The notes beneath the pieces were generated by a model that saw only the letters and a list, made by a program, of their open reading frames with translations, searched no databases and had not been told where the DNA came from. A program made the translations under genes and the position numbers. From Christiangramia lutea (GTDB lineage: Bacteria > Bacteroidota > Bacteroidia > Flavobacteriales > Flavobacteriaceae), in the NCBI RefSeq assembly GCF_022489035.1, contig NZ_JAKVTV010000001.1, positions 62,001 to 126,000 on the forward strand: DNA of 64,000 bases, given 5' to 3'. Positions 1-64,000 of this stretch are shown here, piece by piece. Numbering within the stretch: the stretch's first letter is position 1; each line of letters begins with the position of its first letter.

Positions 1-1194
1 ATCTTTTAAAGTGTATTGATAATTCTGCCTTTCTTCTGCTAATTGGATGATTTTCTGCACTCCAGAAGAAATACTTCCTTCTTCAATTCCGGCCACCGTA
101 GGGGCCGGCACATTGGAGTAATCCGTTCGGGTTTGAAGATAGTTTTCTAAATTTTCATAATAAGCTAGCCTCCTTCTGATTTGCTCTTTCTCAAGGTCAA
201 GATCGGCAAGCCTACCTGATATTTCACCGCTTTCGGCAGAAATATCCATAATGGCATTTTCATTTCGAAAATCGTTCAACTCGTTCTCAACCTCTTTTAA
301 TTGAGCTGCCTGTACCGCAAGGCTGCTATCTATAAATCGAATGGTTTTAGTTGCAAATAGGTTTTTACGCTCCAGCATATTCTCACTGAGAACCCTCACA
401 GAACCATTTAGATAATCAACGATTCTTGGTTTATTTAGTCCGGTCTGACTAAGGTTTAAAACAGAAGATCCTTGAGATTGGGGCGATATGCTAACTCCCC
501 TGTACCGGCCAACAGCCGAATTAAATGGCATAAAACTTACATAGTAGATCTTTCCAGCATTTAAGGGATTACCCGTCCTTTCCAGGCGACCGGAAAAAAA
601 GGGAAGATTAACATGATCTCCAATTTTAAAGTTCCTATTGAAATCGCGAGCCTCTACTGTCCTGTAATCATTTTCAACAGTTGAATAATTGGTACGACTA
701 AGATTTCCTGGTACCTGGGCACTAATATTATAGGTGATATCATCTACCATGCTAATCTTCATGGTAACATTATTTGCCTGATAGGCGTTGGTGTCTGCGA
801 TTATTTTAAAAGGAGTAAAACCATAGGCATCTATCCTTTGATACTCACCTTGTTCCAGATAATTAATATAGAATTGAAGTTTTTCTACCACTTCTTCATT
901 ATGCGATCTGGAACTTAAAATAGTCATTGCTGTATTCACTTTATCTGAAGTCCCTCCCCAGTTAAAAGTTAAACTGGTATTGGAAGTAAAAAAGGGATTT
1001 TGATCGTCCTTGATGGAAATAGTATTTCCTAATCTATATACGGGTAGTTTCCTTACGTTATTATAATAAGCAACGGCTAAACTGATACCAACGGATAGAA
1101 GGATCAATTTCCAGTAACTAATGACTTTAAGGATGAAACCCTTAAAATCAAAGGTGGATCCTACATCTGATATGTGATCATCTTCATGTGCCAT
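1..1194 (-). CDS. Wzc-like polysaccharide chain-length/tyrosine-kinase protein (partial)
   Basis: The first 398 residues of a polysaccharide co-polymerase, cut by the window start. After a short acidic cytoplasmic N-terminus comes a membrane segment near residues 23-43 (KVISYWKLILLSVGISLAVA), then a long periplasmic region rich in predicted helix (about residues 290-380, QAAQLKEVENELNDFR). This is the layout of Wzz/Wzc proteins. The C-terminal second membrane helix and tyrosine kinase domain would lie outside the window, so the kinase is not seen. Its ATG (1194-1192) overlaps the stop of the upstream Wza-like gene as TAATG, which suggests translational coupling. Inferred role: control of chain length and export of capsule or exopolysaccharide with the Wza-like protein. 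Confidence 0.82.
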   Translation of the reverse strand, partial: MAHEDDHISDVGSTFDFKGFILKVISYWKLILLSVGISLAVAYYNNVRKLPVYRLGNTISIKDDQNPFFTSNTSLTFNWGGTSDKVNTAMTILSSRSHNEEVVEKLQFYINYLEQGEYQRIDAYGFTPFKIIADTNAYQANNVTMKISMVDDITYNISAQVPGNLSRTNYSTVENDYRTVEARDFNRNFKIGDHVNLPFFSGRLERTGNPLNAGKIYYVSFMPFNSAVGRYRGVSISPQSQGSSVLNLSQTGLNKPRIVDYLNGSVRVLSENMLERKNLFATKTIRFIDSSLAVQAAQLKEVENELNDFRNENAIMDISAESGEISGRLADLDLEKEQIRRRLAYYENLENYLQTRTDYSNVPAPTVAGIEEGSISSGVQKIIQLAEERQNYQYTLKD

Positions 1195-1994
1195 TATAAT
1201 CTAGATATAGCAATGACTGACGTAACGACTGCCAGTAAACTGGCAACTGTCCTGAACACCTCAAGGCCCGTTGTTCCGAATCCAATTGCTTTTCTGGGTA
1301 ATGGATTTACTACGATCATGTCATTGGGTTGAATATAATAATAAGGACTTTTTAAAGCATCTATATTGGTTACATTTATAGTATGTATTTCCTCACCCTG
1401 GGGATATTGTCTAATGATCTGTACATTTTCACGATCTCCATAATCGGTTATACCTCCTGCATTAGCGATCGCCTCCATAATGGTTACCTGATCTTTATAG
1501 ATCACCTGGCTACCCTGACCTATTTCTCCTAGAGTAGTATATCTGATTCCGGCAAGTTTTACCGTCACGAATATATTAGCTTCTTCTTTGAAATATTCTT
1601 CCAGCAATTTTTTTTCAATTTTTTCCCTTACCTCTTTTTCTGTGAATCCCAGGACATTGATCTCTCCCATCGTAGGAACACGAATATTTCCGTGATCATC
1701 TACGGTAAACCCATCAAAATAAACTGCTTCTTCCGTGGTTGCATTTGGATTTTCGCTCCCAATTGGATTGAACATACCAACGATATCCTGGTCGAGCGCT
1801 TTTACCCGAATACTTAAAAGATCTCCTACTTGAATACGGTAAGGTTTGCGCAATCTCTGAACCTGGATAATGCTATCTACCTCTTCTTCATATTCCTGTA
1901 GATAAGAGATCTTTTTTGTAGATACGCATGAGGTTAAGGCTAGTACTGCAGCGAATAAAAACAATAAGGATTTGAATCGCATAAAGGGCTTCAC
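1194..1994 (-). CDS. Wza-like polysaccharide export outer-membrane lipoprotein
   Basis: 266 residues. A lipoprotein signal ends in LALTSC with the lipidated cysteine at 23. A Poly_export domain follows (about 50-150, YRIQVGDLLSIRV), then an SLBB-type region (about 150-230, TTLGEIGQGSQVIY). The C-terminal hydrophobic stretch (TVASLLAVVTSVIAISRL) matches the Wza outer-membrane helix. In this family the protein forms the outer-membrane exit channel for capsule or exopolysaccharide, working with the Wzc-like partner encoded immediately downstream with a 1-nt overlap. A second ATG lies at 1982; a TATATTTG box at 2012-2005 would leave a very short leader for the first ATG, so the start could be either. 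Confidence 0.9.
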   Translation of the reverse strand: MKPFMRFKSLLFLFAAVLALTSCVSTKKISYLQEYEEEVDSIIQVQRLRKPYRIQVGDLLSIRVKALDQDIVGMFNPIGSENPNATTEEAVYFDGFTVDDHGNIRVPTMGEINVLGFTEKEVREKIEKKLLEEYFKEEANIFVTVKLAGIRYTTLGEIGQGSQVIYKDQVTIMEAIANAGGITDYGDRENVQIIRQYPQGEEIHTINVTNIDALKSPYYYIQPNDMIVVNPLPRKAIGFGTTGLEVFRTVASLLAVVTSVIAISRL

Positions 1995-2004
1995 ATAGTT
2001 TTAA

Positions 2005-2012
2005 CAAATATA
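2005..2012 (-). promoter_or_regulatory. TANNTTTG -7 box upstream of the Wza-like gene
   Basis: Read on the minus strand the sequence is TATATTTG, an exact match to the Bacteroidota -7 consensus TANNTTTG, 10 nt before the annotated start codon. No convincing TTG -33 element is seen 17-23 nt further upstream, so the assignment is tentative. Confidence 0.4.
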
Positions 2013-2074
2013 GTTTTTACGGGCTAATAATAAAATAAACTGTAAAAAATCTATTCTTAAGTATACTTTTCAAT

Positions 2075-2100
2075 GTCATGCTGAACTTGTTTCAGCATCT
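2075..2100 (+). repeat. Dispersed 26-bp repeat, copy 1
   Basis: GTCATGCTGAAC-TTG-TTTCAGCATCT, containing the dyad GCTGAA/TTCAGC. Near-identical copies are at 4671 and 6784 in the same orientation. It lies in the 289-bp gap between the Wza-like gene and fcl, which shows no gene. Confidence 0.75.
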
Positions 2101-2283
2101 TTAAAACTCAACTAAAACTTTCAAATAATTAAGTCAACCACAATAATTACTCTTAAGGTTTCTATCTTCAAATAAGCGAAGGAAGATAATTAAATGGACA
2201 CCTAACACTAGAAAGTTTCCATTAACCTAATACATATAATTTATCTTTTAGAAATTTCTAAATTTCATACTAGTTTTAATGAA

Positions 2284-3207
2284 TTAACCACCGAATTTTT
2301 CCTGGTAGACCTGTTGAATTCCATCCTTGAGGTTTATCTGATGCTTCCAACCCAGTTTATGGATCAGGGATACATCTAAAAGTTTCCTGGGAGTTCCGTC
2401 GGGTTTTTCAGTATTCCACTTTATATGCCCTTTAAAGTCTGTTACTTCCTTGATAAGTTCTGCAAGGTCCTTTATCGAAATATCCTTACCTGTACCTATA
2501 TTAACGCTTACATTTCCTTTATAATTCAACATTAAATAGAAACAGGCCTCTGCTACATCATCTACATGCAAAAAATCACGTTTTGGTGTACCTGTACCCC
2601 AAATCTCAACATATTCTCGATCTTCGATCTTTGCCTCATGGAATTTTCTTAGCAAGGCGGGAAGTACGTGGGAGGTTTCAAGATCATAATTATCATTGGG
2701 ACCGTAAAGATTGGTTGGCATTACCGAGATAAAGTTGCTCCCGTATTGCCTGTTGTAGTTCTCACACATTTTTAAACCAGCGATCTTGGCAATGGCATAT
2801 GGTTCATTCGTTGGTTCTAGCTCCCCGGTTAGTAAATACTCTTCTCTTATAGGCTGAGAAGCCATTTTTGGATAGATACATGACGAAGCAAGGAATAGTA
2901 ATTTTTTCACTCCATGTACATAACTCTGATGTATTACATTATTCTGGATCATTAGATTTTCATAGAGGAATTGTGCGCGATAATTATTGTTCGCCTCAAT
3001 TCCTCCTACGATGGCTGCTGCCAGGAATACATATTCGGGTTTTTCTGTTTCAAAGAAATCTATAACGCTTTGTTGATCAGTCAGGTCAAGCTCGTCTATA
3101 GACCTGTAAATAAGATTTTTATAACCTTTGCTTTCAAGATTTCTAACAATTGCCGACCCCACCATTCCGTGGTGACCTGCTATATAGATCCTTGCAGTTT
3201 TTTCCAT
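2284..3207 (-). CDS. fcl: GDP-L-fucose synthase
   Basis: 307 residues from the ATG at 3207; the frame continues to a TTG at 3225, but that would overlap gmd and the ATG gives the usual N-terminus ([17 protein letters not shown]). It is a short-chain dehydrogenase/epimerase. The GxxGMVG nucleotide-binding motif is at about 11-17, a Ser-Ser-Cys motif near 108 and the catalytic Tyr137/Lys141 pair in YAIAK. It converts GDP-4-keto-6-deoxymannose to GDP-L-fucose by epimerisation and NADPH reduction. It starts 10 nt after gmd and must share its transcript. The product feeds surface polysaccharide synthesis, consistent with the Wza/Wzc genes next door. Confidence 0.95.
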
Positions 3208-3217
3208 GTACTGACTA

Positions 3218-4330
3218 CTATTCAAAATAATTTAATGTTTCATGACCTCCATCCCTCAAGAACTTATCTTTTTTAAATAATTCCAGATCGGCTTCTATCA
3301 TTTCTTTAACAAGTTCTGGAAGACTGTATTTAGGAGACCAATTTAATTCCTTCTTGCATTTGCTGGCATCACCAATGAGCAGGTCAACTTCCGTAGGCCT
3401 GTAATAATCGGGGTCTACCCTAACTACTACTTTTCCCTCTAGACTTTTGAAATCTGTATTGGAACAGGAAACTACAACTCCCTTTTCCTCCAGCCCTTTT
3501 CCCTTGAATTCGAGTTCCATTCCCAATTCTGAAAATGCCATGATGGCCAGTTCACGTACGGAAGTAGTTACCCCAGTAGCAATTACATAATCCTCTGGTT
3601 TATCCTGCTGCAGCATTAACCACATGGCTTCCACATAATCTTTGGCATGCCCCCAGTCCCTGCGAGCATCAAGGTTTCCAAGAAAAACACTTTCCTGCAT
3701 CCCGAGAGCGATCCTGGCTGCGGCTCTGGTGATTTTCCTGGTTACAAAGGTTTCTCCCCTGATAGGTGACTCATGATTGAAAAGTATTCCATTGCAGGCG
3801 TACATCCCGTAAGCTTCTCTGTAATTCACCGTGATCCAGTAACCGTATAATTTCGCAACTCCATAGGGACTTCGCGGATAAAAAGGTGTTTTTTCATTTT
3901 GAGGTACTTCCTGAACCATTCCATACAATTCTGAAGAAGACGCCTGGTAAATACGTGTTTTCTCGGTTAGATTTAAAAGTCGTACTGCCTCCAGTATCCG
4001 AAGGGTTCCCAGGCCATCTACATTCCCGGTGTATTCGGGTGTTTCAAAACTTACTTTAACATGTGACATCGCCCCCAGGTTATAGATCTCATCGGGTTGT
4101 ACCTCCTGAATGATTCGGGTAAGGTTCATCGAATCACTTAGATCTCCATAGTGCATTCTAAACCTAACGTCCTTCTCATGAGGATCCTGGTAAAGATGAT
4201 CTACTCTCGCCGTATTGAAAATAGAAGAGCGCCTTTTCACTCCGTGTACTTCGTAACCTTTTCCTAGCAATAGCTCAGCAAGATAAGCACCATCCTGCCC
4301 GGTGATTCCTGTGATTAGGGCTTTTTTCAT
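3218..4330 (-). CDS. gmd: GDP-mannose 4,6-dehydratase
   Basis: 370 residues, the normal length. The N-terminal Rossmann motif [12 protein letters not shown] and the NADP-binding RRSS are present, as is the YGVAK catalytic Tyr-Lys pair ([12 protein letters not shown]), followed by the family-specific [15 protein letters not shown] stretch. It dehydrates GDP-D-mannose to GDP-4-keto-6-deoxy-D-mannose, the substrate of the GDP-fucose synthase encoded 10 nt downstream. No terminator separates the two. A roughly 490-bp gene-free region lies upstream. Confidence 0.97.
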
Positions 4331-4453
4331 ATCTAAATTTTGAAGATCCAGAAATTTTATGCCAATGTATTAATTTTTGAATCATCCCATATTACAAATC
4401 CTGAATTATACCTAATCTCATTAATCGTTCAACCAAAATAAAGACTAAATTTT

Positions 4454-4472
4454 CATCTTCATCTTCATCTTC
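4454..4472 (+). repeat. Hexanucleotide microsatellite
   Basis: About three copies of CATCTT in tandem in gene-free DNA. It is short and probably of no functional importance. Confidence 0.6.
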
Positions 4473-4670
4473 TACCAGCTAATTCCGAAAAATTTTGACA
4501 GGTTCCTCTGAAGTATCGATCTGTCGGAGAAGTACAATATTTTCTTTTCATTTCTTTTACAGGTCAATCCAGGGTGTACTTTTCGGCTGAAAAGATTATT
4601 TTATATATCGCTTTCTCAAGATCTTGAGTCTGTCGAAGGGCCTAAATGAATTATCATAATTCGTTTATCC

Positions 4671-4696
4671 GTCATGCTGAACTCGTTTCAGTATGT
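4671..4696 (+). repeat. Dispersed 26-bp repeat, copy 2
   Basis: GTCATGCTGAAC-TCG-TTTCAGTATGT. It differs from copies 1 and 3 mainly in the loop and the last bases, with the right arm of the dyad changed (TTCAGT). Same orientation as the other two. Confidence 0.7.
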
Positions 4697-4821
4697 CTAA
4701 AAGTTTTTTCATATAAAAAATGAACCCAATTCTCAATTATCCATTTTCAATGATCATTTGATAATTCTTAGTTTGTACTTTTGATGCTCGAACGGACAAC
4801 ACAGAACCGATAACGTATTAC

Positions 4822-6684
4822 ATGAATTACCTCTCAGTAGAAAATATAGCCAAATCCTACGGTGAACGCCGACTCTTTGAAAATTTAAGCTTCGGAATAA
4901 ATAAAGACCAGAAGGTTGGTTTTGTTGCCAAGAATGGAACCGGAAAAACAAGCTTACTTAATATTCTCGCAGGATCCGATTCACCCGATGATGGACAGGT
5001 GATCTACCGGAATGATATTCGGGTGGCCTTTCTTTCTCAGGAACCAGACCTGGATCCGGAACTCACGATCGAGCAGAGTATTTTCTCCAGCGAAAACCCT
5101 ACGCTTAAGATCGTTGAGCAATATGAAAAGGCGCTATTAAACCCAGATGATGCCGATGCTTTACAAAAGGCTATGGATGCCATGGAGGCTAATAACGCCT
5201 GGGATTTTGAAACTGAATTTAAGCAGATCCTTTTCAAGCTTAATCTGGAAGACCTGCAGGCAGTGGTAAAAAATCTTTCCGGAGGGCAGAAGAAAAGATT
5301 GGCATTAGCCAGAATGCTCTTAAAAAAACCTGATTTCATTATCCTTGATGAGCCAACCAACCACCTGGATCTTGATATGATCGAATGGCTGGAAGAATAT
5401 TTTAGGAAGCAGGATTTTACCATTTTCATGGTGACTCACGACCGGTACTTCCTGGAAAGAGTATGTAACGAGATCATTGAACTTGAGGATGGAAAACTTT
5501 ATACGTATAAAGGGAATTACTCGTACTATCTGGACAAAAAAGAGGAAAGACACCAACTGGAAGCAACCAATACCGATAAGGCCCAGCAATTGTATAAAAA
5601 GGAACTGGAATGGATGCGTCGCCAGCCAAAAGCACGAACTACAAAATCTAAATCCAGGATAGAAGATTTTCATGAGATAAAGCATAGAGCAAGCCAGCGC
5701 CGGCAGGAGCATAAAGTGCAGCTGGAACTGAATATGGAAAGACTGGGAAGTAAGATCGTAGAGCTTCACAATATTTCCAAGGAACTTGGCGGCAAGCAGC
5801 TGATGAAAAATTTCAGCTACACCTTTAAAAAAGGAGAACGTTTAGGGATTATTGGAAAGAACGGTACCGGGAAATCCACATTCCTGAATATGCTTACCGG
5901 CAACCTGAATCCAGACACCGGTAAGATCGTTATTGGAGAAACGGTGAAATTTGGGTATTACACCCAGAAGGGGATTAAGATAAAACCAGGCCAGAAGGTT
6001 GTGGAAGTCATTAAGGAATTCGGAGATTATATTCCGCTTAAAAAAGGCAGGCAGATCTCCGCGGAACAGCTATTAGAGCGATTTCTTTTTGACCGCAAAA
6101 AACAATATGACTATGTCGAAAAGCTGAGTGGTGGTGAGAAGAAGCGACTGTACCTGTGTACTGTTCTAATTCAGAACCCGAATTTCCTTATTCTCGATGA
6201 GCCTACAAACGATCTCGATGTACTTACTTTAAATGTGCTTGAAAACTTCCTGATGGATTTTCCGGGTTGCATTATCGTGGTTTCTCACGATCGTTATTTT
6301 ATGGACAAGATCACCGATCACCTTTTTGTATTTGAAGGAAAAGGTGAAGTTTCTGACTTTCCCGGAAATTATACCGATTACAGGGAATATTCTGAAAGTA
6401 AAATTTCTTCTGAGCCTAAAACCGAAAAGAAACCAAAAGAGAACACCTGGCGTGACGACTCCACAGGCTCTAAGCTTACCTATAAAGAGCAGAAGGAATT
6501 CGGAAAACTTGAAAAAGAGATCAGTAAGCTGGAAAAGAAAAAAGAAGAGATACAGAAAGAATTCCTGAAAGAATTAACCGGAGACGAGATCAATGAAACT
6601 TCGGTTAAATTGAAATCTGTAGAAGATGAAATTGAGGAAAAAACTATGCGTTATTTTGAATTGATGGAAAAAATGGAGCAATAA
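4822..6684 (+). CDS. ABC-F family ATPase (Uup-like)
   Basis: 620 residues with two ABC domains and no membrane segment, so an ABC-F translation-type ATPase. Domain 1 has Walker A VAKNGTGKTS (about 36-45), signature LSGGQ and Walker B FIILDEPTNHLD. Domain 2 has GKNGTGKST (about 350), LSGGEKKRL and FLILDEPTNDLD. The linker between them (about 235-310) is charged and helical, as in this family. A C-terminal coiled coil (about 560-620, KLEKEISKLEKKKEEIQ) is typical of Uup, which binds ribosomes or branched DNA. Uup is the best guess over EttA because of that coiled coil. It is monocistronic as far as can be seen. Confidence 0.9.
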   Translation: MNYLSVENIAKSYGERRLFENLSFGINKDQKVGFVAKNGTGKTSLLNILAGSDSPDDGQVIYRNDIRVAFLSQEPDLDPELTIEQSIFSSENPTLKIVEQYEKALLNPDDADALQKAMDAMEANNAWDFETEFKQILFKLNLEDLQAVVKNLSGGQKKRLALARMLLKKPDFIILDEPTNHLDLDMIEWLEEYFRKQDFTIFMVTHDRYFLERVCNEIIELEDGKLYTYKGNYSYYLDKKEERHQLEATNTDKAQQLYKKELEWMRRQPKARTTKSKSRIEDFHEIKHRASQRRQEHKVQLELNMERLGSKIVELHNISKELGGKQLMKNFSYTFKKGERLGIIGKNGTGKSTFLNMLTGNLNPDTGKIVIGETVKFGYYTQKGIKIKPGQKVVEVIKEFGDYIPLKKGRQISAEQLLERFLFDRKKQYDYVEKLSGGEKKRLYLCTVLIQNPNFLILDEPTNDLDVLTLNVLENFLMDFPGCIIVVSHDRYFMDKITDHLFVFEGKGEVSDFPGNYTDYREYSESKISSEPKTEKKPKENTWRDDSTGSKLTYKEQKEFGKLEKEISKLEKKKEEIQKEFLKELTGDEINETSVKLKSVEDEIEEKTMRYFELMEKMEQ

Positions 6685-6783
6685 GGAGGAATCTGTAAAT
6701 TTAATTGTCAGCTTGAGCGTTCTGACCTAGTTGAAGAATCGAATACCAAATTTTAAATAATTACAATTATCCCAATTTTTGAC

Positions 6784-6809
6784 GTCATGCTGAACTAGTT
6801 TCAGCGTCT
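6784..6809 (+). repeat. Dispersed 26-bp repeat, copy 3
   Basis: GTCATGCTGAAC-TAG-TTTCAGCGTCT, with the GCTGAA/TTCAGC dyad intact. It ends 15 nt before the start codon of the methyltransferase gene, so it may form a hairpin in that leader if transcribed. Confidence 0.75.
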
Positions 6810-6824
6810 TACCTTAAAAATAAA

Positions 6825-7601
6825 ATGCTTTTTCAAATTAAATCATTTCTGAACTTTCTAATGAAGAGCCAAAATCAGCACGGGCTCCACTCCCCTTTTG
6901 TTTATAACCTGGTGACAAAATGCTTTTATGATAAAGGTTTTTATAAGGAATATGATCTCATCAGAAATTACCGCAATGACCTTTTAAGAAATAAGGAATT
7001 CATTGAAGTTACCGATTTTGGAGCCGGAAGCAGGGTTTTCAATTCTAATAAAAGACCTGTTTTTTCAATTGCAAAAAACGCAGGTATCACTCTACACCGG
7101 GCGAAATTACTTTACAGAATTACCAATTACCTGAAAATCGAAAACGCCCTCGAATTGGGGACTTCCCTGGGTGTCGCTTCTTCGGCTATCGCAGCCAATA
7201 AAAGGACAAAATTAACCAGTATTGAAGGTTGCCCGGAAACAGCTGGAATAGCATCGGAACAATTTCAGAAATACGCTTTAAAAAATATTGACCTTAGAAT
7301 TGGCAAATTTGAAGATCAATTTGAAGAGATCCTTCAAAAAAATGAAAATTTCGACCTGATCTATTTTGACGGCAATCATCAAAAAGATGCTACCCTGAAA
7401 TACTTTAAAAAACTGCTACCTGGCATTCATAACGATTCGGTTTTTATCTTCGACGATATCCATTGGTCCAAAGACATGCAGAAAGCCTGGGCAGAGATTA
7501 AAAAACATCCTTCCGTAAAGGTTACCATTGACACTTTTCAATGGGGAATTGTATTCTTTAGAAAAGAACAGGTAAAACAGGATTTTATAATTCGTGTTTG
7601 A
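6825..7601 (+). CDS. Class I SAM-dependent methyltransferase
   Basis: 258 residues. The central Rossmann-like part has the SAM-binding strand-loop NALELGTSLGVASSAIA (about 104-120), an acidic residue after strand 2 (LTSIEGCPE) and DLIYFDGNHQKDATLKYF (about 187-204). That layout is characteristic of the Methyltransf_24/O-methyltransferase group. The N-terminus has the flavobacterial QHGLHSPFVYNLV stretch. The substrate cannot be told from sequence. It sits alone, with repeats on both sides. Common in Flavobacteriia; probably cytosolic. Confidence 0.8.
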   Translation: MLFQIKSFLNFLMKSQNQHGLHSPFVYNLVTKCFYDKGFYKEYDLIRNYRNDLLRNKEFIEVTDFGAGSRVFNSNKRPVFSIAKNAGITLHRAKLLYRITNYLKIENALELGTSLGVASSAIAANKRTKLTSIEGCPETAGIASEQFQKYALKNIDLRIGKFEDQFEEILQKNENFDLIYFDGNHQKDATLKYFKKLLPGIHNDSVFIFDDIHWSKDMQKAWAEIKKHPSVKVTIDTFQWGIVFFRKEQVKQDFIIRV

Positions 7602-7965
7602 AAAATCTTTTGAGTTTTAATCTTTGAAGCTGAAACTATTTATCACAAAATCTCAGAATCAATGTAGAGTTTAAAATTCGACCTTCGAAAATTCAGCGTA
7701 GAATTTAAATTGATAGCACCGTAAAATTTTAGGCTGTTTGAGCGTACCGAGTTCCTAAAATTTAGGCGCTGAACAATAAATTCAGCTTAATTTTCGTGAG
7801 CCTAGACCTTTTTGTTTCTTTTTCCGGCGATGGAAAAAAGAAAATTAAATAACAACCTATTTTGACTTCACTTTTTTGAACAAGCGAAAAAAGAAACATT
7901 CAGATTTTAAATATTCTGTAACAAAAAAACAAAATCCACGTCATACCATTGAAAAATTATTCTGA
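7602..7965 (+). other. 364-bp gene-free region
   Basis: No credible gene. Most of it is filled by a composite set of inverted repeats (listed separately at 7723-7893). The rest is AT-rich. It lies directly upstream of the LolD/MacB-like ATPase gene. Confidence 0.6.
7723..7893 (+). repeat. Composite dispersed intergenic repeat
   Basis: Three inverted repeats in series: AAATTTTAGG (7724-7733) with CCTAAAATTT (7754-7763) around a GCTGTTTGAGCG... core; TTTCTTTTTCC (7815-7825) with GGAAAAAAGAAA (7832-7843); and CTTTTTT (7871-7877) with AAAAAAG (7887-7893). The words GCTGTTTGAGCG, CGTGAGCCTAGA and TTTTTGTTTCTTTTT are, from memory, common in intergenic repeats of Bacteroidota genomes. No transposase is linked. 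Confidence 0.6.
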
Positions 7966-8664
7966 ATGAGCAAAGTAATCGAGATCCGTAATATCACCAG
8001 AGATTTTCCATTAGGAAATGAAGTTGTAAAAGTCCTTAAAGGAATCGACCTTGATATAGATCGTGGTGAATATGTTGCTTTTATGGGGCCCTCCGGTTCG
8101 GGAAAATCAACTTTGATGAATTTGCTAGGTTGTTTAGACACCCCAACATCCGGATCTTATATTCTGAATGGCAAGGATGTGAGCCAGATGAGTGAAGATG
8201 AACTTGCTGAAATCCGGAATAAAGAGATCGGTTTTGTTTTTCAAACTTTTAATCTCCTACCAAGAACCACTGCTCTCGATAATGTGGCTTTACCAATGAT
8301 CTACGCAGGTGCGTCTAAAAATCAGCGAAAGGAAAGAGCTGAAGATGTTCTAAAAAGTGTTGGCCTGGGTGACCGGATGGACCATAAACCCAACCAGCTA
8401 TCGGGGGGACAGAGACAAAGGGTAGCCGTAGGACGTGCCCTGGTTAATAAACCGTCAATTATCCTGGCAGATGAACCTACCGGAAATCTCGATTCGAAAA
8501 CTTCTGTAGAGATCATGAACCTTTTCGATGAAATTCATGCTGCCGGCAATACCGTGATCCTGGTAACTCACGAGGAAGATATCGCTGAACATGCCCATCG
8601 TATTATTCGGCTAAAAGATGGAATTGTTGAAAGCGATGAAAGAAAAACGGTGATCAGTCAGTAG
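7966..8664 (+). CDS. ABC transporter ATP-binding protein (LolD/MacB-like)
   Basis: 232 residues, a single ABC domain. Walker [10 protein letters not shown] is at about 42-50, the Q-loop in [12 protein letters not shown] near 88-99, the signature [15 protein letters not shown] near 145, Walker [14 protein letters not shown] near 166 and the switch histidine in LVTHE near 202. The motifs FNLLP and ADEPTGNLD mark the LolD/MacB/FtsE exporter group. No membrane partner gene is adjacent, so its permease must be elsewhere or it is one of the stand-alone copies seen in flavobacteria. The substrate is unknown; lipoprotein release or macrolide/peptide export are the family roles. Confidence 0.88.
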
Positions 8665-8800
8665 AAGCCGGTTGGCAGTTATCAGGATTAAAATATTGAA
8701 TTCTGAATACCTGATCTGAAAACAAGAATCTCAATCCTGAATTATTGTTTTTGAGCTTTTAAGAAATCTTTACTACCTTGTATCTAATAAGACACTTACA

Positions 8801-8980
8801 ATGATCGATTTAGACCAGGAAACCTGGATTTATCTTACCATAATAGCTGTATTTCTTGCTTATTTTCTTTGGAATTCGCGGAGAGCCAAAAGGATCAAAA
8901 AGCAACGTAAAAACAGAAATTTCAGAAAAAGATATATGGAAAGAAAACAGGAAAAAGAATCCGATTCAGTCGTAAAATAG
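8801..8980 (+). CDS. Small single-pass membrane protein, 59 residues
   Basis: Starts ATG, 59 residues. An N-terminal acidic patch (MIDLDQET) is followed by one membrane helix (about 9-24, WIYLTIIAVFLAYFLW) and a strongly basic tail (RRAKRIKKQRKNRNFRKR), giving an N-out/C-in topology by the positive-inside rule. I know no named family. It has a normal start and stop and an uninterrupted frame between two real genes on the same strand, so it is likely real, though function is unknown. Confidence 0.6.
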   Translation: MIDLDQETWIYLTIIAVFLAYFLWNSRRAKRIKKQRKNRNFRKRYMERKQEKESDSVVK

Positions 8981-9104
8981 TTCCAATTCCATTCTGTCTA
9001 TTTTACCCGAAATATTTTCTTGCCATTCTAATCTTCGTAACTTTAGGCTTCGAAATTTCAGGTCTGGATACTTTCGATCGAATTGAAATAATTAAACAGA
9101 ATAG

Positions 9105-9677
9105 ATGAAAATTTATACTAAAACAGGTGATAAAGGAACCACCTCATTATTTGGAGGAACCCGTGTACCTAAACACCATATTAGAATTGAAAGTTATGGA
9201 ACCGTCGATGAGCTTAACTCTCATATTGGCTTACTGAGAGATCAGAAAGTCGACGAAGAAACTTCCAAAATGCTTATCGAAATTCAGGATAGGCTTTTTA
9301 CCATTGGTGCGATCCTGGCTACCGATCCTGAAAAGGAAAAACTGAAGAATGGAAAGGACCGATTGAATATTCCTAAGATTTCTGACAAGGATGTAGAGAA
9401 TCTTGAAAAAGCAATGGATCGTATGAACGAGGAATTACCGGAAATGACTCATTTCATTCTACCGGGTGGCCATCAAAGCGTGTCATTCTGTCACATAGCC
9501 CGTTGTGTTTGCCGCAGAGCAGAGAGACTTTCCAGCGCTTTATATGACATAGAAGCATTTGACGATAAAGTTCTTATTTATCTCAACCGACTTTCAGACT
9601 TCCTTTTTGTGCTGGCACGGACTTTGTCTAAACAATTGCAAGCTGAAGAAATTCAATGGATCCCAAAAAAATCCTGA
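9105..9677 (+). CDS. Cob(I)alamin adenosyltransferase, PduO type
   Basis: 190 residues. The N-terminal motif KIYTKTGDKGTTSLFGG and the later CRRAERLSSAL helix are signatures of the PduO/MMAB-type ATP:corrinoid adenosyltransferase. It transfers the adenosyl group of ATP to cob(I)alamin, making adenosylcobalamin. The full-length domain is present with no transit or fusion part. In this window the likely user of the cofactor is the IcmF mutase at 47533-50988, with MeaB at 20660 as the chaperone type. It stands alone, 124 nt after the small membrane protein gene. Confidence 0.93.
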   Translation: MKIYTKTGDKGTTSLFGGTRVPKHHIRIESYGTVDELNSHIGLLRDQKVDEETSKMLIEIQDRLFTIGAILATDPEKEKLKNGKDRLNIPKISDKDVENLEKAMDRMNEELPEMTHFILPGGHQSVSFCHIARCVCRRAERLSSALYDIEAFDDKVLIYLNRLSDFLFVLARTLSKQLQAEEIQWIPKKS

Positions 9678-9773
9678 TTCCTTCCCAATTATAGAAATTC
9701 CTTTACGAAATTCGGAAAGAATTAGAATAATTGTTATGTTCTTATTATTATTGTGTAAATAATAGATTTTTTT

Positions 9774-9804
9774 CTTGGCTATATGGCCAAAAAAATTATT
9801 TTTG
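9774..9804 (+). promoter_or_regulatory. Bacteroidota promoter upstream of the DUF2795 gene
   Basis: TTG (9774-9776), 20 nt spacer, then TATTTTTG (9797-9804), matching TTG-N(17-23)-TANNTTTG. The start codon is 25 nt downstream. Confidence 0.6.
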
Positions 9805-9829
9805 CCAAAATTTAAAACCCGATTAATCA

Positions 9830-10051
9830 ATGTATTGGACTTTAGAATTAGCATCCTATTTAAGTGATGCTCCCTGGCCGGCAACAAAAGACGAGTTAAT
9901 AGACTACGCAATCAGAACCGGAGCACCGCTTGAGGTTGTAGAAAATCTTCAGGCCATCGAAGATGAGGGCGACTCTTATGATTCTATTGAGGAAATCTGG
10001 CCGGATTATCCAACCGATGAAGATTACCTCTGGAACGAGGACGAATATTAA
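9830..10051 (+). CDS. DUF2795 family protein
   Basis: 73 residues, very acidic at the C-terminus (DEGDSYDSIEEIWPDYPTDEDYLW). The first 45 residues (YWTLELASYLSDAPWPATKDELIDYAIRTGA) match the DUF2795 helical fold with its conserved PWPATK and L-x-x-A-x-x-x-G pattern. Function is not known; some relatives have been proposed to bind nucleic acid. It has its own promoter-like sequence and is followed by a terminator before secA. Conserved and adjacent to secA in flavobacteria as far as I recall. Confidence 0.8.
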   Translation: MYWTLELASYLSDAPWPATKDELIDYAIRTGAPLEVVENLQAIEDEGDSYDSIEEIWPDYPTDEDYLWNEDEY

Positions 10052-10078
10052 ATTGACAACACGCAAAAAATAGGGAAA

Positions 10079-10103
10079 AGTCTCATTCATGAGGCTTTTT
10101 TTT
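10079..10103 (+). terminator. Rho-independent terminator after the DUF2795 gene
   Basis: AGTCTCAT and ATGAGGCT form an 8-bp stem with one G-T pair around a very short loop, followed by a run of eight or more T residues before GC. Confidence 0.65.
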
Positions 10104-10140
10104 TGCTTAAATTTGAACCCCTTTAAATAAAAAAACCAGT

Positions 10141-13100
10141 ATGAGTTTTTTAAATTCTGTATTAAAAGCTTTCGTAGGCGACAAGTCGAAGAAAGATGTA
10201 AAAGAAATACAACCTATAGTTAACAAGATCAAGGCCCTTGAGTCTGAATTTGAAGCCCTGAGCCTTGATGAATTAAGAGCGAAAACTTCTGAATTCAAAG
10301 CGAAGATCACTGAAGCTACCAAGGAAGTTAAAGATAAGATTGAATCCCTTAATAAAGAGGCCGATGAAACCGACGATATCACCAGAAAGGAAGATATCTA
10401 TGCGGAAGTAGATGCTTTAAAAGATAAAGCATACGAAATTTCTGAAGGCGTTCTAAACGATATTTTACCAGAAGCATTTGCAACCGTAAAGGAAACTGCA
10501 AAACGCTTTGTCCATAATACCGAACTTAAGGTGAAGGCTACGGCTTTTGACCGTGAGATCTCAGCTGAAAAAGATTATGTTACACTCGAGGACGATCACG
10601 CTATTTGGAGTAATTCCTGGGATGCAGCCGGTAAGCCGGTAACCTGGGATATGATCCATTATGATGTTCAGTTAATTGGTGGTGTGGCTATGCACCAAGG
10701 TAAAATCGCCGAGATGCAAACTGGTGAAGGTAAAACCCTTGTGGCTACCCTTCCTATGTACCTCAACGCTCTTACCGGCAACGGTGTACACCTGGTTACT
10801 GTTAACGACTACCTGGCGAAACGTGATAGCGCCTGGATGGCACCAATTTTCCAATTCCACGGACTTAGTGTGGATTGTATAGATTATCACCGCCCAAATT
10901 CTGCAGCTCGTAGGAAAGCTTATAACGCCGATATCACTTACGGAACCAACAACGAATTCGGTTTTGACTACCTGAGAGATAATATGTCTCACGCACCAGA
11001 TGATCTGGTACAGAGACCACATAACTATGCGATCGTGGATGAGGTGGATTCGGTATTGATCGATGATGCCCGTACTCCACTAATCATTTCAGGACCAGTT
11101 CCAAAAGGAGATACTCATGAGTTCATGGAACTTAAACCGGCCATCGAGAATATCGTGGAAGTTCAGCGTAAATATCTGGTTAAAGTTCTTGCCGAAGCGA
11201 AAAGACTCATCAAGGAAGGTGATACCAAGGAAGGTGGATTCCAGTTACTTAGAGTATATCGCGGTTTACCTAAGAATAAAGCGCTTATCAAATTCCTTTC
11301 TGAAGAAGGTGTTAAGCAGTTGCTTCAGAAGACCGAGAATCATTACATGCAGGACAACAACCGCGAAATGCCAAAAGTTGATGCCGAATTGTATTTCACG
11401 ATCGAAGAAAAAAGCAACCAAATAGATCTTACCGACAAAGGAATTGAATTCCTATCCGGAAAAGATGAACCTGATTTCTTCGTGATGCCTGAAATTGGAA
11501 TGGAAATTTCCAAAATCGAAAAAGAAGGACTTTCCGCAGAAGAAGAGGCAGAAAAGAAAGAAGAACTTTTTAGAGATTATAGCGTAAAGAGTGAGCGTAT
11601 TCATACGCTTCGCCAGCTATTAAAATCGTATACTTTATTCGAAAAGGATACCGAATATGTGGTTATCGACAATAAAGTGAAGATTGTTGATGAGCAAACC
11701 GGTCGTATCATGGAAGGTCGTAGATACAGCGACGGACTCCACCAGGCGATCGAAGCCAAGGAAAATGTGAAGATCGAGGATGCTACCCAAACCTTTGCTA
11801 CCGTTACCCTTCAGAATTACTTTAGAATGTACCGTAAACTGTCTGGTATGACGGGTACTGCGGTAACCGAAGCAGGTGAATTCTGGGAGATCTACGAACT
11901 GGATGTGGTGGAAATTCCTACCAACAGACCGATCGCCAGAAATGACAAAGAAGATTTAGTATATAAGACTAAAAGAGAAAAATATAACGCGGTTATAGAC
12001 CATGTGACCGATCTTTCTAATGCAGGAAGGCCGGTACTTATTGGTACAACTTCAGTAGAGATCTCAGAATTACTGAGCCGTATGCTGAAATTGAGAAATG
12101 TACCTCATAATGTTCTTAACGCAAAACTGCACAAAAAGGAGGCAGATATCGTTGCCGAAGCTGGTAAATCTGGGATTGTGACCATCGCCACCAATATGGC
12201 CGGTCGTGGTACCGATATTAAACTTAGCAAAGAAGTTAAAGAAGCAGGCGGTCTGGCTATTGTTGGTACAGAGCGTCATGATTCAAGACGTGTTGACCGT
12301 CAGTTAAGAGGTCGTGCTGGTCGACAGGGAGATCCTGGAAGTTCTCAGTTCTACGTTTCTCTTGAGGATAACCTGATGCGTTTATTCGGTTCTGAAAGGA
12401 TCGCGAAGCTGATGGACCGTATGGGTCTTGAGGAAGGTGAAGTGATACAGCACTCGATGATCTCAAAATCTATTGAACGAGCGCAGAAAAAAGTTGAAGA
12501 GAATAACTTTGGTGTTCGTAAGAGATTGCTTGAATATGATGATGTGATGAACGCCCAGCGTGAGGTGATCTACAAGCGTAGATACCATGCGTTATTTGGG
12601 GAGAGATTACGTGTAGATCTTGCTAACATGATCTTCGATATTTCAGAATCTATTGCTGAAACTAATAAAGCTGCAGACGATTTCAAGAACTTCGAATTCG
12701 AATTGATCAGAAGTTTTTCAATGAGTTCTCCTGTAACTGAACAGGAATTCAAGAAAATGAATGCTCAAAAGCTTGCCGGTGAAATTTATAAGGCTGCTTA
12801 CAAGCATTACGATGAGAAGATGGCTCATAATGCTGACCGTGCCTTCCCAGTGATCAAGCAGGTTCATGAAGATGAAAGGAATAATTTCGAAAGGATTTCC
12901 GTACCGTTTTCAGATGGAACCAAAACCCTCCAGGTAGTTACAAATCTTGAAAAAGCTTATGAGACCGAAGGTAAACAGCTAATCAAGGATTTTGAGAAGA
13001 ACATCACTCTGGCCATTATTGATGACGCCTGGAAAACTCACCTGAGAAAAATGGATGAGTTGAAACAAAGTGTTCAGCTAGCCGTGCATGAGCAAAAAGA

Positions 13101-13497
13101 TCCACTACTGATCTATAAGTTCGAGGCTTTTGAACTTTTCAAGGCGATGCTTGAAAATGTGAACCGTGATGTAATGTCCTTCCTGTTTAAAGGGGAGATA
13201 CCACCCGCAGGAGCACCTAACATTCACGAGGCGCGTCAAACCAGGCCAAAAGAGCAAATGGAAACCACCAAGGAGGATATTCCTAACCTTGATGAGAGAG
13301 CAGCACAGAGCAGGGCTGCCGGAAACACTCAGCGTCAGCCTGAAAAAGTAGAAACCATTGTTAGGGATAAACCGAAAATTGGTAGAAACGATAAGGTGAC
13401 TATCAAGAATGTAATGAGTGGTGAAAATAAAACTATGAAGTACAAACAGGCAATTCCACTTCTGGATAAAGGAGACTGGGTGCTTGTTGACGAATAG
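10141..13497 (+). CDS. secA: Preprotein translocase ATPase SecA
   Basis: 1118 residues, long compared with about 900 in proteobacteria but normal for Bacteroidota, which carry insertions in the nucleotide-binding/preprotein region (extra charged segment at about 330-500). Walker A MQTGEGKT is near 193, the DEVD box ([10 protein letters not shown]) near 300, and helicase motifs [10 protein letters not shown] and [10 protein letters not shown] are in the second motor domain. It drives Sec-dependent export through SecYEG. The usual C-terminal cysteine/histidine zinc motif that binds SecB is missing; the protein ends in a basic [14 protein letters not shown] stretch. Monocistronic, with a strong terminator after it. 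A TAAATTTG box at 10108-10115 may be part of its promoter. Confidence 0.98.
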
Positions 13498-13514
13498 ATG
13501 TTAGATATTAGATA

Positions 13515-13546
13515 AAAAAATCCTGAAGTGCTGCTTCAGGATTTTT
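13515..13546 (+). terminator. Rho-independent terminator after secA
   Basis: Stem AATCCTGAAG / CTTCAGGATT with a 4-nt loop (TGCT), flanked by A and T tracts, so it could work from both sides. Confidence 0.85.
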
Positions 13547-13555
13547 TTATTTACG

Positions 13556-13578
13556 GTAGTTCGACAGGCTCAGTGCCC
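13556..13578 (+). repeat. Dispersed TTCGACAGGCTCAGTGCCC element
   Basis: GTAGTTCGACAGGCTCAGTGCCC. Its reverse complement resembles 4623-4642. Words of this kind (CTTCGACAGGCTCAG) are, from memory, a widespread bacterial intergenic repeat. Sits between the ends of secA and the sigma-factor operon. Confidence 0.5.
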
Positions 13579-13603
13579 TAACTACTATAAAACCCTTAAT
13601 TTA

Positions 13604-13990
13604 TTACAATTGATAATTCCTTTCCATCAATCTTTTCAAAAAAGGCACCTCCAAAAAGAATAGTGCTACAAAAGCGATTGCTATCTGCATGGTTCTGGAA
13701 AGATCTATACGGGGTAATTCAATAGAGCTCAAAACACCAAAATTCAGGTCATATTCGAAAAAATAATCGGTATTGATTAAATACAATGCTAATATGGAAG
13801 CGACCACTCCTCCCCCTATTAGTATCCAAACCGGTTTCGAAATTAGCGGTTTGTAAGGTGATATTTCAGTATTTCGTGACTCCACTTTCAGCATTATTTT
13901 ACTTTTAAAATCACTGGAAGGTTTCTCGGTTCCTGCTTCCTTGAGCAGACTTTTCATCAGCTCATCTTCTCTATTATATCGCTCTTCCAT
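13604..13990 (-). CDS. Two-helix membrane protein encoded after ECF sigma factor
   Basis: 128 residues. The cytoplasmic N-terminus (1-47) has a DELMKSLLKEAG stretch that could contact a sigma factor, then two membrane helices at about 50-67 (VWILIGGGVVASILALYL) and 101-118 (MQIAIAFVALFFLEVPFL). No zinc anti-sigma motif is visible. It overlaps the end of the sigma gene by 17 nt and is therefore co-translated. An anti-sigma or accessory role is inferred from this position only. Confidence 0.7.
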   Translation of the reverse strand: MEERYNREDELMKSLLKEAGTEKPSSDFKSKIMLKVESRNTEISPYKPLISKPVWILIGGGVVASILALYLINTDYFFEYDLNFGVLSSIELPRIDLSRTMQIAIAFVALFFLEVPFLKRLMERNYQL

Positions 13991-14561
13991 TTCTATCTGA
14001 TATTTCTGGTTCGATATAGCCTTCTAAAAGGTTGAATAATTTCTTCCGGCTACGGTATAATTTAATTTTTATGTTGTCTTCAGAAAGGTCTGTTACCTTC
14101 GATATTTCTTTTACAGATTGTTCTTCAAAATAGTATAAAGTTATAATCGCGGCATCTTCTTCAGGTAATTTATCGATACAGGTCTTTATTATTCTGCTTC
14201 TTTCCTCTTTCACCATGAACTCCAGACCATTCTCTAAATTATCCAAACTGTCTTCGGTGATCTCTTCATTTAATTCATAGGTTCTTTGTCTGTTATTTTT
14301 TTTAACTCTGTCAAGACTCTTATGATATACTATCCGGTAAAGCCAGGTCGAAAATTTTGAATCTCCTCTAAATGTACTCAAAGAATCATAGGCCTTAATA
14401 AAGCTATCCTGGGCTACTTCTTCTGCCTCTTCACTCACTTTCAATATTCTTATCGCGATGGTAAACACAAAATTCTGATATCTGTCCACTAATTCTCCAA
14501 AGGAATTTATGTTCCCTTCGAGAGTACGATCTATTAAATATTGGTCAGTGTTTTTGGTCAT
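13974..14561 (-). CDS. ECF RNA polymerase sigma factor
   Basis: 195 residues. Region 2 (about 20-90) contains LVDRYQNFVFTIAIRIL, the EVAQDSFIKAY core-binding helix and STWLYRIVYHKSLD. Region 4 (about 135-185) has DAAIITLYYFEEQSVKEISKVTDLSEDNIKIKLYRSRKKL, the DNA-binding HTH. The gene is preceded by a close match to an ECF promoter (TGTAACC-N16-CGTC), so autoregulation is likely. It is divergent from a DUF6249-like membrane protein gene with the mirrored promoter, and it overlaps the downstream membrane protein gene. Confidence 0.93.
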   Translation of the reverse strand: MTKNTDQYLIDRTLEGNINSFGELVDRYQNFVFTIAIRILKVSEEAEEVAQDSFIKAYDSLSTFRGDSKFSTWLYRIVYHKSLDRVKKNNRQRTYELNEEITEDSLDNLENGLEFMVKEERSRIIKTCIDKLPEEDAAIITLYYFEEQSVKEISKVTDLSEDNIKIKLYRSRKKLFNLLEGYIEPEISDRNGRAI

Positions 14562-14571
14562 TTTGCATTAT

Positions 14572-14598
14572 GACGATCATTTCAGAACATCGGTTACA
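14572..14598 (-). promoter_or_regulatory. ECF-type promoter for the sigma gene
   Basis: On the minus strand, TGTAACC (14598-14592), 16 nt, CGTC (14575-14572), followed by ATAA. The start codon lies 11 nt beyond CGTC, so the leader is nearly absent. Identical core elements and spacing are found on the other strand at 14629-14655. Confidence 0.7.
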
Positions 14599-14628
14599 TA
14601 TTTTCCCTAAAATAAATTTACATTTTTT

Positions 14629-14655
14629 TGTAACCGGTTTGGAAAACCTGGCGTC
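14629..14655 (+). promoter_or_regulatory. ECF-type promoter for the DUF6249-like gene
   Basis: TGTAACC (14629-14635), 16 nt, CGTC (14652-14655), followed by ATAA. It is the mirror image of the promoter of the divergent sigma gene; the -35 motifs themselves form an 8-bp inverted repeat, CGGTTACA (14591-14598) and TGTAACCG (14629-14636). Confidence 0.7.
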
Positions 14656-14700
14656 ATAAAAACAAACGAACATTATTTTCACACTAAAAAACAAGAAATT

Positions 14701-15051
14701 ATGGGATCAGAAGTAGTCATCATGCCAATTATCTTTGGAGTTATTTTCGGGATATTTTATCTCTACATCTCGGCCAGGAACCGGGAGCGCCTTGCCCTAA
14801 TTGAGAAAGGAACAGATGCTAGCATCTTTTACAGTCGTAAAAAAAGCTTTACTCCAATTTGGAAAGTAATCGTTATTAATCTCGCGTTGCTTTTAGTAGG
14901 TATTGGAATTGGAATATTCCTGGCAGAAATCCTTAGAACAGTTTTAGGAGTTAACGAAGACATCGTTTATCCGGGAACTATTTTCCTAATGGCCGGTTTA
15001 GGTCTATTCGCAGGGTTCTTCGCTACTAAAAGGCTAAACGAAGACGCCTGA
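14701..15051 (+). CDS. DUF6249-like inner-membrane protein
   Basis: 116 residues, three hydrophobic helices: about 6-24 (VIMPIIFGVIFGIFYLYIS), 57-79 (KVIVINLALLLVGIGIGIFLAEI) and 93-109. Between the first two is a charged loop ARNRERLALIEKGTDASIFY, the signature of the small DUF6249-type membrane proteins that often accompany ECF sigma factors in Bacteroidota. It is divergent from a sigma factor and its promoter matches that sigma's own promoter, so it is probably in the same regulon. Function unknown. A strong terminator follows. Confidence 0.75.
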   Translation: MGSEVVIMPIIFGVIFGIFYLYISARNRERLALIEKGTDASIFYSRKKSFTPIWKVIVINLALLLVGIGIGIFLAEILRTVLGVNEDIVYPGTIFLMAGLGLFAGFFATKRLNEDA

Positions 15052-15074
15052 TAGGTTTACAGAAAATTATCATC

Positions 15075-15106
15075 AAATCCCGGATCCACTATCCGGGATT
15101 TTTTTA
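15075..15106 (+). terminator. Rho-independent terminator after the DUF6249-like gene
   Basis: Perfect 11-bp stem AAATCCCGGAT (15075-15085) / ATCCGGGATTT (15091-15101), 5-nt loop, followed by a T tract. Confidence 0.9.
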
Positions 15107-15165
15107 TTCAGGTGACAATAGGAGAATTTTACTAATTTTAACCTGACAACCAAACTAACTCACCA

Positions 15166-15642
15166 ATGAAAAAGTTTTCGATTGAAATTAAATGGGGAAT
15201 TATCTTCAGTATAGTATCTCTAGCGTGGATGTTCCTGGAAAAAGGCCTGGGCTGGCATGACCAAAATATAGCGCAACATGCCATCTACACTAATTTTTTT
15301 GCCGTTGTGGCCATCGTGATATATGTGCTCGCATTACTAGATAAGCGTAAGAATTTTTTCAATGGCAGAATGACCTGGAGTCAGGGATTTATTTCAGGAA
15401 TAGTAATAAGTATTGTAGTGGCAATTTTATCTCCTATAGGTCAATATATAACCCACAATTTCATTACTCCAGATTATTTTAATAATGTCATAGAGTATTC
15501 TGTTGAAAGTGGAACAATGGAAAAAGAAGCTGCAGAGGAATACTTTAATCTTACCTCTTATATTATTCAATCCTTCTTTTTTGCCCTTGTGGTAGGAGTG
15601 GTAACCTCAGCTATAGTTGCTTTCTTTGTGAAGAGAAAATAA
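15166..15642 (+). CDS. DUF4199 family membrane protein
   Basis: 158 residues with four hydrophobic helices, at about 9-25, 42-59, 72-92 and 130-153. The GWHDQNIAQHAIYTNFF and MTWSQGFISGIVIS segments are typical of DUF4199, a Bacteroidota-specific membrane family of unknown function. The long loop (about 100-127) carries YFNNVIEYSVESGTMEKEAAEEYFN. Monocistronic. The gene ends 16 bp before the first paired repeat of the GIY-YIG locus. Confidence 0.85.
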   Translation: MKKFSIEIKWGIIFSIVSLAWMFLEKGLGWHDQNIAQHAIYTNFFAVVAIVIYVLALLDKRKNFFNGRMTWSQGFISGIVISIVVAILSPIGQYITHNFITPDYFNNVIEYSVESGTMEKEAAEEYFNLTSYIIQSFFFALVVGVVTSAIVAFFVKRK

Positions 15643-15658
15643 ATCTGATGGCTTATTG

Positions 15659-15741
15659 AGATTTCTCAGTCACTATGATTCTTCGAAATGACTCAGGAAT
15701 AATCAATAATCTAAAGTCATTTCGACCGAAGGGAGAAATCT
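15659..15741 (+). repeat. REPIN-like paired inverted repeat, left copy
   Basis: Two inverted halves: A (15659-15694) begins AGATTTCTCAGTC and ends CGAAATGACTC; B (15716-15741) begins GTCATTTCGACC and ends GAGAAATCT. They are separated by 21 bp. A and B can pair into a long hairpin. Ends 3 bp before the start codon of the GIY-YIG gene. The right copy is at 16045-16129. Confidence 0.85.
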
Positions 15742-15744
15742 GTT

Positions 15745-16041
15745 ATGAAAGATTATTATGTATATATCACCACTAATCAAAAGAAAACAGTACTCTATAT
15801 CGGAATGACTAATAATCTAACTATTCGCTTAGATGAACATTTTCAGGACAGCATTCGGTCAAAAAAATCTTTTGCTGGAAAATATAATTGCTTTCATCTT
15901 ATTTATTTCGAGAAACTTGATAATCCTAAAGAAGCGATCAGGAGGGAGAAAGAAATCAAAAAATGGAGTCGGAAAAAGAAAACTGCTTTAATTGAAAGCC
16001 TAAATTCGGAATGGAACTTTCTTGAACGTGATTTACTATAA
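15745..16041 (+). CDS. Small GIY-YIG nuclease-domain protein
   Basis: 98 residues, just a single GIY-YIG domain of the UPF0213 (YhbQ-like) type. Visible residues: YVY at 5-7 in place of GIY, YIG at 18-20, the catalytic arginine at 28 (NLTIRLDEH), H32, and a metal-binding glutamate at 68 or 70 in AIRREKEIKKWSRKKK. All key residues are present, so it may be active. The gene is bracketed by two copies of a paired inverted repeat with only 3 bp on either side. Family members cut DNA in some cases, but a target is not known. A link to the repeats is an inference. Confidence 0.85.
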   Translation: MKDYYVYITTNQKKTVLYIGMTNNLTIRLDEHFQDSIRSKKSFAGKYNCFHLIYFEKLDNPKEAIRREKEIKKWSRKKKTALIESLNSEWNFLERDLL

Positions 16042-16044
16042 AAT

Positions 16045-16129
16045 AGATTTCTCAGTCGCTTCGCTTCTTCGAAATGACTCCTATATTAATTCAACAATTT
16101 AAGGTCATTTCGACCGTAGGGAGAAATCT
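16045..16129 (+). repeat. REPIN-like paired inverted repeat, right copy
   Basis: A' (16045-16080) is the same 36 bp as A except for four differences in the middle seven; B' (16104-16129) differs from B at one position; the 23-bp spacer between them is unrelated to that of the left copy. It begins 3 bp after the GIY-YIG stop codon, and its last bases overlap the stop of the M23 peptidase gene on the opposite strand. Confidence 0.85.
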
Positions 16130-16805
16130 AAATTTTCAACAATAAATTAGGATCTGGACAATTCTTTAAGTAGTTGTCCAGGTCTTCTTTTTTAACCACA
16201 CCTGGATAATCACCCTTTTTATCATGTATATTTTCCATTACCTGGAAATGTAAATGTGGTGCATAGTCACCATTCTCTTCAAAATCACCTAATTCAGCTA
16301 TCTTTTCGCCCTCTTTAACCGGCGCTCCAATTTCAATTTCTTCTAAAGATTTTCGAGAGAGATGTCCGTACAATGTATAAAATTTGCGACTATCTTCTAT
16401 ATGCTCCAGGATGATAGTTGGTCCATAATCTCCAAAATTTTGATTATCCCTGAAACTATGTACTTTTCCGTTTAGCGGACTTAAAATTTCTGAATAGGCA
16501 GGAACCCAAATGTCCAGGCCAATATGAATATTACGATTAGCTTCAACATTATTAAAGAGCTCACTTCGGTTATACAGAGTCCTTAATTCATTATAACCAC
16601 CGTAAGCTGCCTTCTTATTTCTGTTCCTTAAGAATTCATCTATAAATACAGAAAAAGCTTCCGAAGAAGCAACTTCAAGTTTTAAAAGATCTGTATTATT
16701 TCCAGAGAGATCTATGTAAGCAAAATCCTTTTGTTCATAATCGCCCCCTATTACCGGTGTATAACCAGAGGTAAGTGAAGAAATAAATATTGAAAAATCC
16801 TGCAT
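16128..16805 (-). CDS. M23 family metallopeptidase without visible signal peptide
   Basis: 225 residues. The LytM/M23 core is at about 95-190: HIGLDIWVPA provides the first His and Asp zinc ligands, YTLYGHLS follows, and PHLHFQV gives the other His ligand pair. Such enzymes cut peptidoglycan cross-links. No signal peptide or lipobox is seen; the N-terminus is MQDFSIFISSLTSGYTPVIGG, so secretion by Sec is unlikely unless the true start is upstream. Convergent with the GIY-YIG gene; its TAG stop lies within the right-hand repeat. The intracellular role is unclear. Confidence 0.82.
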   Translation of the reverse strand: MQDFSIFISSLTSGYTPVIGGDYEQKDFAYIDLSGNNTDLLKLEVASSEAFSVFIDEFLRNRNKKAAYGGYNELRTLYNRSELFNNVEANRNIHIGLDIWVPAYSEILSPLNGKVHSFRDNQNFGDYGPTIILEHIEDSRKFYTLYGHLSRKSLEEIEIGAPVKEGEKIAELGDFEENGDYAPHLHFQVMENIHDKKGDYPGVVKKEDLDNYLKNCPDPNLLLKI

Positions 16806-16847
16806 GTGATTCAGCTTCTTGAGGAAGCCAAATGTAATAGCTAGATC

Positions 16848-18245
16848 TTAATTTATCAATACATCACTAAAATTTGCCTTTATAGTGATATTGGAATCTC
16901 CTTCCCTGGATTTATAATATCCGTTAAGGATCTCATTATCGTAGGACTTGGTAGATTTCAACTTAAATCCTGAAGGATGCTTTATGGAACTTTGCATGCC
17001 GTTAAATGTAAAATTAAAGGCTGTATCTGGAACGTTCAGTTTAAGGTCGCTGTTCTCGAGGCTAATGTTAAGTGTTTCAAATCCAGATCCTAGATCATTG
17101 ATATCCAGTTTACCAAAAGAACCGGTTAGAACACCTGTTTTCTGAAGTTCATTTATCACAATATCACTAGAGTTAGAATCCAATTTGATACTTACCACCT
17201 TATCCAGGTTACAGTTCTTAACGAATTCTGTAGAAAGGATTCCATACTCCCAGTAAGCTACCTTAACCGGCGTATATGCCGCCTTAATATTGGTGTTTCT
17301 TCCGGAAATGCGGTTGGCTGAAAGCCGACTGTGAGACAGATCGGCTTTCAAGTTTTTAATATTACTACCAAGTTTTAGTTCTCCATGACGCACATTGAGT
17401 TCTAACTTAGCATTCTTTGGAATTTTCAATTTAATGGTCTTTTTGGACTTTGCAGCTTTCCCGCTTTCAATTACATAAACATTGGGACCTTCACCATTTT
17501 CAAACTGAGCTTCAAATTGCTTACCAAATTCTTCTCCCCAGGCTTCCATTTTCTTGCCGAATTCTTCTCCCCAGGCTTCCATATCCTTTTCAAAATCCTT
17601 GCTCCAGGCGTCCATTTTTACCTCATACTCCTTCTCCCATTGTTCGGAATTCTTTTCTACTTCCTTGGCCCATTTTTCCATCTTCACTTCGAACTCCTTA
17701 CCGAATTTCTTTTCGAAATCTGCTTCCCACTTTTCAAGATACTTATCGCCATCCTTCTCGTAGGCATCATAATCGAATTTCATTCCTTTCATATCTTCTG
17801 CAAAACCTGGTGGCAGTGGATTTTCTGAGATATTCATCAATATAGGACCAACAAGATCAGTCATTAAAGGCTCCAGCAGACCAGGCAATTCTGAAAGAGA
17901 TCCCTCCAAAGCAGCCATATCTATATCCATATTGATATTCATGTTGTTGCCTCCAGAAGATTTGATCTTGATCTTTCCATTTGATGCCGAAGTCTCCAGG
18001 TTCCAGGCATCAAGAAGTTTCTTTGTGGATTCCTTGTCACCTGTATCCCCTTCTAGGTAAGCTTCGATCTGTACCTCGTTCCTGTCCCAGTTTTCGATGA
18101 TGATGTTGGTGTGACGGGAATCGAGTTCTACATTCACATCTGGAGAGGTATTATAGCTTTTACTCAACTTTTTGGTTTGAGCAAAACTCCCCGCAGTGAT
18201 AAAAAGCAGTGACAGAATCACATATTTAAGCTTGATAGTTCTCAT
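16848..18245 (-). CDS. Secreted protein with 11-residue Trp repeat and DUF4097-like C-terminus
   Basis: 465 residues from the ATG at 18245, which gives a good signal peptide (MRTIKLKYVILSLLFITAGSFA). The frame runs on to an ATG at 18269, but the N-terminus is then poor. At about 165-247 is a charged helical stretch with tryptophans at 192, 203, 214, 225 and 236 and a phenylalanine at 247, spaced exactly 11 apart (MEAWGEEFGKK type units). The C-terminal 200 residues look like the beta-rich DUF4097 adhesin-like fold (LELNVRHGELKLG, NITIKANFSDVLI). It is the last gene of an ECF sigma operon and overlaps the preceding membrane gene. Exported; function unknown. Confidence 0.8.
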   Translation of the reverse strand: MRTIKLKYVILSLLFITAGSFAQTKKLSKSYNTSPDVNVELDSRHTNIIIENWDRNEVQIEAYLEGDTGDKESTKKLLDAWNLETSASNGKIKIKSSGGNNMNINMDIDMAALEGSLSELPGLLEPLMTDLVGPILMNISENPLPPGFAEDMKGMKFDYDAYEKDGDKYLEKWEADFEKKFGKEFEVKMEKWAKEVEKNSEQWEKEYEVKMDAWSKDFEKDMEAWGEEFGKKMEAWGEEFGKQFEAQFENGEGPNVYVIESGKAAKSKKTIKLKIPKNAKLELNVRHGELKLGSNIKNLKADLSHSRLSANRISGRNTNIKAAYTPVKVAYWEYGILSTEFVKNCNLDKVVSIKLDSNSSDIVINELQKTGVLTGSFGKLDINDLGSGFETLNISLENSDLKLNVPDTAFNFTFNGMQSSIKHPSGFKLKSTKSYDNEILNGYYKSREGDSNITIKANFSDVLIN

Positions 18246-18840
18246 ATCTGTTGTCTTTTGATTGTTCAATTTCGTTCAACTTTGTTTTCAATTTTTTAAG
18301 GAGGTCCAGTCTTAGCTGTAAGTTCGCGATCATGGCTTCAACCGTTTCCTCATTAATACCGGTTTCCTGAATTTCGCCGTTCAAGGCTATGTATTCTTGA
18401 TTCAGGGTTTCCAGCTTCTTCATAAATGCATCTATAAGTTCTTTGTTCTCTGGAGTCATATCCAGTTTGGCCAGCTGTATATTTACACTTGCCATATAAT
18501 AATCTTCGATCTTTTTAAATTCAGGTGAAACATCGCTCAACCTGTACTCTGTAGTTGGAACGTTATCTTCTTTTACAGGCTCCTCAACAGGAGTTTCAAC
18601 GATTTGATTATTATCCTGAACAGGATTCCCGTCATTATTGAACAGGAAGAATGCTCCAATTCCCAGCGCAACTACTATCACTGCTGCGATTTGGAGGAAG
18701 CTGCCGTAATTTCTTCTTTTCTTCTGAACCGGCAGAGCTTCCTCAAGCCTGGCTTCAAATCTTTTTTGATGTCCTTTGCTTAGCTTTCCTGTACCTAGAT
18801 GCTCGTCATTGCGAAACATCTCTCTAATATCCTGTCCCAT
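18226..18840 (-). CDS. Probable anti-sigma factor, single-pass
   Basis: 204 residues. An N-terminal cytoplasmic part (1-43) is followed by one membrane helix (about 48-69, SFLQIAAVIVVALGIGAFFLF) and a periplasmic helical domain rich in charged residues (120-200). No ZAS zinc motif is seen. It overlaps the preceding sigma gene by 17 nt and the following gene by 20 nt. Anti-sigma activity is inferred from this context and from the topology. Confidence 0.75.
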   Translation of the reverse strand: MGQDIREMFRNDEHLGTGKLSKGHQKRFEARLEEALPVQKKRRNYGSFLQIAAVIVVALGIGAFFLFNNDGNPVQDNNQIVETPVEEPVKEDNVPTTEYRLSDVSPEFKKIEDYYMASVNIQLAKLDMTPENKELIDAFMKKLETLNQEYIALNGEIQETGINEETVEAMIANLQLRLDLLKKLKTKLNEIEQSKDNRYENYQA

Positions 18841-19369
18841 TACTTAAAGTTTTAAGTTCGTCCTGTAATTTCTTTTTTCCTCTATGCACCAGGGTGCGTG
18901 ACGCTACCTGGGAAATGTTCAATATTTCACTAATTTCCTCATGGTCATAACCTTCTATTAGGTAAAGCATTAGAGGATATTTATATTTTTCTGGCAGATT
19001 CTCCATTTTCTCCTTCACCTCCTCTATTCCAATTCCGTCATCTACCTGCCAGTTGTTCTCTTCTTCCACTGTTCCCAGGGTTTGTTCATTGATGGCAACC
19101 AGTTCCATTTTCTTGGCCTTTAGCTTATCTAAACACTTATTAATGACGATCCTTTTTAACCAGGCCCCGAAGGTCACCTCTCCGTTAAACTGATGCAATT
19201 TTGCGAATGCTTTCACGAAGGCTTCCTGCATGGCATCTTCCGCCTCCATAGAATCTTTCATGAATCTTAATGCCACGTAATACATCCCGTCACAATATTT
19301 GTTGTACAGCTTGAGTTGAGCCCTCCGGCTGTTCTGTTTACAAGCTTCTATTAGCTTATGCTGTATCAA
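18824..19369 (-). CDS. ECF RNA polymerase sigma factor (second)
   Basis: 181 residues. Region 2 includes LYNKYCDGMYYVALRFM, EDAMQEAFVKAF and FGAWLKRIVINKCLDKL. Region 4 has LPEKYKYPLMLYLIEGYDHEEISEILNISQVASRTLVHRGKKKL. It heads an operon with the anti-sigma-like gene and the Trp-repeat protein. The ECF-like motif TGCAAC-N16-CGTC upstream suggests autoregulation. Distinct from the first sigma in this window (about 4.3 kb away). Confidence 0.93.
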   Translation of the reverse strand: MIQHKLIEACKQNSRRAQLKLYNKYCDGMYYVALRFMKDSMEAEDAMQEAFVKAFAKLHQFNGEVTFGAWLKRIVINKCLDKLKAKKMELVAINEQTLGTVEEENNWQVDDGIGIEEVKEKMENLPEKYKYPLMLYLIEGYDHEEISEILNISQVASRTLVHRGKKKLQDELKTLSNGTGY

Positions 19370-19403
19370 TTTAAATTGTTTTTGATGGGTTAGTTACTTT
19401 AAA

Positions 19404-19429
19404 GACGAGTCAAAACAACCCGCGTTGCA
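19404..19429 (-). promoter_or_regulatory. ECF-like promoter for the second sigma operon
   Basis: On the minus strand TGCAAC (19429-19424), 16 nt, then CGTC (19407-19404). The CGTC -10 element and near spacing match the promoters of the other ECF system, though the -35 differs. The start codon is 34 nt downstream. Confidence 0.5.
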
Positions 19430-19531
19430 AAATTTCTGAAAAAAAATTCAGATTCTCATTTATATTCACAATATTCACTGAATTAAGCCGTTGTGGCCGG
19501 CTTTTTGAAAAAATAAATCTAAAGAGACCCT

Positions 19532-20119
19532 ATGAACAGTAATACAAAGCTTGGTTTAAAGATTGGTGGTATTGTTATATTTCTCTCCATCGTTCTTTTA
19601 CTCATCTTCAGGTATACCACAAAAGCTCATAGCCCTGAAGATACCGTAACATTCAACCAGGATGGTTTGAAACTTGAAGTTTTCTACAATCGGCCCTATA
19701 AAAGAGACCGGGAGATCTTCGGTAATATTGTTCCGTATAATGAAGTATGGAGAACAGGAGCCAATGAAGCTACTACCTTTGAGACTAACAAGGATATACT
19801 GGTAGACGGAAGTAAATTGAAAGCAGGCAAATATACTCTTTGGACTATTCCCATGGAAAATAGCTGGAAGATCATGTTCAATTCAAAAATGTACCCATGG
19901 GGTATCAACCTCGAGAAGGAAGCTTATCGCGATCCAAGGTTCGATTCTCTGGTTTTGGAAAGACCTGTTGAAAAAACTGAAATAATCCGGGAACAATTCA
20001 CTATTCTATTCGAAGAATCTGGAGAATTTGTAGATATGATCCTTGCCTGGGATAATACCAGCATAAGCATTCCTATAAAAAAGGAAGAGGCACCGAATGG
20101 CACCTCTTCAAATGAATAA
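19532..20119 (+). CDS. DUF2911 family protein with N-terminal membrane anchor
   Basis: 195 residues. One membrane helix at about 9-26 (LKIGGIVIFLSIVLLLIF), then the DUF2911 domain, recognised by RGREIFG-type (KRDREIFGNIVPYNEVWRTGANEATTFET) and LKAGKYTLWTIP stretches. It is a Bacteroidota/Planctomycetes family of unknown function, usually periplasmic. The domain is complete. Divergent from the second sigma operon and unrelated to it as far as promoter motifs show. Confidence 0.85.
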   Translation: MNSNTKLGLKIGGIVIFLSIVLLLIFRYTTKAHSPEDTVTFNQDGLKLEVFYNRPYKRDREIFGNIVPYNEVWRTGANEATTFETNKDILVDGSKLKAGKYTLWTIPMENSWKIMFNSKMYPWGINLEKEAYRDPRFDSLVLERPVEKTEIIREQFTILFEESGEFVDMILAWDNTSISIPIKKEEAPNGTSSNE

Positions 20120-20130
20120 TATCTTATAAA

Positions 20131-20556
20131 TTACTCGTCTAATAACAAGTTTAAAGTTACATCTATATTATCGCGTGTTGCTCTGGAGTAAGGACAAACC
20201 TCGTGTGCTTCATTTACCAGTTTCTCTCCGGTTTCCACATCAACTCCTGGAAGGTAAGAGTCAAGAATTACTGAAAGCTGAAGGTTACCTGAATCGGTTT
20301 CACCTAGTTTTACCGTAGCAGTAACACTATAATCCCCGAGGTCTACTTTATGTTTTTTTGCAACTGCTTCAAGAGCGCTACCGTAGCAAGCCGAATATCC
20401 GGCTCCAAAAAGTTGTTCCGGATTTGAATGATCCCCACCTTTACCACCAAGACCTTCCGGTTTTTTAAGTTCCATGTCCAGAATTCCATCCTCACTTCGA
20501 GTGCGACCATTACGCCCACCATGGGTAGTTACCTTAGTTTTATACAAATTCTTCAT
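20131..20556 (-). CDS. Organic hydroperoxide resistance protein (Ohr/OsmC)
   Basis: 141 residues from the ATG at 20556; a longer frame up to 20631 adds a basic N-terminus not seen in the family, so I choose the shorter start. The Ohr motif FGAGYSACYGSAL has the peroxidatic cysteine at 57; the resolving cysteine is near 122 in EVCPYSRATR, and Arg18 and Glu47 complete the site. It reduces organic hydroperoxides using thiols in the cytosol. No MarR-type OhrR gene adjoins it here. Confidence 0.9.
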   Translation of the reverse strand: MKNLYKTKVTTHGGRNGRTRSEDGILDMELKKPEGLGGKGGDHSNPEQLFGAGYSACYGSALEAVAKKHKVDLGDYSVTATVKLGETDSGNLQLSVILDSYLPGVDVETGEKLVNEAHEVCPYSRATRDNIDVTLNLLLDE

Positions 20557-20659
20557 TGCGTGAAATAATTTAAGTAATTTAGTTTTTATCAATATACCAA
20601 GCATTTCATGATGCCTGAAACGCGAATTCATAAAATTGTCATAAATATTCCTCCCAAGT

Positions 20660-21736
20660 TTGAATAAAAAACAGCAAAAATCAGCCTTAAGCGAGTCTCA
20701 AAGTAAGCCATTATCAGGAAATGTAAGTCCCGAATCAGCAAAACGCATTAGAGGTTTCAGGAAGAATAAGTTTTCTGAAAAGGACCTATTGAAAGAATTG
20801 CTCAATGGAAATAAAACCGCCCTGGGAAAAGGTATCACTTTAATAGAAAGCAACCAGAAAACGCATCAGAAGCAAGCTGAATATCTAATCGAAGGGGCTC
20901 TCCCCTATGCGCATAAATCCATACGAATAGGAATTACAGGGGTGCCCGGAGTTGGAAAAAGCACCTTCATTGAAAGTTTTGGATCCTATTTAATAGACCA
21001 GGGGAAAAGAGTGGCCGTACTTGCGGTTGATCCTAGCAGTTCTGTCTCTCATGGAAGCATACTCGGGGACAAAACCCGAATGGAAAAACTGGTTACTAAA
21101 CCAGAAGCCTTCATACGTCCTTCTCCTAGTGGAGATTCTTTGGGTGGTGTAGCACGTAAGACTAGGGAAAGCATTTTGCTCTGTGAAGCTGCTGGCTTCG
21201 ATGTAATCCTTATTGAAACTGTGGGCGTAGGCCAAAGCGAAACCACCGTTCACAGCATGACAGATTTTTTCCTGCTCTTAAAACTGGCAGGAGCCGGTGA
21301 TGAACTACAGGGTATTAAAAGAGGAATTGTTGAAATGGCCGATGCGATCGTGATCAATAAAGCAGATGGTGATAACCAAAAAGCTGTCAGGGACGCGAAA
21401 CTGGAATTTAATCGAGCATTACAATTGTACCCGCCTAAAGAAAGTGAATGGAAGCCTGAAGTTAAATTATGTAGCGCACTTTATAATGATGGTGTTGAGG
21501 ATATCTGGAAGATGATTAAAGAATTCAAGGTGAAGGTTGATGATAATGAATATTTTCATCATAACCGCTTAGAGCAAAACAAATTCTGGCTTTTTCAAAC
21601 CATCAACGATTACCTTAAAAGCCGGTTTTATGAGAATCCAAAAATCAAGGACGCCCTAAAGGAGCAATTAAAAATGATCGAGGAGAATAAAACTACTGCC
21701 TTCGCCGCGGCGAAGCATTTGCTAAGCCTGGCTTAG
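20660..21736 (+). CDS. meaB: GTPase MeaB (methylmalonyl-CoA mutase chaperone)
   Basis: 358 residues with a TTG start; no ATG in frame before residue about 140, so TTG is likely. Motifs: P-loop GVPGVGKST (about 100), VDPSS (Walker-like switch), GDSLGGVARKT, and DVILIETVGVGQSE. This is the ArgK/MeaB family that protects or loads adenosylcobalamin mutases. The N-terminal basic extension (about 40 residues) is slightly longer than usual. A second GTPase domain of this kind is built into IcmF at 47533-50988, so this one might serve a separate mutase not in the window. Convergent with PAP2; the ends overlap by 15 nt. Confidence 0.93.
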   Translation: MNKKQQKSALSESQSKPLSGNVSPESAKRIRGFRKNKFSEKDLLKELLNGNKTALGKGITLIESNQKTHQKQAEYLIEGALPYAHKSIRIGITGVPGVGKSTFIESFGSYLIDQGKRVAVLAVDPSSSVSHGSILGDKTRMEKLVTKPEAFIRPSPSGDSLGGVARKTRESILLCEAAGFDVILIETVGVGQSETTVHSMTDFFLLLKLAGAGDELQGIKRGIVEMADAIVINKADGDNQKAVRDAKLEFNRALQLYPPKESEWKPEVKLCSALYNDGVEDIWKMIKEFKVKVDDNEYFHHNRLEQNKFWLFQTINDYLKSRFYENPKIKDALKEQLKMIEENKTTAFAAAKHLLSLA

Positions 21737-22303
21737 ATCTTTCTTGAGGATCTTAAGAGTGGTAAATTTCCTTAAATGATGAAATAAAAATCCGAAGATC
21801 AACCCTATGATCATCCCCGTTATCACGTCACCAGGATAGTGCACACCCAGGTAAATTCTGCTGTATGACACGACTACAGCCCAGAATATTAGAAAAATGA
21901 CCAGTTTAGGATAATGTTTTTTGAATAATAGACTTAAAAATACAGCCACTCCGGTTGAATTCGCTGCGTGCGCCGAGAAATAACCGTATCTGCCACATCT
22001 TTCTGCCACGTAACGAGCATATTCCATTACTCCTTCCTGCCGGCATGGCCTAGGTCTTTCAAAGCCGTGTTTGAACAAATTTGCCAACTGATCTGTAGCA
22101 GTAATTAAAAGCGTTACCACGACCATGGTAATAATGGTAGACTGCCAACCAAATTTTCGAAATATCAGGTATAAAAGAAGTGCATAAAGTGGGATGGCCA
22201 TCCATTTATCACTAATTGAGATCCACAGCCAGTCCCATGTTTCCATTCCCAGATTATTCAGGTACAGGAATAACTCCCGGTCTAATTCGGCTAGTTTTTC
22301 CAT
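21722..22303 (-). CDS. Phosphatase PAP2 family membrane protein
   Basis: 193 residues with about five to six membrane helices. The three-part acid-phosphatase motif is present: KHGFERPRP (about 75-83), YFSAHAANS (about 103-111, with FSAH for PSGH) and SRIYLGVHYPGDV (about 149-161). It likely removes phosphate from undecaprenyl-PP or phosphatidate at the membrane. Third gene of a tight minus-strand operon (MATE, small acidic protein, PAP2) with 2- and 4-nt gaps. Its 3' end overlaps meaB. Confidence 0.9.
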   Translation of the reverse strand: MEKLAELDRELFLYLNNLGMETWDWLWISISDKWMAIPLYALLLYLIFRKFGWQSTIITMVVVTLLITATDQLANLFKHGFERPRPCRQEGVMEYARYVAERCGRYGYFSAHAANSTGVAVFLSLLFKKHYPKLVIFLIFWAVVVSYSRIYLGVHYPGDVITGMIIGLIFGFLFHHLRKFTTLKILKKDLSQA

Positions 22304-22305
22304 TT

Positions 22306-22536
22306 TTATCCTTCTTCGTATCGATTTACTTCCCGATCATAGAACTCGTTGGCCTGAGTGATAAGGCTTTCTGCCTCGCTGGAAAGCTCTTTTTCATCTT
22401 CCTTATCAAAATCTTCTAACCATTCAACTTCATCATCTTTAAGGTCGATAATAAAACGAGGAAATTCTGTATGTATGACGAATATTGAATCTGGTAAATC
22501 GGTGTTATCACCTAGTATAAATTTTGGAAGCTCCAT
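22306..22536 (-). CDS. Small acidic hypothetical protein
   Basis: 76 residues, strongly acidic (KDDEVEWLEDFDKEDEKELSSE), no membrane segment. The N-terminus LPKFILGDNTDLPDSIFVIHTEFPRFIIDL is hydrophobic and beta-like; I recognise no named domain, though similar small proteins occur in other flavobacteria next to PAP2. It is translated between MATE and PAP2 with 4- and 2-nt gaps. Function unknown. Confidence 0.7.
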   Translation of the reverse strand: MELPKFILGDNTDLPDSIFVIHTEFPRFIIDLKDDEVEWLEDFDKEDEKELSSEAESLITQANEFYDREVNRYEEG

Positions 22537-22540
22537 ATTT

Positions 22541-23902
22541 TTAAGCTATTAAAGGTTCTTTAGTTCTAATTAATTTTCGGCTTAGATAATTAAAGCGGAA
22601 ATATAATAATAATGCCGAGGATGTCAATCCCGCCAGCAATCCCATCCAGATTCCCATGCTTCCCATTCTTTCCGGCTGACCGAAGTAATAACTTACGGGG
22701 AAGCCGATAACCCAGTAAGCTATAAAACAAATAAGGGTAGGAAGTTTTACATCCTGTAATCCTCGCAATGCTCCCAGAATCACTACCTGCATCCCATCGC
22801 TTAACTGGAATACAGCCGCAACGATGAGCAGTTGAGCGGCAAGGTTTACCACTTCAAAATTATCAATATAAAAGCCCGGCAAAATATCTTTCAGCAAAAT
22901 GAAAAGCAGGGCGAAGACACCCATTATAAGGAAAACCAACAAGAAAATTGAAAAACTTATTCTCCTTAGCTCTCGATAAGCTTTTAACCCTACCTGGTTC
23001 CCTACTCTAATAGTTGCGGTAACTCCCAATCCTACCGCGATCATAAAGGTCATCGAAGCTAGATTTAGCGCGATCTGGTTAGCCGCCTGCGGATTGGTTC
23101 CTAGGTTTCCGGCAAGGAATACGGTAGCTGTAAAAATAGCTACTTCGAAGAACATTTGTAAAGCGGTTGGAAAGCCTAAAGCCAGCAATCGCTTGAAGAT
23201 AGTCCATTTGATCATCTCTTTTTTAGACCACTTAAAATATTCTACAAATTTCGATTTTCGACGTAGTATTTCCCAAATGAACCATAACATGAAGAACCTT
23301 GAAATTAGAGTTCCTATAGCAGCTCCTTCGAGTTCCAGCCTCGGGAAGATCCAGATTCCGTAAATAAGCAGGTAGTTGAAAACTACATTCACCACGTTAG
23401 AAAGCAAGGTGGCATACATAGAATACCGGGTTTGGGACAAACCATCTGCAAACTGCTTAAACGCCTGGAAAGCCATTAATGGCAGCATGGAAAAAGCTAC
23501 AATATTGAGATATGGAATGGCCAGTTCAACCACTTCGGGCGGTTGATCCAAATAATAAAGTAAAGGCTTTGCTATTAAAAGCATGATAAAAAGGAAAAGT
23601 CCGCTCAGACTACTTAAAATAAGTCCATGATGAAAATAGCTACGACCACCTTCCAGGTCATCTGCGCCGTCTGCTTCTGCAATTAGGGGAGTGATGGCGA
23701 AAGAAAAACCAATCCCCAGAGACATGGTGATAAAAACCAGGGCATTTCCAAGGGATACAGCCGCGAGTGGTGCCGCTCCCAGCCTACCTATCATCAGGTT
23801 ATCTACAAGACCAACCATCACATGACCTAACTGACCCAACATCACCGGGTAGGCGATATTAAGGTTCTTCTTGAATTCTTTGGTATAGGCCGTAAGCTGC
23901 AA
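22541..23902 (-). CDS. MATE family efflux transporter
   Basis: 453 residues, twelve predicted membrane helices in two halves. The MatE pattern PVMLGQLGHVMVGLVDNLMIGRLGAAPLAAVSLGN at the N-terminus and ANQIALNLASMTFMIAVGLGVTATIRVGN in the second half match the NorM-type group. These proteins export cationic drugs or metabolites using Na+ or H+. It is first in the operon with the small acidic protein and PAP2. Confidence 0.93.
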   Translation of the reverse strand: MQLTAYTKEFKKNLNIAYPVMLGQLGHVMVGLVDNLMIGRLGAAPLAAVSLGNALVFITMSLGIGFSFAITPLIAEADGADDLEGGRSYFHHGLILSSLSGLFLFIMLLIAKPLLYYLDQPPEVVELAIPYLNIVAFSMLPLMAFQAFKQFADGLSQTRYSMYATLLSNVVNVVFNYLLIYGIWIFPRLELEGAAIGTLISRFFMLWFIWEILRRKSKFVEYFKWSKKEMIKWTIFKRLLALGFPTALQMFFEVAIFTATVFLAGNLGTNPQAANQIALNLASMTFMIAVGLGVTATIRVGNQVGLKAYRELRRISFSIFLLVFLIMGVFALLFILLKDILPGFYIDNFEVVNLAAQLLIVAAVFQLSDGMQVVILGALRGLQDVKLPTLICFIAYWVIGFPVSYYFGQPERMGSMGIWMGLLAGLTSSALLLYFRFNYLSRKLIRTKEPLIA

Positions 23903-23986
23903 AACGATTTTTTAGGTTTGCAAAGGTAGCCTCTTTAGATTTCTCTGAAAGGGATAAGCTTTAATAAATTTATCAGCTATTGTAGA

Positions 23987-25408
23987 TTAATCTGGTAACT
24001 CTGCCGAGTCATTGCTAATATTACCAAGACCGTATTTATCAACAAGATAAACCAGCGAAGCCATGGTAGCGGCACCTAATTCCAGTTCTCTTTTATTTAC
24101 TGCATCAAAAGTATCGTTGGCCGCATGATGGTGATCAAAATATCTCTGAGAATCTGGTCTTAGTCCTGCCAGAACCGTATCTCCTCCTTCAAGTGGTCCG
24201 ATATCAGCACCGCCACCACCTTTTTTAAAATAATGGATCAGGTAAGGTTCAAAAAGTCCTTTCCAGGATAAGATTTTATTAAATTGCTGATCTGTAGCCG
24301 TGATTCCAAAACCTCTTGGAGTAAATCCGCCAGCGTCGCTTTCCAGTGCAAAAATGTGCTCTTCAGATTTGGAAGCAGCAACCTCAGCATACTTCTTACC
24401 TCCACGCAGACCATTCTCCTCATTCATAAAGAGTACAACCCTAATAGTTCTTTTGGGCTCATACCCAATTTCCTTGAATAACCTCAATACTTCCATAGAC
24501 TGAACAACTCCGGCTCCGTCATCATGTGACCCGTCTCCAAGATCCCATGAATCCAAATGCCCTCCAACCACCATGATCTCATCGGGATATTTAGTACCTG
24601 TGATCTCTCCAATAACGTTGTAAGACTCTACATCTTCATGTTGCTCACAATTCATTTTGAAATAAAACTTCAGATCTTTCTGGATCTTTAGAATTGAGCT
24701 AAGATATTCCGCATCATTTGTAGAAATTGCCGCTGCCGGAATTCTATCTTTCACAGGAGTATCACCGTAGCTCATGGAACCTGTGTGAGGAAGATCGTCC
24801 ATTCTCAGGTTCATCGACCTTACAATAACTCCAACGGCACCATATTTAGCTGCCTCCTTTGCACCAGAATATCTCTGGTCTACACAACCACCGTAGGCAT
24901 CAAAAGTCTGAATATGGTCTGCACGCATAGGACGGTTATAAAAAACTATTCTTCCTTCAATATTCTCTTTTCCGTATTCCTTTAATTGTTCGATTCCCTG
25001 AACCTCAATAACTTGAGCCTTTGTACCTCCTTCTCCAGTGGCTACTGAACCTCCTAAAGCGGTAATATTCACATTACGGGTTTCTCCCGGGCCGGTTTGA
25101 ACGTAGGCAAACTCTCTCCCTCCCCTGGTCCATTTTGGAACCATCACCGGTTGCAACCATACTTTATCCAGGCCTAATTTTTCCAACTCTGCTTTTGTAT
25201 ATTGCACCGCCTGTTCTGCACCGTAGGAACCTGAAAGGCGGCTTCCAATCTCATTCGACAAATGATCTAACCAGTCATAGCTTTTCCCGTTTAAAAGGGA
25301 CATATCATAAACCTTTCTAATGTTCAATGAGTCTGTGATAGTATTAGATTGAGAGTGCATCATTAACCCCGAAAATAGGAGTAACAGCATAGAACAAAAT
25401 GATCTCAT
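23987..25408 (-). CDS. M28 family zinc peptidase (secreted)
   Basis: 473 residues with a signal peptide (MRSFCSMLLLLFSGLMMHSQS). An insert of the PA type lies at about 120-250; the catalytic core has VVGGHLDSWDLGDGSHDDGAG (zinc His and Asp, about 282-302), MNEENGLRGG (catalytic Glu) and LESDAGG. This places it with the carboxypeptidase Q-like/aminopeptidase M28 proteins. It probably trims peptides in the periplasm. Monocistronic. Confidence 0.9.
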   Translation of the reverse strand: MRSFCSMLLLLFSGLMMHSQSNTITDSLNIRKVYDMSLLNGKSYDWLDHLSNEIGSRLSGSYGAEQAVQYTKAELEKLGLDKVWLQPVMVPKWTRGGREFAYVQTGPGETRNVNITALGGSVATGEGGTKAQVIEVQGIEQLKEYGKENIEGRIVFYNRPMRADHIQTFDAYGGCVDQRYSGAKEAAKYGAVGVIVRSMNLRMDDLPHTGSMSYGDTPVKDRIPAAAISTNDAEYLSSILKIQKDLKFYFKMNCEQHEDVESYNVIGEITGTKYPDEIMVVGGHLDSWDLGDGSHDDGAGVVQSMEVLRLFKEIGYEPKRTIRVVLFMNEENGLRGGKKYAEVAASKSEEHIFALESDAGGFTPRGFGITATDQQFNKILSWKGLFEPYLIHYFKKGGGGADIGPLEGGDTVLAGLRPDSQRYFDHHHAANDTFDAVNKRELELGAATMASLVYLVDKYGLGNISNDSAELPD

Positions 25409-25465
25409 GGAAATTGCTTTTTGCTGCTAAATAACAGTATTTTTTTTATTTATGCGAACCGAATC

Positions 25466-26350
25466 TCAATTCTTTTCCCGGCTTAGCTGCTCACGATAAT
25501 CGGCTAAATTCTTCTTGATGTCTGGATCCAATTCTGGCTCTTTCACATCCTTATATTGGATAAGCTCCTCATAGAGGATCTTTGCTACCAGTAAGCGGGC
25601 AGTATCTTTATCATCTGAAGGAATAATATACCACGGGGCTTTTTTGGTGGATGTATTATTAATGGCGTCCTGGTAGCATTCCTGATAAGTATTCCAAAGC
25701 TTACGTTCTTCAAGGTCACCCGGAGAGAATTTCCAGTTTTTATTCGGTTTATTCAGTCTCCTCAGCAATCGTTGGCGCTGTTCTTCTTTAGAGAGATGAA
25801 GAAAGAATTTAAAAATAATGGTACCATTATTTGCAAGGTGCTCTTCAAATTTTTTGATGCTATCAAATCTTTGTTCCCAAAATCGAGTATTCACATCTTC
25901 TATAGATTTTATTCCTGGTAAATTTTCGTTTAGTAAATACTCAGGATGCACTCTTGTAACCAATACATTTTCGTAGTGCGTACGGTTAAAAACTCCAAAT
26001 TTTCCACGTTCGGGCAGGAGTACATAATGCCGCCATAGATAATCATGTTTTAGTTCTCTACTGGAGGGCGTTTTAAAACTATGCACCACCACACCCCTGC
26101 TATTAAAATCTTTGAAAACTTCTCTAATTAAACTATCCTTTCCTGCAGTATCCATTCCCTGAAGACATATTAGAACAGAATATTTCCCGTGGGCGTATAA
26201 TTTATCCTGCCAGTCTCCGAGATCTTTTCTGATCTGCTTCATCTTATTTTTAATATCCTCTTTAGATTCATTTAACTCCATACGGGTTCTAACTCCGGAA
26301 AGTTCAATTTTCGAGGTTACCTTTAATTTGGTGTGATCAATTTTCTCCAT
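25466..26350 (-). CDS. Polyphosphate kinase 2 family protein
   Basis: 294 residues, one PPK2 domain. The Walker A-type motif is GMDTAGKD (about 64-71), followed by FNSRGVVVHSFKTPSSRELKHDYLWRHY (Walker B region, substrate lid) and NRTHYENVLVTRVHPEY. Such enzymes move phosphate between polyphosphate and nucleoside mono- or diphosphates; which class cannot be settled by eye. It is divergent from the GNAT-like gene, and an 18-bp palindrome lies between them. Confidence 0.92.
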   Translation of the reverse strand: MEKIDHTKLKVTSKIELSGVRTRMELNESKEDIKNKMKQIRKDLGDWQDKLYAHGKYSVLICLQGMDTAGKDSLIREVFKDFNSRGVVVHSFKTPSSRELKHDYLWRHYVLLPERGKFGVFNRTHYENVLVTRVHPEYLLNENLPGIKSIEDVNTRFWEQRFDSIKKFEEHLANNGTIIFKFFLHLSKEEQRQRLLRRLNKPNKNWKFSPGDLEERKLWNTYQECYQDAINNTSTKKAPWYIIPSDDKDTARLLVAKILYEELIQYKDVKEPELDPDIKKNLADYREQLSREKN

Positions 26351-26358
26351 ACTTAAAA

Positions 26359-26376
26359 TATCTTAGCCCTAAGATA
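26359..26376. promoter_or_regulatory. 18-bp palindrome between PPK2 and GNAT-like genes
   Basis: TATCTTAG-CC-CTAAGATA, a perfect 8-bp inverted repeat with a 2-bp centre. It is 8 nt upstream of the PPK2 start and about 50 nt upstream of the divergent gene, so it may be an operator for either. A TATCTTCG box (26402-26409) beside the other gene resembles a -7 element. Confidence 0.5.
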
Positions 26377-26425
26377 CAATCTTTAGAAGAGTTAAATTTT
26401 TTATCTTCGCGCCAAAACAATCGCA

Positions 26426-27031
26426 TTGGATAAGTTAGAGAGAAAAGATATCATCGATAAGGTAACTACGCTATTAAAGGAGATCCCTTCTTCTATGGAT
26501 ATCGTAAAAAAGGGAGGAAATCGTGACGCGCGGTTTAGGTATCTTGCTACTCATATGGTAGATAAAGCCATTGAAAAAGATGCTCTTATCTTATCTGAAA
26601 ACCGCCAGGGAATAGCTATTCTTTTTAAAACCAGTAAAAAAGATGACAATATCTGGAAGGAGCTTTGGACTCAATTAAAACTGGTTGCGAATGTTACCGG
26701 GGTTAAGAATGCCCTTGATATTTTAAAAACTCAGAAGTACATCAAGAATCAGAGACCGCAGGAAGGGGAATATTTATATTGCTGGTTCTGGGGTATCCTT
26801 AAGGAGTACCGCGGTGCAGATACTCAAGTTGGGAAAGAAATGAAAGACGAATTCTTCAAAATAGCGCATGATACCGGACTGGAGCTATATGCAGAAACCC
26901 GTGGCAGAACAAATGCCATTGTCTACCAACGGGTTGGTTTTGATCTTTTTCATGAATGGGATCATCCAAGTGGTGACACCATGTATTTCTTAAAATATAA
27001 TCCTAACAATCCAAGAAATAAGCGGCCTTAG
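26426..27031 (+). CDS. GNAT-like N-acetyltransferase
   Basis: 201 residues, TTG start (the alternative Met is 22 residues in). The second half has YLYCWFWGILKEYRGADTQVGKEMKDEFFKIAHDTGLELYAETRGRTNAIVYQRVGFDLFHEW, which fits a GNAT pattern: acetyl-CoA binding segment in place of R-G-x-G, then the helix and the final beta strand. I do not recognise a specific substrate. Convergent with the regulator gene, overlapping by 4 nt. Confidence 0.6.
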   Translation: MDKLERKDIIDKVTTLLKEIPSSMDIVKKGGNRDARFRYLATHMVDKAIEKDALILSENRQGIAILFKTSKKDDNIWKELWTQLKLVANVTGVKNALDILKTQKYIKNQRPQEGEYLYCWFWGILKEYRGADTQVGKEMKDEFFKIAHDTGLELYAETRGRTNAIVYQRVGFDLFHEWDHPSGDTMYFLKYNPNNPRNKRP

Positions 27032-28194
27032 AATCTGCTACCGAAAAGTTCTACATCTTCTTCAGTAATTTGTTTTCCACCTAGAATGAAGAGACGTTCT
27101 ACTACGTTTCTCAATTCTCTTACGTTTCCTCTCCACTCGCTTTCTTTAAGCTTTTCCAGGGCAGCTTTTGAGAATTCTTTTTTATTGGTTCCCTGTTCAT
27201 TGGCGATCTTCTCGCTGAAGTAATCTACAAGTAGCGGAATATCATCTTTCCTGTCTTTAAGTGCTGGAACCTCGATAAGTATAACTGCTAACCTGTGATA
27301 AAGATCTTCCCTGAAATTATTTTCCTCAATTTCTTTTTTAAGATCTTTATTGGTTGCGGCAACTACCCTTACATCTACCTTTATATCCTTGTCGCTTCCT
27401 ACTCGTGAAATTTTATTTTCCTGAAGTGCACGTAGAACCTTTGCTTGTGCAGAAAGGCTCATATCACCAATTTCATCCAGAAATATTGTTCCTTTGTTGG
27501 CCGCTTCAAATTTCCCGGCCCGGTCTTTATTTGCCGAGGTAAATGCACCTTTCACATGACCGAATAATTCACTTTCAATTAATTCTGAAGGTATAGCGGC
27601 ACAATTAACTTCCACCATGGGACCTTTAGAGCGGTCGCTTTTCTGATGAAGCCAGTGAGCTACCAATTCCTTACCCGTTCCATTTGGACCGGTAATCAAT
27701 ACCCGCGCGTCTGTATGCGCAACCTTTTCTATCATCTCTTTGATATTCTGAATCTCTTCAGATTCTCCTATCATTTGGTAATTCTTGCTAACCTTCTTCT
27801 TCAGGCGGGTATTCTCTACTACAAGTTCCTTTCTGTCCAGGGCGTTTCTTACCGTGTTCAGTAACCTGTTTAGATCTGGTGGTTTGGAGATATAATCAAA
27901 AGCACCCATTTTCATAGTGTTAACTGCCGTATCTAAATCTCCGTGACCGGAAATCATTACTATCGGAATTTCAGGTTTTATCTTTTTCACCGCTTCAAGC
28001 ACCTCAACTCCATCCATTTTCGGCATTTTGATATCGCATAGGATAAGGTCGAAATCTTCATTTTTCACCAGTTCAACCCCAGCAAGACCGTCCTCTGCTT
28101 CAATCACTTCATAATCCTTACTTTCTTCGGTAAGTATTTTATTTAAAACTCTTCTTATCGACGCTTCGTCTTCTATTAATAAAATTTTTGCCAT
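27028..28194 (-). CDS. NtrC-type sigma-54 response regulator lacking HTH
   Basis: 388 residues. Receiver domain 1-120 with phospho-acceptor Asp54 (ILCDIKMPKMDG). AAA+ domain 145-375: Walker A GPNGTGKE at 169-176, GAFTSA (sigma-54 contact loop) at 216-221, Walker B TIFLDE at 236-241 and arginine-finger region REDLYHRL. The protein stops at residue 388, just after the AAA+ lid, so the usual C-terminal Fis-type helix-turn-helix is absent. Such activators work without binding DNA. It is the last gene of a five-gene operon; its ATG overlaps the preceding stop as TAATG. No histidine kinase is adjacent. Confidence 0.93.
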   Translation of the reverse strand: MAKILLIEDEASIRRVLNKILTEESKDYEVIEAEDGLAGVELVKNEDFDLILCDIKMPKMDGVEVLEAVKKIKPEIPIVMISGHGDLDTAVNTMKMGAFDYISKPPDLNRLLNTVRNALDRKELVVENTRLKKKVSKNYQMIGESEEIQNIKEMIEKVAHTDARVLITGPNGTGKELVAHWLHQKSDRSKGPMVEVNCAAIPSELIESELFGHVKGAFTSANKDRAGKFEAANKGTIFLDEIGDMSLSAQAKVLRALQENKISRVGSDKDIKVDVRVVAATNKDLKKEIEENNFREDLYHRLAVILIEVPALKDRKDDIPLLVDYFSEKIANEQGTNKKEFSKAALEKLKESEWRGNVRELRNVVERLFILGGKQITEEDVELFGSRF

Positions 28195-29096
28195 TAGAAT
28201 ATTGTGAATTTTAATCCACTTCTACCATAAAAGGTATTAGTTTCATTTATTGTATAAACATCATCCTGATTACTGTCTCGTAACCTTATATCATTTCTTA
28301 TTGTATGTCCTCCGTAGATATAAAACTTGAGGTGATCTGTAAGGCTAAATTCATAACCCAGCCCGCTTAGAACTATAGTCATGGAAATATTTTCTGCGAT
28401 ATTATCATTTCCGGTATTTGAAGGAGTAGCATCAAAATTTTCCTGAATATTCGCAAAAAAACCATCCAGGGTTACGAAGGCCTGGACTTCATGCCTGGAG
28501 TTAAAATAGTATTTTAAATTGGATTTTGGTGTCCCAACCGCGAAAGACCATTTCTCATCCCAACGCTTATAATAATTTACTATGGGTAAAGGAAATGGGA
28601 ACCCGGCTGTGGTTGAATATCTCAATCCCAGTATCCAACGTGTGGCATCATCATTTACAGGATCTTCTTTTCTTCGTATAAATATTACCGTTCCTGTATA
28701 AATGAGATCATCGCTAATAATATCTCCTTTAGAGAAGTTTGATGCGATCTTCACTCCCGTTTCAGCTCCAAATCTCCAATATTCCCCAATCTTAAAAGTA
28801 TATCCGAGAGTTGCCGTAAAAGACTGAAAACGGTCCAGATCACTCGTATCAAAAACTTCTGGGTCATTATATTTAAAATTAACATTCCTGTATTCCAGGC
28901 TGGGCACTAAATAAGTGCCTTCTTTTTTCATTCTTATGGGAAAAGCAGCAATAGCCCGGGCCCTTCTAAATGAATTATCTGAATTCTTCTGAGGAAAATA
29001 AGTATACTCTATCCTGGCCAGATCTGTTTGTTGGGCAATCCCTGCCTCACAAAAAAATAAAATCAGTAAAAGCAATAAAATTTTACGCATCATCAT
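28194..29096 (-). CDS. Outer-membrane beta-barrel protein (DUF6268-like)
   Basis: 300 residues from the ATG triplet at 29096 (MMMRKILLLLLILFFCEAGIAQQ, a signal peptide). A longer frame to 29150 would overlap MscS further. Alternating hydrophobic strands (LGYTFKIGEYWRFGAETGVKI, LGYEFSLTDHLKFYIYGGHTIR) and a terminal phenylalanine (SGLKFTIF) mark an outer-membrane barrel. The family fits DUF6268. It overlaps the mscS-type gene by 14 nt and the regulator by 1 nt. Function unknown. Confidence 0.75.
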   Translation of the reverse strand: MMMRKILLLLLILFFCEAGIAQQTDLARIEYTYFPQKNSDNSFRRARAIAAFPIRMKKEGTYLVPSLEYRNVNFKYNDPEVFDTSDLDRFQSFTATLGYTFKIGEYWRFGAETGVKIASNFSKGDIISDDLIYTGTVIFIRRKEDPVNDDATRWILGLRYSTTAGFPFPLPIVNYYKRWDEKWSFAVGTPKSNLKYYFNSRHEVQAFVTLDGFFANIQENFDATPSNTGNDNIAENISMTIVLSGLGYEFSLTDHLKFYIYGGHTIRNDIRLRDSNQDDVYTINETNTFYGRSGLKFTIF

Positions 29097-30018
29097 TATC
29101 CTCAAATTCTTCCTGTTTTTGAATATTGTTAGGGTAGAACATATGTACATCTCTTTGCGGGAAAGGAATCGTAATGCTGTTCAGCCTGAATTTATTATTG
29201 ATCTTAAACCTGAGTTCACTCTTTACTTTGGGATCTACAAAACTATCTGAAACATAAAAATGCAGTCCAAAAAGCAAAGCTGAGTCCCCAAAATCTTCAA
29301 AGAGGATAAAAGGCTCGGGTTTCTTCAGAATTCCTTTTTGTTCACGGGCACATTCCAGTAGTACCTCTCTAACCTTCTCCACATCGCTTCCATAGGAAAC
29401 GCCTACCTTAACTACTTCCCTTGTGGTCTTATGATTCTGTGTGTAATTAAAAACGGTATCACTAATGAACTTGTGATTCGGGATGATCATGACCTTATCA
29501 TCCCTGGTTAAAGCCCTGGTTGTTCTAAGCTTAATTTCAAAAACCCGTGCAACGCGACCATCCATTTCTATCACATCTCCAACTAGAAGTGATTTATCAA
29601 GTATGATGAATATACCACCTATCACATCCTGAAAAAGTTCCTGTAAGGCAAGCCCAAGTCCAACAAAAAGAGCAGCAGAAGCAGTAAGTAAAATTGTGAC
29701 ATCTACCCCTGTGGAACTCAGTGTAATTAATATTACGGTAAGATAGACGAAATATTTTATGAACTTAAAAACACTTATAAACTTCATTTTATCTTCATCC
29801 ATTAATTTGGATGTGATAAATGACCTGGTAATTCGAAGAACCACACTTGTTATCAAAAAGGCCAGAATGATGATAACAATAAGGCCTACTGTGATCTTAA
29901 TTTCCTCTCCACCAATAGAATAACTAAATCCTGCATTCCATATTTCCTTAATAAGCCCCCAGATATCCTGCTCGATAACTTCTGTCACCTTTTCCTTAGC
30001 CGATTGTTCCTCCTGCAT
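29083..30018 (-). CDS. MscS family mechanosensitive channel
   Basis: 311 residues. Three membrane helices: about 42-66, 87-108 and 110-135; the last (GLGLALQELFQDVIGGIFIILDK) is the pore-lining TM3 of MscS. The beta domain follows with DVIEMDGRVARVFEIKLRTTRALTRDDKVMIIPNHKFISDTVFNYT and a C-terminal alpha/beta part. It opens under hypo-osmotic stress. Overlaps the gene before and after in a five-gene operon. Confidence 0.92.
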   Translation of the reverse strand: MQEEQSAKEKVTEVIEQDIWGLIKEIWNAGFSYSIGGEEIKITVGLIVIIILAFLITSVVLRITRSFITSKLMDEDKMKFISVFKFIKYFVYLTVILITLSSTGVDVTILLTASAALFVGLGLALQELFQDVIGGIFIILDKSLLVGDVIEMDGRVARVFEIKLRTTRALTRDDKVMIIPNHKFISDTVFNYTQNHKTTREVVKVGVSYGSDVEKVREVLLECAREQKGILKKPEPFILFEDFGDSALLFGLHFYVSDSFVDPKVKSELRFKINNKFRLNSITIPFPQRDVHMFYPNNIQKQEEFEDNDDA

Positions 30019-30020
30019 AC

Positions 30021-31316
30021 TTAATATTTAAGCCATTTAAACAATTCTTTATAGGTGGGTTTCTTTCCATACATAAGAATTCCAACCCTATAGATCTTAG
30101 CCGATATCCATAATACTCCAAAATTGGTAGCTATCAAAATACTGATGGAAATAGCAATTTCCCACCATGGCACCCCAAAAGGAATGCGCATTAACATTAC
30201 GATAGGAGAAGTGAGCGGTATAATGGAAAATATTGTAGAAACAGTGCCGTGTGGATTTTCAACGACTGAAAAGAATCCTACATAAATCCCCAGAATTAAA
30301 GGCAAAATAATAGGAAACATGAATTGCTGGGTATCGGTCTCACTATCTACCGCGGCACCAATTGCAGCATAAATAGCGCTATAAAGAAAATATCCACCTA
30401 AAAAATAAATTACGAAAAAGCTAAGTAAACTGGCATAAGGCAGCTTCATTATATCTATCACCAATTGGTTGATCTCCGGCTGGGCGGCACCATTAATAGC
30501 TGCGGAAGCTGGTGTTTGGGCCTGGGCAGGGTCTATTCCTAAAAATGAAGAAACCCCCAGTAAAAGCACAGTCCCCAAAATGATCCAGACCGTAAACTGG
30601 GTTATTCCGGCAAGTGAAGTTCCCAATACCTTCCCTAATAAAAGTTGAAATGGCTTAACGGATGATACAATGATCTCGATAATTCGATTTGTTTTTTCCT
30701 CGATCACACTGCGCATTACCATGTTCCCGTAAATAATTATGAACATCATGAGCAGGTAGCCTGCTGCTCCCCCAAAAAACATTTTTATATAATTAGACAT
30801 TTTGGAGCTCTGTTCTCCGGAAAAGTTCTGTATCTCTACGTCGATACTGGCTTTCGCTTTGTCTATTTCAGAAATATCGATGCCCTTAGCGATTAGTTGA
30901 TCCCTGGTGAGTTTATCTGAGATCGTTTTTTCAATATTTTCTACGGTACCAAAACCTGGAGAATCTTTCCCTAAAAATTCAACTTCGGGTTTTCCAGTTT
31001 CTTTATCTAATTCAGAAATATGTATAAGGCCGAAATATTCATTTTCCAGTACTTCCTTTCGGGCTTCGGCGAGAGATTTTTTAGAATAATCCAGGTATTG
31101 CACCTGTTCAGCATCTTTAAATTCGGCCACGAATATCTCGCTTTCATCATATATTCCAATAATCTTTTGTTCGGTACTGTTCAGCATGCTTAAATATGCT
31201 ATCAAAATGATCATCCCTACGAATATAAGAGGACTCAGAAAGGTCATAATGATAAAGGTCTTATTTCTAACCCTTGCCAGGTATTCCCGGTTTATTATAA
31301 GCCTTAGGTTACGCAT
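30021..31316 (-). CDS. ABC-2 type transporter permease (NatB-like)
   Basis: 431 residues. A helix at about 20-45 (FIIMTFLSPLIFVGMIILIAYL), a large extracytoplasmic domain (about 50-190) and five to six helices in the C-terminal half (LLMMFIIIYGNMVMRSVIEEKTNRIIEIIVSSVKPFQLLLGKVLG). This is the ABC-2 permease pattern of NatB. It overlaps the ATPase gene by 8 nt, with which it forms the exporter. Substrate not known: the family exports sodium or small compounds. Confidence 0.88.
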   Translation of the reverse strand: MRNLRLIINREYLARVRNKTFIIMTFLSPLIFVGMIILIAYLSMLNSTEQKIIGIYDESEIFVAEFKDAEQVQYLDYSKKSLAEARKEVLENEYFGLIHISELDKETGKPEVEFLGKDSPGFGTVENIEKTISDKLTRDQLIAKGIDISEIDKAKASIDVEIQNFSGEQSSKMSNYIKMFFGGAAGYLLMMFIIIYGNMVMRSVIEEKTNRIIEIIVSSVKPFQLLLGKVLGTSLAGITQFTVWIILGTVLLLGVSSFLGIDPAQAQTPASAAINGAAQPEINQLVIDIMKLPYASLLSFFVIYFLGGYFLYSAIYAAIGAAVDSETDTQQFMFPIILPLILGIYVGFFSVVENPHGTVSTIFSIIPLTSPIVMLMRIPFGVPWWEIAISISILIATNFGVLWISAKIYRVGILMYGKKPTYKELFKWLKY

Positions 31317-32238
31317 TTTGGGTAACGGTTTTAATAAAAATATCGTTCACAGAAGGGATAACTTCAACAAAATGGTTGACTCTTGCCCTTGGCATAAGGT
31401 ATCTCAACAAATCATTTGAGGTTTCATTATCTTTAAGTTTGATAGTGAGCTTAAGGTCATCTTGGATACTTTTAAATTTAGCAGGGGCTATGGCGAATCT
31501 GTTCTCGAGATCACGGTGCAAGCTGGTTTCATCATCTGCATCTATCCCAACTTCATAGGTATTGGATTTATATTCTTTTTTTATTTCGGAAACCTTACCA
31601 TCCAGCAGTTTATTAGACCTGTGGATAAGTGCAATATAATCGCATAATTCCTCAACGCTTTCCATTCTATGCGTAGAGAACAAAATGGTGGCACCTTCCT
31701 CTTTTAGTTGCAGAATTTCGTCCTTGATAAGATTTGCGTTCACTGGATCAAAGCCACTAAAAGGCTCGTCAAAAATCAATAACTTCGGTCTATGAAGTAC
31801 GGTTATGACAAATTGTACCTTCTGAGCCATACCTTTTGAAAGTTCCTGGATCTTTTTATTCCACCAACCCTCCATCTCAAACTTTTTAAACCAATACCGG
31901 AGTCTCTCCTTTGCTTCAGATTTGCTTAACCCTTTAAGCCTTGCCAGATAAAGCGCCTGCTCTCCAACTTTCATTGATTTATACAAACCTCTTTCCTCCG
32001 GAAGATATCCAATATGTGCAACATCATTAGGGTGTAAAGCTCTACCATCTAGATAAACCTTTCCCTCGTCTGGCATGGTGATTTGATTGATAATACGAAG
32101 AAGGGTGGTCTTTCCAGCCCCATTGGGACCTAGTAATCCAAAAATGCTTTGTTTGGGAATATTTATTGAAACGTTATTAAGAGCAGTGAAGTTTCCGAAG
32201 CGTTTATAGATATTCTCGGCAACCAAAAGATTTTCCAT
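31309..32238 (-). CDS. ABC transporter ATP-binding protein (NatA-like)
   Basis: 309 residues. ABC domain 1-220: Walker A GPNGAGKTT (about 37-45), signature LSKGMAQKVQ (about 134), Walker B LLIFDEPFSGFDPVN (about 157) and H-loop STHRMESVEE. The C-terminal domain (about 225-309) is the extra regulatory part of the NatA/CcmA group. First gene of a five-gene operon: natA-natB-like genes, MscS channel, outer-membrane barrel, NtrC-type regulator. Confidence 0.9.
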   Translation of the reverse strand: MENLLVAENIYKRFGNFTALNNVSINIPKQSIFGLLGPNGAGKTTLLRIINQITMPDEGKVYLDGRALHPNDVAHIGYLPEERGLYKSMKVGEQALYLARLKGLSKSEAKERLRYWFKKFEMEGWWNKKIQELSKGMAQKVQFVITVLHRPKLLIFDEPFSGFDPVNANLIKDEILQLKEEGATILFSTHRMESVEELCDYIALIHRSNKLLDGKVSEIKKEYKSNTYEVGIDADDETSLHRDLENRFAIAPAKFKSIQDDLKLTIKLKDNETSNDLLRYLMPRARVNHFVEVIPSVNDIFIKTVTQNA

Positions 32239-32334
32239 ATAGTCATTTGAGAAGTGTTAAAGATATAGAAATAGGCAGAGACTTGCAGTCGATTAAGAAG
32301 ATTTTATAATTTACAAACCTCTCTAAAAATAAAA

Positions 32335-32361
32335 CCCACCCTTAATTAGATTAAGGATGGG
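32335..32361 (-). terminator. Rho-independent terminator of grpE-dnaJ
   Basis: CCCACCCTTAAT (32335-32346) pairs with ATTAAGGATGGG (32350-32361), one mismatch-tolerant G-T pair, followed on the minus strand by TTTTATTTTT. Confidence 0.8.
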
Positions 32362-32446
32362 AAAAAAATTGCTATGAAAAAGAAAAATTATCACTAAAAG
32401 AATTAGTGATTCTCAAATATATAAATTTTTTCTTAAAACCGGCTTT

Positions 32447-33559
32447 TTAAGAAAACATATCTTTAACTTTTTCAAAGAATGATTTATCACTTTTTTCGGG
32501 ATTTGGCTGGAAATTGTCATCCTCAGCCATTCTTTCGAAAAATTCTTTCTGCTCCCTGGATAGTGTTTTTGGCGTCCAAACGTTCACATGCACAAGTAAG
32601 TCTCCCTTACCATATCCATTGATACTGTTTATACCTTTTCCTCTAAGTCTTAAGATCTTTCCAGATTGCACACCTTCTTCCACTTTTATACGCACCTTCC
32701 CGGTTACGGTGTCGATCTCTCTGGATGTACCTAGAGCGGCTTCAGAATAGCTTATATACAAGTCATAATGCAGGTTATCACCTTCTCTTTGTAGACTTGG
32801 ATGTTCTTTTTCCTCAATGGCCACCAAAAGGTCTCCGGCAATTCCATTTCCAGGAGCATCATTACCTTTTCCAGAAACTTTCAATTGCATACCGTCTTCA
32901 ACTCCTGCCGGGATTTTAATAGATACGGTCTCTTCTTTCATTACCAGACCCTGAGCATCTGCTCCATCTGGTTTTTTATCGATCATCTGTCCGCTACCAC
33001 CACAGGTAGTACAAGGGGATGCCGTTTGCATTCTACCAAGAATGGTGTTCGTCACTCTGGTCACCTGGCCTGTTCCATTACAGGTATTACAGGTTGTGTA
33101 AGTAGTTCCAGACGCCTGGACCTTTCTCTTCACCTTGATCTTCTTTTCGCAACCATTTGCGATCTCTTCCAGAGTAAGACTTACTCTTATTCTAAGGTTA
33201 CTTCCTTTTGCACGACGCTGGCCACCGCCAAAGCCTCCAAAACCGGAGAAGCCGCCTCCAAAACCGCCACCAAAGATATCACCGAACTGGCTGAATATGT
33301 CGTCCATATTCATGCCACCTCCGCCGAAGCCACCACCTTCAAAGGCCTGGTGACCAAATCGATCATATTTGGCTCTCTTTTCCTGATTTCCTAAAACTTC
33401 ATAAGCCTCAGCAGATTTCTTGAACATTTCCTCGGCCTTAGGATCCCCTGAATTCTTATCTGGGTGATACTTTAAGGCCATTTTCCTATATGCCTTTTTT
33501 ATTTCGTCTGCTGAAGCATCCTTGCTTATGCCTAATATTTCGTAATAATCTTCTTTCAT
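32447..33559 (-). CDS. dnaJ: Chaperone DnaJ with half-size zinc domain
   Basis: 370 residues. The J domain (1-70) has the HPD motif at 32-34. The Gly/Phe-rich linker is at 70-115. The zinc domain contains only two CxxCxGxG repeats (C157/C160 and C183/C186) instead of the usual four. The C-terminal substrate-binding part follows ([21 protein letters not shown]). It stimulates DnaK and holds unfolded proteins. Preceded by grpE (32 nt gap) in the same operon. Confidence 0.95.
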
Positions 33560-33591
33560 GTTGGGTTTTTACAAATTTGTAAAAGCTGTTC

Positions 33592-34185
33592 TTATTTTCC
33601 GGTAACTACTTTTGGAAATCTAATGATTCTCTCACCTAGTTTATATCCAGGCTCAACCACATCAACAATCTTGCCTTTAAGTTCATCTGAAGGTGCAGGT
33701 ACCTGGGTAATAGCTTCATGAATTTCTGAATCGAAATCACTACCCTGCTCTACTTCCATCCTTTCAAGACCTTTAGCTTTGAGGGTTTCTTTAAGCTTGT
33801 TATGAATAAGCTCGATCCCTTTTAATAAGTTTTCATCTCCAGATTTTTTTAGTTCATTCAAAGCCCTGTCAAAATCATCCATAACTGGCAGCATAGCTGT
33901 CATTACTTCCTGATTGGCAGTCTTGAATAATTCAAGTCTCTCTTTTGAAGTTCGTCTTTTATAATTTTCGAATTCAGCGAAAAGCCTGAGAAATTTATCC
34001 TTTTCTTTCTGAAGATCTTCCTTTAGCTGCTCCTCTTCGGTAAACTCGCCATCTTTGGTACTGGTTTGCTTCTGAGTACTTTCATCATTTTCATCTACCT
34101 CATCTATGGCATTGTCTATAGCCTCCTCTACCTGATCTTTAAGATCGTTATTTTCGTCTTTTAATTTATCTTCTTTCCGACTCAT
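33592..34185 (-). CDS. grpE: Nucleotide exchange factor GrpE
   Basis: 197 residues. A long acidic N-terminal coiled-coil (1-70) leads into the GrpE head, ending in VEPGYKLGERIIRFPKVVTGK, close to the GrpE signature (GY-L-D-R-V-L-R-P-A-x-V-x-V). It releases ADP from DnaK. First gene of the grpE-dnaJ operon; dnaK itself is not in the window. Confidence 0.95.
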   Translation of the reverse strand: MSRKEDKLKDENNDLKDQVEEAIDNAIDEVDENDESTQKQTSTKDGEFTEEEQLKEDLQKEKDKFLRLFAEFENYKRRTSKERLELFKTANQEVMTAMLPVMDDFDRALNELKKSGDENLLKGIELIHNKLKETLKAKGLERMEVEQGSDFDSEIHEAITQVPAPSDELKGKIVDVVEPGYKLGERIIRFPKVVTGK

Positions 34186-34284
34186 CTCTTTAATTTTATC
34201 TTACACGCACAACGGGACAAAATCATTGCCAATTCTAACCAGATGTCAAAATGTCACAAGATATTTTTAGTAAATTATTATGAA

Positions 34285-34312
34285 TTGCCGAACCGGATTA
34301 CTCTTACATTTG
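34285..34312 (+). promoter_or_regulatory. Bacteroidota promoter of the YceI gene
   Basis: TTG (34285-34287), 17 nt, TACATTTG (34305-34312), matching TTG-N(17-23)-TANNTTTG. The start codon is 26 nt downstream. Confidence 0.65.
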
Positions 34313-34338
34313 CTGCCGAACTTTTTAAAACTTAAATA

Positions 34339-35007
34339 ATGAAAAGAATTTTTCTAAACGCATTTGTAATTGCTGGTCTTGGACTGGGGCTTACCGGATG
34401 TAAAAACGACAATAAAGAAGCTGAAGTGTCTGAAGCAAAAGAAGCAGCTTCTGCTGAAGCGGAAGCAATGAGCTTTACTGTTGATACTACCGAGTCTGTA
34501 ATCAAATGGCAAGGTGAAAAACCAACCGGAACTCATACCGGAACGATCAAAGTTGCTAAAGGATCTTTTAAAGCTAACGATAGCGTAATTGAAAGTGGAA
34601 CTTTTGTGATCGACATGCAGTCTATTGAAGTTACAGATCTTGAAGGAGAGGAAAAAGCTAACCTGGAAGCTCACTTAAAAGGTACCGTTGAAGGTAAGGA
34701 AGGTGACTTTTTTAATGTTAACGAATTCCCTAAAGCTACTTTCGAAGTAACCGGCATCACCGAGGAGCAGGGACAATCTATGCTTCAAGGTAACCTTACC
34801 ATGAAGGAAGAAACTAAAAACATTTCTTTTCCGGTAAGTATCTCTAAAGACGGTGAATCTATTTTGATCACTAGCGAAGAGTTTACTATAGACCGTACCA
34901 AATGGAACGTAAACTACGGTTCTAAGTCGGTTTTTGAAGGTCTTGGAGATAAATTTATCAACGATGATGTTTCCTTAAAAATCAATCTGAAAGCTAAGAA
35001 GGCTTAA
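34339..35007 (+). CDS. YceI family lipoprotein
   Basis: 222 residues. Lipoprotein signal with LTGC (Cys22). An acidic, alanine-rich linker is followed by the YceI lipid-binding barrel (about 45-220): FTVDTTESVIKWQGEKPTGTHTGTIKVAKGSF and EFTIDRTKWNVNYGSKSVFE. Binds an isoprenoid-like molecule in the periplasm in known members. Monocistronic with its own promoter and terminator. Confidence 0.9.
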   Translation: MKRIFLNAFVIAGLGLGLTGCKNDNKEAEVSEAKEAASAEAEAMSFTVDTTESVIKWQGEKPTGTHTGTIKVAKGSFKANDSVIESGTFVIDMQSIEVTDLEGEEKANLEAHLKGTVEGKEGDFFNVNEFPKATFEVTGITEEQGQSMLQGNLTMKEETKNISFPVSISKDGESILITSEEFTIDRTKWNVNYGSKSVFEGLGDKFINDDVSLKINLKAKKA

Positions 35008-35029
35008 TAGATATTTTTAATATGAAAGT

Positions 35030-35058
35030 AGCCCTGCATGAAAATGCGGGGCTTTTTA
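35030..35058 (+). terminator. Terminator after the YceI gene
   Basis: AGCCCTGCAT (35030-35039) / ATGCGGGGCT (35044-35053), 4-nt loop, then a T run. It may also act for the convergent gene at 35056. Confidence 0.85.
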
Positions 35059-35961
35059 TTTGGTTAGATCTCCCAACGCCCTTGCCAGGCTGGTGTAATT
35101 GAAATTATATCCTAATTCTTCAATTTTTTTGGAGCTTACCAGCTGACTGGAGAGCACGATTTGGGACATTTCACCAAGTAACGCCTTTAACGCGATCTTC
35201 GGAACATTGGGTAGCCAGACAGATTTCCCCATTTGTTTGGCGAGATCATGAGTAAGTTCCTTGTTAGTTACAGGATTTGGTGCCACCGCATTATATACAC
35301 CCGTCAGCTCATTTTCAATTGCGTAGAGAAAAATTCCTGCCAGATCATCAATGTGGATCCAGGATTGCCACTGTTTTCCTGAACCAAGTGCTGCTCCCAT
35401 ATTCAGGGAAATAGGTTTTTTGATCTTTTCCAGCATTCCGCCATCTTCTGCTAGCACTAATCCAACTCTTATTTTAGCAACATCCAGCCCGAGTTTTTCA
35501 AATCTATCGGCAGCAGCTTCCCATTTCTTAACCACTTTACCAACAAAATTATCGGCTACAACTTTATCATCTTCAAAATATAGCTTTTCAAGGGAACTAG
35601 GATAAATCCCGATTGCGCTGGCTGAAATAAAATTTTCTACCTGGTTGGGTTCACTTTCCAGAGTTTCATATAGTAGAGCTGCAGTTTCTGTACGGCTCCT
35701 TATTATTTCCTTTTTATAAGAATTAGACCAGGGTTCCGCAATACTGGCACCGGCAAGATGTATGATAGTCTTTACACCTTCGATGCATCCCTTCTCGATC
35801 TCTTTAGTAGATGGGTCCCAATAAAATCCCTGATAGTTTTCCTCTTTTTCTATTTTGGATTTACTCGTGGTAAGATAATTTACTTTTATACCTTTTTCCC
35901 GGCATAAACTACTCAACTTTGAACCTATAAGTCCTGTTGCACCTGTAATTAAAACCCGCAT
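35056..35961 (-). CDS. TIGR01777 family epimerase-like oxidoreductase
   Basis: 301 residues. N-terminal Rossmann motif VLITGATGLIGSKL, then IIHLAGASIAEPWS and the SASAIGIYP stretch, then the family-specific C-terminal DUF1731 part (WLPNVPKIALKALLGEMSQIVLSSQLVSSKKIEELGYNF). These proteins resemble YfcH; the substrate is unknown. Convergent with the YceI gene. Confidence 0.9.
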   Translation of the reverse strand: MRVLITGATGLIGSKLSSLCREKGIKVNYLTTSKSKIEKEENYQGFYWDPSTKEIEKGCIEGVKTIIHLAGASIAEPWSNSYKKEIIRSRTETAALLYETLESEPNQVENFISASAIGIYPSSLEKLYFEDDKVVADNFVGKVVKKWEAAADRFEKLGLDVAKIRVGLVLAEDGGMLEKIKKPISLNMGAALGSGKQWQSWIHIDDLAGIFLYAIENELTGVYNAVAPNPVTNKELTHDLAKQMGKSVWLPNVPKIALKALLGEMSQIVLSSQLVSSKKIEELGYNFNYTSLARALGDLTK

Positions 35962-36033
35962 ACTTTTTATTGTTAAGATACATAAGACAATACGGGTGCG
36001 CTTTATTTTATAACAGGTTTAACTCGCAGTTCT

Positions 36034-36708
36034 CTATATTTTAACAGCCCTTAACATTTCACGCTTTCCGGGAGGTCCGGGTAATTTTTCAACCTGAAAA
36101 CCGTTAGCTATCATTGCCCGGCGAACACTTCCTTTTGCTGCGTAAGTCACAAGAACACCATTCCTTTTTAATGCCTTATGCATTATAGAAAATATTTCCT
36201 CTGTCCATAATTCCGGCTGAACTCTGGCCCCAAAAGCATCAAAATAGATAAGTTCATATTGCTCGTTATCGCTGATCTCCTCGAACTTTTTCTCTTGCTT
36301 TTCCAGTTTGAAATTTTCTGAAATCTCAAAGCTTTTTCCCCATGGAATAGTATGAAGTTTTTTGAAATAAGTTTCCTGTTCTTCAGCCTGAGCTGACAGG
36401 GGATAGTTTAATTGATCGACTTCTAATACAGATACAGGATAAGCTTCAACACCTGTATAATCGATATTAATTGGAAGTTTTTCCGCTTCTAAAAAGGTAA
36501 GAAAAGCATTTAATCCTGTTCCAAAACCAATCTCTAGAATTGATATTTCTTCCGGCTTGAACTTTTCCAGAAAATAATATAATCCCATCCTTAGGAAAAC
36601 ATGACGTGCTTCCTGAACTGCACCATGTTTCGAATGGTACTGCTCGTTCCATTCTGGTAAATGTATGGTAACAGATCCGTCGCCGGTCTTTATGATCTTT
36701 CGTTCCAA
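36034..36708 (-). CDS. mnmD: tRNA mnm5s2U methyltransferase MnmD
   Basis: 224 residues. It corresponds to the methyltransferase half of MnmC (DUF752/Methyltransf_30): SILEIGFGTGLNAFLTFL (SAM motif, about 56-73), YTGVEAYPVSVLEVDQLNYP and the catalytic YFDAFGARVQPELWTEEIF (about 155-173). It methylates nm5s2U34 to mnm5s2U in tRNA. The oxidase half of MnmC is absent, as is usual for MnmD. Lies 1 nt after the DUF4920 gene. Confidence 0.88.
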   Translation of the reverse strand: MERKIIKTGDGSVTIHLPEWNEQYHSKHGAVQEARHVFLRMGLYYFLEKFKPEEISILEIGFGTGLNAFLTFLEAEKLPINIDYTGVEAYPVSVLEVDQLNYPLSAQAEEQETYFKKLHTIPWGKSFEISENFKLEKQEKKFEEISDNEQYELIYFDAFGARVQPELWTEEIFSIMHKALKRNGVLVTYAAKGSVRRAMIANGFQVEKLPGPPGKREMLRAVKI

Positions 36709-36709
36709 A

Positions 36710-37222
36710 TTATTGTTTTATCAGAACACCGTGGGCTAAGAAACCAGTTGATTTCTTTGTCTCCTTAATAGCATCGATCTCATCTTTAGATCTGCCGGCA
36801 TCTTTAGCAAAATGCTTTTGATCTTCCACTGAGGTTTCTTCGATAAAAGCAATGCCTTCAACTACTACAGAACTTCCTTCTATATCTTTAGGAACAAAAA
36901 ATCCATAATCTTTGAATTTAACCATGGGTTCTTCATCTGAACCGGGTAATTCCAAGGTCATCCAGCAACCTTTCATTTTACATACACTATTAACCGTAGT
37001 AGAGAATTTGGCCATTATAGTATCTCCCGGTTTCAAAGCTTCATATTTAAGTTTCATTTCTTCTGCAGAAATACTGTTTAAAGCAGAAATCTGCTCCCCA
37101 AAACTCTCATATTTCTCCTGCGGAACTTCCAGTTTTGCCAAATCATTTTGCTCTTGATCTGCGGGTTGTTTACAGGAAAAAAGTCCGAGCATGACCAAGC
37201 ATAAATAAAAGTATTTTTTCAT
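36710..37222 (-). CDS. DUF4920 lipoprotein
   Basis: 170 residues. Lipoprotein signal ending FSC (Cys17). The DUF4920 domain includes AKFSTTVNSVCKMKGCWMTLELPGSDEE with its conserved CKMKGCWM and FLAHGVLIKQ at the end. The two cysteines may bind metal or form a disulfide. Periplasmic role unknown. Encoded 1 nt before mnmD, a pairing that makes no evident metabolic sense. Confidence 0.85.
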   Translation of the reverse strand: MKKYFYLCLVMLGLFSCKQPADQEQNDLAKLEVPQEKYESFGEQISALNSISAEEMKLKYEALKPGDTIMAKFSTTVNSVCKMKGCWMTLELPGSDEEPMVKFKDYGFFVPKDIEGSSVVVEGIAFIEETSVEDQKHFAKDAGRSKDEIDAIKETKKSTGFLAHGVLIKQ

Positions 37223-37274
37223 GTTTTATAGGAATTATACGGCTTAAAGATTCAAAATTACCAAAATTTTAGAT

Positions 37275-37304
37275 TTTGATTCTGCTTTTAATTAGGTAAA
37301 TTTG
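37275..37304 (+). promoter_or_regulatory. Bacteroidota promoter of ilvE
   Basis: TTTG (37275-37278), 18 nt, TAAATTTG (37297-37304). The -7 box includes the GTG that opens the longest frame, so the true start must be further on: ATG at 37322 or 37340. Confidence 0.65.
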
Positions 37305-37321
37305 TGGCTAATCAAATTTTT

Positions 37322-38389
37322 ATGAAAAATCTCACTTCAATGATAGACATTCAGAAATCTCCCAATTCTAAATTAAGCCAAACTAATTTTGACAATCTTG
37401 TATTCGGGCAGGTTTTTTCAGATCATATGATGGAGTGCGATTATAAGGATGGAGCCTGGCAGAACCCGGTTATTAAACCTTACGGCCCTATTACCCTTCA
37501 GCCATCGGCCAGGGTATTTCATTATGGGCAGGCAGTTTTTGAAGGAATGAAGGCCTATAAGGATAAGGAAGATAAGATCTGGCTTTTTAGACCAGATCAG
37601 AATTTTGAAAGGATCAATAAGTCAAGTGAACGACTTGCCATTCCAGAATTCCCGAAAGATTACTTTTTTAATGCTCTTGAAGAATTACTTAAACTCGATA
37701 AAGACTGGATCAAACAGGGATTTGGGAATAGCCTTTATATAAGACCATTTGTTATAGCTTCTGAAGCCGGAGTTTCAGCTTCTGCCGCGAAAGAATATAA
37801 ATTCATGATTATTTGCTCTCCAGCACAGGCATACTATAGCGGTGAGGTGAGAGTAAAATTTTCAGAAAAATTTAGTCGTGCAGCAGATGGTGGAGTTGGA
37901 TATGCGAAAGCTGCCGGTAACTACGGAGCTCAATTCTATCCTACCAATCTGGCAAAAGAAGAAGGATTTCAGCAAATTATCTGGACCGATGCCAATTCTC
38001 ATGAATATTTAGAAGAGGCCGGAACCATGAACATATTCTTCAGAATTGGTGATAAATTGGTTACCGCTCCAACCAACGACAGGATCCTGGATGGTGTTAC
38101 AAGAAAAAGTGTTCTAACCCTTGCCGAAGAATTCAACATAGATACGGAAGTGAGAAGGGTGAGTGTTAAGGAAATTGTTGAAGCTGCTGAAAAAGGAGAA
38201 CTTAAGGAAATGTTCGGGTCTGGAACTGCCACGGTAATCAATCCAATTGTTGGATTTGGCTACAAGGGGAAAAAGTATGAGTTACCGAAAATGGAAGACT
38301 CTTATGCGAAATTCTTCAAGGATAAATTAATGAAGATTCAATATAACGAGGCTGAAGATAAATTCGGCTGGAGATATGAAGTAAAATAA
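37322..38389 (+). CDS. ilvE: Branched-chain amino acid aminotransferase
   Basis: 355 residues from the ATG at 37322. A frame to a GTG at 37304 is excluded by the promoter. Class IV PLP fold: FHYGQAVFEGMKAYKD near the N-terminus, the PLP lysine in GYAKAAGNYGAQFYPT, and EEAGTMNIFFRI and SGTATVINPI motifs. Transfers amino groups to 2-keto acids in Ile, Leu and Val metabolism. Monocistronic with a terminator. Confidence 0.95.
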   Translation: MKNLTSMIDIQKSPNSKLSQTNFDNLVFGQVFSDHMMECDYKDGAWQNPVIKPYGPITLQPSARVFHYGQAVFEGMKAYKDKEDKIWLFRPDQNFERINKSSERLAIPEFPKDYFFNALEELLKLDKDWIKQGFGNSLYIRPFVIASEAGVSASAAKEYKFMIICSPAQAYYSGEVRVKFSEKFSRAADGGVGYAKAAGNYGAQFYPTNLAKEEGFQQIIWTDANSHEYLEEAGTMNIFFRIGDKLVTAPTNDRILDGVTRKSVLTLAEEFNIDTEVRRVSVKEIVEAAEKGELKEMFGSGTATVINPIVGFGYKGKKYELPKMEDSYAKFFKDKLMKIQYNEAEDKFGWRYEVK

Positions 38390-38410
38390 GAATATTTTTA
38401 CTCTATGAAA

Positions 38411-38435
38411 GATCCCGGAAATCCGGGATTTTTTA
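38411..38435 (+). terminator. Terminator after ilvE
   Basis: GATCCCGG (38411-38418) / CCGGGATT (38423-38430), 4-nt loop, T tract. Confidence 0.85.
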
Positions 38436-38466
38436 TTGCATTAAATTTCCAAATTATCAAAGCTAT

Positions 38467-38853
38467 TTATTTACCTAAAATCTTTTCGATATTCGGTTTA
38501 AAATAATTAGGACCTTTAAGCACTTTACCATCATCACGAAAAACGGGCTTTCCATCTGCCCCAAGTTTGCTCATATTGCTTGATTGGATTTCATCAAAGA
38601 CCTCTTCTATTTTATGCTGCATTCCGTGTTCGATTATGGTTCCACAGAGTATATAAATCATATCTCCAAGAGCATCTGCAACTTCGGTTAGATCATTATT
38701 GTTGGCCGCTTCGAGGTACTCTTCATTTTCCTCCTTCATAAGATTAAATCTCAGCAGGTTTTTTGACTTTCCCAGATTGGCTACAGGTTTTTCCTCAATC
38801 CCAAGCCCAAATGCTGAATGAAATTCTTTAACTGCGGCAATTGGCTTCTTCAT
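38467..38853 (-). CDS. MazG-like nucleotide pyrophosphohydrolase
   Basis: 128 residues. The all-alpha NTP-pyrophosphohydrolase pattern is present: EENEEYLEA (about 41-49) and EVADALGDMIYILCGTIIEHG (about 56-76), where EExxE and ExxD bind magnesium. The C-terminal part KLGADGKPVFRDDGKVLKGPNYFKPNI is typical of a phage/Bacteroidota subfamily. It likely hydrolyses nucleoside triphosphates to monophosphates. Monocistronic. Confidence 0.88.
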   Translation of the reverse strand: MKKPIAAVKEFHSAFGLGIEEKPVANLGKSKNLLRFNLMKEENEEYLEAANNNDLTEVADALGDMIYILCGTIIEHGMQHKIEEVFDEIQSSNMSKLGADGKPVFRDDGKVLKGPNYFKPNIEKILGK

Positions 38854-38901
38854 ATTATTTAAAGCATTAAAAAGTTAACTTTGCATCAAAAATAACCAAA
38901 A

Positions 38902-39090
38902 ATGTTTTCAACCGGACAGCTGATCTTTGCAGGTCTATTTCTTGTTTCTTTTATTTTAATAATGATTTTTAGTTACAGGAAAGACATTCGCCTGCATCAG
39001 AAATATTACAAGGGCAGTATTTATGTTTTACTTGGTTTTATCCTTTTTATACTGATCTTATTATTCATTAAAACCAGACTCAATCACTAG
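38902..39090 (+). CDS. Small two-helix membrane protein
   Basis: 62 residues, almost all hydrophobic. Helices at about 7-24 (LIFAGLFLVSFILIMIFS) and 40-57, with a basic loop YRKDIRLHQKYYKG between. I recognise no named family. It has a TAACTTTG -7-type box at 38876-38883, with an ATG 18 nt later. Function unknown. Confidence 0.65.
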   Translation: MFSTGQLIFAGLFLVSFILIMIFSYRKDIRLHQKYYKGSIYVLLGFILFILILLFIKTRLNH

Positions 39091-39159
39091 TCCCATAGGA
39101 ATTAACTTACGCCAATTTCGTATTTTAATTATATTAGCAATAACTAATATTAACCAAAC

Positions 39160-40215
39160 ATGAAAATTTTTAAATACCTACTATTCCTTTTTCTCATTCT
39201 CATTATAGGCGCATCCATTTATATTGCTACAAAAGATGGGAAATTTCAGGTGGAGCAGGAAGAATTTATAGCAGCCCCACAGGAGCTTGTTTTTAATGAA
39301 GTTAATGAATTTACATCATGGAAGAACTGGGAGCCATGGTCAGAGGAATCAGACAATATGGTTATAAATTACGGCGAAAAAACTTCTGGAGATGGAGCGT
39401 CCTATTCATGGAGTAGTGAGGATATGGGAGATGGTGAGATTCATACTGTGAAGTCTAACCCTTATACCAGTATAGATCAAAAAATAACTTTCAAAACTCC
39501 TTTTGGAGAATCTACAAGTGACGTTTACTGGGAATTTGAAGAACAAGGTGATAGCACCAGAGTGGTTTGGGGTATGCAGGGCGAACAGAGCTTTATGGAA
39601 AAAGCAGCCTTTCTCTTTCAGGAAGAAAGCCTGAATGATATGATGCAACCTATGTTCAAAAAAGGTTTGGATAATCTACAAAATGAGATCAGGAAAAAGA
39701 TGGAAGTTTATTCTGTGAACGTGGATGGTATCACCCAACATGGCGGAGGATTCTATATGTACCTTACAACTGCCAGTAAGATAAGCCAGGTTACCGAAAG
39801 AATGCCTAAAATGATTAGTGAGGTTGAAGATTATATGAAACGTAATAATATAGAAAAAGCTGGCAATCCTATGGTTTTATATAACCAATGGGACGAAGCT
39901 GCGGGAACAGCAATATATTCTGCAGGGTACTTTACACCAAGTGAGGTGATCACCCCTGCCCAAACCACTGTTCTGAACGGTTTTCTTCCGAATCAAAGAA
40001 CCCTGAAGACCACTCTAAAAGGAGACTACAAAAACCTTAGTGAGGCATGGGATTCAGCATACCGATACATTCAGGAAAATGGTTTGAGCACTAAAAATGA
40101 TGCTCAGGCTTTTGAAGTTTATGTAACCGGACCAAAGGATGAACCTAATCCGGCAAACTGGATCACGAATCTTTATATACCTATAGCCACAGAAACTTCC
40201 GATCTTAATGATTAA
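39160..40215 (+). CDS. SRPBCC plus GyrI-like domain protein
   Basis: 351 residues. One N-terminal membrane helix (about 4-22), then a SRPBCC/polyketide-cyclase-like domain (about 30-165, FIAAPQELVFNEVNEFTSWKNWEPW) and a GyrI-like/AraC effector-binding domain (about 190-345). Both folds bind small hydrophobic ligands. Anchored in the membrane; role unknown. Its stop overlaps crcB by 8 nt. Confidence 0.78.
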   Translation: MKIFKYLLFLFLILIIGASIYIATKDGKFQVEQEEFIAAPQELVFNEVNEFTSWKNWEPWSEESDNMVINYGEKTSGDGASYSWSSEDMGDGEIHTVKSNPYTSIDQKITFKTPFGESTSDVYWEFEEQGDSTRVVWGMQGEQSFMEKAAFLFQEESLNDMMQPMFKKGLDNLQNEIRKKMEVYSVNVDGITQHGGGFYMYLTTASKISQVTERMPKMISEVEDYMKRNNIEKAGNPMVLYNQWDEAAGTAIYSAGYFTPSEVITPAQTTVLNGFLPNQRTLKTTLKGDYKNLSEAWDSAYRYIQENGLSTKNDAQAFEVYVTGPKDEPNPANWITNLYIPIATETSDLND

Positions 40216-40579
40216 AAATTTTCTTCTGGTATTTATCGGAGGTGGCCTGGGAAGCAGCCTGAGATTTCTAATTAGTAAATATCTCAATGCAGGGCATCTT
40301 ATACCCTGCGGAACTTTCCTGGTTAATATATTGGGAAGCCTTTTGCTGGGAATTATCCTGGGATGGGCCATTAAGAACAATGCCTTGAATACCCCAGTCA
40401 ATTTGATTCTGGCTACTGGTTTTTGCGGAGGTTTCACTACTTTTTCTACCTTTTCTTTCGAAAATTTCTCACTTATTAAATCTGGAGATTATTCAAGTTT
40501 CGCCTTATACTTTTTTGGAAGCCTAATCCTCGGAATACTAGCAGTCTTCGTTGGTATTCTTATCTCGAAGCTTTTCTGA
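40208..40579 (+). CDS. crcB: Fluoride exporter CrcB/Fluc
   Basis: 123 residues, four membrane helices. GGGLGSSLRF (about 11-20), the NILGSLLLG helix (about 39-47) and the GFCGGFTTFSTFSFEN motif (about 71-86) match the dual-topology fluoride channel. Overlaps the upstream SRPBCC gene by 8 nt and has a terminator after it. No fluoride riboswitch was seen. Confidence 0.93.
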   Translation: MIKNFLLVFIGGGLGSSLRFLISKYLNAGHLIPCGTFLVNILGSLLLGIILGWAIKNNALNTPVNLILATGFCGGFTTFSTFSFENFSLIKSGDYSSFALYFFGSLILGILAVFVGILISKLF

Positions 40580-40620
40580 ACGAGATTTAAAATATTAAAT
40601 AACTAAAAATTACAATTTTA

Positions 40621-40655
40621 AATAAACACCCCTAAAAAAATAGGGGTGTTTATTT
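40621..40655 (+). terminator. Terminator after crcB
   Basis: Perfect 14-bp stem AATAAACACCCCTA / TAGGGGTGTTTATT with a 6-nt A loop; symmetric, so usable in either direction. Confidence 0.9.
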
Positions 40656-40745
40656 ATTATATGATAAAAATATACACATACCCGTGTTTTTTCAGGGGTA
40701 CATCTTTCACTTTTTATAAATTTATCCAATTCTTAATACTAGATA

Positions 40746-41084
40746 ATGAAAAAAATAGAAGCGATCATTCGTAAATCAGAATTCGATGAAACCAAGGAAG
40801 CTCTTCATAAGATCGGGGTTACCTTTTTTAGTTACTGGGATGTTACCGGAATTGGCAATGAAAAAGTTGGCCATGTATATCGTGGGGTAAGCTACAGTAC
40901 TGCAGATATTCAAAGAAGGTATCTGTCTATCGTTGTTACAGATTCCTTTGTGGAAAAAACAGTGGAAACCTTATTAAAGGCCGCCCATACTGGTAATGTT
41001 GGTGACGGAAAGATCTTTGTTTCCACCATAGATGAAGCCTACAGGATTAGAACTAAAGAGAAAGGTTCAGAATCCCTTAAGTAA
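40746..41084 (+). CDS. PII nitrogen regulator
   Basis: 112 residues. The ferredoxin-like fold is clear from MKKIEAIIRKSEFDETKEAL, a T-loop GHVYRGVSYSTADIQRRY (with the tyrosine that is uridylylated in the family) and GDGKIFVSTIDEAYRIRTKEKG near the end. It reports nitrogen status and gates ammonium transport. Followed by amt at a 32-nt gap, so one operon. Confidence 0.93.
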   Translation: MKKIEAIIRKSEFDETKEALHKIGVTFFSYWDVTGIGNEKVGHVYRGVSYSTADIQRRYLSIVVTDSFVEKTVETLLKAAHTGNVGDGKIFVSTIDEAYRIRTKEKGSESLK

Positions 41085-41116
41085 ATTATTGAAAGACGCT
41101 CTCACTAAAAAATATT

Positions 41117-42343
41117 ATGGAAGGACTACTAACAGTAAATAATGTATGGATGATGATCTGTACAGGACTCGTCTTCTTTATGCATCTTGGGTTTGCATTT
41201 CTGGAGATAGGTCTCACGAGACAAAAGAACACGATAAACATATTATTTAAAAACCTATTTATTATCACAGCAGGATTACTTCTTTACTGTTTAATAGGAT
41301 TCAACCTTATGTACCCCGGAGAGTTCAATGGATTTATAGGATTCGCCGGATTTGGACTTCAAAGTCCATTGGTGGATGGGTCTCTAGATCTTGCCTACAA
41401 CGAAGGTTATACCTACTGGACAGATTTTTTATTTCAGGGTATGTTCGCGGCAACTGCGGCTACCATAGTCTCTGGAGCCGTTGCCGAACGAATTAAGATC
41501 AATAGCTTTATGATTTTCGTAATCCTATATGTTGGCCTGGTTTACCCTATAGCCGGATCCTGGAAATGGGGAGGCGGTTTTCTGGACGAAATGGGTTTCT
41601 ATGACTTTGCCGGATCAACCCTTGTTCACTCTGTAGGTGGCTGGGCGGCACTGGTCGCAATCTGGCTCTTAGGTGCAAGAATTGGCAAATTCAAGGATGG
41701 AAAAATAGGAGCCTTTCCTGGACACAGTATGCCATTTGCGACAGCTGGGGTCATAATACTATGGTTAGGATGGTTTGGATTTAACGGAGGTTCAGTTCTT
41801 TCGGCAGATCCGGAACTCACCTCCTTAACACTGGTTACTACTAGCCTGGCTGCGGCAGCGGGAGGAGTATCTTCATTTATAGTTTCTACGATTAGATATA
41901 AGAATTACGATATTACCATGTTCCTAAATGGTATTCTGGGAGGCCTTGTGGGAATCACTGCAGGCGCAGACCAGATGTCTCCAACAGATGCTATTTTAAT
42001 TGGAACGGTTGCCGGAGTAATCATTGTATTTGGTGTTGCCCTAATAGACCGGATTAGATTGGATGACCCTGTAGGTGCAGTAGCTGTTCACCTTATATGC
42101 GGAATTTGGGGAACCTTGGCCGTTGGGATCTTTGGCAATCTTGCAGGGTTCGATCAGTTCATTAACCAGTTAATTGGTGTAGCCTGTTATGCTGCGATCT
42201 GTATCATTGGATCTTTTCTCATTTTTTATCCTCTAAAAACTACGCTCGGAATTCGTGTTTCTGCCAAAGAAGAAACGGAAGGATTAGATATTCATGAACA
42301 TGACATGCAGGCTTATCCAGACTTTGGGATAAAACAAAATTAA
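41117..42343 (+). CDS. amt: Ammonium transporter
   Basis: 408 residues, eleven predicted helices. DFAGSTLVHSVGGWAALVA, GHSMPFATAGVIILWLGWFGFNGGS (Amt signature) and DPVGAVAVHLICGIWGTLAVG with the two pore histidines. The N-terminus has no signal peptide. Placed behind PII in an operon, typical of glnK-amtB pairs. A terminator follows. Confidence 0.96.
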   Translation: MEGLLTVNNVWMMICTGLVFFMHLGFAFLEIGLTRQKNTINILFKNLFIITAGLLLYCLIGFNLMYPGEFNGFIGFAGFGLQSPLVDGSLDLAYNEGYTYWTDFLFQGMFAATAATIVSGAVAERIKINSFMIFVILYVGLVYPIAGSWKWGGGFLDEMGFYDFAGSTLVHSVGGWAALVAIWLLGARIGKFKDGKIGAFPGHSMPFATAGVIILWLGWFGFNGGSVLSADPELTSLTLVTTSLAAAAGGVSSFIVSTIRYKNYDITMFLNGILGGLVGITAGADQMSPTDAILIGTVAGVIIVFGVALIDRIRLDDPVGAVAVHLICGIWGTLAVGIFGNLAGFDQFINQLIGVACYAAICIIGSFLIFYPLKTTLGIRVSAKEETEGLDIHEHDMQAYPDFGIKQN

Positions 42344-42368
42344 TCGAAGTAAGTATGTTAAACTAATT

Positions 42369-42396
42369 AACGGAGCGTTTTGCAGAGCGCTCCGTT
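42369..42396 (+). terminator. Terminator after amt
   Basis: AACGGAGCG (42369-42377) / CGCTCCGTT (42388-42396), 10-nt loop, then a TTATATT tail. Confidence 0.75.
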
Positions 42397-42534
42397 TATA
42401 TTCTTTCAACATCAGGTCAACTCAGTCGCTAATCATGTAGTTCAACCGAACTATTTTTCATCTTGATTGTGAAAGTCAATACACCTCAAAATTTCGTGAA
42501 ATTTATATTTTACTATCGGCATCCCTAATTTCTA

Positions 42535-42557
42535 GCCCTCTTTCCGAAAAGAGGGGC
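42535..42557 (+). repeat. Hairpin repeat GCCCTCTTT/AAAGAGGGGC
   Basis: GCCCTCTTT (42535-42543) pairs with AAAGAGGGGC (42548-42557) with one bulged G. Similar C/G-arm hairpins occur near 62173 and 62226. It sits in a 269-bp gene-free gap between amt and the DUF1684 gene. Confidence 0.5.
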
Positions 42558-42612
42558 TTAATAAACATATAATTTAGCATCTTTTATATTGGTTTCTATC
42601 AATGCCTTTTAA

Positions 42613-43224
42613 TCAATGCTTATCAAATGATTTTACCCCGGCAAATATTTCAATATCCAGGTCATTTTCTTCTGGAGGCACAGGACAGGAATATTTGCCA
42701 TTATAGGCACAGTAGGGATTATAAGCTCTGTTAAAATCTAAAATCACTTTTTTTGATTCCGGAATTCTGAAATCTATATATCTCCCTCCAGCATAGGTTT
42801 GATTTCCATTAGAAAGGTCGGTAAAAGGCAAAAAGAGATAATCGAAATATTCCGGATCCTTTACTAATTCCTGGTTCTGATAAAGATTGAGCTTTAACTT
42901 CTTCCCCTTCAGCTCAAAATACAGTTCGCCATATTTCACATAAATCGGCATCCTATCGGTACTTGTCTTCATGGCAAAAGGGGACTCAGCCGGTGTCCTA
43001 ACAAATTCAGCCTCTACAATATATTCCGGGTCTATTTCAAAGAAATCAAGGCCTTCAAAAGTTTTCAGGTCCCTTTTTTCCAAAGGTGATTCCTTCGGAT
43101 TAGCATACTCTGCATTCAGTTCATTTTGATACTCCCTAGCTGCCTCAACCAATTTAGACTCCTGAGCCAGGGAAGATCCATTGAATCCTAAAATTATGCT
43201 TAGCCATATAAGATATTTCAACAT
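42613..43224 (-). CDS. DUF1684 family secreted protein
   Basis: 203 residues from the ATG at 43224, which gives the signal peptide MLKYLIWLSIILGFNGSSLAQ; the longer frame to 43275 is less likely. The DUF1684 C-terminal motif NRAYNPYCAYNGKYSCPVPPEENDLDIEI is clear. Periplasmic; function unknown. Divergent from the MFS gene. Confidence 0.88.
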   Translation of the reverse strand: MLKYLIWLSIILGFNGSSLAQESKLVEAAREYQNELNAEYANPKESPLEKRDLKTFEGLDFFEIDPEYIVEAEFVRTPAESPFAMKTSTDRMPIYVKYGELYFELKGKKLKLNLYQNQELVKDPEYFDYLFLPFTDLSNGNQTYAGGRYIDFRIPESKKVILDFNRAYNPYCAYNGKYSCPVPPEENDLDIEIFAGVKSFDKH

Positions 43225-43309
43225 TTTCTTTAAAGATCTTAATAAAGCATCCAAAATTAATAATAAAACAGCCAAAAATTAATTTAATTTTGGTCACTTA
43301 TCAGCATTC

Positions 43310-44515
43310 ATGAATAACTTACTAAAATCATATTTTGGTTCCTTTGGGGGATTAAGAAAAGAGATATGGCTTCTGGCATTAATTACCCTGATCAACCGAG
43401 CCGGAACCATGGTTATTCCATTTCTATCCTTATATCTTACCAAAAACAGAGGATTTACCCTTGAAGAGGTTGGATGGATACTTACTTTTTTTGGCCTGGG
43501 ATCGGTGACTGGTTCATGGCTTGGTGGTAAAATGACCGATAAGATTGGTCATTACAGAACCATGGCCATCAGTTTGATCGTTTCGTCAATATTATTCGTG
43601 CTGCTTCAATTCCCTGAATCTTTTTGGCCCATATGCCTCGGGATCTACCTGGTGATGACGGTTGCTGATATTTTCAGGCCCGCAGTATTTGTGGCCATTA
43701 GCGCCTACAGTAAACCGGAAAACAGAACCAGGTCTGTAACTTTAATAAGGCTGGCTATTAACCTCGGGTTTTCAGCAGGACCTGCGGTTGGAGGTCTCAT
43801 TATTGCAACCGCGGGCTATAGCGGACTATTCTGGGTAGACGGTATAACCTGCCTGGCTGCAGGGATTTTACTGCTTAAGCTTTTACATCCTAAAAGATCT
43901 ATCCCTGAGCCAGAAGATATCGTGGTAAATGCCAAATCTGCCATGAGCGATAGGCTTTACCTGATTTTCATTTTTACCATGGTGATTTTTGGCTTTATTT
44001 TCATTCAGTATTTTTCGACCATGCCGTTGTATTATGCTGAACATCATAAGCTGGATGAATTTGAAATAGGGCTTTTATTAGGTTTGAATGGTCTAACCAT
44101 CTTCCTATTTGAAATGCCCCTAATCAAGTTCATGGAAAACCGAAGACATACGGCCATCTACTATGTGATTCTGGGAACAGTTTTAACCGGAATTAGCTTT
44201 TTGGTAATTAACCTCAGTAACTGGGTGGGAATCCTGGTTATTGGTATGCTTCTGGTAACTATAGGTGAAATGATAGGTTTTCCATTTTCAAACAGCTTTG
44301 CCTTAAATAGATCTGACGGAAAAAAACGAGGTTCTTATATGGCTCTTTACAGCATAGCCTTTTCTATCAGTCATATTTTTGGGCATAACTCGGGTATGCA
44401 GCTAATAGATAATTTCGGATTCGATTTTACCTGGTATTTTATGATGGCATTGGCCTTATTTGCCTGTATCCTGTTATTTATTCTGCAAAAATTTTTGAAC
44501 AGGGAGACTGATTAA
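43310..44515 (+). CDS. MFS transporter (MdtH-like)
   Basis: 401 residues, twelve helices. The motif A region GSVTGSWLGGKMTDKIGHYRT follows the second helix and there is LINLGFSAGPAVGG in the first half. Looks like a multidrug-type exporter; the substrate is not certain. The TAATTTTG box at 43285-43292 may be its promoter -7. Its stop overlaps the convergent gene by 4 nt. Confidence 0.85.
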   Translation: MNNLLKSYFGSFGGLRKEIWLLALITLINRAGTMVIPFLSLYLTKNRGFTLEEVGWILTFFGLGSVTGSWLGGKMTDKIGHYRTMAISLIVSSILFVLLQFPESFWPICLGIYLVMTVADIFRPAVFVAISAYSKPENRTRSVTLIRLAINLGFSAGPAVGGLIIATAGYSGLFWVDGITCLAAGILLLKLLHPKRSIPEPEDIVVNAKSAMSDRLYLIFIFTMVIFGFIFIQYFSTMPLYYAEHHKLDEFEIGLLLGLNGLTIFLFEMPLIKFMENRRHTAIYYVILGTVLTGISFLVINLSNWVGILVIGMLLVTIGEMIGFPFSNSFALNRSDGKKRGSYMALYSIAFSISHIFGHNSGMQLIDNFGFDFTWYFMMALALFACILLFILQKFLNRETD

Positions 44516-45930
44516 TTTGGTTCTTCATTGAAGAACTTAGACTCGCCAAGATATTCCTTGACAATCTTGTTGTATTCCCTGGTAAATTGAAGTTCTAGTG
44601 CTCCTTCTATACTATATAGAGCTTCCATATCTGAATATCCCAGTTTTAAAAGATCTTCCAGGTACAACAATGCCGTTTCCTGGTCTCCATCTGCAGCCGC
44701 CAGAGAAATAATATTTAAATATGCCTCCGGATCTTCTTTATTGATAGCAGTCCTAAGGACACTTATAAATATTTTGATATCGATAGGAACATTAGCTTCC
44801 ATTATCTTGTCATATTCTCTCTTGGTAACAAAATCTAAATAACCCAGTAAACGATAAGCCATATTAGATTTGGCCTCGTTATCACCTTCTTTTAATTTTT
44901 CCAGTTCATCTACCTGGTATGCCCACCATCCTATATTCTGAAAATTATTGGTCATAATATCTGAGCGCAACAAATATTCATATTCCTCTTGTTGTTCCTT
45001 TTCATATGATATCGCCCTGTTGAAATCACTCTTTTGTGACCTGTACCCCTTTATTTTCTTAATCTCCTTTTGCTTTTCTTTTATGGCATCCTCGAAACCG
45101 AAATCTTCATATTTATCCTCCATTCGGTCTAACTTTTCATAAGCCTCATAATAATTTCTGGTTCTTCGTAAAGTCTCAGCGTATTCTAGTTCAGATTCAA
45201 ATAGACTCTTAATAAACTGTTTATCCTTTTGTCGATTTCCTTCCTTTATAGCTTGCAGGGTAAAACCAGTTATAGCATTAGAAATAACTTTTGCTTCAGG
45301 CCATTCATCTTCCTTTCCATCGAAGTAATACACATCGGTTGGAAAATCAAGATCGTCAAAAAACCTAAGATAGTTCTCCATTTCATAGACCATATAATCT
45401 TTGTTTCCGGCAATACCTATGAACATGTATGGATTGTTCTTATTTAGATATTGCGGGTTTACAAATGAATTACCTACAGCAAGCACACCGGCCAGGTCCT
45501 TATATAATAACGGCAGGGCAGATCCTATTTGAGCTCCTTCGCCCATTCCCGCAGTATAAACAAGTTTCTCGTCTACCGGGAATGCCTGCAGCACGGCATT
45601 TATCATTGAAGTGGCTGTATTCACAATACTGTCTAATGGCTCTTCCTTCAGCTTGATATTTGAAGAGGCAACCATATATTTTTGATTTTCGGCTGCCAGT
45701 TTGAACAGGTTAGCAGTAGTAGCTCCACGCCCCTTAGGATCGAAAACGAAAATTAATGGCCAGTTTTTTTCTGGTGTATAATCTTTGGGTACATAGATAC
45801 AATAAGTATCACCCTGGCTACCTGGAATTGGAAGTGAATCTGTCACACCACCTTTAAAGATTCTATACTCCTGGGCGTTTAAATTGATCCAGAGAAATAA
45901 CGCAATAACCGTGAATAGTAGTTTTTTCAT
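44512..45930 (-). CDS. Secreted alpha/beta-hydrolase-like protein with altered nucleophile elbow
   Basis: 472 residues with a signal peptide (MKKLLFTVIALFLWINLNAQ). The first half (about 20-225) resembles an alpha/beta-hydrolase: YVPKDYTPEKNWPLIFVFDPKGRG, then LVYTAGMGEGAQIG where the usual G-x-S-x-G reads GMGEG, so the nucleophile serine is replaced. The second half (about 230-470) is helical and charged with TPR-like stretches. Probably a binding rather than catalytic protein; function unknown. Confidence 0.7.
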   Translation of the reverse strand: MKKLLFTVIALFLWINLNAQEYRIFKGGVTDSLPIPGSQGDTYCIYVPKDYTPEKNWPLIFVFDPKGRGATTANLFKLAAENQKYMVASSNIKLKEEPLDSIVNTATSMINAVLQAFPVDEKLVYTAGMGEGAQIGSALPLLYKDLAGVLAVGNSFVNPQYLNKNNPYMFIGIAGNKDYMVYEMENYLRFFDDLDFPTDVYYFDGKEDEWPEAKVISNAITGFTLQAIKEGNRQKDKQFIKSLFESELEYAETLRRTRNYYEAYEKLDRMEDKYEDFGFEDAIKEKQKEIKKIKGYRSQKSDFNRAISYEKEQQEEYEYLLRSDIMTNNFQNIGWWAYQVDELEKLKEGDNEAKSNMAYRLLGYLDFVTKREYDKIMEANVPIDIKIFISVLRTAINKEDPEAYLNIISLAAADGDQETALLYLEDLLKLGYSDMEALYSIEGALELQFTREYNKIVKEYLGESKFFNEEPN

Positions 45931-45989
45931 AAATTAAAAAGAATAGACTTAAAGATATAAATTGCTGCATAAAGTATTCCATAAAAAAA

Positions 45990-46010
45990 GCCCCAGGAAT
46001 TACCTGAGGC
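45990..46010 (-). terminator. Terminator after the DUF1328-like gene
   Basis: On the minus strand GCCTCAGG ... CCTGGGGC (one mismatch) and a run of seven T. It lies between the DUF1328-like gene and the 44512 gene, both on the minus strand. Confidence 0.7.
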
Positions 46011-46035
46011 CAGTTTCTTTTATTGGTTTACAATT

Positions 46036-46236
46036 TTAGTCTTTCTTTACTGGCTGATATTTCAATTTCGGCTTGTCGGGAAAAAACAGTTTAGCCATAA
46101 GAGAAATGATCAGTAAATCTGCAAAAATCAGGAACATTACTCGCACTACCTCAATACCTGAAAACGATAATCCGGTAAATCCAATCAATCCTGTAATTAA
46201 TGCAAGAACTAGAAATAATAACGCCTTCTTCTTCAT
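46036..46236 (-). CDS. Small DUF1328-like membrane protein
   Basis: 66 residues, two helices (about 5-22 and 29-50). The pattern KALLFLVLALITGLIGFTGLSFSGIEVVRVMFLIFADLLIISL fits the DUF1328 (YtjA-like) small membrane proteins. Function unknown. Monocistronic, with a terminator. Confidence 0.72.
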   Translation of the reverse strand: MKKKALLFLVLALITGLIGFTGLSFSGIEVVRVMFLIFADLLIISLMAKLFFPDKPKLKYQPVKKD

Positions 46237-46466
46237 AACTCGATTTTTACTTTCAAATTTTAAAGCAAATTTAAGTACAGATTAGACGTGAAACTCCTAA
46301 GAAAATTACAATTAATCTGAATTTAACTAAAACAAAACAACCTGGTAACCAGTTGTTAATATTCAGCCTTTGAACAATTATTTTTAACAATCTATTACAG
46401 AATGATCAGTAATAGTTCTTGAGTAGCGGCAGGCATTGACCCTATTCAAATTATATATCTTTCTTA

Positions 46467-46904
46467 TTATATATTTTTCTTAACCGGACCATCCTTCACA
46501 ATATTTGATAAAACGATATGGGTTCTGGTTTCGCCATAGGTAATAAGTTTATCTATTAACTTTTCTAGATGCACCTGGTCCCTCAGGATTACTTCCATAA
46601 TAATATTTTCATTCCCGGTTATGCGATAACAATTCACAACTTCCTTATAATCCTTTACCGTTTCCAGAAATGCTTTTAACCTACCTGTAAATGCTCTTAA
46701 CGTAATTATGGCCCTAAGCTGGTAGCCTATCTTCTGATGCGAAAGATTTACCTTATAGGAATCAATAATACCCATATCTTCCATTTTCCGAACTCTTTCT
46801 GTTACTGCTGGTGAAGTAAGGCCGATTTTTCTGCCGATTTCTGAAAAAGAAATTCTAGCATTTTTTTGTAATTCTTCCAGGATGGCCCAGTTAAGTTTAT
46901 CCAC
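46467..46904 (-). CDS. Lrp/AsnC family transcription regulator
   Basis: 145 residues. The N-terminal HTH is clear: LNWAILEELQKNARISFSEIGRKIGLTSPAVTERVRKMEDMGII. The RAM ligand-binding domain follows (about 70-140, YQLRAIITLRAF, VVNCYRITGNENIIMEVILRD). Binds amino acids and controls genes of amino-acid metabolism; the target is not known here. A TATATTTG box lies upstream at 46933-46926. Confidence 0.92.
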   Translation of the reverse strand: MDKLNWAILEELQKNARISFSEIGRKIGLTSPAVTERVRKMEDMGIIDSYKVNLSHQKIGYQLRAIITLRAFTGRLKAFLETVKDYKEVVNCYRITGNENIIMEVILRDQVHLEKLIDKLITYGETRTHIVLSNIVKDGPVKKNI

Positions 46905-46925
46905 GTTTTATTAAAGTTTTAAAAC

Positions 46926-46933
46926 CAAATATA
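46926..46933 (-). promoter_or_regulatory. -7 box of the Lrp gene
   Basis: TATATTTG read on the minus strand, an exact TANNTTTG, 21 nt before the start codon. No -33 TTG at the right distance. Confidence 0.4.
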
Positions 46934-47021
46934 TTTAATTATTAATTTAAATTAGATTTCTGACTTTAAATTTTAAAGTAAAGTAATCTAAGGGCTTAGT
47001 AAATTAGTAGAAAATTTGCTA

Positions 47022-47420
47022 GTGAAATATTTTACAGGAAAAGATAATAATAGGAATTCAGCTTTATATTTTAAGGCTCAGGAGATCATGCAGATTTCCC
47101 GCAGAATTTCAGATTATTTAATTCCTGATCTGGCCACTTTAAATGAGAACGGAACAGAAGATAAACGCATCTATTTTACCGGTGATATCATTAGAAATTC
47201 TCATTCCTTGATCGCGAATATTCAAAAAGCAGAAACTGAATTTTTTCAGGATTCAAGGATGCAATATGTCGCCAGTGTAAGCAGACTTACAGAAAGATTA
47301 CACAAAAGTTGCGAAAGGCTGGAATATGTTAGCAGTAACGGAAGAGATTTTCTAATCGTTCTACGCAAAGAAATTCAAAAATTCAGGATGTTACAGAGGT
47401 CCTGGAGAATATCCCTATAA
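47022..47420 (+). CDS. Hypothetical helical protein
   Basis: 132 residues from a GTG at 47022; a TTG 6 nt earlier is also possible. No signal or membrane segment. Mostly helical with many charged residues (SRLTERLHKSCERLEYVSSNGRDFLIVLRKEIQKF). No family recognised. Divergent from the Lrp gene, with a terminator downstream. Confidence 0.6.
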   Translation: MKYFTGKDNNRNSALYFKAQEIMQISRRISDYLIPDLATLNENGTEDKRIYFTGDIIRNSHSLIANIQKAETEFFQDSRMQYVASVSRLTERLHKSCERLEYVSSNGRDFLIVLRKEIQKFRMLQRSWRISL

Positions 47421-47443
47421 GACTGAATTCAATTGAAGAAAAA

Positions 47444-47472
47444 AAACCGGTTCCAATGGATCCGGTTTTTTT
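47444..47472 (+). terminator. Terminator after the 47022 gene
   Basis: AAACCGG-TTCC-AAT-GGA-TCCGGTTT with one mismatch, preceded by an A tract and followed by a T tract. May serve the convergent IcmF gene also. Confidence 0.75.
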
Positions 47473-47532
47473 ATAATATCTAATAAACAGCATGCCAGCT
47501 TCTCATTTACTTCTGAAAAGCCGGCGACCTGC

Positions 47533-50500
47533 TTACATATTTCTTCGGTACTGCCCTCCTACTTCAAATAAAGCATGAGTGATCTGCCCTAAGGAACAAA
47601 CTTTCGTCGCTTCCATTAGTTCCTCGAAAAGATTCTCGTTGTTCACTGCTGCTTTCTGAATTCTCTCAAGTGCAGCATCAGCTTTGGATTCTTTGGCTTC
47701 ATGAAGAGTTTCCAGTGTTTTTATCTGATTTTCCTTTTCTTGCTTAGTTGCTCTAATCACCTCACCTGGAGTCACTGTTGGCGAACCTTCTGAACTTAGA
47801 AAAGTATTAACCCCGATAATTGGGTAATCACCATTATGCTTCAGCGTCTCATAATAAAGACTCTCTTCCTGGATCTTACCTCGCTGATACATGGTTTCCA
47901 TAGCACCAAGCACTCCACCTCTTTCGGTAATGCGGTCGAATTCCGTTAGAACAGCTTCCTCAACCAGGTCTGTCAGTTCTTCAATAATGAAAGATCCCTG
48001 AATAGGATTCTCATTTTTGGCAAGACCTAATTCCTTGTTGATGATAAGCTGAATAGCCATCGCACGCCTTACGGATGCTTCCGTAGGTGTGGTAATTGCC
48101 TCATCATAAGCATTCGTATGAAGCGAATTACAGTTGTCATAGATCGCATATAGAGCCTGAAGAGTGGTTCTAATATCATTAAAATCGATCTCCTGAGCGT
48201 GCAACGAACGCCCAGAAGTCTGAATATGATATTTCAGCATTTGGGCTCTTGGGTTTGCTCCGTATTTATGCTTTAAAGCTTTAGACCATATTCTCCTGGC
48301 CACACGACCAATTACCGCATATTCCGGATCTACTCCGTTAGAGAAGAAAAAGGATAAATTCGGTCCGAATTTATTTATATCCATTCCCCTACTCAGGTAA
48401 TATTCTACGTAGGTGAAACCGTTGGCCAAGGTAAATGCAAGCTGGGTAATTGGATTCGCCCCTGCTTCGGCGATATGATAACCGGAAATAGAAACCGAAT
48501 AGAAGTTTCGAACTTTCTCATCAATAAAATATTCCTGAACATCACCCATCAGTCTCAAAGCAAATTCCGTAGAAAAGATACAGGTATTTTGTGCCTGATC
48601 TTCCTTCAGAATATCAGCCTGTACGGTACCTCGAACTACACTTATGGTTTCGGCTTTTATCTTTTCGTAAACATCTTTCGGCAGAACCTGGTCTCCGGTA
48701 ACGCCTAACAACATTAAACCAAGGCCGTTATTCCCTTCTGGAAGTTCACCTTTATAAGAAGGTCTATCAATGTCGTTATCATCGTAAAGCTCCTTTAGTT
48801 TAGCCTCAACTTTATCTTCAAGTTTATTCTCCTTAATATATTTCTCACAATTCTGGTCTATGGCCGCGTTCATAAAGAACCCGAGCAACATAGGAGCCGG
48901 ACCATTAATGGTCATACTCACCGAGGTCATGGCATCGGCCAGGTCGAAGCCTGAATATAACTTCTTGGCATCATCCAGGCAGCAAATTGAAACTCCGGAA
49001 TTACCAATTTTACCATAAATATCAGGTCGATGATCTGGATCATTTCCATAAAGGGTAACAGAATCGAAGGCTGTAGATAGACGTTTTGCCGGAAGTCCCT
49101 GACTTACATAATGAAAACGCCTGTTGGTTCTTTCCGGACCTCCTTCTCCAGCAAACATCCTGGTTGGATCCTCTCCGGTTCTTTTGAATGGATAGAGTCC
49201 CGCAGTATACGGAAACTCTCCCGGAACATTTTCCTGAAGGCACCAACCCAGGATATCACCCCAGGCTTTATATTTTGGAAGTGCCACTTTCGGGATCTGT
49301 GTATGAGAAAGTGATTCCGTATGAGTTTCAATTTTTATCTCTTTGTCACGAACCTTGAAACTGTAAATAGGTTCTTTGTATTTAGTTACTTTTTCATTCC
49401 AGGCCAGGATCATTTCCCAGTTATATGGATCAAGATCCATTTTTACTTTATCGAATTCAGCAAATAGAAGCTTTAGAAAATCTTTCTGAGAATCATCGGT
49501 GTACTCATAGATCTCATCCTGACCGATCCCATTTTTATCTAAATATTTATGCTGATCTTTTCCAAACTCGGTTTTGATTTCTGCGACCGTTTCTATGGTC
49601 TTATAAATTCCGTAGAGTCTTTGGGCCACCTCAACCTGGGATCTCGCTTTTTCATCGTAACTACGGTTATTTTCAGCGATTTCAGAAAGATACCTGGTTC
49701 GTTTTGGCGGAATTACAAAGATCTTCTCGCTCATTTCCTTCGAAATTTCGAAAGTTGAAGACAATCCAGATTTGGTTTTTTCCTCTACGGTATCCATAAT
49801 ACTCTTATAAAGGGTATTCATTCCAGGATCGTTGAACTGTGAAGCAATAGTTCCAAAAACCGGCAGTTTTTCAGCATCTTCATGCCATAATTGATGATTA
49901 CGCTGATACTGTTTTTTCACATCCCTAAGCGCATCCTGAGCTCCTCTTTTATCGAATTTATTGATCGCCACAAGATCAGCAAAATCCAGCATATCGATCT
50001 TTTCCAACTGAGTCGCCGCTCCAAATTCAGGAGTCATTACATATAACGAAACATCTGAATGATCCAGAATCTCTGTATCACTCTGCCCGATTCCTGAAGT
50101 TTCCAGAATAATAAGATCGAAACCAGAAGCTTTTAAGACCTCAACGGCTTCAGCAACGTGTTTAGAAAGCGCGAGGTTCGCCTGTCTGGTCGCCAGGGAA
50201 CGCATATACACTCTTTTGTGGTTAATAGAATTCATACGAATCCTATCTCCCAACAAAGCCCCGCCAGTTTTTTTCTTGGAAGGGTCTACCGAAACGATCC
50301 CGATATGTTTTTCAGGAAAGTCCATTAGAAACCTTCTAACCAGCTCATCAACCAGACTTGATTTTCCGGATCCACCGGTTCCGGTAATTCCCAATACTGG
50401 CGTAGAAATATTTTCAGATAAAGATTTATCAAATAATTTATCGAATTCGTCGTGACGATTTTCAGCTAAGGAAATCAAACGAGAAATAGTATTAACATTC

Positions 50501-50988
50501 TTATTTTTGAGGTTTTCCTTTAGTTTTTCAGGATCCTGAAGACATGGAACTTCATTATCTACATTTTTGATCATATCATTGATCATTCCCTGCAAGCCCA
50601 TTTCTCTTCCATCATCTGGAGAATAGATACGGTCTATCCCGTAATCCATTAATTCCTTGATCTCTTCCGGAAGGATCACTCCTCCTCCACCTCCGAAGAT
50701 CTTGATGTGCCCTGCACCTTTCTCCTGAAGCAGGTCATACATATATTTAAAATACTCGGTATGGCCACCTTGATAAGATGTCATTGCAATTGCCTGTGCA
50801 TCTTCCTGAATGGCACAGTTCACTACTTCTTCCACGCTTCTGTCGTGGCCCAGATGAATCACTTCAACACCTGTGGCCTGAATGATACGTCGCATGATAT
50901 TTATCGCTGCATCGTGACCATCAAAAAGTGAAGCGGCCGTTACAATTCTTATTTTATTTTTAGGTTTATAGGGAGTTTGTTGTTCCAT
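47533..50988 (-). CDS. icmF: Fused isobutyryl-CoA mutase (IcmF)
   Basis: 1151 residues in the IcmF order: B12-binding domain (10-145) with the DGHDAA motif and cobalt-ligand His25; a MeaB-like GTPase (about 195-400, P-loop [33 protein letters not shown]); and the acyl-CoA mutase barrel (about 560-1130). In the substrate pocket, Phe612 (RMFAGEG) and Gln800 (QAQNTCIF) stand at places where methylmalonyl-CoA mutase has Tyr and Arg. That pair is typical of isobutyryl-CoA mutase. It interconverts isobutyryl- and butyryl-CoA, using adenosylcobalamin. Also related to the adenosyltransferase at 9105 and MeaB at 20660. Confidence 0.92.
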
Positions 50989-51070
50989 TTTTAATACTAT
51001 CTAAAATTTGGACTGGCAATTTACGAAAATCGCAATGAAAAAGAGATTTTTAGAACCTTATAGAAATTAA

Positions 51071-51098
51071 AAAAGTCACCTTTAGTAAGATGACTTTT
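51071..51098 (-). terminator. Terminator after katA
   Basis: AAAAGTCA-c-CTT-tagt-AAG-a-TGACTTTT: two short stems with one internal mismatch; on the minus strand a T run follows. Confidence 0.75.
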
Positions 51099-51123
51099 TT
51101 ATTGATTATTTTGAAGCCACTTT

Positions 51124-52617
51124 TTAGGCTTTTGCAAACATGCTTTGGTCTATTTCTACACCTAAACCATCTGCAATTCTCGATCCCAATTCAGGATCGG
51201 CTCTGAACCAGTGACACAATTGTCTCATGGTAATTTCTTCTTTTTTCTCACCATCTATCTGGCTCATCGATCCAACCGTATTGTTTACCAGGTTGGTTTT
51301 AGCCTGATCGCTCATGAGTCGGTATAGATTACCTGGCTGAGTATAATGGTCATCATCTCCGGCAGCAGGATCATTTCTATCATACCATGCGGCTTCGTCA
51401 TCTTTCACCTCAGGTGCTTTCAATTTGTGATCCTGGTCTATGCTTATGTCGTCGAAACTGTTAGGAAAATAATTTTCAGCTCTTCCATGATTACCATCTA
51501 CCCTCATAAAGCCGTCTCTTTGATAATTATTTACCTGGTAAGGACAACGGTTCACCGGAATTTGCTCATAGTTAGCACCAAGCCTATACCTGTGTGCATC
51601 TGGATATGATAACAATCTACCCTGAAGCATTTTATCGGGTGAATAGCTTATTCCATCAACGACATGAGCCGGTGCAAAAGCCGATTGCTCGATCTGTGCA
51701 AAATAATTGTCGGCGTTTTTATTCAATTCCATCTTACCAACCTCGATCAATGGATAATCTCCATGAGGCCATACTTTAGTAAGATCGAAAGGATTCCATT
51801 TGTAATTCTTAGCTTCCTCTTGAGGCATCACCTGGATCTTCAAAGTCCAGGATGGATAATCTCCCTTTTCGATATGCTCAATAAGGTCCTGCTGAGAAAT
51901 ATCCGGGTTTTTCCCGGCCATCTCTGTGGCTTCCTCATCGGTGAAATTCTTAATTCCCTGGTCTGTCTTAAAGTGGAATTTGACATAAAAACGTTCATCC
52001 TTCGCATTGATCATGGAAAAAGTATGAGATCCATAGCCATTCATATGCCGGTATCCATAAGGTGTTCCCCGGTCGCTCATCAAAATAAGCACCTGGTGCA
52101 GGGATTCTGGGTTCAATGACCAGTAATCCCAACGCATGGTCTGGGATTTCATATTGGTAAAAGGATGCCTTTTCTGAGTATGGATAAAATCACCAAATTT
52201 CTTAGGGTCTTTTATAAAAAACACCGGTGTATTATTTCCAACGAGATCCCAGTTTCCTTCTTCTGTATAGAATTTCAATGCAAAACCCCGAGGATCACGA
52301 TCACTATCAGCCGAGCCTTTTTCACCTCCAACAGTAGAAAAACGAGCGAGCATATCGGTCTTTTTTCCAACTTCTGAAAACATTTTAGCTCTGGTGTACT
52401 TGGTAATATCATTGGTAACAGTAAAAGTACCGAAGGCGCCTGAACCATTGGCATGAACAACCCTTTCAGGGATTCTCTCCCTGTTAAAATGAGCCATTTT
52501 TTCGTGCAGCACATAGTCTTCCAACAATAAAGGTCCGCGTCTTCCTACGCTTAAAGAATCTTCATTTTCAACATAAGGTCTGCCCGACGCAGTTGTTAAT
52601 TTCTTTTTTTCGGACAT
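51124..52617 (-). CDS. katA: Catalase (heme, small subunit type)
   Basis: 497 residues. Active-site His55 in [12 protein letters not shown], the conserved Asn in [12 protein letters not shown] and the proximal heme tyrosine in [14 protein letters not shown]. Length and motif set fit clade 3 monofunctional catalases, which convert hydrogen peroxide to water and oxygen. Monocistronic. A 9-bp inverted repeat lies upstream in the divergent gap. Confidence 0.96.
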
Positions 52618-52675
52618 AATTCAATTTTTAGGTAATTAATCAATCGGAAAGTTAGGTTTTCGATTCCTGGAATAG

Positions 52676-52698
52676 AAAAAGATTGTTTTAATCTTTTT
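52676..52698. promoter_or_regulatory. 9-bp inverted repeat between katA and DUF4197 gene
   Basis: AAAAAGATT-GTTTT-AATCTTTTT, perfect, 58 nt upstream of katA and 59 nt upstream of the DUF4197 start. The genes diverge, so an operator is more likely than a terminator. A TATATTTG -7 box for the DUF4197 gene is at 52736-52743. Confidence 0.5.
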
Positions 52699-52757
52699 AT
52701 AACTTTTTGCCATGCTGCGTTAAAATTTTAGCTTTTATATTTGAGCAAATTCGAATT

Positions 52758-53486
52758 ATGAAAAAAATCATTGCTCTTGCCGGTTTATTAATTTTTTCTT
52801 CTTGTGCAGAATTACAACAAATTGCCACCCAGCTTCCTAATGGCGGTTATAGGGTTAGCGATTCTGAGATCAATAATGGCTTAAAGCAGGCATTGCAATT
52901 TGGAATCGATAAAGAGGTCACAAAACTGGCCAAGGAAGATGGTTTTTTCAGCAATGATCTGGTGAGGATCGGGCTTCCGCCTGAACTTCAAAAGGTAGAC
53001 AAAACCCTAAGAGATGTTGGTCTGGACGCACTGGCAGATGAAGGATTAAAAATACTAAACCGTGCTGCCGAAGATGCCGTGAGTGAAGCTATCCCGGTTT
53101 TCGCTGACGCTGTGACCCAAATCACATTCACCGATGCAAGAAACATCCTTTTAGGTTCAGAGGATGCTGCAACGGTGTATTTGAATAACAAAACTGAACA
53201 GGAATTATATTCCAGGTTCAATCCTATTATCAGCAATTCACTGGATAAGGTGGGTGCTACCCAGGTATGGAAAAATATTATCCAAAAATATAATTCGCTT
53301 CCTATCACTTCTAATGTGAATCCAGACCTTCCAGATTATGTAACTAATGAGGCTCTAAACGGAGTTTTCTTTATGATCGCTGAGGAGGAAAAGGAAATAA
53401 GGAATAAGGTATCTGCAAGAACCACAAATCTTTTACAACGAGTATTTGCGCTTCAGGATTCCGCCAAATTTTCCTACAGACCCTAA
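52758..53486 (+). CDS. DUF4197 lipoprotein
   Basis: 242 residues from the ATG at 52758; the frame opens earlier, but this start gives a lipoprotein signal (MKKIIALAGLLIFSSC, Cys16). The body is DUF4197: ISDSEINNGLKQAL-like start, IPVFADAVTQITFTDARNILLGSEDAATVYL and FNPIISNSLDKVGATQVW. Anchored in the envelope; function unknown. Confidence 0.88.
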   Translation: MKKIIALAGLLIFSSCAELQQIATQLPNGGYRVSDSEINNGLKQALQFGIDKEVTKLAKEDGFFSNDLVRIGLPPELQKVDKTLRDVGLDALADEGLKILNRAAEDAVSEAIPVFADAVTQITFTDARNILLGSEDAATVYLNNKTEQELYSRFNPIISNSLDKVGATQVWKNIIQKYNSLPITSNVNPDLPDYVTNEALNGVFFMIAEEEKEIRNKVSARTTNLLQRVFALQDSAKFSYRP

Positions 53487-53624
53487 TATTTTAACATTAT
53501 CATTCTGATTCCGAAGGTATTTTAAAACAAACTTAACTACGTGTTATCAAACTATAAAGCTTTATGACTGTAGCTTTGTACAAGATGAAATGATTAATGA
53601 CGAAAGAAAAGATTACTATTTAGC

Positions 53625-53822
53625 ATGTTTAGAATTTTTGATAATAAAACCAGGGAAGAAAAACTTTGTGAGAAGTATTCAAGATTAATGCATCGATCTT
53701 ACAAACTTGCACTTACAGACAAGGAGAAGAGCGATCAGTTGAATAGCAGAGCAAAGAAAATTCTTGCAGAATTAAGAAGAATGGATTGTGATCTGGTAGA
53801 ATCTAGGAGTGAAGTCGCTTAA
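53625..53822 (+). CDS. Lacal_2735 family small protein
   Basis: 65 residues, basic and helical. MFRIFDNKTREEKLCEKYSRLMHRSYKLALTDKEKSDQLNSRA is the Lacal_2735 family pattern, restricted to flavobacteria. Function unknown. Its 3' end overlaps the convergent gene by 20 nt. Confidence 0.85.
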   Translation: MFRIFDNKTREEKLCEKYSRLMHRSYKLALTDKEKSDQLNSRAKKILAELRRMDCDLVESRSEVA

Positions 53823-54582
53823 AATATTCCATAGCTTCTAAGAGCCTGCTTCCATACCAACTAAAATACTCACCGTTTACCAATTCCACTTTTTCAGATA
53901 TTTTCTTGAAGTCCTTTTTATGATCTTTTGTAAATGGGAAAGGTTCAGTGGATAAAAGACAAATATCAATCTTAGACTTCATCAACTCCTTGAAATTCGT
54001 TTCAGGATATCTCTCTTCTAACAGAAAATTTTCAAAATTATTCAATTGGAGCATTTCATTTATAAAGGTCCCCTGACCGGCTGCCATTAATGGTTTGTTC
54101 CAAATAAAATACACCACCTTACGCTTAGGTAGATCTTTTACCAAATGTTTTAAGTTTTCGGCTTTTTTAGCCATGGAATTGATCATGACTTCTGCTAGTT
54201 CTTCACAATGAAAGATCTTACCATAATCTTCCATTAAATGATAAGCGTCATGCAAAGTTTTAACTTCTGACACGTGCACTGGAGCAACTTTCTCCAGTTC
54301 CTGTACCATTTCCTTTGTATTCTCTTCTTTATTGCAAAGAATAATATCAGGTTCAAGGTCGCGAAGCTTTCTCATGTTCACCTTCTTTGTGCCACCAACA
54401 CTGGTTTTGACCTTTTTCAAATATTCAGGATGCACACAATAATGAGTGATTCCAACAATGTATTCTTCCAGTCCAAGATCAACTAAAAGTTCGGTCTGGC
54501 TGGGCACCAGGGAAATTATCCTTTTTGGGAATTCTTTCAGTTCAATTTTTCTACCTAACTGATCCTGAAATTCTATAGACAT
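53803..54582 (-). CDS. BtuF-like periplasmic-binding-fold protein without signal peptide
   Basis: 259 residues. The helical-backbone metal-receptor fold is visible from RIISLVPSQTELLVDLGLEEYIVGITHYC at the start through LEPDIILCNKEENTKEMVQEL to FNYLSWYGSR-type end. Family members bind cobalamin or Fe-siderophores for an ABC importer. There is no signal peptide or lipobox; the protein begins MSIEFQDQLGRKIELKEFPKR. Next to pyrF (3-nt gap) and with no permease nearby, so the role is uncertain. Confidence 0.75.
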   Translation of the reverse strand: MSIEFQDQLGRKIELKEFPKRIISLVPSQTELLVDLGLEEYIVGITHYCVHPEYLKKVKTSVGGTKKVNMRKLRDLEPDIILCNKEENTKEMVQELEKVAPVHVSEVKTLHDAYHLMEDYGKIFHCEELAEVMINSMAKKAENLKHLVKDLPKRKVVYFIWNKPLMAAGQGTFINEMLQLNNFENFLLEERYPETNFKELMKSKIDICLLSTEPFPFTKDHKKDFKKISEKVELVNGEYFSWYGSRLLEAMEYFKRLHS

Positions 54583-54585
54583 TGT

Positions 54586-55404
54586 TTACAATTTTTCGAG
54601 TTCTTCCGCCATCTGCACCTGCATAGCTTCGGCTTTAGCTGCCGCGATCTCTGCGAAGTTTGAAGAATCTGAGGCATAAATAATCTTACGTGAAGAATTA
54701 ACAAGGAGCCCGACGTTCTTGGTGATACCATACTTGCATACCTCTTCCAGGCTACCTCCCTGGGCTCCCACTCCCGGAACCAGTAAAAAACTTTCAGGAA
54801 TTATCTTTCTGATATCAGCAAGATATTCCGCTTTGGTAGCTCCAACCACATACATCAGGTTTTCAGAATTGTTCCATTCTTTTGAAGTTTTGATCACCTT
54901 TTTGTAAAGATCTTCATCATTTGTCTTCAAAGTTTGAAAATCAAAAGCGCCTTCATTTGAGGTAAGAGCAAGCAAAATCGTATGCTTATTGTTAAATTCC
55001 AGAAAAGGTTCAACGGAGTCCTTTCCCATATAAGGCGCTACAGTAACCGAATCAAACCCAAGGTCATCAAAGAAAGCCTTGGCATACATTCTTGAAGTAT
55101 TTCCAATATCCCCGCGTTTAGCATCTGCGATAGTGTAAATTTCCGGGTAATCTGAATGCAGATAATCGATGGTCTTTTTTAGGGATTTCCAACCATCTAC
55201 ACCAAGTGCCTCGTAAAATGCGATATTGGGCTTATAAGCCACGCAATATTCATGAGTAGCATCAATGATAGCCTTATTAAAACTGAACACAGGATCCTTT
55301 TCAGAAAGCAAATAGGTAGGAATTCTATCCAGATCGGTATCCAGTCCTACACATAAAAAAGATTTCTTCTTGAAGATTTGTTCGGTTAATTCCTGTGCAG
55401 TCAT
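54586..55404 (-). CDS. pyrF: Orotidine 5'-phosphate decarboxylase
   Basis: 272 residues, the longer type 2 form. The active-site Lys/Asp set is in [23 protein letters not shown], with [16 protein letters not shown] before it and [15 protein letters not shown] after. It makes UMP from OMP. Start codon at 55404-55402, directly downstream of the heptanucleotide array, with no Shine-Dalgarno. Shares the strand with prfA upstream and the BtuF-like gene 3 nt downstream. Confidence 0.95.
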
Positions 55405-55411
55405 TATTCAG

Positions 55412-55537
55412 TTATCAGTTATCAGTTATCAGTTATCAGTTATCAGTTATCAGTTATCAGTTATCAGTTATCAGTTATCAGTTATCAGTTATCAGTTATC
55501 AGTTATCAGTTATCAGTTATCAGTTATCAGTTATCAG
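55412..55537 (+). repeat. Tandem heptanucleotide array, 18 copies
   Basis: Eighteen perfect direct copies of TTATCAG (CTGATAA on the pyrF strand), 126 bp, plus an imperfect unit next to the start codon. The array occupies the prfA-pyrF gap and ends 7 nt before the pyrF ATG. Each unit brings TGA or TAA in all frames on the pyrF strand. Read on the plus strand it encodes a spurious repeating peptide. Confidence 0.95.
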
Positions 55538-55620
55538 AAAATAAAATTTTTAAATTACATTTTAAAACCTTCTGAAAAAATCTAACATCTAATTTCTTAA
55601 TTCTTAAATCTAACTCCTAA

Positions 55621-56697
55621 TTAAAGCATATCTGAATTCTCCTTCAGTTTTTCTGTATTTTCAGCTAACTGAAGTTCATCAATGATCTTCTGGATATCAC
55701 CATTAATGATATTGGAAAGATCATACAGGGTTAAATTTATCCTATGGTCGGTAACACGACTCTGCGCGTAATTATAAGTCCTGATCTTCGCACTACGGTC
55801 ACCACTGGAAACCATGGAATTTCTTTTAGCGGCATCGGCTTCCATTTTTTTGGCAAGCTCCATTTCATATAATCTTGAACGGAGTACACGGAAAGCTTTT
55901 TCCTTGTTCTTATGCTGAGATTTTTGATCCTGACATTGAGCCACCAATCCGGTTGGTTCGTGCGTTAAACGTACTGCGGAATAAGTCGTGTTCACCGACT
56001 GACCTCCAGGGCCTGATGAACAGAAATAATCTATTCTTACATCTTTCGGGTCGATCTCCACATCAAATTCTTCGGCCTCTGGCAATACCATCACGGTTGC
56101 AGCTGAAGTATGTACTCTTCCCTGAGTCTCGGTTTGCGGAACACGCTGGACACGGTGAACTCCGGCTTCAAACTTCATGGTACCGTAAACATCTTCCCCG
56201 GAAACTTCAAATATCATCTCCTTGAAACCACCACTGGTCCCTTCACTAAAATCTACTATATTATGGCTCCAGCCTTTGCTTTCAACATATTTGGTATACA
56301 TTCGGTATAGGTCACCAGCAAAGATACTTGCCTCATCCCCTCCGGTTCCGGCACGAATTTCAATAACCACGTTCTTAGCATCTTCCGGATCCTTGGGAAT
56401 AAGCATCATTCTTATCTTTTCCTCAAGTTCTGGAAGCTGCTCTTTAGCTTCTTCAAGCTGAAGTTTTGCCATTTCAGTCATTTCAGGATCGCTCCCGTCT
56501 GAGATGATCTCTTCTGCTTCTTTAATATTATCGGTCAAGCTGATGTATTTCTCACGCTCGTCCATCAAAGCCCGAAGGTCTTTGTACTCTTTATTTAGTT
56601 CAATATATCGCTTCTGGTCTGAAATAACATCCGGCTGAATTATCAAATCGTTCACTTCGTCAAACCGCTGTTTTACGATATTAAGTTTCTCAATCAT
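55621..56697 (-). CDS. prfA: Peptide chain release factor 1
   Basis: 358 residues, normal length. The GGQ motif is in [19 protein letters not shown] and the PxT codon-recognition motif in [17 protein letters not shown]. Reads UAA and UAG stop codons. A TAAATTTG box at 56729-56722 upstream may be the -7 element. The next gene downstream is pyrF, after the repeat array. Confidence 0.96.
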
Positions 56698-56721
56698 ATA
56701 ATGCTACAGATTTTAGGATAG

Positions 56722-56729
56722 CAAATTTA
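56722..56729 (-). promoter_or_regulatory. -7 box of prfA
   Basis: TAAATTTG on the minus strand, exact TANNTTTG, 24 nt before the start codon; no clear TTG -33 element. Confidence 0.35.
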
Positions 56730-56760
56730 CGATAATTTGCCTGAAATCTCAGATAAAGCT

Positions 56761-57459
56761 TTAAAGGCTTTCCAATTCTGCTACAGCCTTATGACTGCGA
56801 CCCATGGTAATGAATTTTATAAGCCCGGCCAGGCCAAGTATATAGAAGATCCTGTCTGGAAAATAAAATTCATAGAACTCAAGATAATAGGCAATAAAAG
56901 AGCTAATGTCTGAAAATACCAGGCACAACGTTGCTGCCGTATAATAAAATGAAGTCTTATCTGAATACCTGTTGCTATAGGAGATCGCGGCGATCACCAT
57001 AGAGATCATTGAAAATCCATAGATATAGAAAAGTATATTCAATCCCGGATAAACAAACCTATCTGGCACCATTCCCACCAACATTTGCAACATTGCAAGA
57101 TTAAGGGTGAACACTGTAATAAAGATCAATTTCTGAAACAGATTGGCTTTAAGTTTTTGCAATTCTGGTGTTACAACTAATACCAGAAGTAAATACGAGG
57201 TAATCCTCATCAGGAAAGTTCCACTATTTACGAAGGGATCTTCATACTGGAAAAGTCCGAAATCTGAAATCCATAAAAAAATAAAGGCAGCCAGCATTTT
57301 CCTGTTTTCAATCCTCTTAAAGAGAAGAATAAATAAAAAAACAGTTGTACTAATTAATCTTGCCCAACGACTTAATTCCAGATCGAAGGCAACTATAATA
57401 TAGAAGTTAGCCAGTAGCAAGATGGCAGTTATTACTGCTAAAAAATTCCTAGGTAACAT
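56761..57459 (-). CDS. Multi-pass membrane protein, possibly YhhN-like
   Basis: 232 residues with six to seven membrane helices (first at about 5-24, ITAILLLANFYIIVAF). FIFLWISDFGLFQYED and LCLVFSDISSFIAYYLEFY may match the conserved aspartates of YhhN/TMEM86 lysoplasmalogenases, but the fit is loose. It lies 63 nt upstream of prfA on the same strand. Function uncertain. Confidence 0.55.
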   Translation of the reverse strand: MLPRNFLAVITAILLLANFYIIVAFDLELSRWARLISTTVFLFILLFKRIENRKMLAAFIFLWISDFGLFQYEDPFVNSGTFLMRITSYLLLVLVVTPELQKLKANLFQKLIFITVFTLNLAMLQMLVGMVPDRFVYPGLNILFYIYGFSMISMVIAAISYSNRYSDKTSFYYTAATLCLVFSDISSFIAYYLEFYEFYFPDRIFYILGLAGLIKFITMGRSHKAVAELESL

Positions 57460-57578
57460 TTTTAGTTTGATTGGTTAAAACACCTACGCAAAAATTAAAA
57501 GTCTGGTTTTCAAAGAGTCAAAAGACCTGACCTCACCTAGGTTATTTAACAGGTAATTTTCCTAAATTGAGACCATAT

Positions 57579-57884
57579 ATGATCTTTTTTCAAGAATTAA
57601 TCCTCCGGCTTCAATTATCATTTCATTTCTATAGAAAGTTATTGATAACATCATTATTCCTGAGTTTAATATTGGCATTTCTGAAGTATCCATTTGAAGC
57701 GATCATTTTCATCAAGATTCTGCTAATAAGTTTCATTTTTCTATACCAGCGGTTTTTCAGTACTAAAGATGCTCTTCTGTTTTACAGGAATTTTAAACTT
57801 ACACCTCTAATATTATTCCTGTATTGTATCATTTTTGACCTATGCTTAAGTATCCTCGTTTTTAAATTCCCTGCCTTGCTATGA
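57579..57884 (+). CDS. Small membrane protein paired with ABC ATPase
   Basis: 101 residues from the ATG at 57579 (a TTG at 57567 adds four residues). Three hydrophobic segments (about 20-37 LLITSLFLSLILAFLKYP, 42-56, 73-97). Its end overlaps the ATPase start as ATGA, implying translational coupling. No family recognised; its size is about half of an ABC-2 permease, so it may be a minimal membrane partner of the ATPase. Confidence 0.6.
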   Translation: MIFFQELILRLQLSFHFYRKLLITSLFLSLILAFLKYPFEAIIFIKILLISFIFLYQRFFSTKDALLFYRNFKLTPLILFLYCIIFDLCLSILVFKFPALL

Positions 57885-58531
57885 TTTTTGAACTCGACAA
57901 TGTTGAATTAAGTTTTTCAGGGAAAGACGTGCTTTATGGAGTCTACATAAAAGCTGAAACCGGAAAGATCACCGGTATACTTGGTTCTAATGGATGTGGC
58001 AAAACGAGTCTTTTGAGGATATTCTTCGGAAATCTCAAATGCAACAATAAACTGGTACGCATTGATCAAAAAAGTACTTTAAAAGACCTTTATACCTTCG
58101 AAAAGGTGAAATTTCTACCTCAAAATGATCTTTTACCTAATAATATTTCTCTTAACCGATTATTTAGAATTTATAAAGTTTCATGGTCTGGTTTTCTAAG
58201 CAAGTTCCCTGATTTCAAGAATTACAGAAAGTCCAAAATGAGCGAACTTTCAGGTGGTGAAAAAAGAGTTATTTCCATCTGGCTAACTCTAAAATCTGAT
58301 TCCAATCTTATATTGCTTGATGAACCTTTTACTCATTTAAGTCCTTTAAATATTGAGATCATAAAAAAAGAGTTAGTTCTGGAGAAAAAAAATAAAGCCA
58401 TCATCCTAACCGATCATTTATACAGGCATCTTCTGGAAATTACCGATGATCTTTATTTTATTCAGGATGGTTGTTCTAAAGAGATAAAGGATCCTGAAAA
58501 ACTGAAGGAGATTGGCTATGCTGTATTTTAG
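57881..58531 (+). CDS. ABC ATPase with unusual membrane partner
   Basis: 216 residues. Walker A GSNGCGKTS (about 34-42), signature LSGGEKRVISIWLTL (about 123-137), Walker B NLILLDEPFTHLSP (about 142-155), and ILTDHLYRHLLEI with the switch histidine. Closest in feel to LptB/short exporter ATPases. Coupled by a 4-nt overlap with the small membrane protein gene. Convergent overlap of 4 nt with purM. Substrate unknown. Confidence 0.8.
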   Translation: MIFELDNVELSFSGKDVLYGVYIKAETGKITGILGSNGCGKTSLLRIFFGNLKCNNKLVRIDQKSTLKDLYTFEKVKFLPQNDLLPNNISLNRLFRIYKVSWSGFLSKFPDFKNYRKSKMSELSGGEKRVISIWLTLKSDSNLILLDEPFTHLSPLNIEIIKKELVLEKKNKAIILTDHLYRHLLEITDDLYFIQDGCSKEIKDPEKLKEIGYAVF

Positions 58532-59706
58532 TATTCAAAAGTACCGTGAGAACTTTTAATGGTAAGTTTCTTAGTTTCTGAAGCTTCTACCCTACCTATT
58601 ATCTTTGCATCCACATTGAAAGATCTTGAAATTTCGATAATTTCTGCAGCTATACTTTCATCTACATATAGCTCCATACGGTGCCCCATATTGAATACCT
58701 GGTACATCTCTTTCCAATCAGTCTTACTTTCCTCCTGGATTAATTTGAAAAGTGGCGGAGTATCAAAAAGATCATCTTTGAAAATATGATTTTGCTCTAT
58801 AAAATGAAGAATCTTGGTTTGTGCACCACCGCTACAGTGAACCATCCCATCTATCTTTTCATTCCCAATATACTTTAGGATTTTCTTGATAATTGGCGCA
58901 TAAGTCCTGGTTGGAGAAAGCACAAGCTTTCCAGCGTCGATTGGACTATCCTGAACCTCATCGGTTAACTTTTTATTTCCTGAATAAACAAGATCTTCAG
59001 GAATAGAGCTATCAAAACTTTCAGGGAATTTTTCAGCAAGAACTTTAGAAAATACATCGTGACGAGCAGATGTCAGGCCATTACTTCCCATGCCTCCGTT
59101 ATATTCCTTTTCGTAACTAGCCTTCCCAAATGAAGCCAGTCCAACAATTACATTCCCGGGTTTAATATTGGCATTATCAATAACATCTTTTTTAGCCATT
59201 CTCGCCGTAACCGTAGAATCTACAATGATCGTACGCACAAGGTCTCCAACATCGGCAGTTTCTCCTCCGGTGGAATGAATTTCCACACCAAAATCCTTAA
59301 GTTCAGAGATTAGTTCTTCGGTACCGTTAATGATTGCAGAGATCACCTCTCCTGGGATCAGATTTTTATTTCTGCCAATGGTTGAAGAAAGCAGAATATT
59401 ATCTGTAGCACCCACACAAAGCAAGTCGTCTATGTTCATAATAAGCGCATCCTGGGCAATTCCCTTCCAAACCGAAATATCTCCGGTCTCTTTCCAGTAC
59501 ATATAAGCCAGTGATGATTTGGTTCCTGCACCGTCGGCATGCATAATGAGACAGTGATCTTCACTTCCGGTTAGATGATCTGGAACGATCTTGCAAAAAG
59601 CCTTTGGAAAAAGGCCTTTATCTACATTTTTAATGGCATTATGCACATCTTCTTTCCCTGCGGAAACACCTCTTCCTGAATATCGCTTACTTACTTCTTT
59701 ACTCAT
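58528..59706 (-). CDS. purM: Phosphoribosylformylglycinamidine cyclo-ligase
   Basis: 392 residues, longer than the proteobacterial 345, as usual in Bacteroidota. MHADGAGTKSSLAYMYWKETGD at the start of the ATP-binding half, VGATDNILLSSTIGRN and HSTGGETADVGDLV are AIR-synthetase signatures. Makes AIR in purine synthesis. No purine genes are adjacent. Confidence 0.92.
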   Translation of the reverse strand: MSKEVSKRYSGRGVSAGKEDVHNAIKNVDKGLFPKAFCKIVPDHLTGSEDHCLIMHADGAGTKSSLAYMYWKETGDISVWKGIAQDALIMNIDDLLCVGATDNILLSSTIGRNKNLIPGEVISAIINGTEELISELKDFGVEIHSTGGETADVGDLVRTIIVDSTVTARMAKKDVIDNANIKPGNVIVGLASFGKASYEKEYNGGMGSNGLTSARHDVFSKVLAEKFPESFDSSIPEDLVYSGNKKLTDEVQDSPIDAGKLVLSPTRTYAPIIKKILKYIGNEKIDGMVHCSGGAQTKILHFIEQNHIFKDDLFDTPPLFKLIQEESKTDWKEMYQVFNMGHRMELYVDESIAAEIIEISRSFNVDAKIIGRVEASETKKLTIKSSHGTFEY

Positions 59707-59781
59707 GACTTTTTATTAGAGGTTTCAAAGATAATTAGTTTAAATATTTCTGGTAAATAATCGAGATGTTTTAAAAGAAAA

Positions 59782-59802
59782 AAGCCACGCTTTTGGCGTG
59801 GC
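59782..59802 (-). terminator. Terminator of glutamine synthetase gene
   Basis: AGCCACGC / GCGTGGCT, 8-bp perfect stem with a 5-nt loop, followed on the minus strand by TTTTTTCTTTT. Confidence 0.85.
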
Positions 59803-59828
59803 TATTTAATTTTCAGTTTAACAGAAAC

Positions 59829-62015
59829 TTATTTAGTAAATAACATTTCTCTGTATTTGGTCAATGGCCAAAGTTCGTCATCTACCAATAATTCAAGTTT
59901 ATCACAGTGATACCTTATCTCTTCAAAGAATGGCTTCACATCATCGCAGTAAGCAAATGCTTTCTTCTCAGCATCTTCGATCTTATTAGCTACTTTTCTC
60001 GCCTCGATCATCGCGTTCACGTTAGAATTGATGCTGGCAATATGAGCAGAAATACTTTCAATGATCTCTAATTGCTCCTTCGCATGTCTTGCGAATTCAT
60101 CACCATAAATAGACTTAAGTCCGGTTACATTCTTAATTAAAATATTCTGGTAACGAATAGCCGTTGGGATCACATGATTTCTGGCAATATCTCCAAGGAT
60201 ACGACCTTCGATCTGGATTCTCATTGCATACTCCTCAAGTTCAATTTCATGACGAGCCTCGATCTCGGTCTCGTTCATAACCTCAAGCTCTTTATAAAGA
60301 GATTTGGTTTGTTTGCTTACCTGAGCTTTAAGAGCCTGTGGAGTAGTTCTGTTATTGCTCAATCCACGTTTTTCAGCTTCCTTCTCCCAGGCTTCACCAT
60401 ATCCATCACCTTCGAAACGGATCTTTTTAGACTTCTTGATGTATTCTCTAAGCACATTAAAGATCGCATCGTCCTTCTTCATTTTCTTATCCTTGATAAG
60501 CTTATCAACCTCAACTTTAAAGTCTTTCAGCTGCTTAGCAACGATACTATTCAATACGGTCATTGCTCCGGCACAGTTCGCAAGTGAACCAACCGCACGG
60601 AATTCGAATTTATTTCCTGTGAAGGCGAAAGGAGAGGTACGGTTTCTGTCTGTATTATCAAGTAGAATTTCCGGGATCTTACCTACTACATTTAATTTAA
60701 GTTCAGTTTTCTCCTGTGGAGAAAGTTTTCCATTTGTCACTTTTTCAAGTTCATCAAGAACTTTGGTCAACTGGGAACCTATAAATACTGAAAGTATTGC
60801 CGGTGGCGCCTCGTTAGCACCTAAACGGTGATCATTCGATGCACTAGCAATAGCAGCTCTTAATAATTCTTCATGATCGTAAACAGCTTTAATGGTGTTT
60901 ACGAAGAAAGTAAGGAACTGAAGGTTCTTCATTGGAGTTGAACCAGGAGATAATAAGTTTGTACCGGTATCTGTAGCAAGTGACCAGTTATTATGCTTAC
61001 CACTACCGTTAATACCAGCGAAAGGTTTCTCATGCATTAATACGGCAAGGTTATGTCTTTCCCCTACCTTCTTCATCACATCCATAATTAATGAATTGTG
61101 ATCTACTGCAAGGTTGGCCTCTTCAAAAATTGGAGCAAGCTCGAACTGGTTAGGAGCAACCTCGTTGTGACGGGTTTTAACCGGAATACCCAGTTTCATA
61201 CATTCTATCTCAAGATCCATCATAAAAGCGATTGCTCTTGAAGGAATAGAACCAAAGTAGTGATCATCTAACTGCTGCCCTTTTGCCGGAGAGTGTCCAA
61301 GAAGAGTTCTTCCCGTAAGAGTTATATCAGGTCTTGAAGCTACAAGAGCTGAATCGATAAGAAAATATTCCTGCTCCCATCCCAGAGTAGCATTTACTTT
61401 CTTTACATTTTTATCAAAATATTTTGCAACGTTCGTAGCAGCACTATCAACTGCCTGAAGCGCTCTTAACAATGGAGTTTTATTATCCAGCGCCTCACCT
61501 GTGTAGGCTACGAATACAGTCGGGATGCATAAAGTTGTTCCCCAGATAAATGCCGGAGAAGTAGGATCCCATGCCGTATAACCTCTAGCTTCAAAAGTAT
61601 TTCTAATTCCTCCGTTAGGAAAACTGGAAGCATCAGGCTCCTGTTGTACTAACTGCCCTCCACCAAACTTTTCAATAGCAAGACCTTCTCCGAGAGGCTC
61701 AAAGAATGAATCGTGCTTTTCAGCAGTAGCACCAGTTAGAGGCTGAAACCAGTGCGTATAGTGGGTAACTCCTTTAGAGATCGCCCATTCTTTCATTCCG
61801 GTAGAAATATGATCGGCTACGTTTCGGTCTATTTTCTTACCCGTACGCATAGCTTCGGTCACATTTTCATAAGCTTCTTTCGTTAGAAACTGTCTCATTA
61901 CAGTCTCGTTGAATACATTACTGGAGAAGATCTCAGACCTTCTTGCAGGTTCATCTACCTTGACAGCTTTTCGGTTTAAAGTTTCTTTTAAAGCTTGAAA
62001 TCTTAAAGTTGACAT
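59829..62015 (-). CDS. glnN: Glutamine synthetase type III
   Basis: 728 residues, the type III length (bacteria type I is about 470). AINGSGKHNNWSLAT, EVAPNQFELAPIFEEANLAVDHNSL and RLGANEAPPAILSVFIG are GSIII signatures, and the N-terminal region has the SVFNETVMR-type start. Adds ammonium to glutamate using ATP. Follows the nitrogen theme of PII and Amt at 40746. Monocistronic. Confidence 0.95.
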   Translation of the reverse strand: MSTLRFQALKETLNRKAVKVDEPARRSEIFSSNVFNETVMRQFLTKEAYENVTEAMRTGKKIDRNVADHISTGMKEWAISKGVTHYTHWFQPLTGATAEKHDSFFEPLGEGLAIEKFGGGQLVQQEPDASSFPNGGIRNTFEARGYTAWDPTSPAFIWGTTLCIPTVFVAYTGEALDNKTPLLRALQAVDSAATNVAKYFDKNVKKVNATLGWEQEYFLIDSALVASRPDITLTGRTLLGHSPAKGQQLDDHYFGSIPSRAIAFMMDLEIECMKLGIPVKTRHNEVAPNQFELAPIFEEANLAVDHNSLIMDVMKKVGERHNLAVLMHEKPFAGINGSGKHNNWSLATDTGTNLLSPGSTPMKNLQFLTFFVNTIKAVYDHEELLRAAIASASNDHRLGANEAPPAILSVFIGSQLTKVLDELEKVTNGKLSPQEKTELKLNVVGKIPEILLDNTDRNRTSPFAFTGNKFEFRAVGSLANCAGAMTVLNSIVAKQLKDFKVEVDKLIKDKKMKKDDAIFNVLREYIKKSKKIRFEGDGYGEAWEKEAEKRGLSNNRTTPQALKAQVSKQTKSLYKELEVMNETEIEARHEIELEEYAMRIQIEGRILGDIARNHVIPTAIRYQNILIKNVTGLKSIYGDEFARHAKEQLEIIESISAHIASINSNVNAMIEARKVANKIEDAEKKAFAYCDDVKPFFEEIRYHCDKLELLVDDELWPLTKYREMLFTK

Positions 62016-62542
62016 ATATAATATTTAAGTTGTGTTTTCGTCTTAATCACTCTTCTAAAAAATAATAGAAAGCCGTCGATCAAATAGTTAGACGGCTTGA
62101 AGGTGCGAATATAGGATTTCTACATTGAAAATTTGAAAATTTAAAGCTTAAAAATTGCTAAAATTTTATTTTACCCCTATTTAAAAGGGGTATCCTCAAA
62201 ATTTAACTCCTTTTTATAATTTCACACCCCTATTTATAAAGGGGTTTAAGATTAAATTAATATTTAACCAAAAAATCCTCTTCAGCTTTACCTTTATATA
62301 AAATCTACTAATGGGTAATCTGAGTTTAAGGTTGGAAGCTAAACCATATAACAGGCTTCGATAAATCAACTCAGGGATTATACCAGCTGAAGGGCCAGAG
62401 ATCTATATCAAAGTCAGATAATATTAAGGTTACCGGAAAAAATTTATTTAAACAGTGGAATCTTGTTCGGTGTGAGCTTATATTTAAACCTAAGATGATA
62501 TTAAAATTAAGGGCCGTCGATAAAAAGCTTTAATTTTTAAGA
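62016..62542 (+). other. 527-bp gene-free region with two ACCCCT hairpins
   Basis: No gene of more than about 36 codons is seen. Two hairpins with the same arms, ACCCCT (62173-62178)/AGGGGT (62186-62191) and ACCCCT (62226-62231)/AGGGGT (62240-62245), suggest a duplicated element. The rest (62300-62540) is purine-rich and has no recognisable content, and may be a decayed sequence. Confidence 0.5.
62173..62245 (+). repeat. Two repeated ACCCCT/AGGGGT hairpins
   Basis: Two hairpins 49 bp apart share arms and a similar ATTTA loop, probably copies of one dispersed element. Confidence 0.5.
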
Positions 62543-63487
62543 TTATATAAAAGCCAGTAAGATAAAGACTGAATAACCCGCCAGTAAAACAAAGCCTTCT
62601 TTGCGTCCCATCTCAGAATATTTTGGGATAAGCAACATTGGTAACAAAATAAAGGCCATACCCAGCATCCAAAACATATCGTTGCTAAGTATTTTAGAGG
62701 ATTGAACTACCACAGGCTTTATTAACGCTGTAAGACCTAGAACCGAGGCGATATTGAAAATATTAGATCCTATAAGATTTCCTAAAGATATTGCCTTTTC
62801 CTTTTTTATTGCCGCGATCAATGAAGCTGCAAGTTCAGGAACACTTGTCCCAACCGCAATTACAGTAACAGAAACCACCCGCTCACTAATACCTAGTTGG
62901 GTAGCAAGATCTACCGCACCTTTAACTAAAAGCTCAGAACCTCCCCAAAGCGCAAAGATCCCAATTATTAACCATATGGACATTTTAAAACCGGTAACTT
63001 CCCGAAGTGATTCATCCACTTCCTCTGCGATTACATTATCTTTCCTTCTGGAACGTTTAATTAAAATAAATAGATAGACCACCAATCCTAAAAGCAAAGC
63101 ACCGCCTTCAATCCTTGTGAGTGTATTATTACTTAAAAGGAAAAAATAAAGAACAATGGAAAACACCATCATTATGGGCCAGTTAATTCGGTAAAAGTCA
63201 CGATCTACCATAAGTGGCGAAACCATGGCCGTTATGCCAAGCACCAAACCTATATTCGCGATATTAGAACCAATCACATTCCCCAAGGAAATATCTGAGA
63301 ATCCATCAATAGCTGCCTGAAGACTAACCAGTAATTCTGGCGCCGAGGTAGCAAATGATACTACGGTCAATCCAATCACCATCCTGGAAATGTTCAATTT
63401 CAAGGATAAAGCTACTGATGACCTCACCAGGAACTCCCCTCCTATTACCAGCAACACAAAGCCAACGAGTAGATAAACAATGCTCAT
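62543..63487 (-). CDS. Calcium/sodium antiporter (CaCA, YrbG-like)
   Basis: 314 residues, ten helices, with the two inverted CaCA alpha repeats: GNVIGSNIANIGLVLGI (about 72-88) and GNLIGSNIFNIASVLGL (about 235-251). The SATSAPELLVSLQA and GTSVPELAASLIA motifs carry the cation-binding glutamates. Exchanges Ca2+ for Na+ across the inner membrane. Stands alone. Confidence 0.93.
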   Translation of the reverse strand: MSIVYLLVGFVLLVIGGEFLVRSSVALSLKLNISRMVIGLTVVSFATSAPELLVSLQAAIDGFSDISLGNVIGSNIANIGLVLGITAMVSPLMVDRDFYRINWPIMMVFSIVLYFFLLSNNTLTRIEGGALLLGLVVYLFILIKRSRRKDNVIAEEVDESLREVTGFKMSIWLIIGIFALWGGSELLVKGAVDLATQLGISERVVSVTVIAVGTSVPELAASLIAAIKKEKAISLGNLIGSNIFNIASVLGLTALIKPVVVQSSKILSNDMFWMLGMAFILLPMLLIPKYSEMGRKEGFVLLAGYSVFILLAFI

Positions 63488-63555
63488 AAAACAAATTTTG
63501 GCGAAGATAGAAGAAATGCCTTAAAAATCAGCGAGATTAAAAAACAACTACTTTT

Positions 63556-63571
63556 ATAGTTTATCAACTAT
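63556..63571. promoter_or_regulatory. Dyad operator upstream of the BlaI gene
   Basis: ATAGTT-TATC-AACTAT, perfect 6-bp arms, ending 9 bp before the TATATTTG -7 box. Well placed to let BlaI block its own promoter; BlaI/MecI operators are dyads of this size, though the usual core is TACA/TGTA. Confidence 0.55.
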
Positions 63572-63580
63572 TTTTTTCGT

Positions 63581-63588
63581 TATATTTG
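63581..63588 (+). promoter_or_regulatory. -7 box of the BlaI operon
   Basis: TATATTTG, an exact TANNTTTG, 28 nt before the start codon. No -33 TTG is clear; the dyad lies in the -33 area. Confidence 0.5.
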
Positions 63589-63616
63589 AAAATAATTAGA
63601 CAGAAAGTATATTTCC

Positions 63617-63979
63617 ATGGAAAAACTTACCAATAAAGAAGAGGAGATCATGCGAGTCCTTTGGGAGCTCGAAAAAGCCTTCGTGAAGGAGGTTCTGCCA
63701 GAATTAAAGGATCAAAAGCTACATTACAACACAGTTTCCACGATCATAAGAAATCTCGAAGAGAAAGGTTATGTATCCCATAAAGCTTTCGGAAATACAC
63801 ATCAATATTTTCCGCTGGTAAGCAAAGAGAAATACCGGAAGCAATTCATGAATATGGCCACTAAAAGATTCTTTGATAATTCTTTTAAAAATGTAGTCTC
63901 CTATTTCGCCAAGGAAGAAAAGATAAGTGCAGATGAACTAAGGGAGATACTGGATATTATCGAAAAAGGAAAAAAATAA
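63617..63979 (+). CDS. BlaI/MecI family transcription repressor
   Basis: 120 residues. Winged-helix N-terminus: LTNKEEEIMRVLWELEKAFVKEVLPELKDQKLHYNTVSTIIRNLEEKGYVSHKAFGNTHQYFPLVSKEKY, the BlaI pattern. The C-terminal helix dimerises. It represses its own operon and is released when its membrane sensor peptidase is activated. Its stop overlaps the next start as TAATG. Confidence 0.9.
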   Translation: MEKLTNKEEEIMRVLWELEKAFVKEVLPELKDQKLHYNTVSTIIRNLEEKGYVSHKAFGNTHQYFPLVSKEKYRKQFMNMATKRFFDNSFKNVVSYFAKEEKISADELREILDIIEKGKK

Positions 63980-64000
63980 TGGAAAGCTTGCTCATATATT
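63979..64000 (+). CDS. Start of a downstream gene, likely M56/BlaR1 sensor (partial)
   Basis: Only seven codons are in the window (MESLLIY). The TAATG overlap with BlaI and the hydrophobic start fit a BlaR1/M56 membrane peptidase, which is the usual partner of BlaI in Bacteroidota. The identity is inferred from context only. Confidence 0.4.

Follow-up and report, generated by a model that had tools for sequence, protein, structure and literature searches.

REP-like palindromes are common repeats in bacteria, and RAYT has for years been the candidate enzyme of one REP superfamily. The association described here resembles the REPIN-RAYT system in that a small nuclease gene is flanked by repeats and several families occur per genome. 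The REPIN-RAYT criterion of short palindromes in dispersed inverted pairs was met, as was that of enzyme-repeat specificity, judged from the protein tree and from genome-wide repeats. Two other criteria were not met: the flanked gene encodes a GIY-YIG protein, whereas that of REPIN-RAYT encodes a Y1/HUH transposase, and the repeats carry the tag GTC(A) instead of GTAG. Free-standing GIY-YIG homing endonucleases of the phage Seg type are likewise small stand-alone genes. As with these, a small stand-alone GIY-YIG gene lies here inside a possible recognition site. In contrast to the Seg type, the flank of the gene in our window is a dispersed hairpin family and not one conserved gene site. The window is the whole stretch of 64,000 nucleotides of Christiangramia lutea DNA that was analyzed.

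A further class of related repeats, the CGTC-tagged REPs, was defined by Di Nocera et al. in 2013 (PMC3733652). According to the accessible part of that survey, no association of these repeats with transposase genes was seen, and a dedicated transposase is apparently missing. They include the Rickettsia RPE-4/6 and the Neisseria dRS3 repeats, the latter being identical with the CGTC-1 repeats of Neisseria (PMC3733652). Among the species surveyed are Caulobacter crescentus, S. meliloti and Gramella forsetii, so that Bacteroidetes are covered as well (PMC3733652). The first-pass annotation of the window had stated that, to its knowledge, no mobilising enzyme had been defined in REP-rich Bacteroidota genomes, and as far as the survey was accessible it says so for the related CGTC repeats; the enzyme missing there is where the present association differs (PMC3733652). 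The flanks of the Rhizobiaceae genes described below meet the CGTC definition (CGTC tag, 8-9 bp stem starting with AT, 4-5 nt loop, CCA tail); CGTCATCCTCGGGCTTGACCCGAGGATCCA, for example, has the CGTC tag, a 9-bp stem starting with AT, a 5-nt loop and the CCA tail. In contrast, the repeats of the window have a GTC preceded by A or G, a 5-bp stem with an inner mismatch and a CT end. They fail the criterion of a CGTC, TGTC or CCTC tag, 8-9 bp stem and 4-5 nt loop and share a related grammar only. Because the definition is unmet, the window class was not filed under the CGTC-tagged REPs. Full-text literature was searched for GIY-YIG together with REP-type repeats and for UPF0213-type proteins, and no report of a link was found among the matches listed, with subscription papers and bioRxiv largely uncovered. 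In the accessible part of one match, GIY-YIG and extragenic are merely co-listed in a pangenome table and the text (PMC9465073).

The nuclease gene and its paired half-repeats

The gene (15745..16041, plus strand) encodes a protein of 98 aa and is supported by the open reading frame, a Pfam match and a structure model. The protein matched PF01541 at 65.5 bits (cut-off 22.6). It has a GIY-YIG domain above the curated cut-off, about 100 aa and no further domain, and thus meets the criterion for a stand-alone protein of the UPF0213 type. Profile matches were obtained with 1zg2 and 1ywl, both UPF0213. The structure model had a mean pLDDT of 91.6; its best structural match was again UPF0213 (E 6.4e-4), followed weakly by Slx1, a nuclease acting on branched DNA (E 0.039 or weaker). 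Across 36 relatives two tyrosines, an arginine, a histidine and a glutamate were conserved, among other residues, and we take these five to be the catalytic residues. Domain and fold are the same as in UPF0213/COG2827 proteins (E. coli YhbQ, B. halodurans BH0048) and in Slx1. Unlike the repeat-linked set, E. coli YhbQ lacks the stretch AIxREKxxKxW and its gene lacks tagged flanks; no tagged hairpin was found near yhbQ, which is a more distant relative. The accessible text of one article places Slx1 in one group with YhbQ and YazA; Slx1 is larger than the window nuclease and has the partner Slx4 (PMC7017083). As far as it was available, a 2007 article mentions three small Caulobacter genes of COG2827 that resemble UvrC and whose role was unknown (PMC1839093).

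The nuclease gene is enclosed by an upstream element of 83 bp (15659-15741) and a downstream element of 85 bp (16045-16129). In both, two halves face each other with their GTC ends, the minus-strand half being the long one and the plus-strand half the short one. The upstream neighbour of the gene is therefore a short half and its downstream neighbour a long half. The upstream pair begins with a 34-nt long half (15659..15692, minus strand) that reads GTCATTTCG...GAGAAATCT on the minus strand. It is followed by a 26-nt short half (15716..15741, plus strand), the proposed left end, whose tail lies 3 bp ahead of the start codon. Downstream, a 34-nt long half (16045..16078, minus strand) is the proposed right end, with its tail 3 bp past the stop codon. 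The 26-nt short half of the downstream pair (16104..16129, plus strand) has its last two bases within the end of a 225-aa ORF (16128-16805, minus strand). Both half-repeats that adjoin the gene thus turn their tails (ATCT) towards it. From the genus-wide orientation and the left/right difference described below we infer a minimal unit of short half, gene and long half (15716..16078, plus strand).

The first-pass annotation had described a 98-aa GIY-YIG gene between two elements with inverted halves, and the ORF, the Pfam match and the element coordinates agree with this. Its 3-bp gaps to start and stop codon were found in the sequence, and the arms it had called nearly identical are 89-90% alike, with unlike inner spacers. 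The half-element it had pointed to is also repeated in the genome: in 3.47 Mb, one pattern gave 20 copies and another 21, compared with 0 for the reversed patterns. As single-stranded DNA, both window elements folded better than 200 of 200 shuffled sequences (z -4.51 and -3.45). Two single halves tested alone folded no better than shuffles (42/200 and 171/200 shuffles equal or better).

The window protein has four paralogues in its own genome. By eye, a hairpin of these classes was absent from each of four other GIY-YIG ORFs of this genome. In genome G000, one GIY-YIG gene (L031, G000:C23:8497-8697) has another palindromic stretch, gctcgccttcgctcaaaaatgagcttcggcgag, on both sides. At G000:C1:592262-592796 (L007, L008), an ORF of about 70 aa without a GIY-YIG match lies between ATTTC half-repeats, and class II palindromes are also present there. 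It could be a derivative that carries a gene, or a cluster of nested repeats.

Hairpins at the ends of related genes

Matches to the window protein were found in at least 101 of 149 Flavobacteriaceae genomes, sampled at one per genus. Flanks were analyzed for 123 ORFs in 114 loci, made up of 5 loci of the window's own genome and 109 upper-ranked family matches; 10 of these ORFs contain internal stops and were counted anyway. The hairpins at the flanks follow a grammar of an unpaired GTCA, a stem, a loop, the second arm, TC and then T, C or A. Within 50 bp of the ORFs their density was 7.5/kb upstream and 9.0/kb downstream, as against 0.12-0.36/kb beyond 800 bp. A hairpin within 200 bp was present on some side of 87 of the 123 ORFs and on both sides of 55.

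As a control, other ORFs of the same loci were used, excluding those closer than 300 bp to the nuclease gene. Both ends were flanked within 100 bp in 43/123 nuclease genes, compared with 1/494 control ORFs and 0/108 small control ORFs. A tagged hairpin within 100 bp on any side was seen in 61/494 controls; gene ends are therefore enriched in general. The tag itself was also controlled for: within 100 bp of the genes, the GTCA tag gave 159 hairpins and five other tags gave 4-14. For 203 genes of the family and cross-phylum sets, the tail of the nearest hairpin pointed toward the gene in 78/106 upstream and 73/101 downstream cases (binomial p 1.3e-6 and 8.6e-6). Of the 123 nuclease ORFs, 32 lacked a strict hairpin within 300 bp, and in the genus the loci L314 (the sole match of genome G170), L315, L317 and L326 had none within about 250 bp. 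The strict hairpin rule overlooks palindromes that can be seen by eye, and the flanking counts are therefore low estimates. Flanking is thus a rule with exceptions.

Relatives in other phyla were collected as the best 80 of at least 572 in named genomes, found with one motif. They come from Proteobacteria and Bacteroidota and from bins labelled Planctomycetes, Chloroflexi, Nitrospirae, Nitrospinae, Elusimicrobia, Calditrichaeota and candidate phyla; many of the loci are metagenome bins and possibly mixed. At least one gene is common to this set and the family set (G141, L076 = L194). Among these best 80, a tagged hairpin within 200 bp was present on some side in 60 and on both sides in 36. Both ends were flanked within 100 bp in 30/80, compared with 0/58 control ORFs. 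No strict hairpin within 200 bp was found for the remaining 20; many of these show palindromes by eye and some show none. Eight relatives lie on plasmid records, three from Shinella and one each from Sinorhizobium, Rhizobium, Neorhizobium, Spirosoma and Planktothrix, and the flanks of seven were inspected. The Sinorhizobium meliloti gene is flanked by CGTCATCCTCGGGCTTGACCCGAGGATCCA and its inverted counterpart. The suggestion that the gene is regularly flanked by repeat copies is supported in both sets, far above control ORFs. The first-pass annotation had placed the link in this lineage; it does exist in the Flavobacteriaceae, while the limitation to one lineage could not be maintained, as the link recurs across phyla with a repeat class that differs by protein clade.

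Two observations concern the surroundings of such relatives. On plasmid p1 of Planktothrix agardhii (NZ_LR882964.1), the relative L148 lies between an MmeI-type restriction-modification gene and DISARM drmA and is surrounded by GTCATTCTGAG...GAAGAATCT repeats. Nuclease relatives are also encoded by 38 contigs of a viral collection (L231-L268), which may be host or prophage DNA.

We then compared protein clade and repeat class. The nearest hairpins were sorted into six classes by their inner sequence; the classes were defined after viewing the hairpins and blind to the tree. The tree contained 188 proteins, 55 of them without a strict hairpin within 150 bp. Of the 133 with a hairpin, 107 were labelled, and 26 whose hairpins belonged to no class were dropped. 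The class labels required 18 changes on the tree, compared with a mean of 62.6 and a minimum of 55 in 500 shuffles. Genome kinship was controlled for by shuffling labels only among paralogues of the same genome (9 genomes, 26 genes). The 2000 shuffles of this kind gave a mean of 30.6 and a minimum of 22, still above the observed 18. Repeats were also counted genome-wide in 49 genomes, which came from 50 of the 80 cross-phylum loci and were grouped by flank class by hand. At least three copies of the class III pattern were present in 20/22 class-III genomes, 2/12 class-V genomes and 5/15 others. At least two copies of the class V pattern were present in 9/12 class-V genomes, 2/22 class-III genomes and 0/15 others. 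A bin labelled Neisseria sp. held 160 copies of the class III pattern. Protein clade thus tracks repeat class, paralogues within one genome included.

Repeat content of genomes and signs of a possible unit

In the family, at least five copies of the ATTTC repeat were found in 8/10 genomes with the closest protein clade and in 7/139 others. Two of these seven, G127 and G128, carry an ATTTC-flanked gene of their own. The reversed ATTTC pattern gave 2 hits in the 149 genomes. All 24 family genomes with at least five copies of either of two patterns had a subfamily match, against a base rate of at least 101/149. One closest-clade genome, G140, had a single ATTTC repeat, and another, G134, had none by pattern, its gene being flanked by the variant GTCATGTCG/GTCATGTTG. 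Some ATTTC copies form local arrays on one strand, in part evenly spaced (G143 C1, 884833-886413, 1807334-1810472 and 4137510-4143301; G036 C9, 74883-75872); copy numbers there are therefore partly due to local duplication.

In the genus we analyzed 24 genomes, two of them less than 75% complete. ATTTC repeats numbered 0, 0, 0, 0, 1 and 0 in the six genomes without a match and 3-44 in the 18 that have one. The Fisher and rank tests of co-occurrence ignore kinship. On a two-gene tree of 23 genus genomes, the gene and the repeat trait each change five times. Three independent pairs on well-supported branches were all concordant, which is too few for significance. The idea that genomes without the subfamily are poor in repeats was supported in the genus. 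That repeat-rich genomes carry the subfamily held as well in the family sample (24/24), with the restriction that repeats are also present without the closest gene. This is the case in the genus genomes G156, G157, G160 and G171 (11-22 ATTTC repeats). In the family genomes G036, G061, G083 and G131 (11-21 copies), no ATTTC-flanked gene was identified, where weaker matches were not all inspected. Genome G170 has one distant nuclease gene (L314, G170:C1:2640502-2640753) and 6 ATTTC repeats, and its relative G165 has neither. The ends of L314 are without a tagged hairpin, and its flanks hold other dyads.

At the window locus, the presence of the gene varies within the genus. Measured in a uniform way, the spacer between the neighbour genes has 501 bases in the window. 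It is 48 bases in G165 and G170 and 119 in G168, all hairpin-free, and 132-197 bases in G157, G160, G166 and G171, which have hairpins and no gene. Eleven genus genomes have the nuclease gene at this locus, two of the copies being broken. The flanks of the gene at this locus mainly have an ATTCC stem in G162, G164 and G169, though these genomes contain 25-39 ATTTC repeats. The genus relatives are about 67-80% alike at the locus, and no target-site rule or duplication is readable at such divergence.

The two gene ends differ in the genus. For ATTTC-class genes with the usual orientation on both sides, the short half was upstream and the long half downstream in 6/6 (L021, L299, L300, L301, L304, L305). 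Class II paralogues had a ACCCTGAA half upstream and a ATGCTGAA or ATGTTGAA half downstream in 5/5 (L310, L313, L324, L325, L023); L311 has neither arrangement. The left/right difference was not clear in the sets beyond the genus and is therefore claimed for the genus only.

Similar cassettes were found in Rhizobiaceae. A 428-bp stretch with the gene and both hairpins is 93% alike between two Rhizobium strains. One of them carries a further copy, and this copy and that of the other strain are 88% alike. Clean transposition could not be upheld here, as rearrangement of one region is not excluded. The surroundings are full of other, partly shared repeat-rich pieces, and the case is therefore only suggestive. 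Between Shinella and Sinorhizobium, 387 bp with gene and hairpins are 78% alike, and the annotated neighbour genes differ. No usable empty site of the Shinella cassette was found among plasmids.

Possible explanations and meaning of the association

With moderate confidence, we consider the nuclease to be the cognate driver of these repeats, RAYT-like and derived from an unrelated fold; neither cutting nor movement has been demonstrated. Flanking, orientation, class specificity, co-occurrence and a variable occupancy of one site among genomes of the genus were observed directly. Binding, cutting and the route of spread are inferred without biochemistry. The RAYT-like role proposed in the first-pass annotation is supported by the comparative tests of flanking and co-occurrence that it had named, and its hairpin cutting and repeat movement are inferences.

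The strongest rival to the cognate-driver reading is a parasite of the homing type, which we regard as doubtful although it has to be taken seriously. A homing endonuclease cuts an empty site and gets copied into it. The repeats would then be spread by something else, and the free-standing GIY-YIG gene would use the repeat as its recognition site and copy itself into abundant, harmless repeat pairs. Such a parasite equally predicts flanking, class specificity and a lack of the gene in genomes that have no repeats, and repeats without a cognate gene do exist. Gene-less sites at the window locus are also found in the genus, although cutting at them is only a supposition. Against it, a search for another enzyme that might act on the repeats gave none within its scope of Y1 transposases, and a subfamily match is present in all 24 repeat-rich family genomes. 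We consider it improbable that the protein is a host nuclease trimming or resolving cruciforms of the repeats, which would then be tolerated and not moved. Its gene would lie near repeats by selection or self-regulation. The fold neighbours, which are structure-specific or repair nucleases, speak for this, and so does an SOS box on a Caulobacter COG2827 gene in the accessible text (PMC1839093). On its own it does not explain why paralogues lie each inside their own repeat class with the tails turned to the gene.

It is very unlikely that the repeats are moved by a RAYT-like HUH or other transposase, with the GIY-YIG gene as a mere bystander. A Y1_Tnp match was present in 8/24 genus genomes, among them, weakly (32.7 bits), the window's own genome. 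The other 16 had no such match, and 8 of these hold 11-39 ATTTC repeats. None of the 11 Y1 loci in the 24 genomes was flanked by these repeat classes; by eye, six regex hits near them belonged to none of the classes. RAYT as the mover is therefore unsupported in the genus, and the accessible part of the 2013 survey reports CGTC repeats without transposase association (PMC3733652). Least credible of all is chance combined with intergenic bias, by which repeats gather between genes and small intergenic genes fall among them. The 61/494 control ORFs with a nearby hairpin are what it would predict, whereas flanks on both sides within 100 bp (0/108 small and 1/494 of all controls, compared with 43/123) and a class specificity that holds within genomes are not. 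It was rejected on the control ORFs and the five other tags (4-14 compared with 159).

If the nuclease is the cognate driver, the minimal autonomous unit would consist of left hairpin, GIY-YIG nuclease and right hairpin, and the dispersed gene-less repeats would be its non-autonomous derivatives. The nuclease may recognise the hairpin of its own class in single-stranded or cruciform DNA and cut there. The resulting nick or break could let the repeat be copied or moved, either by repair from another copy or by single-strand excision. To our knowledge GIY-YIG enzymes do not join strands, and the route of repeat spread is therefore left open. Each nuclease clade would serve its own repeat class, so that several nuclease-repeat pairs would be possible per genome. 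In a wider form, it appears somewhat likely that the stand-alone GIY-YIG nucleases of this subfamily are dedicated to mobilising CGTC-type and related GTC-tagged palindromes across bacteria. They would be convergent with REPIN-RAYT, with a hydrolytic structure-specific nuclease instead of HUH and with several nuclease-repeat pairs per genome.

The analysis names a small candidate enzyme for repeats that were left without a transposase in the accessible part of the 2013 survey (PMC3733652). The pairing predicts which enzyme clade belongs with which repeat class, and the question can be tested with a protein of 98 aa and oligonucleotides of 26 nt. If the proposal is true, a GIY-YIG nuclease would drive a bacterial repeat system and the REPIN lifestyle would have arisen a second time; a function could then be assigned to genes annotated just as 'GIY-YIG nuclease family protein'.
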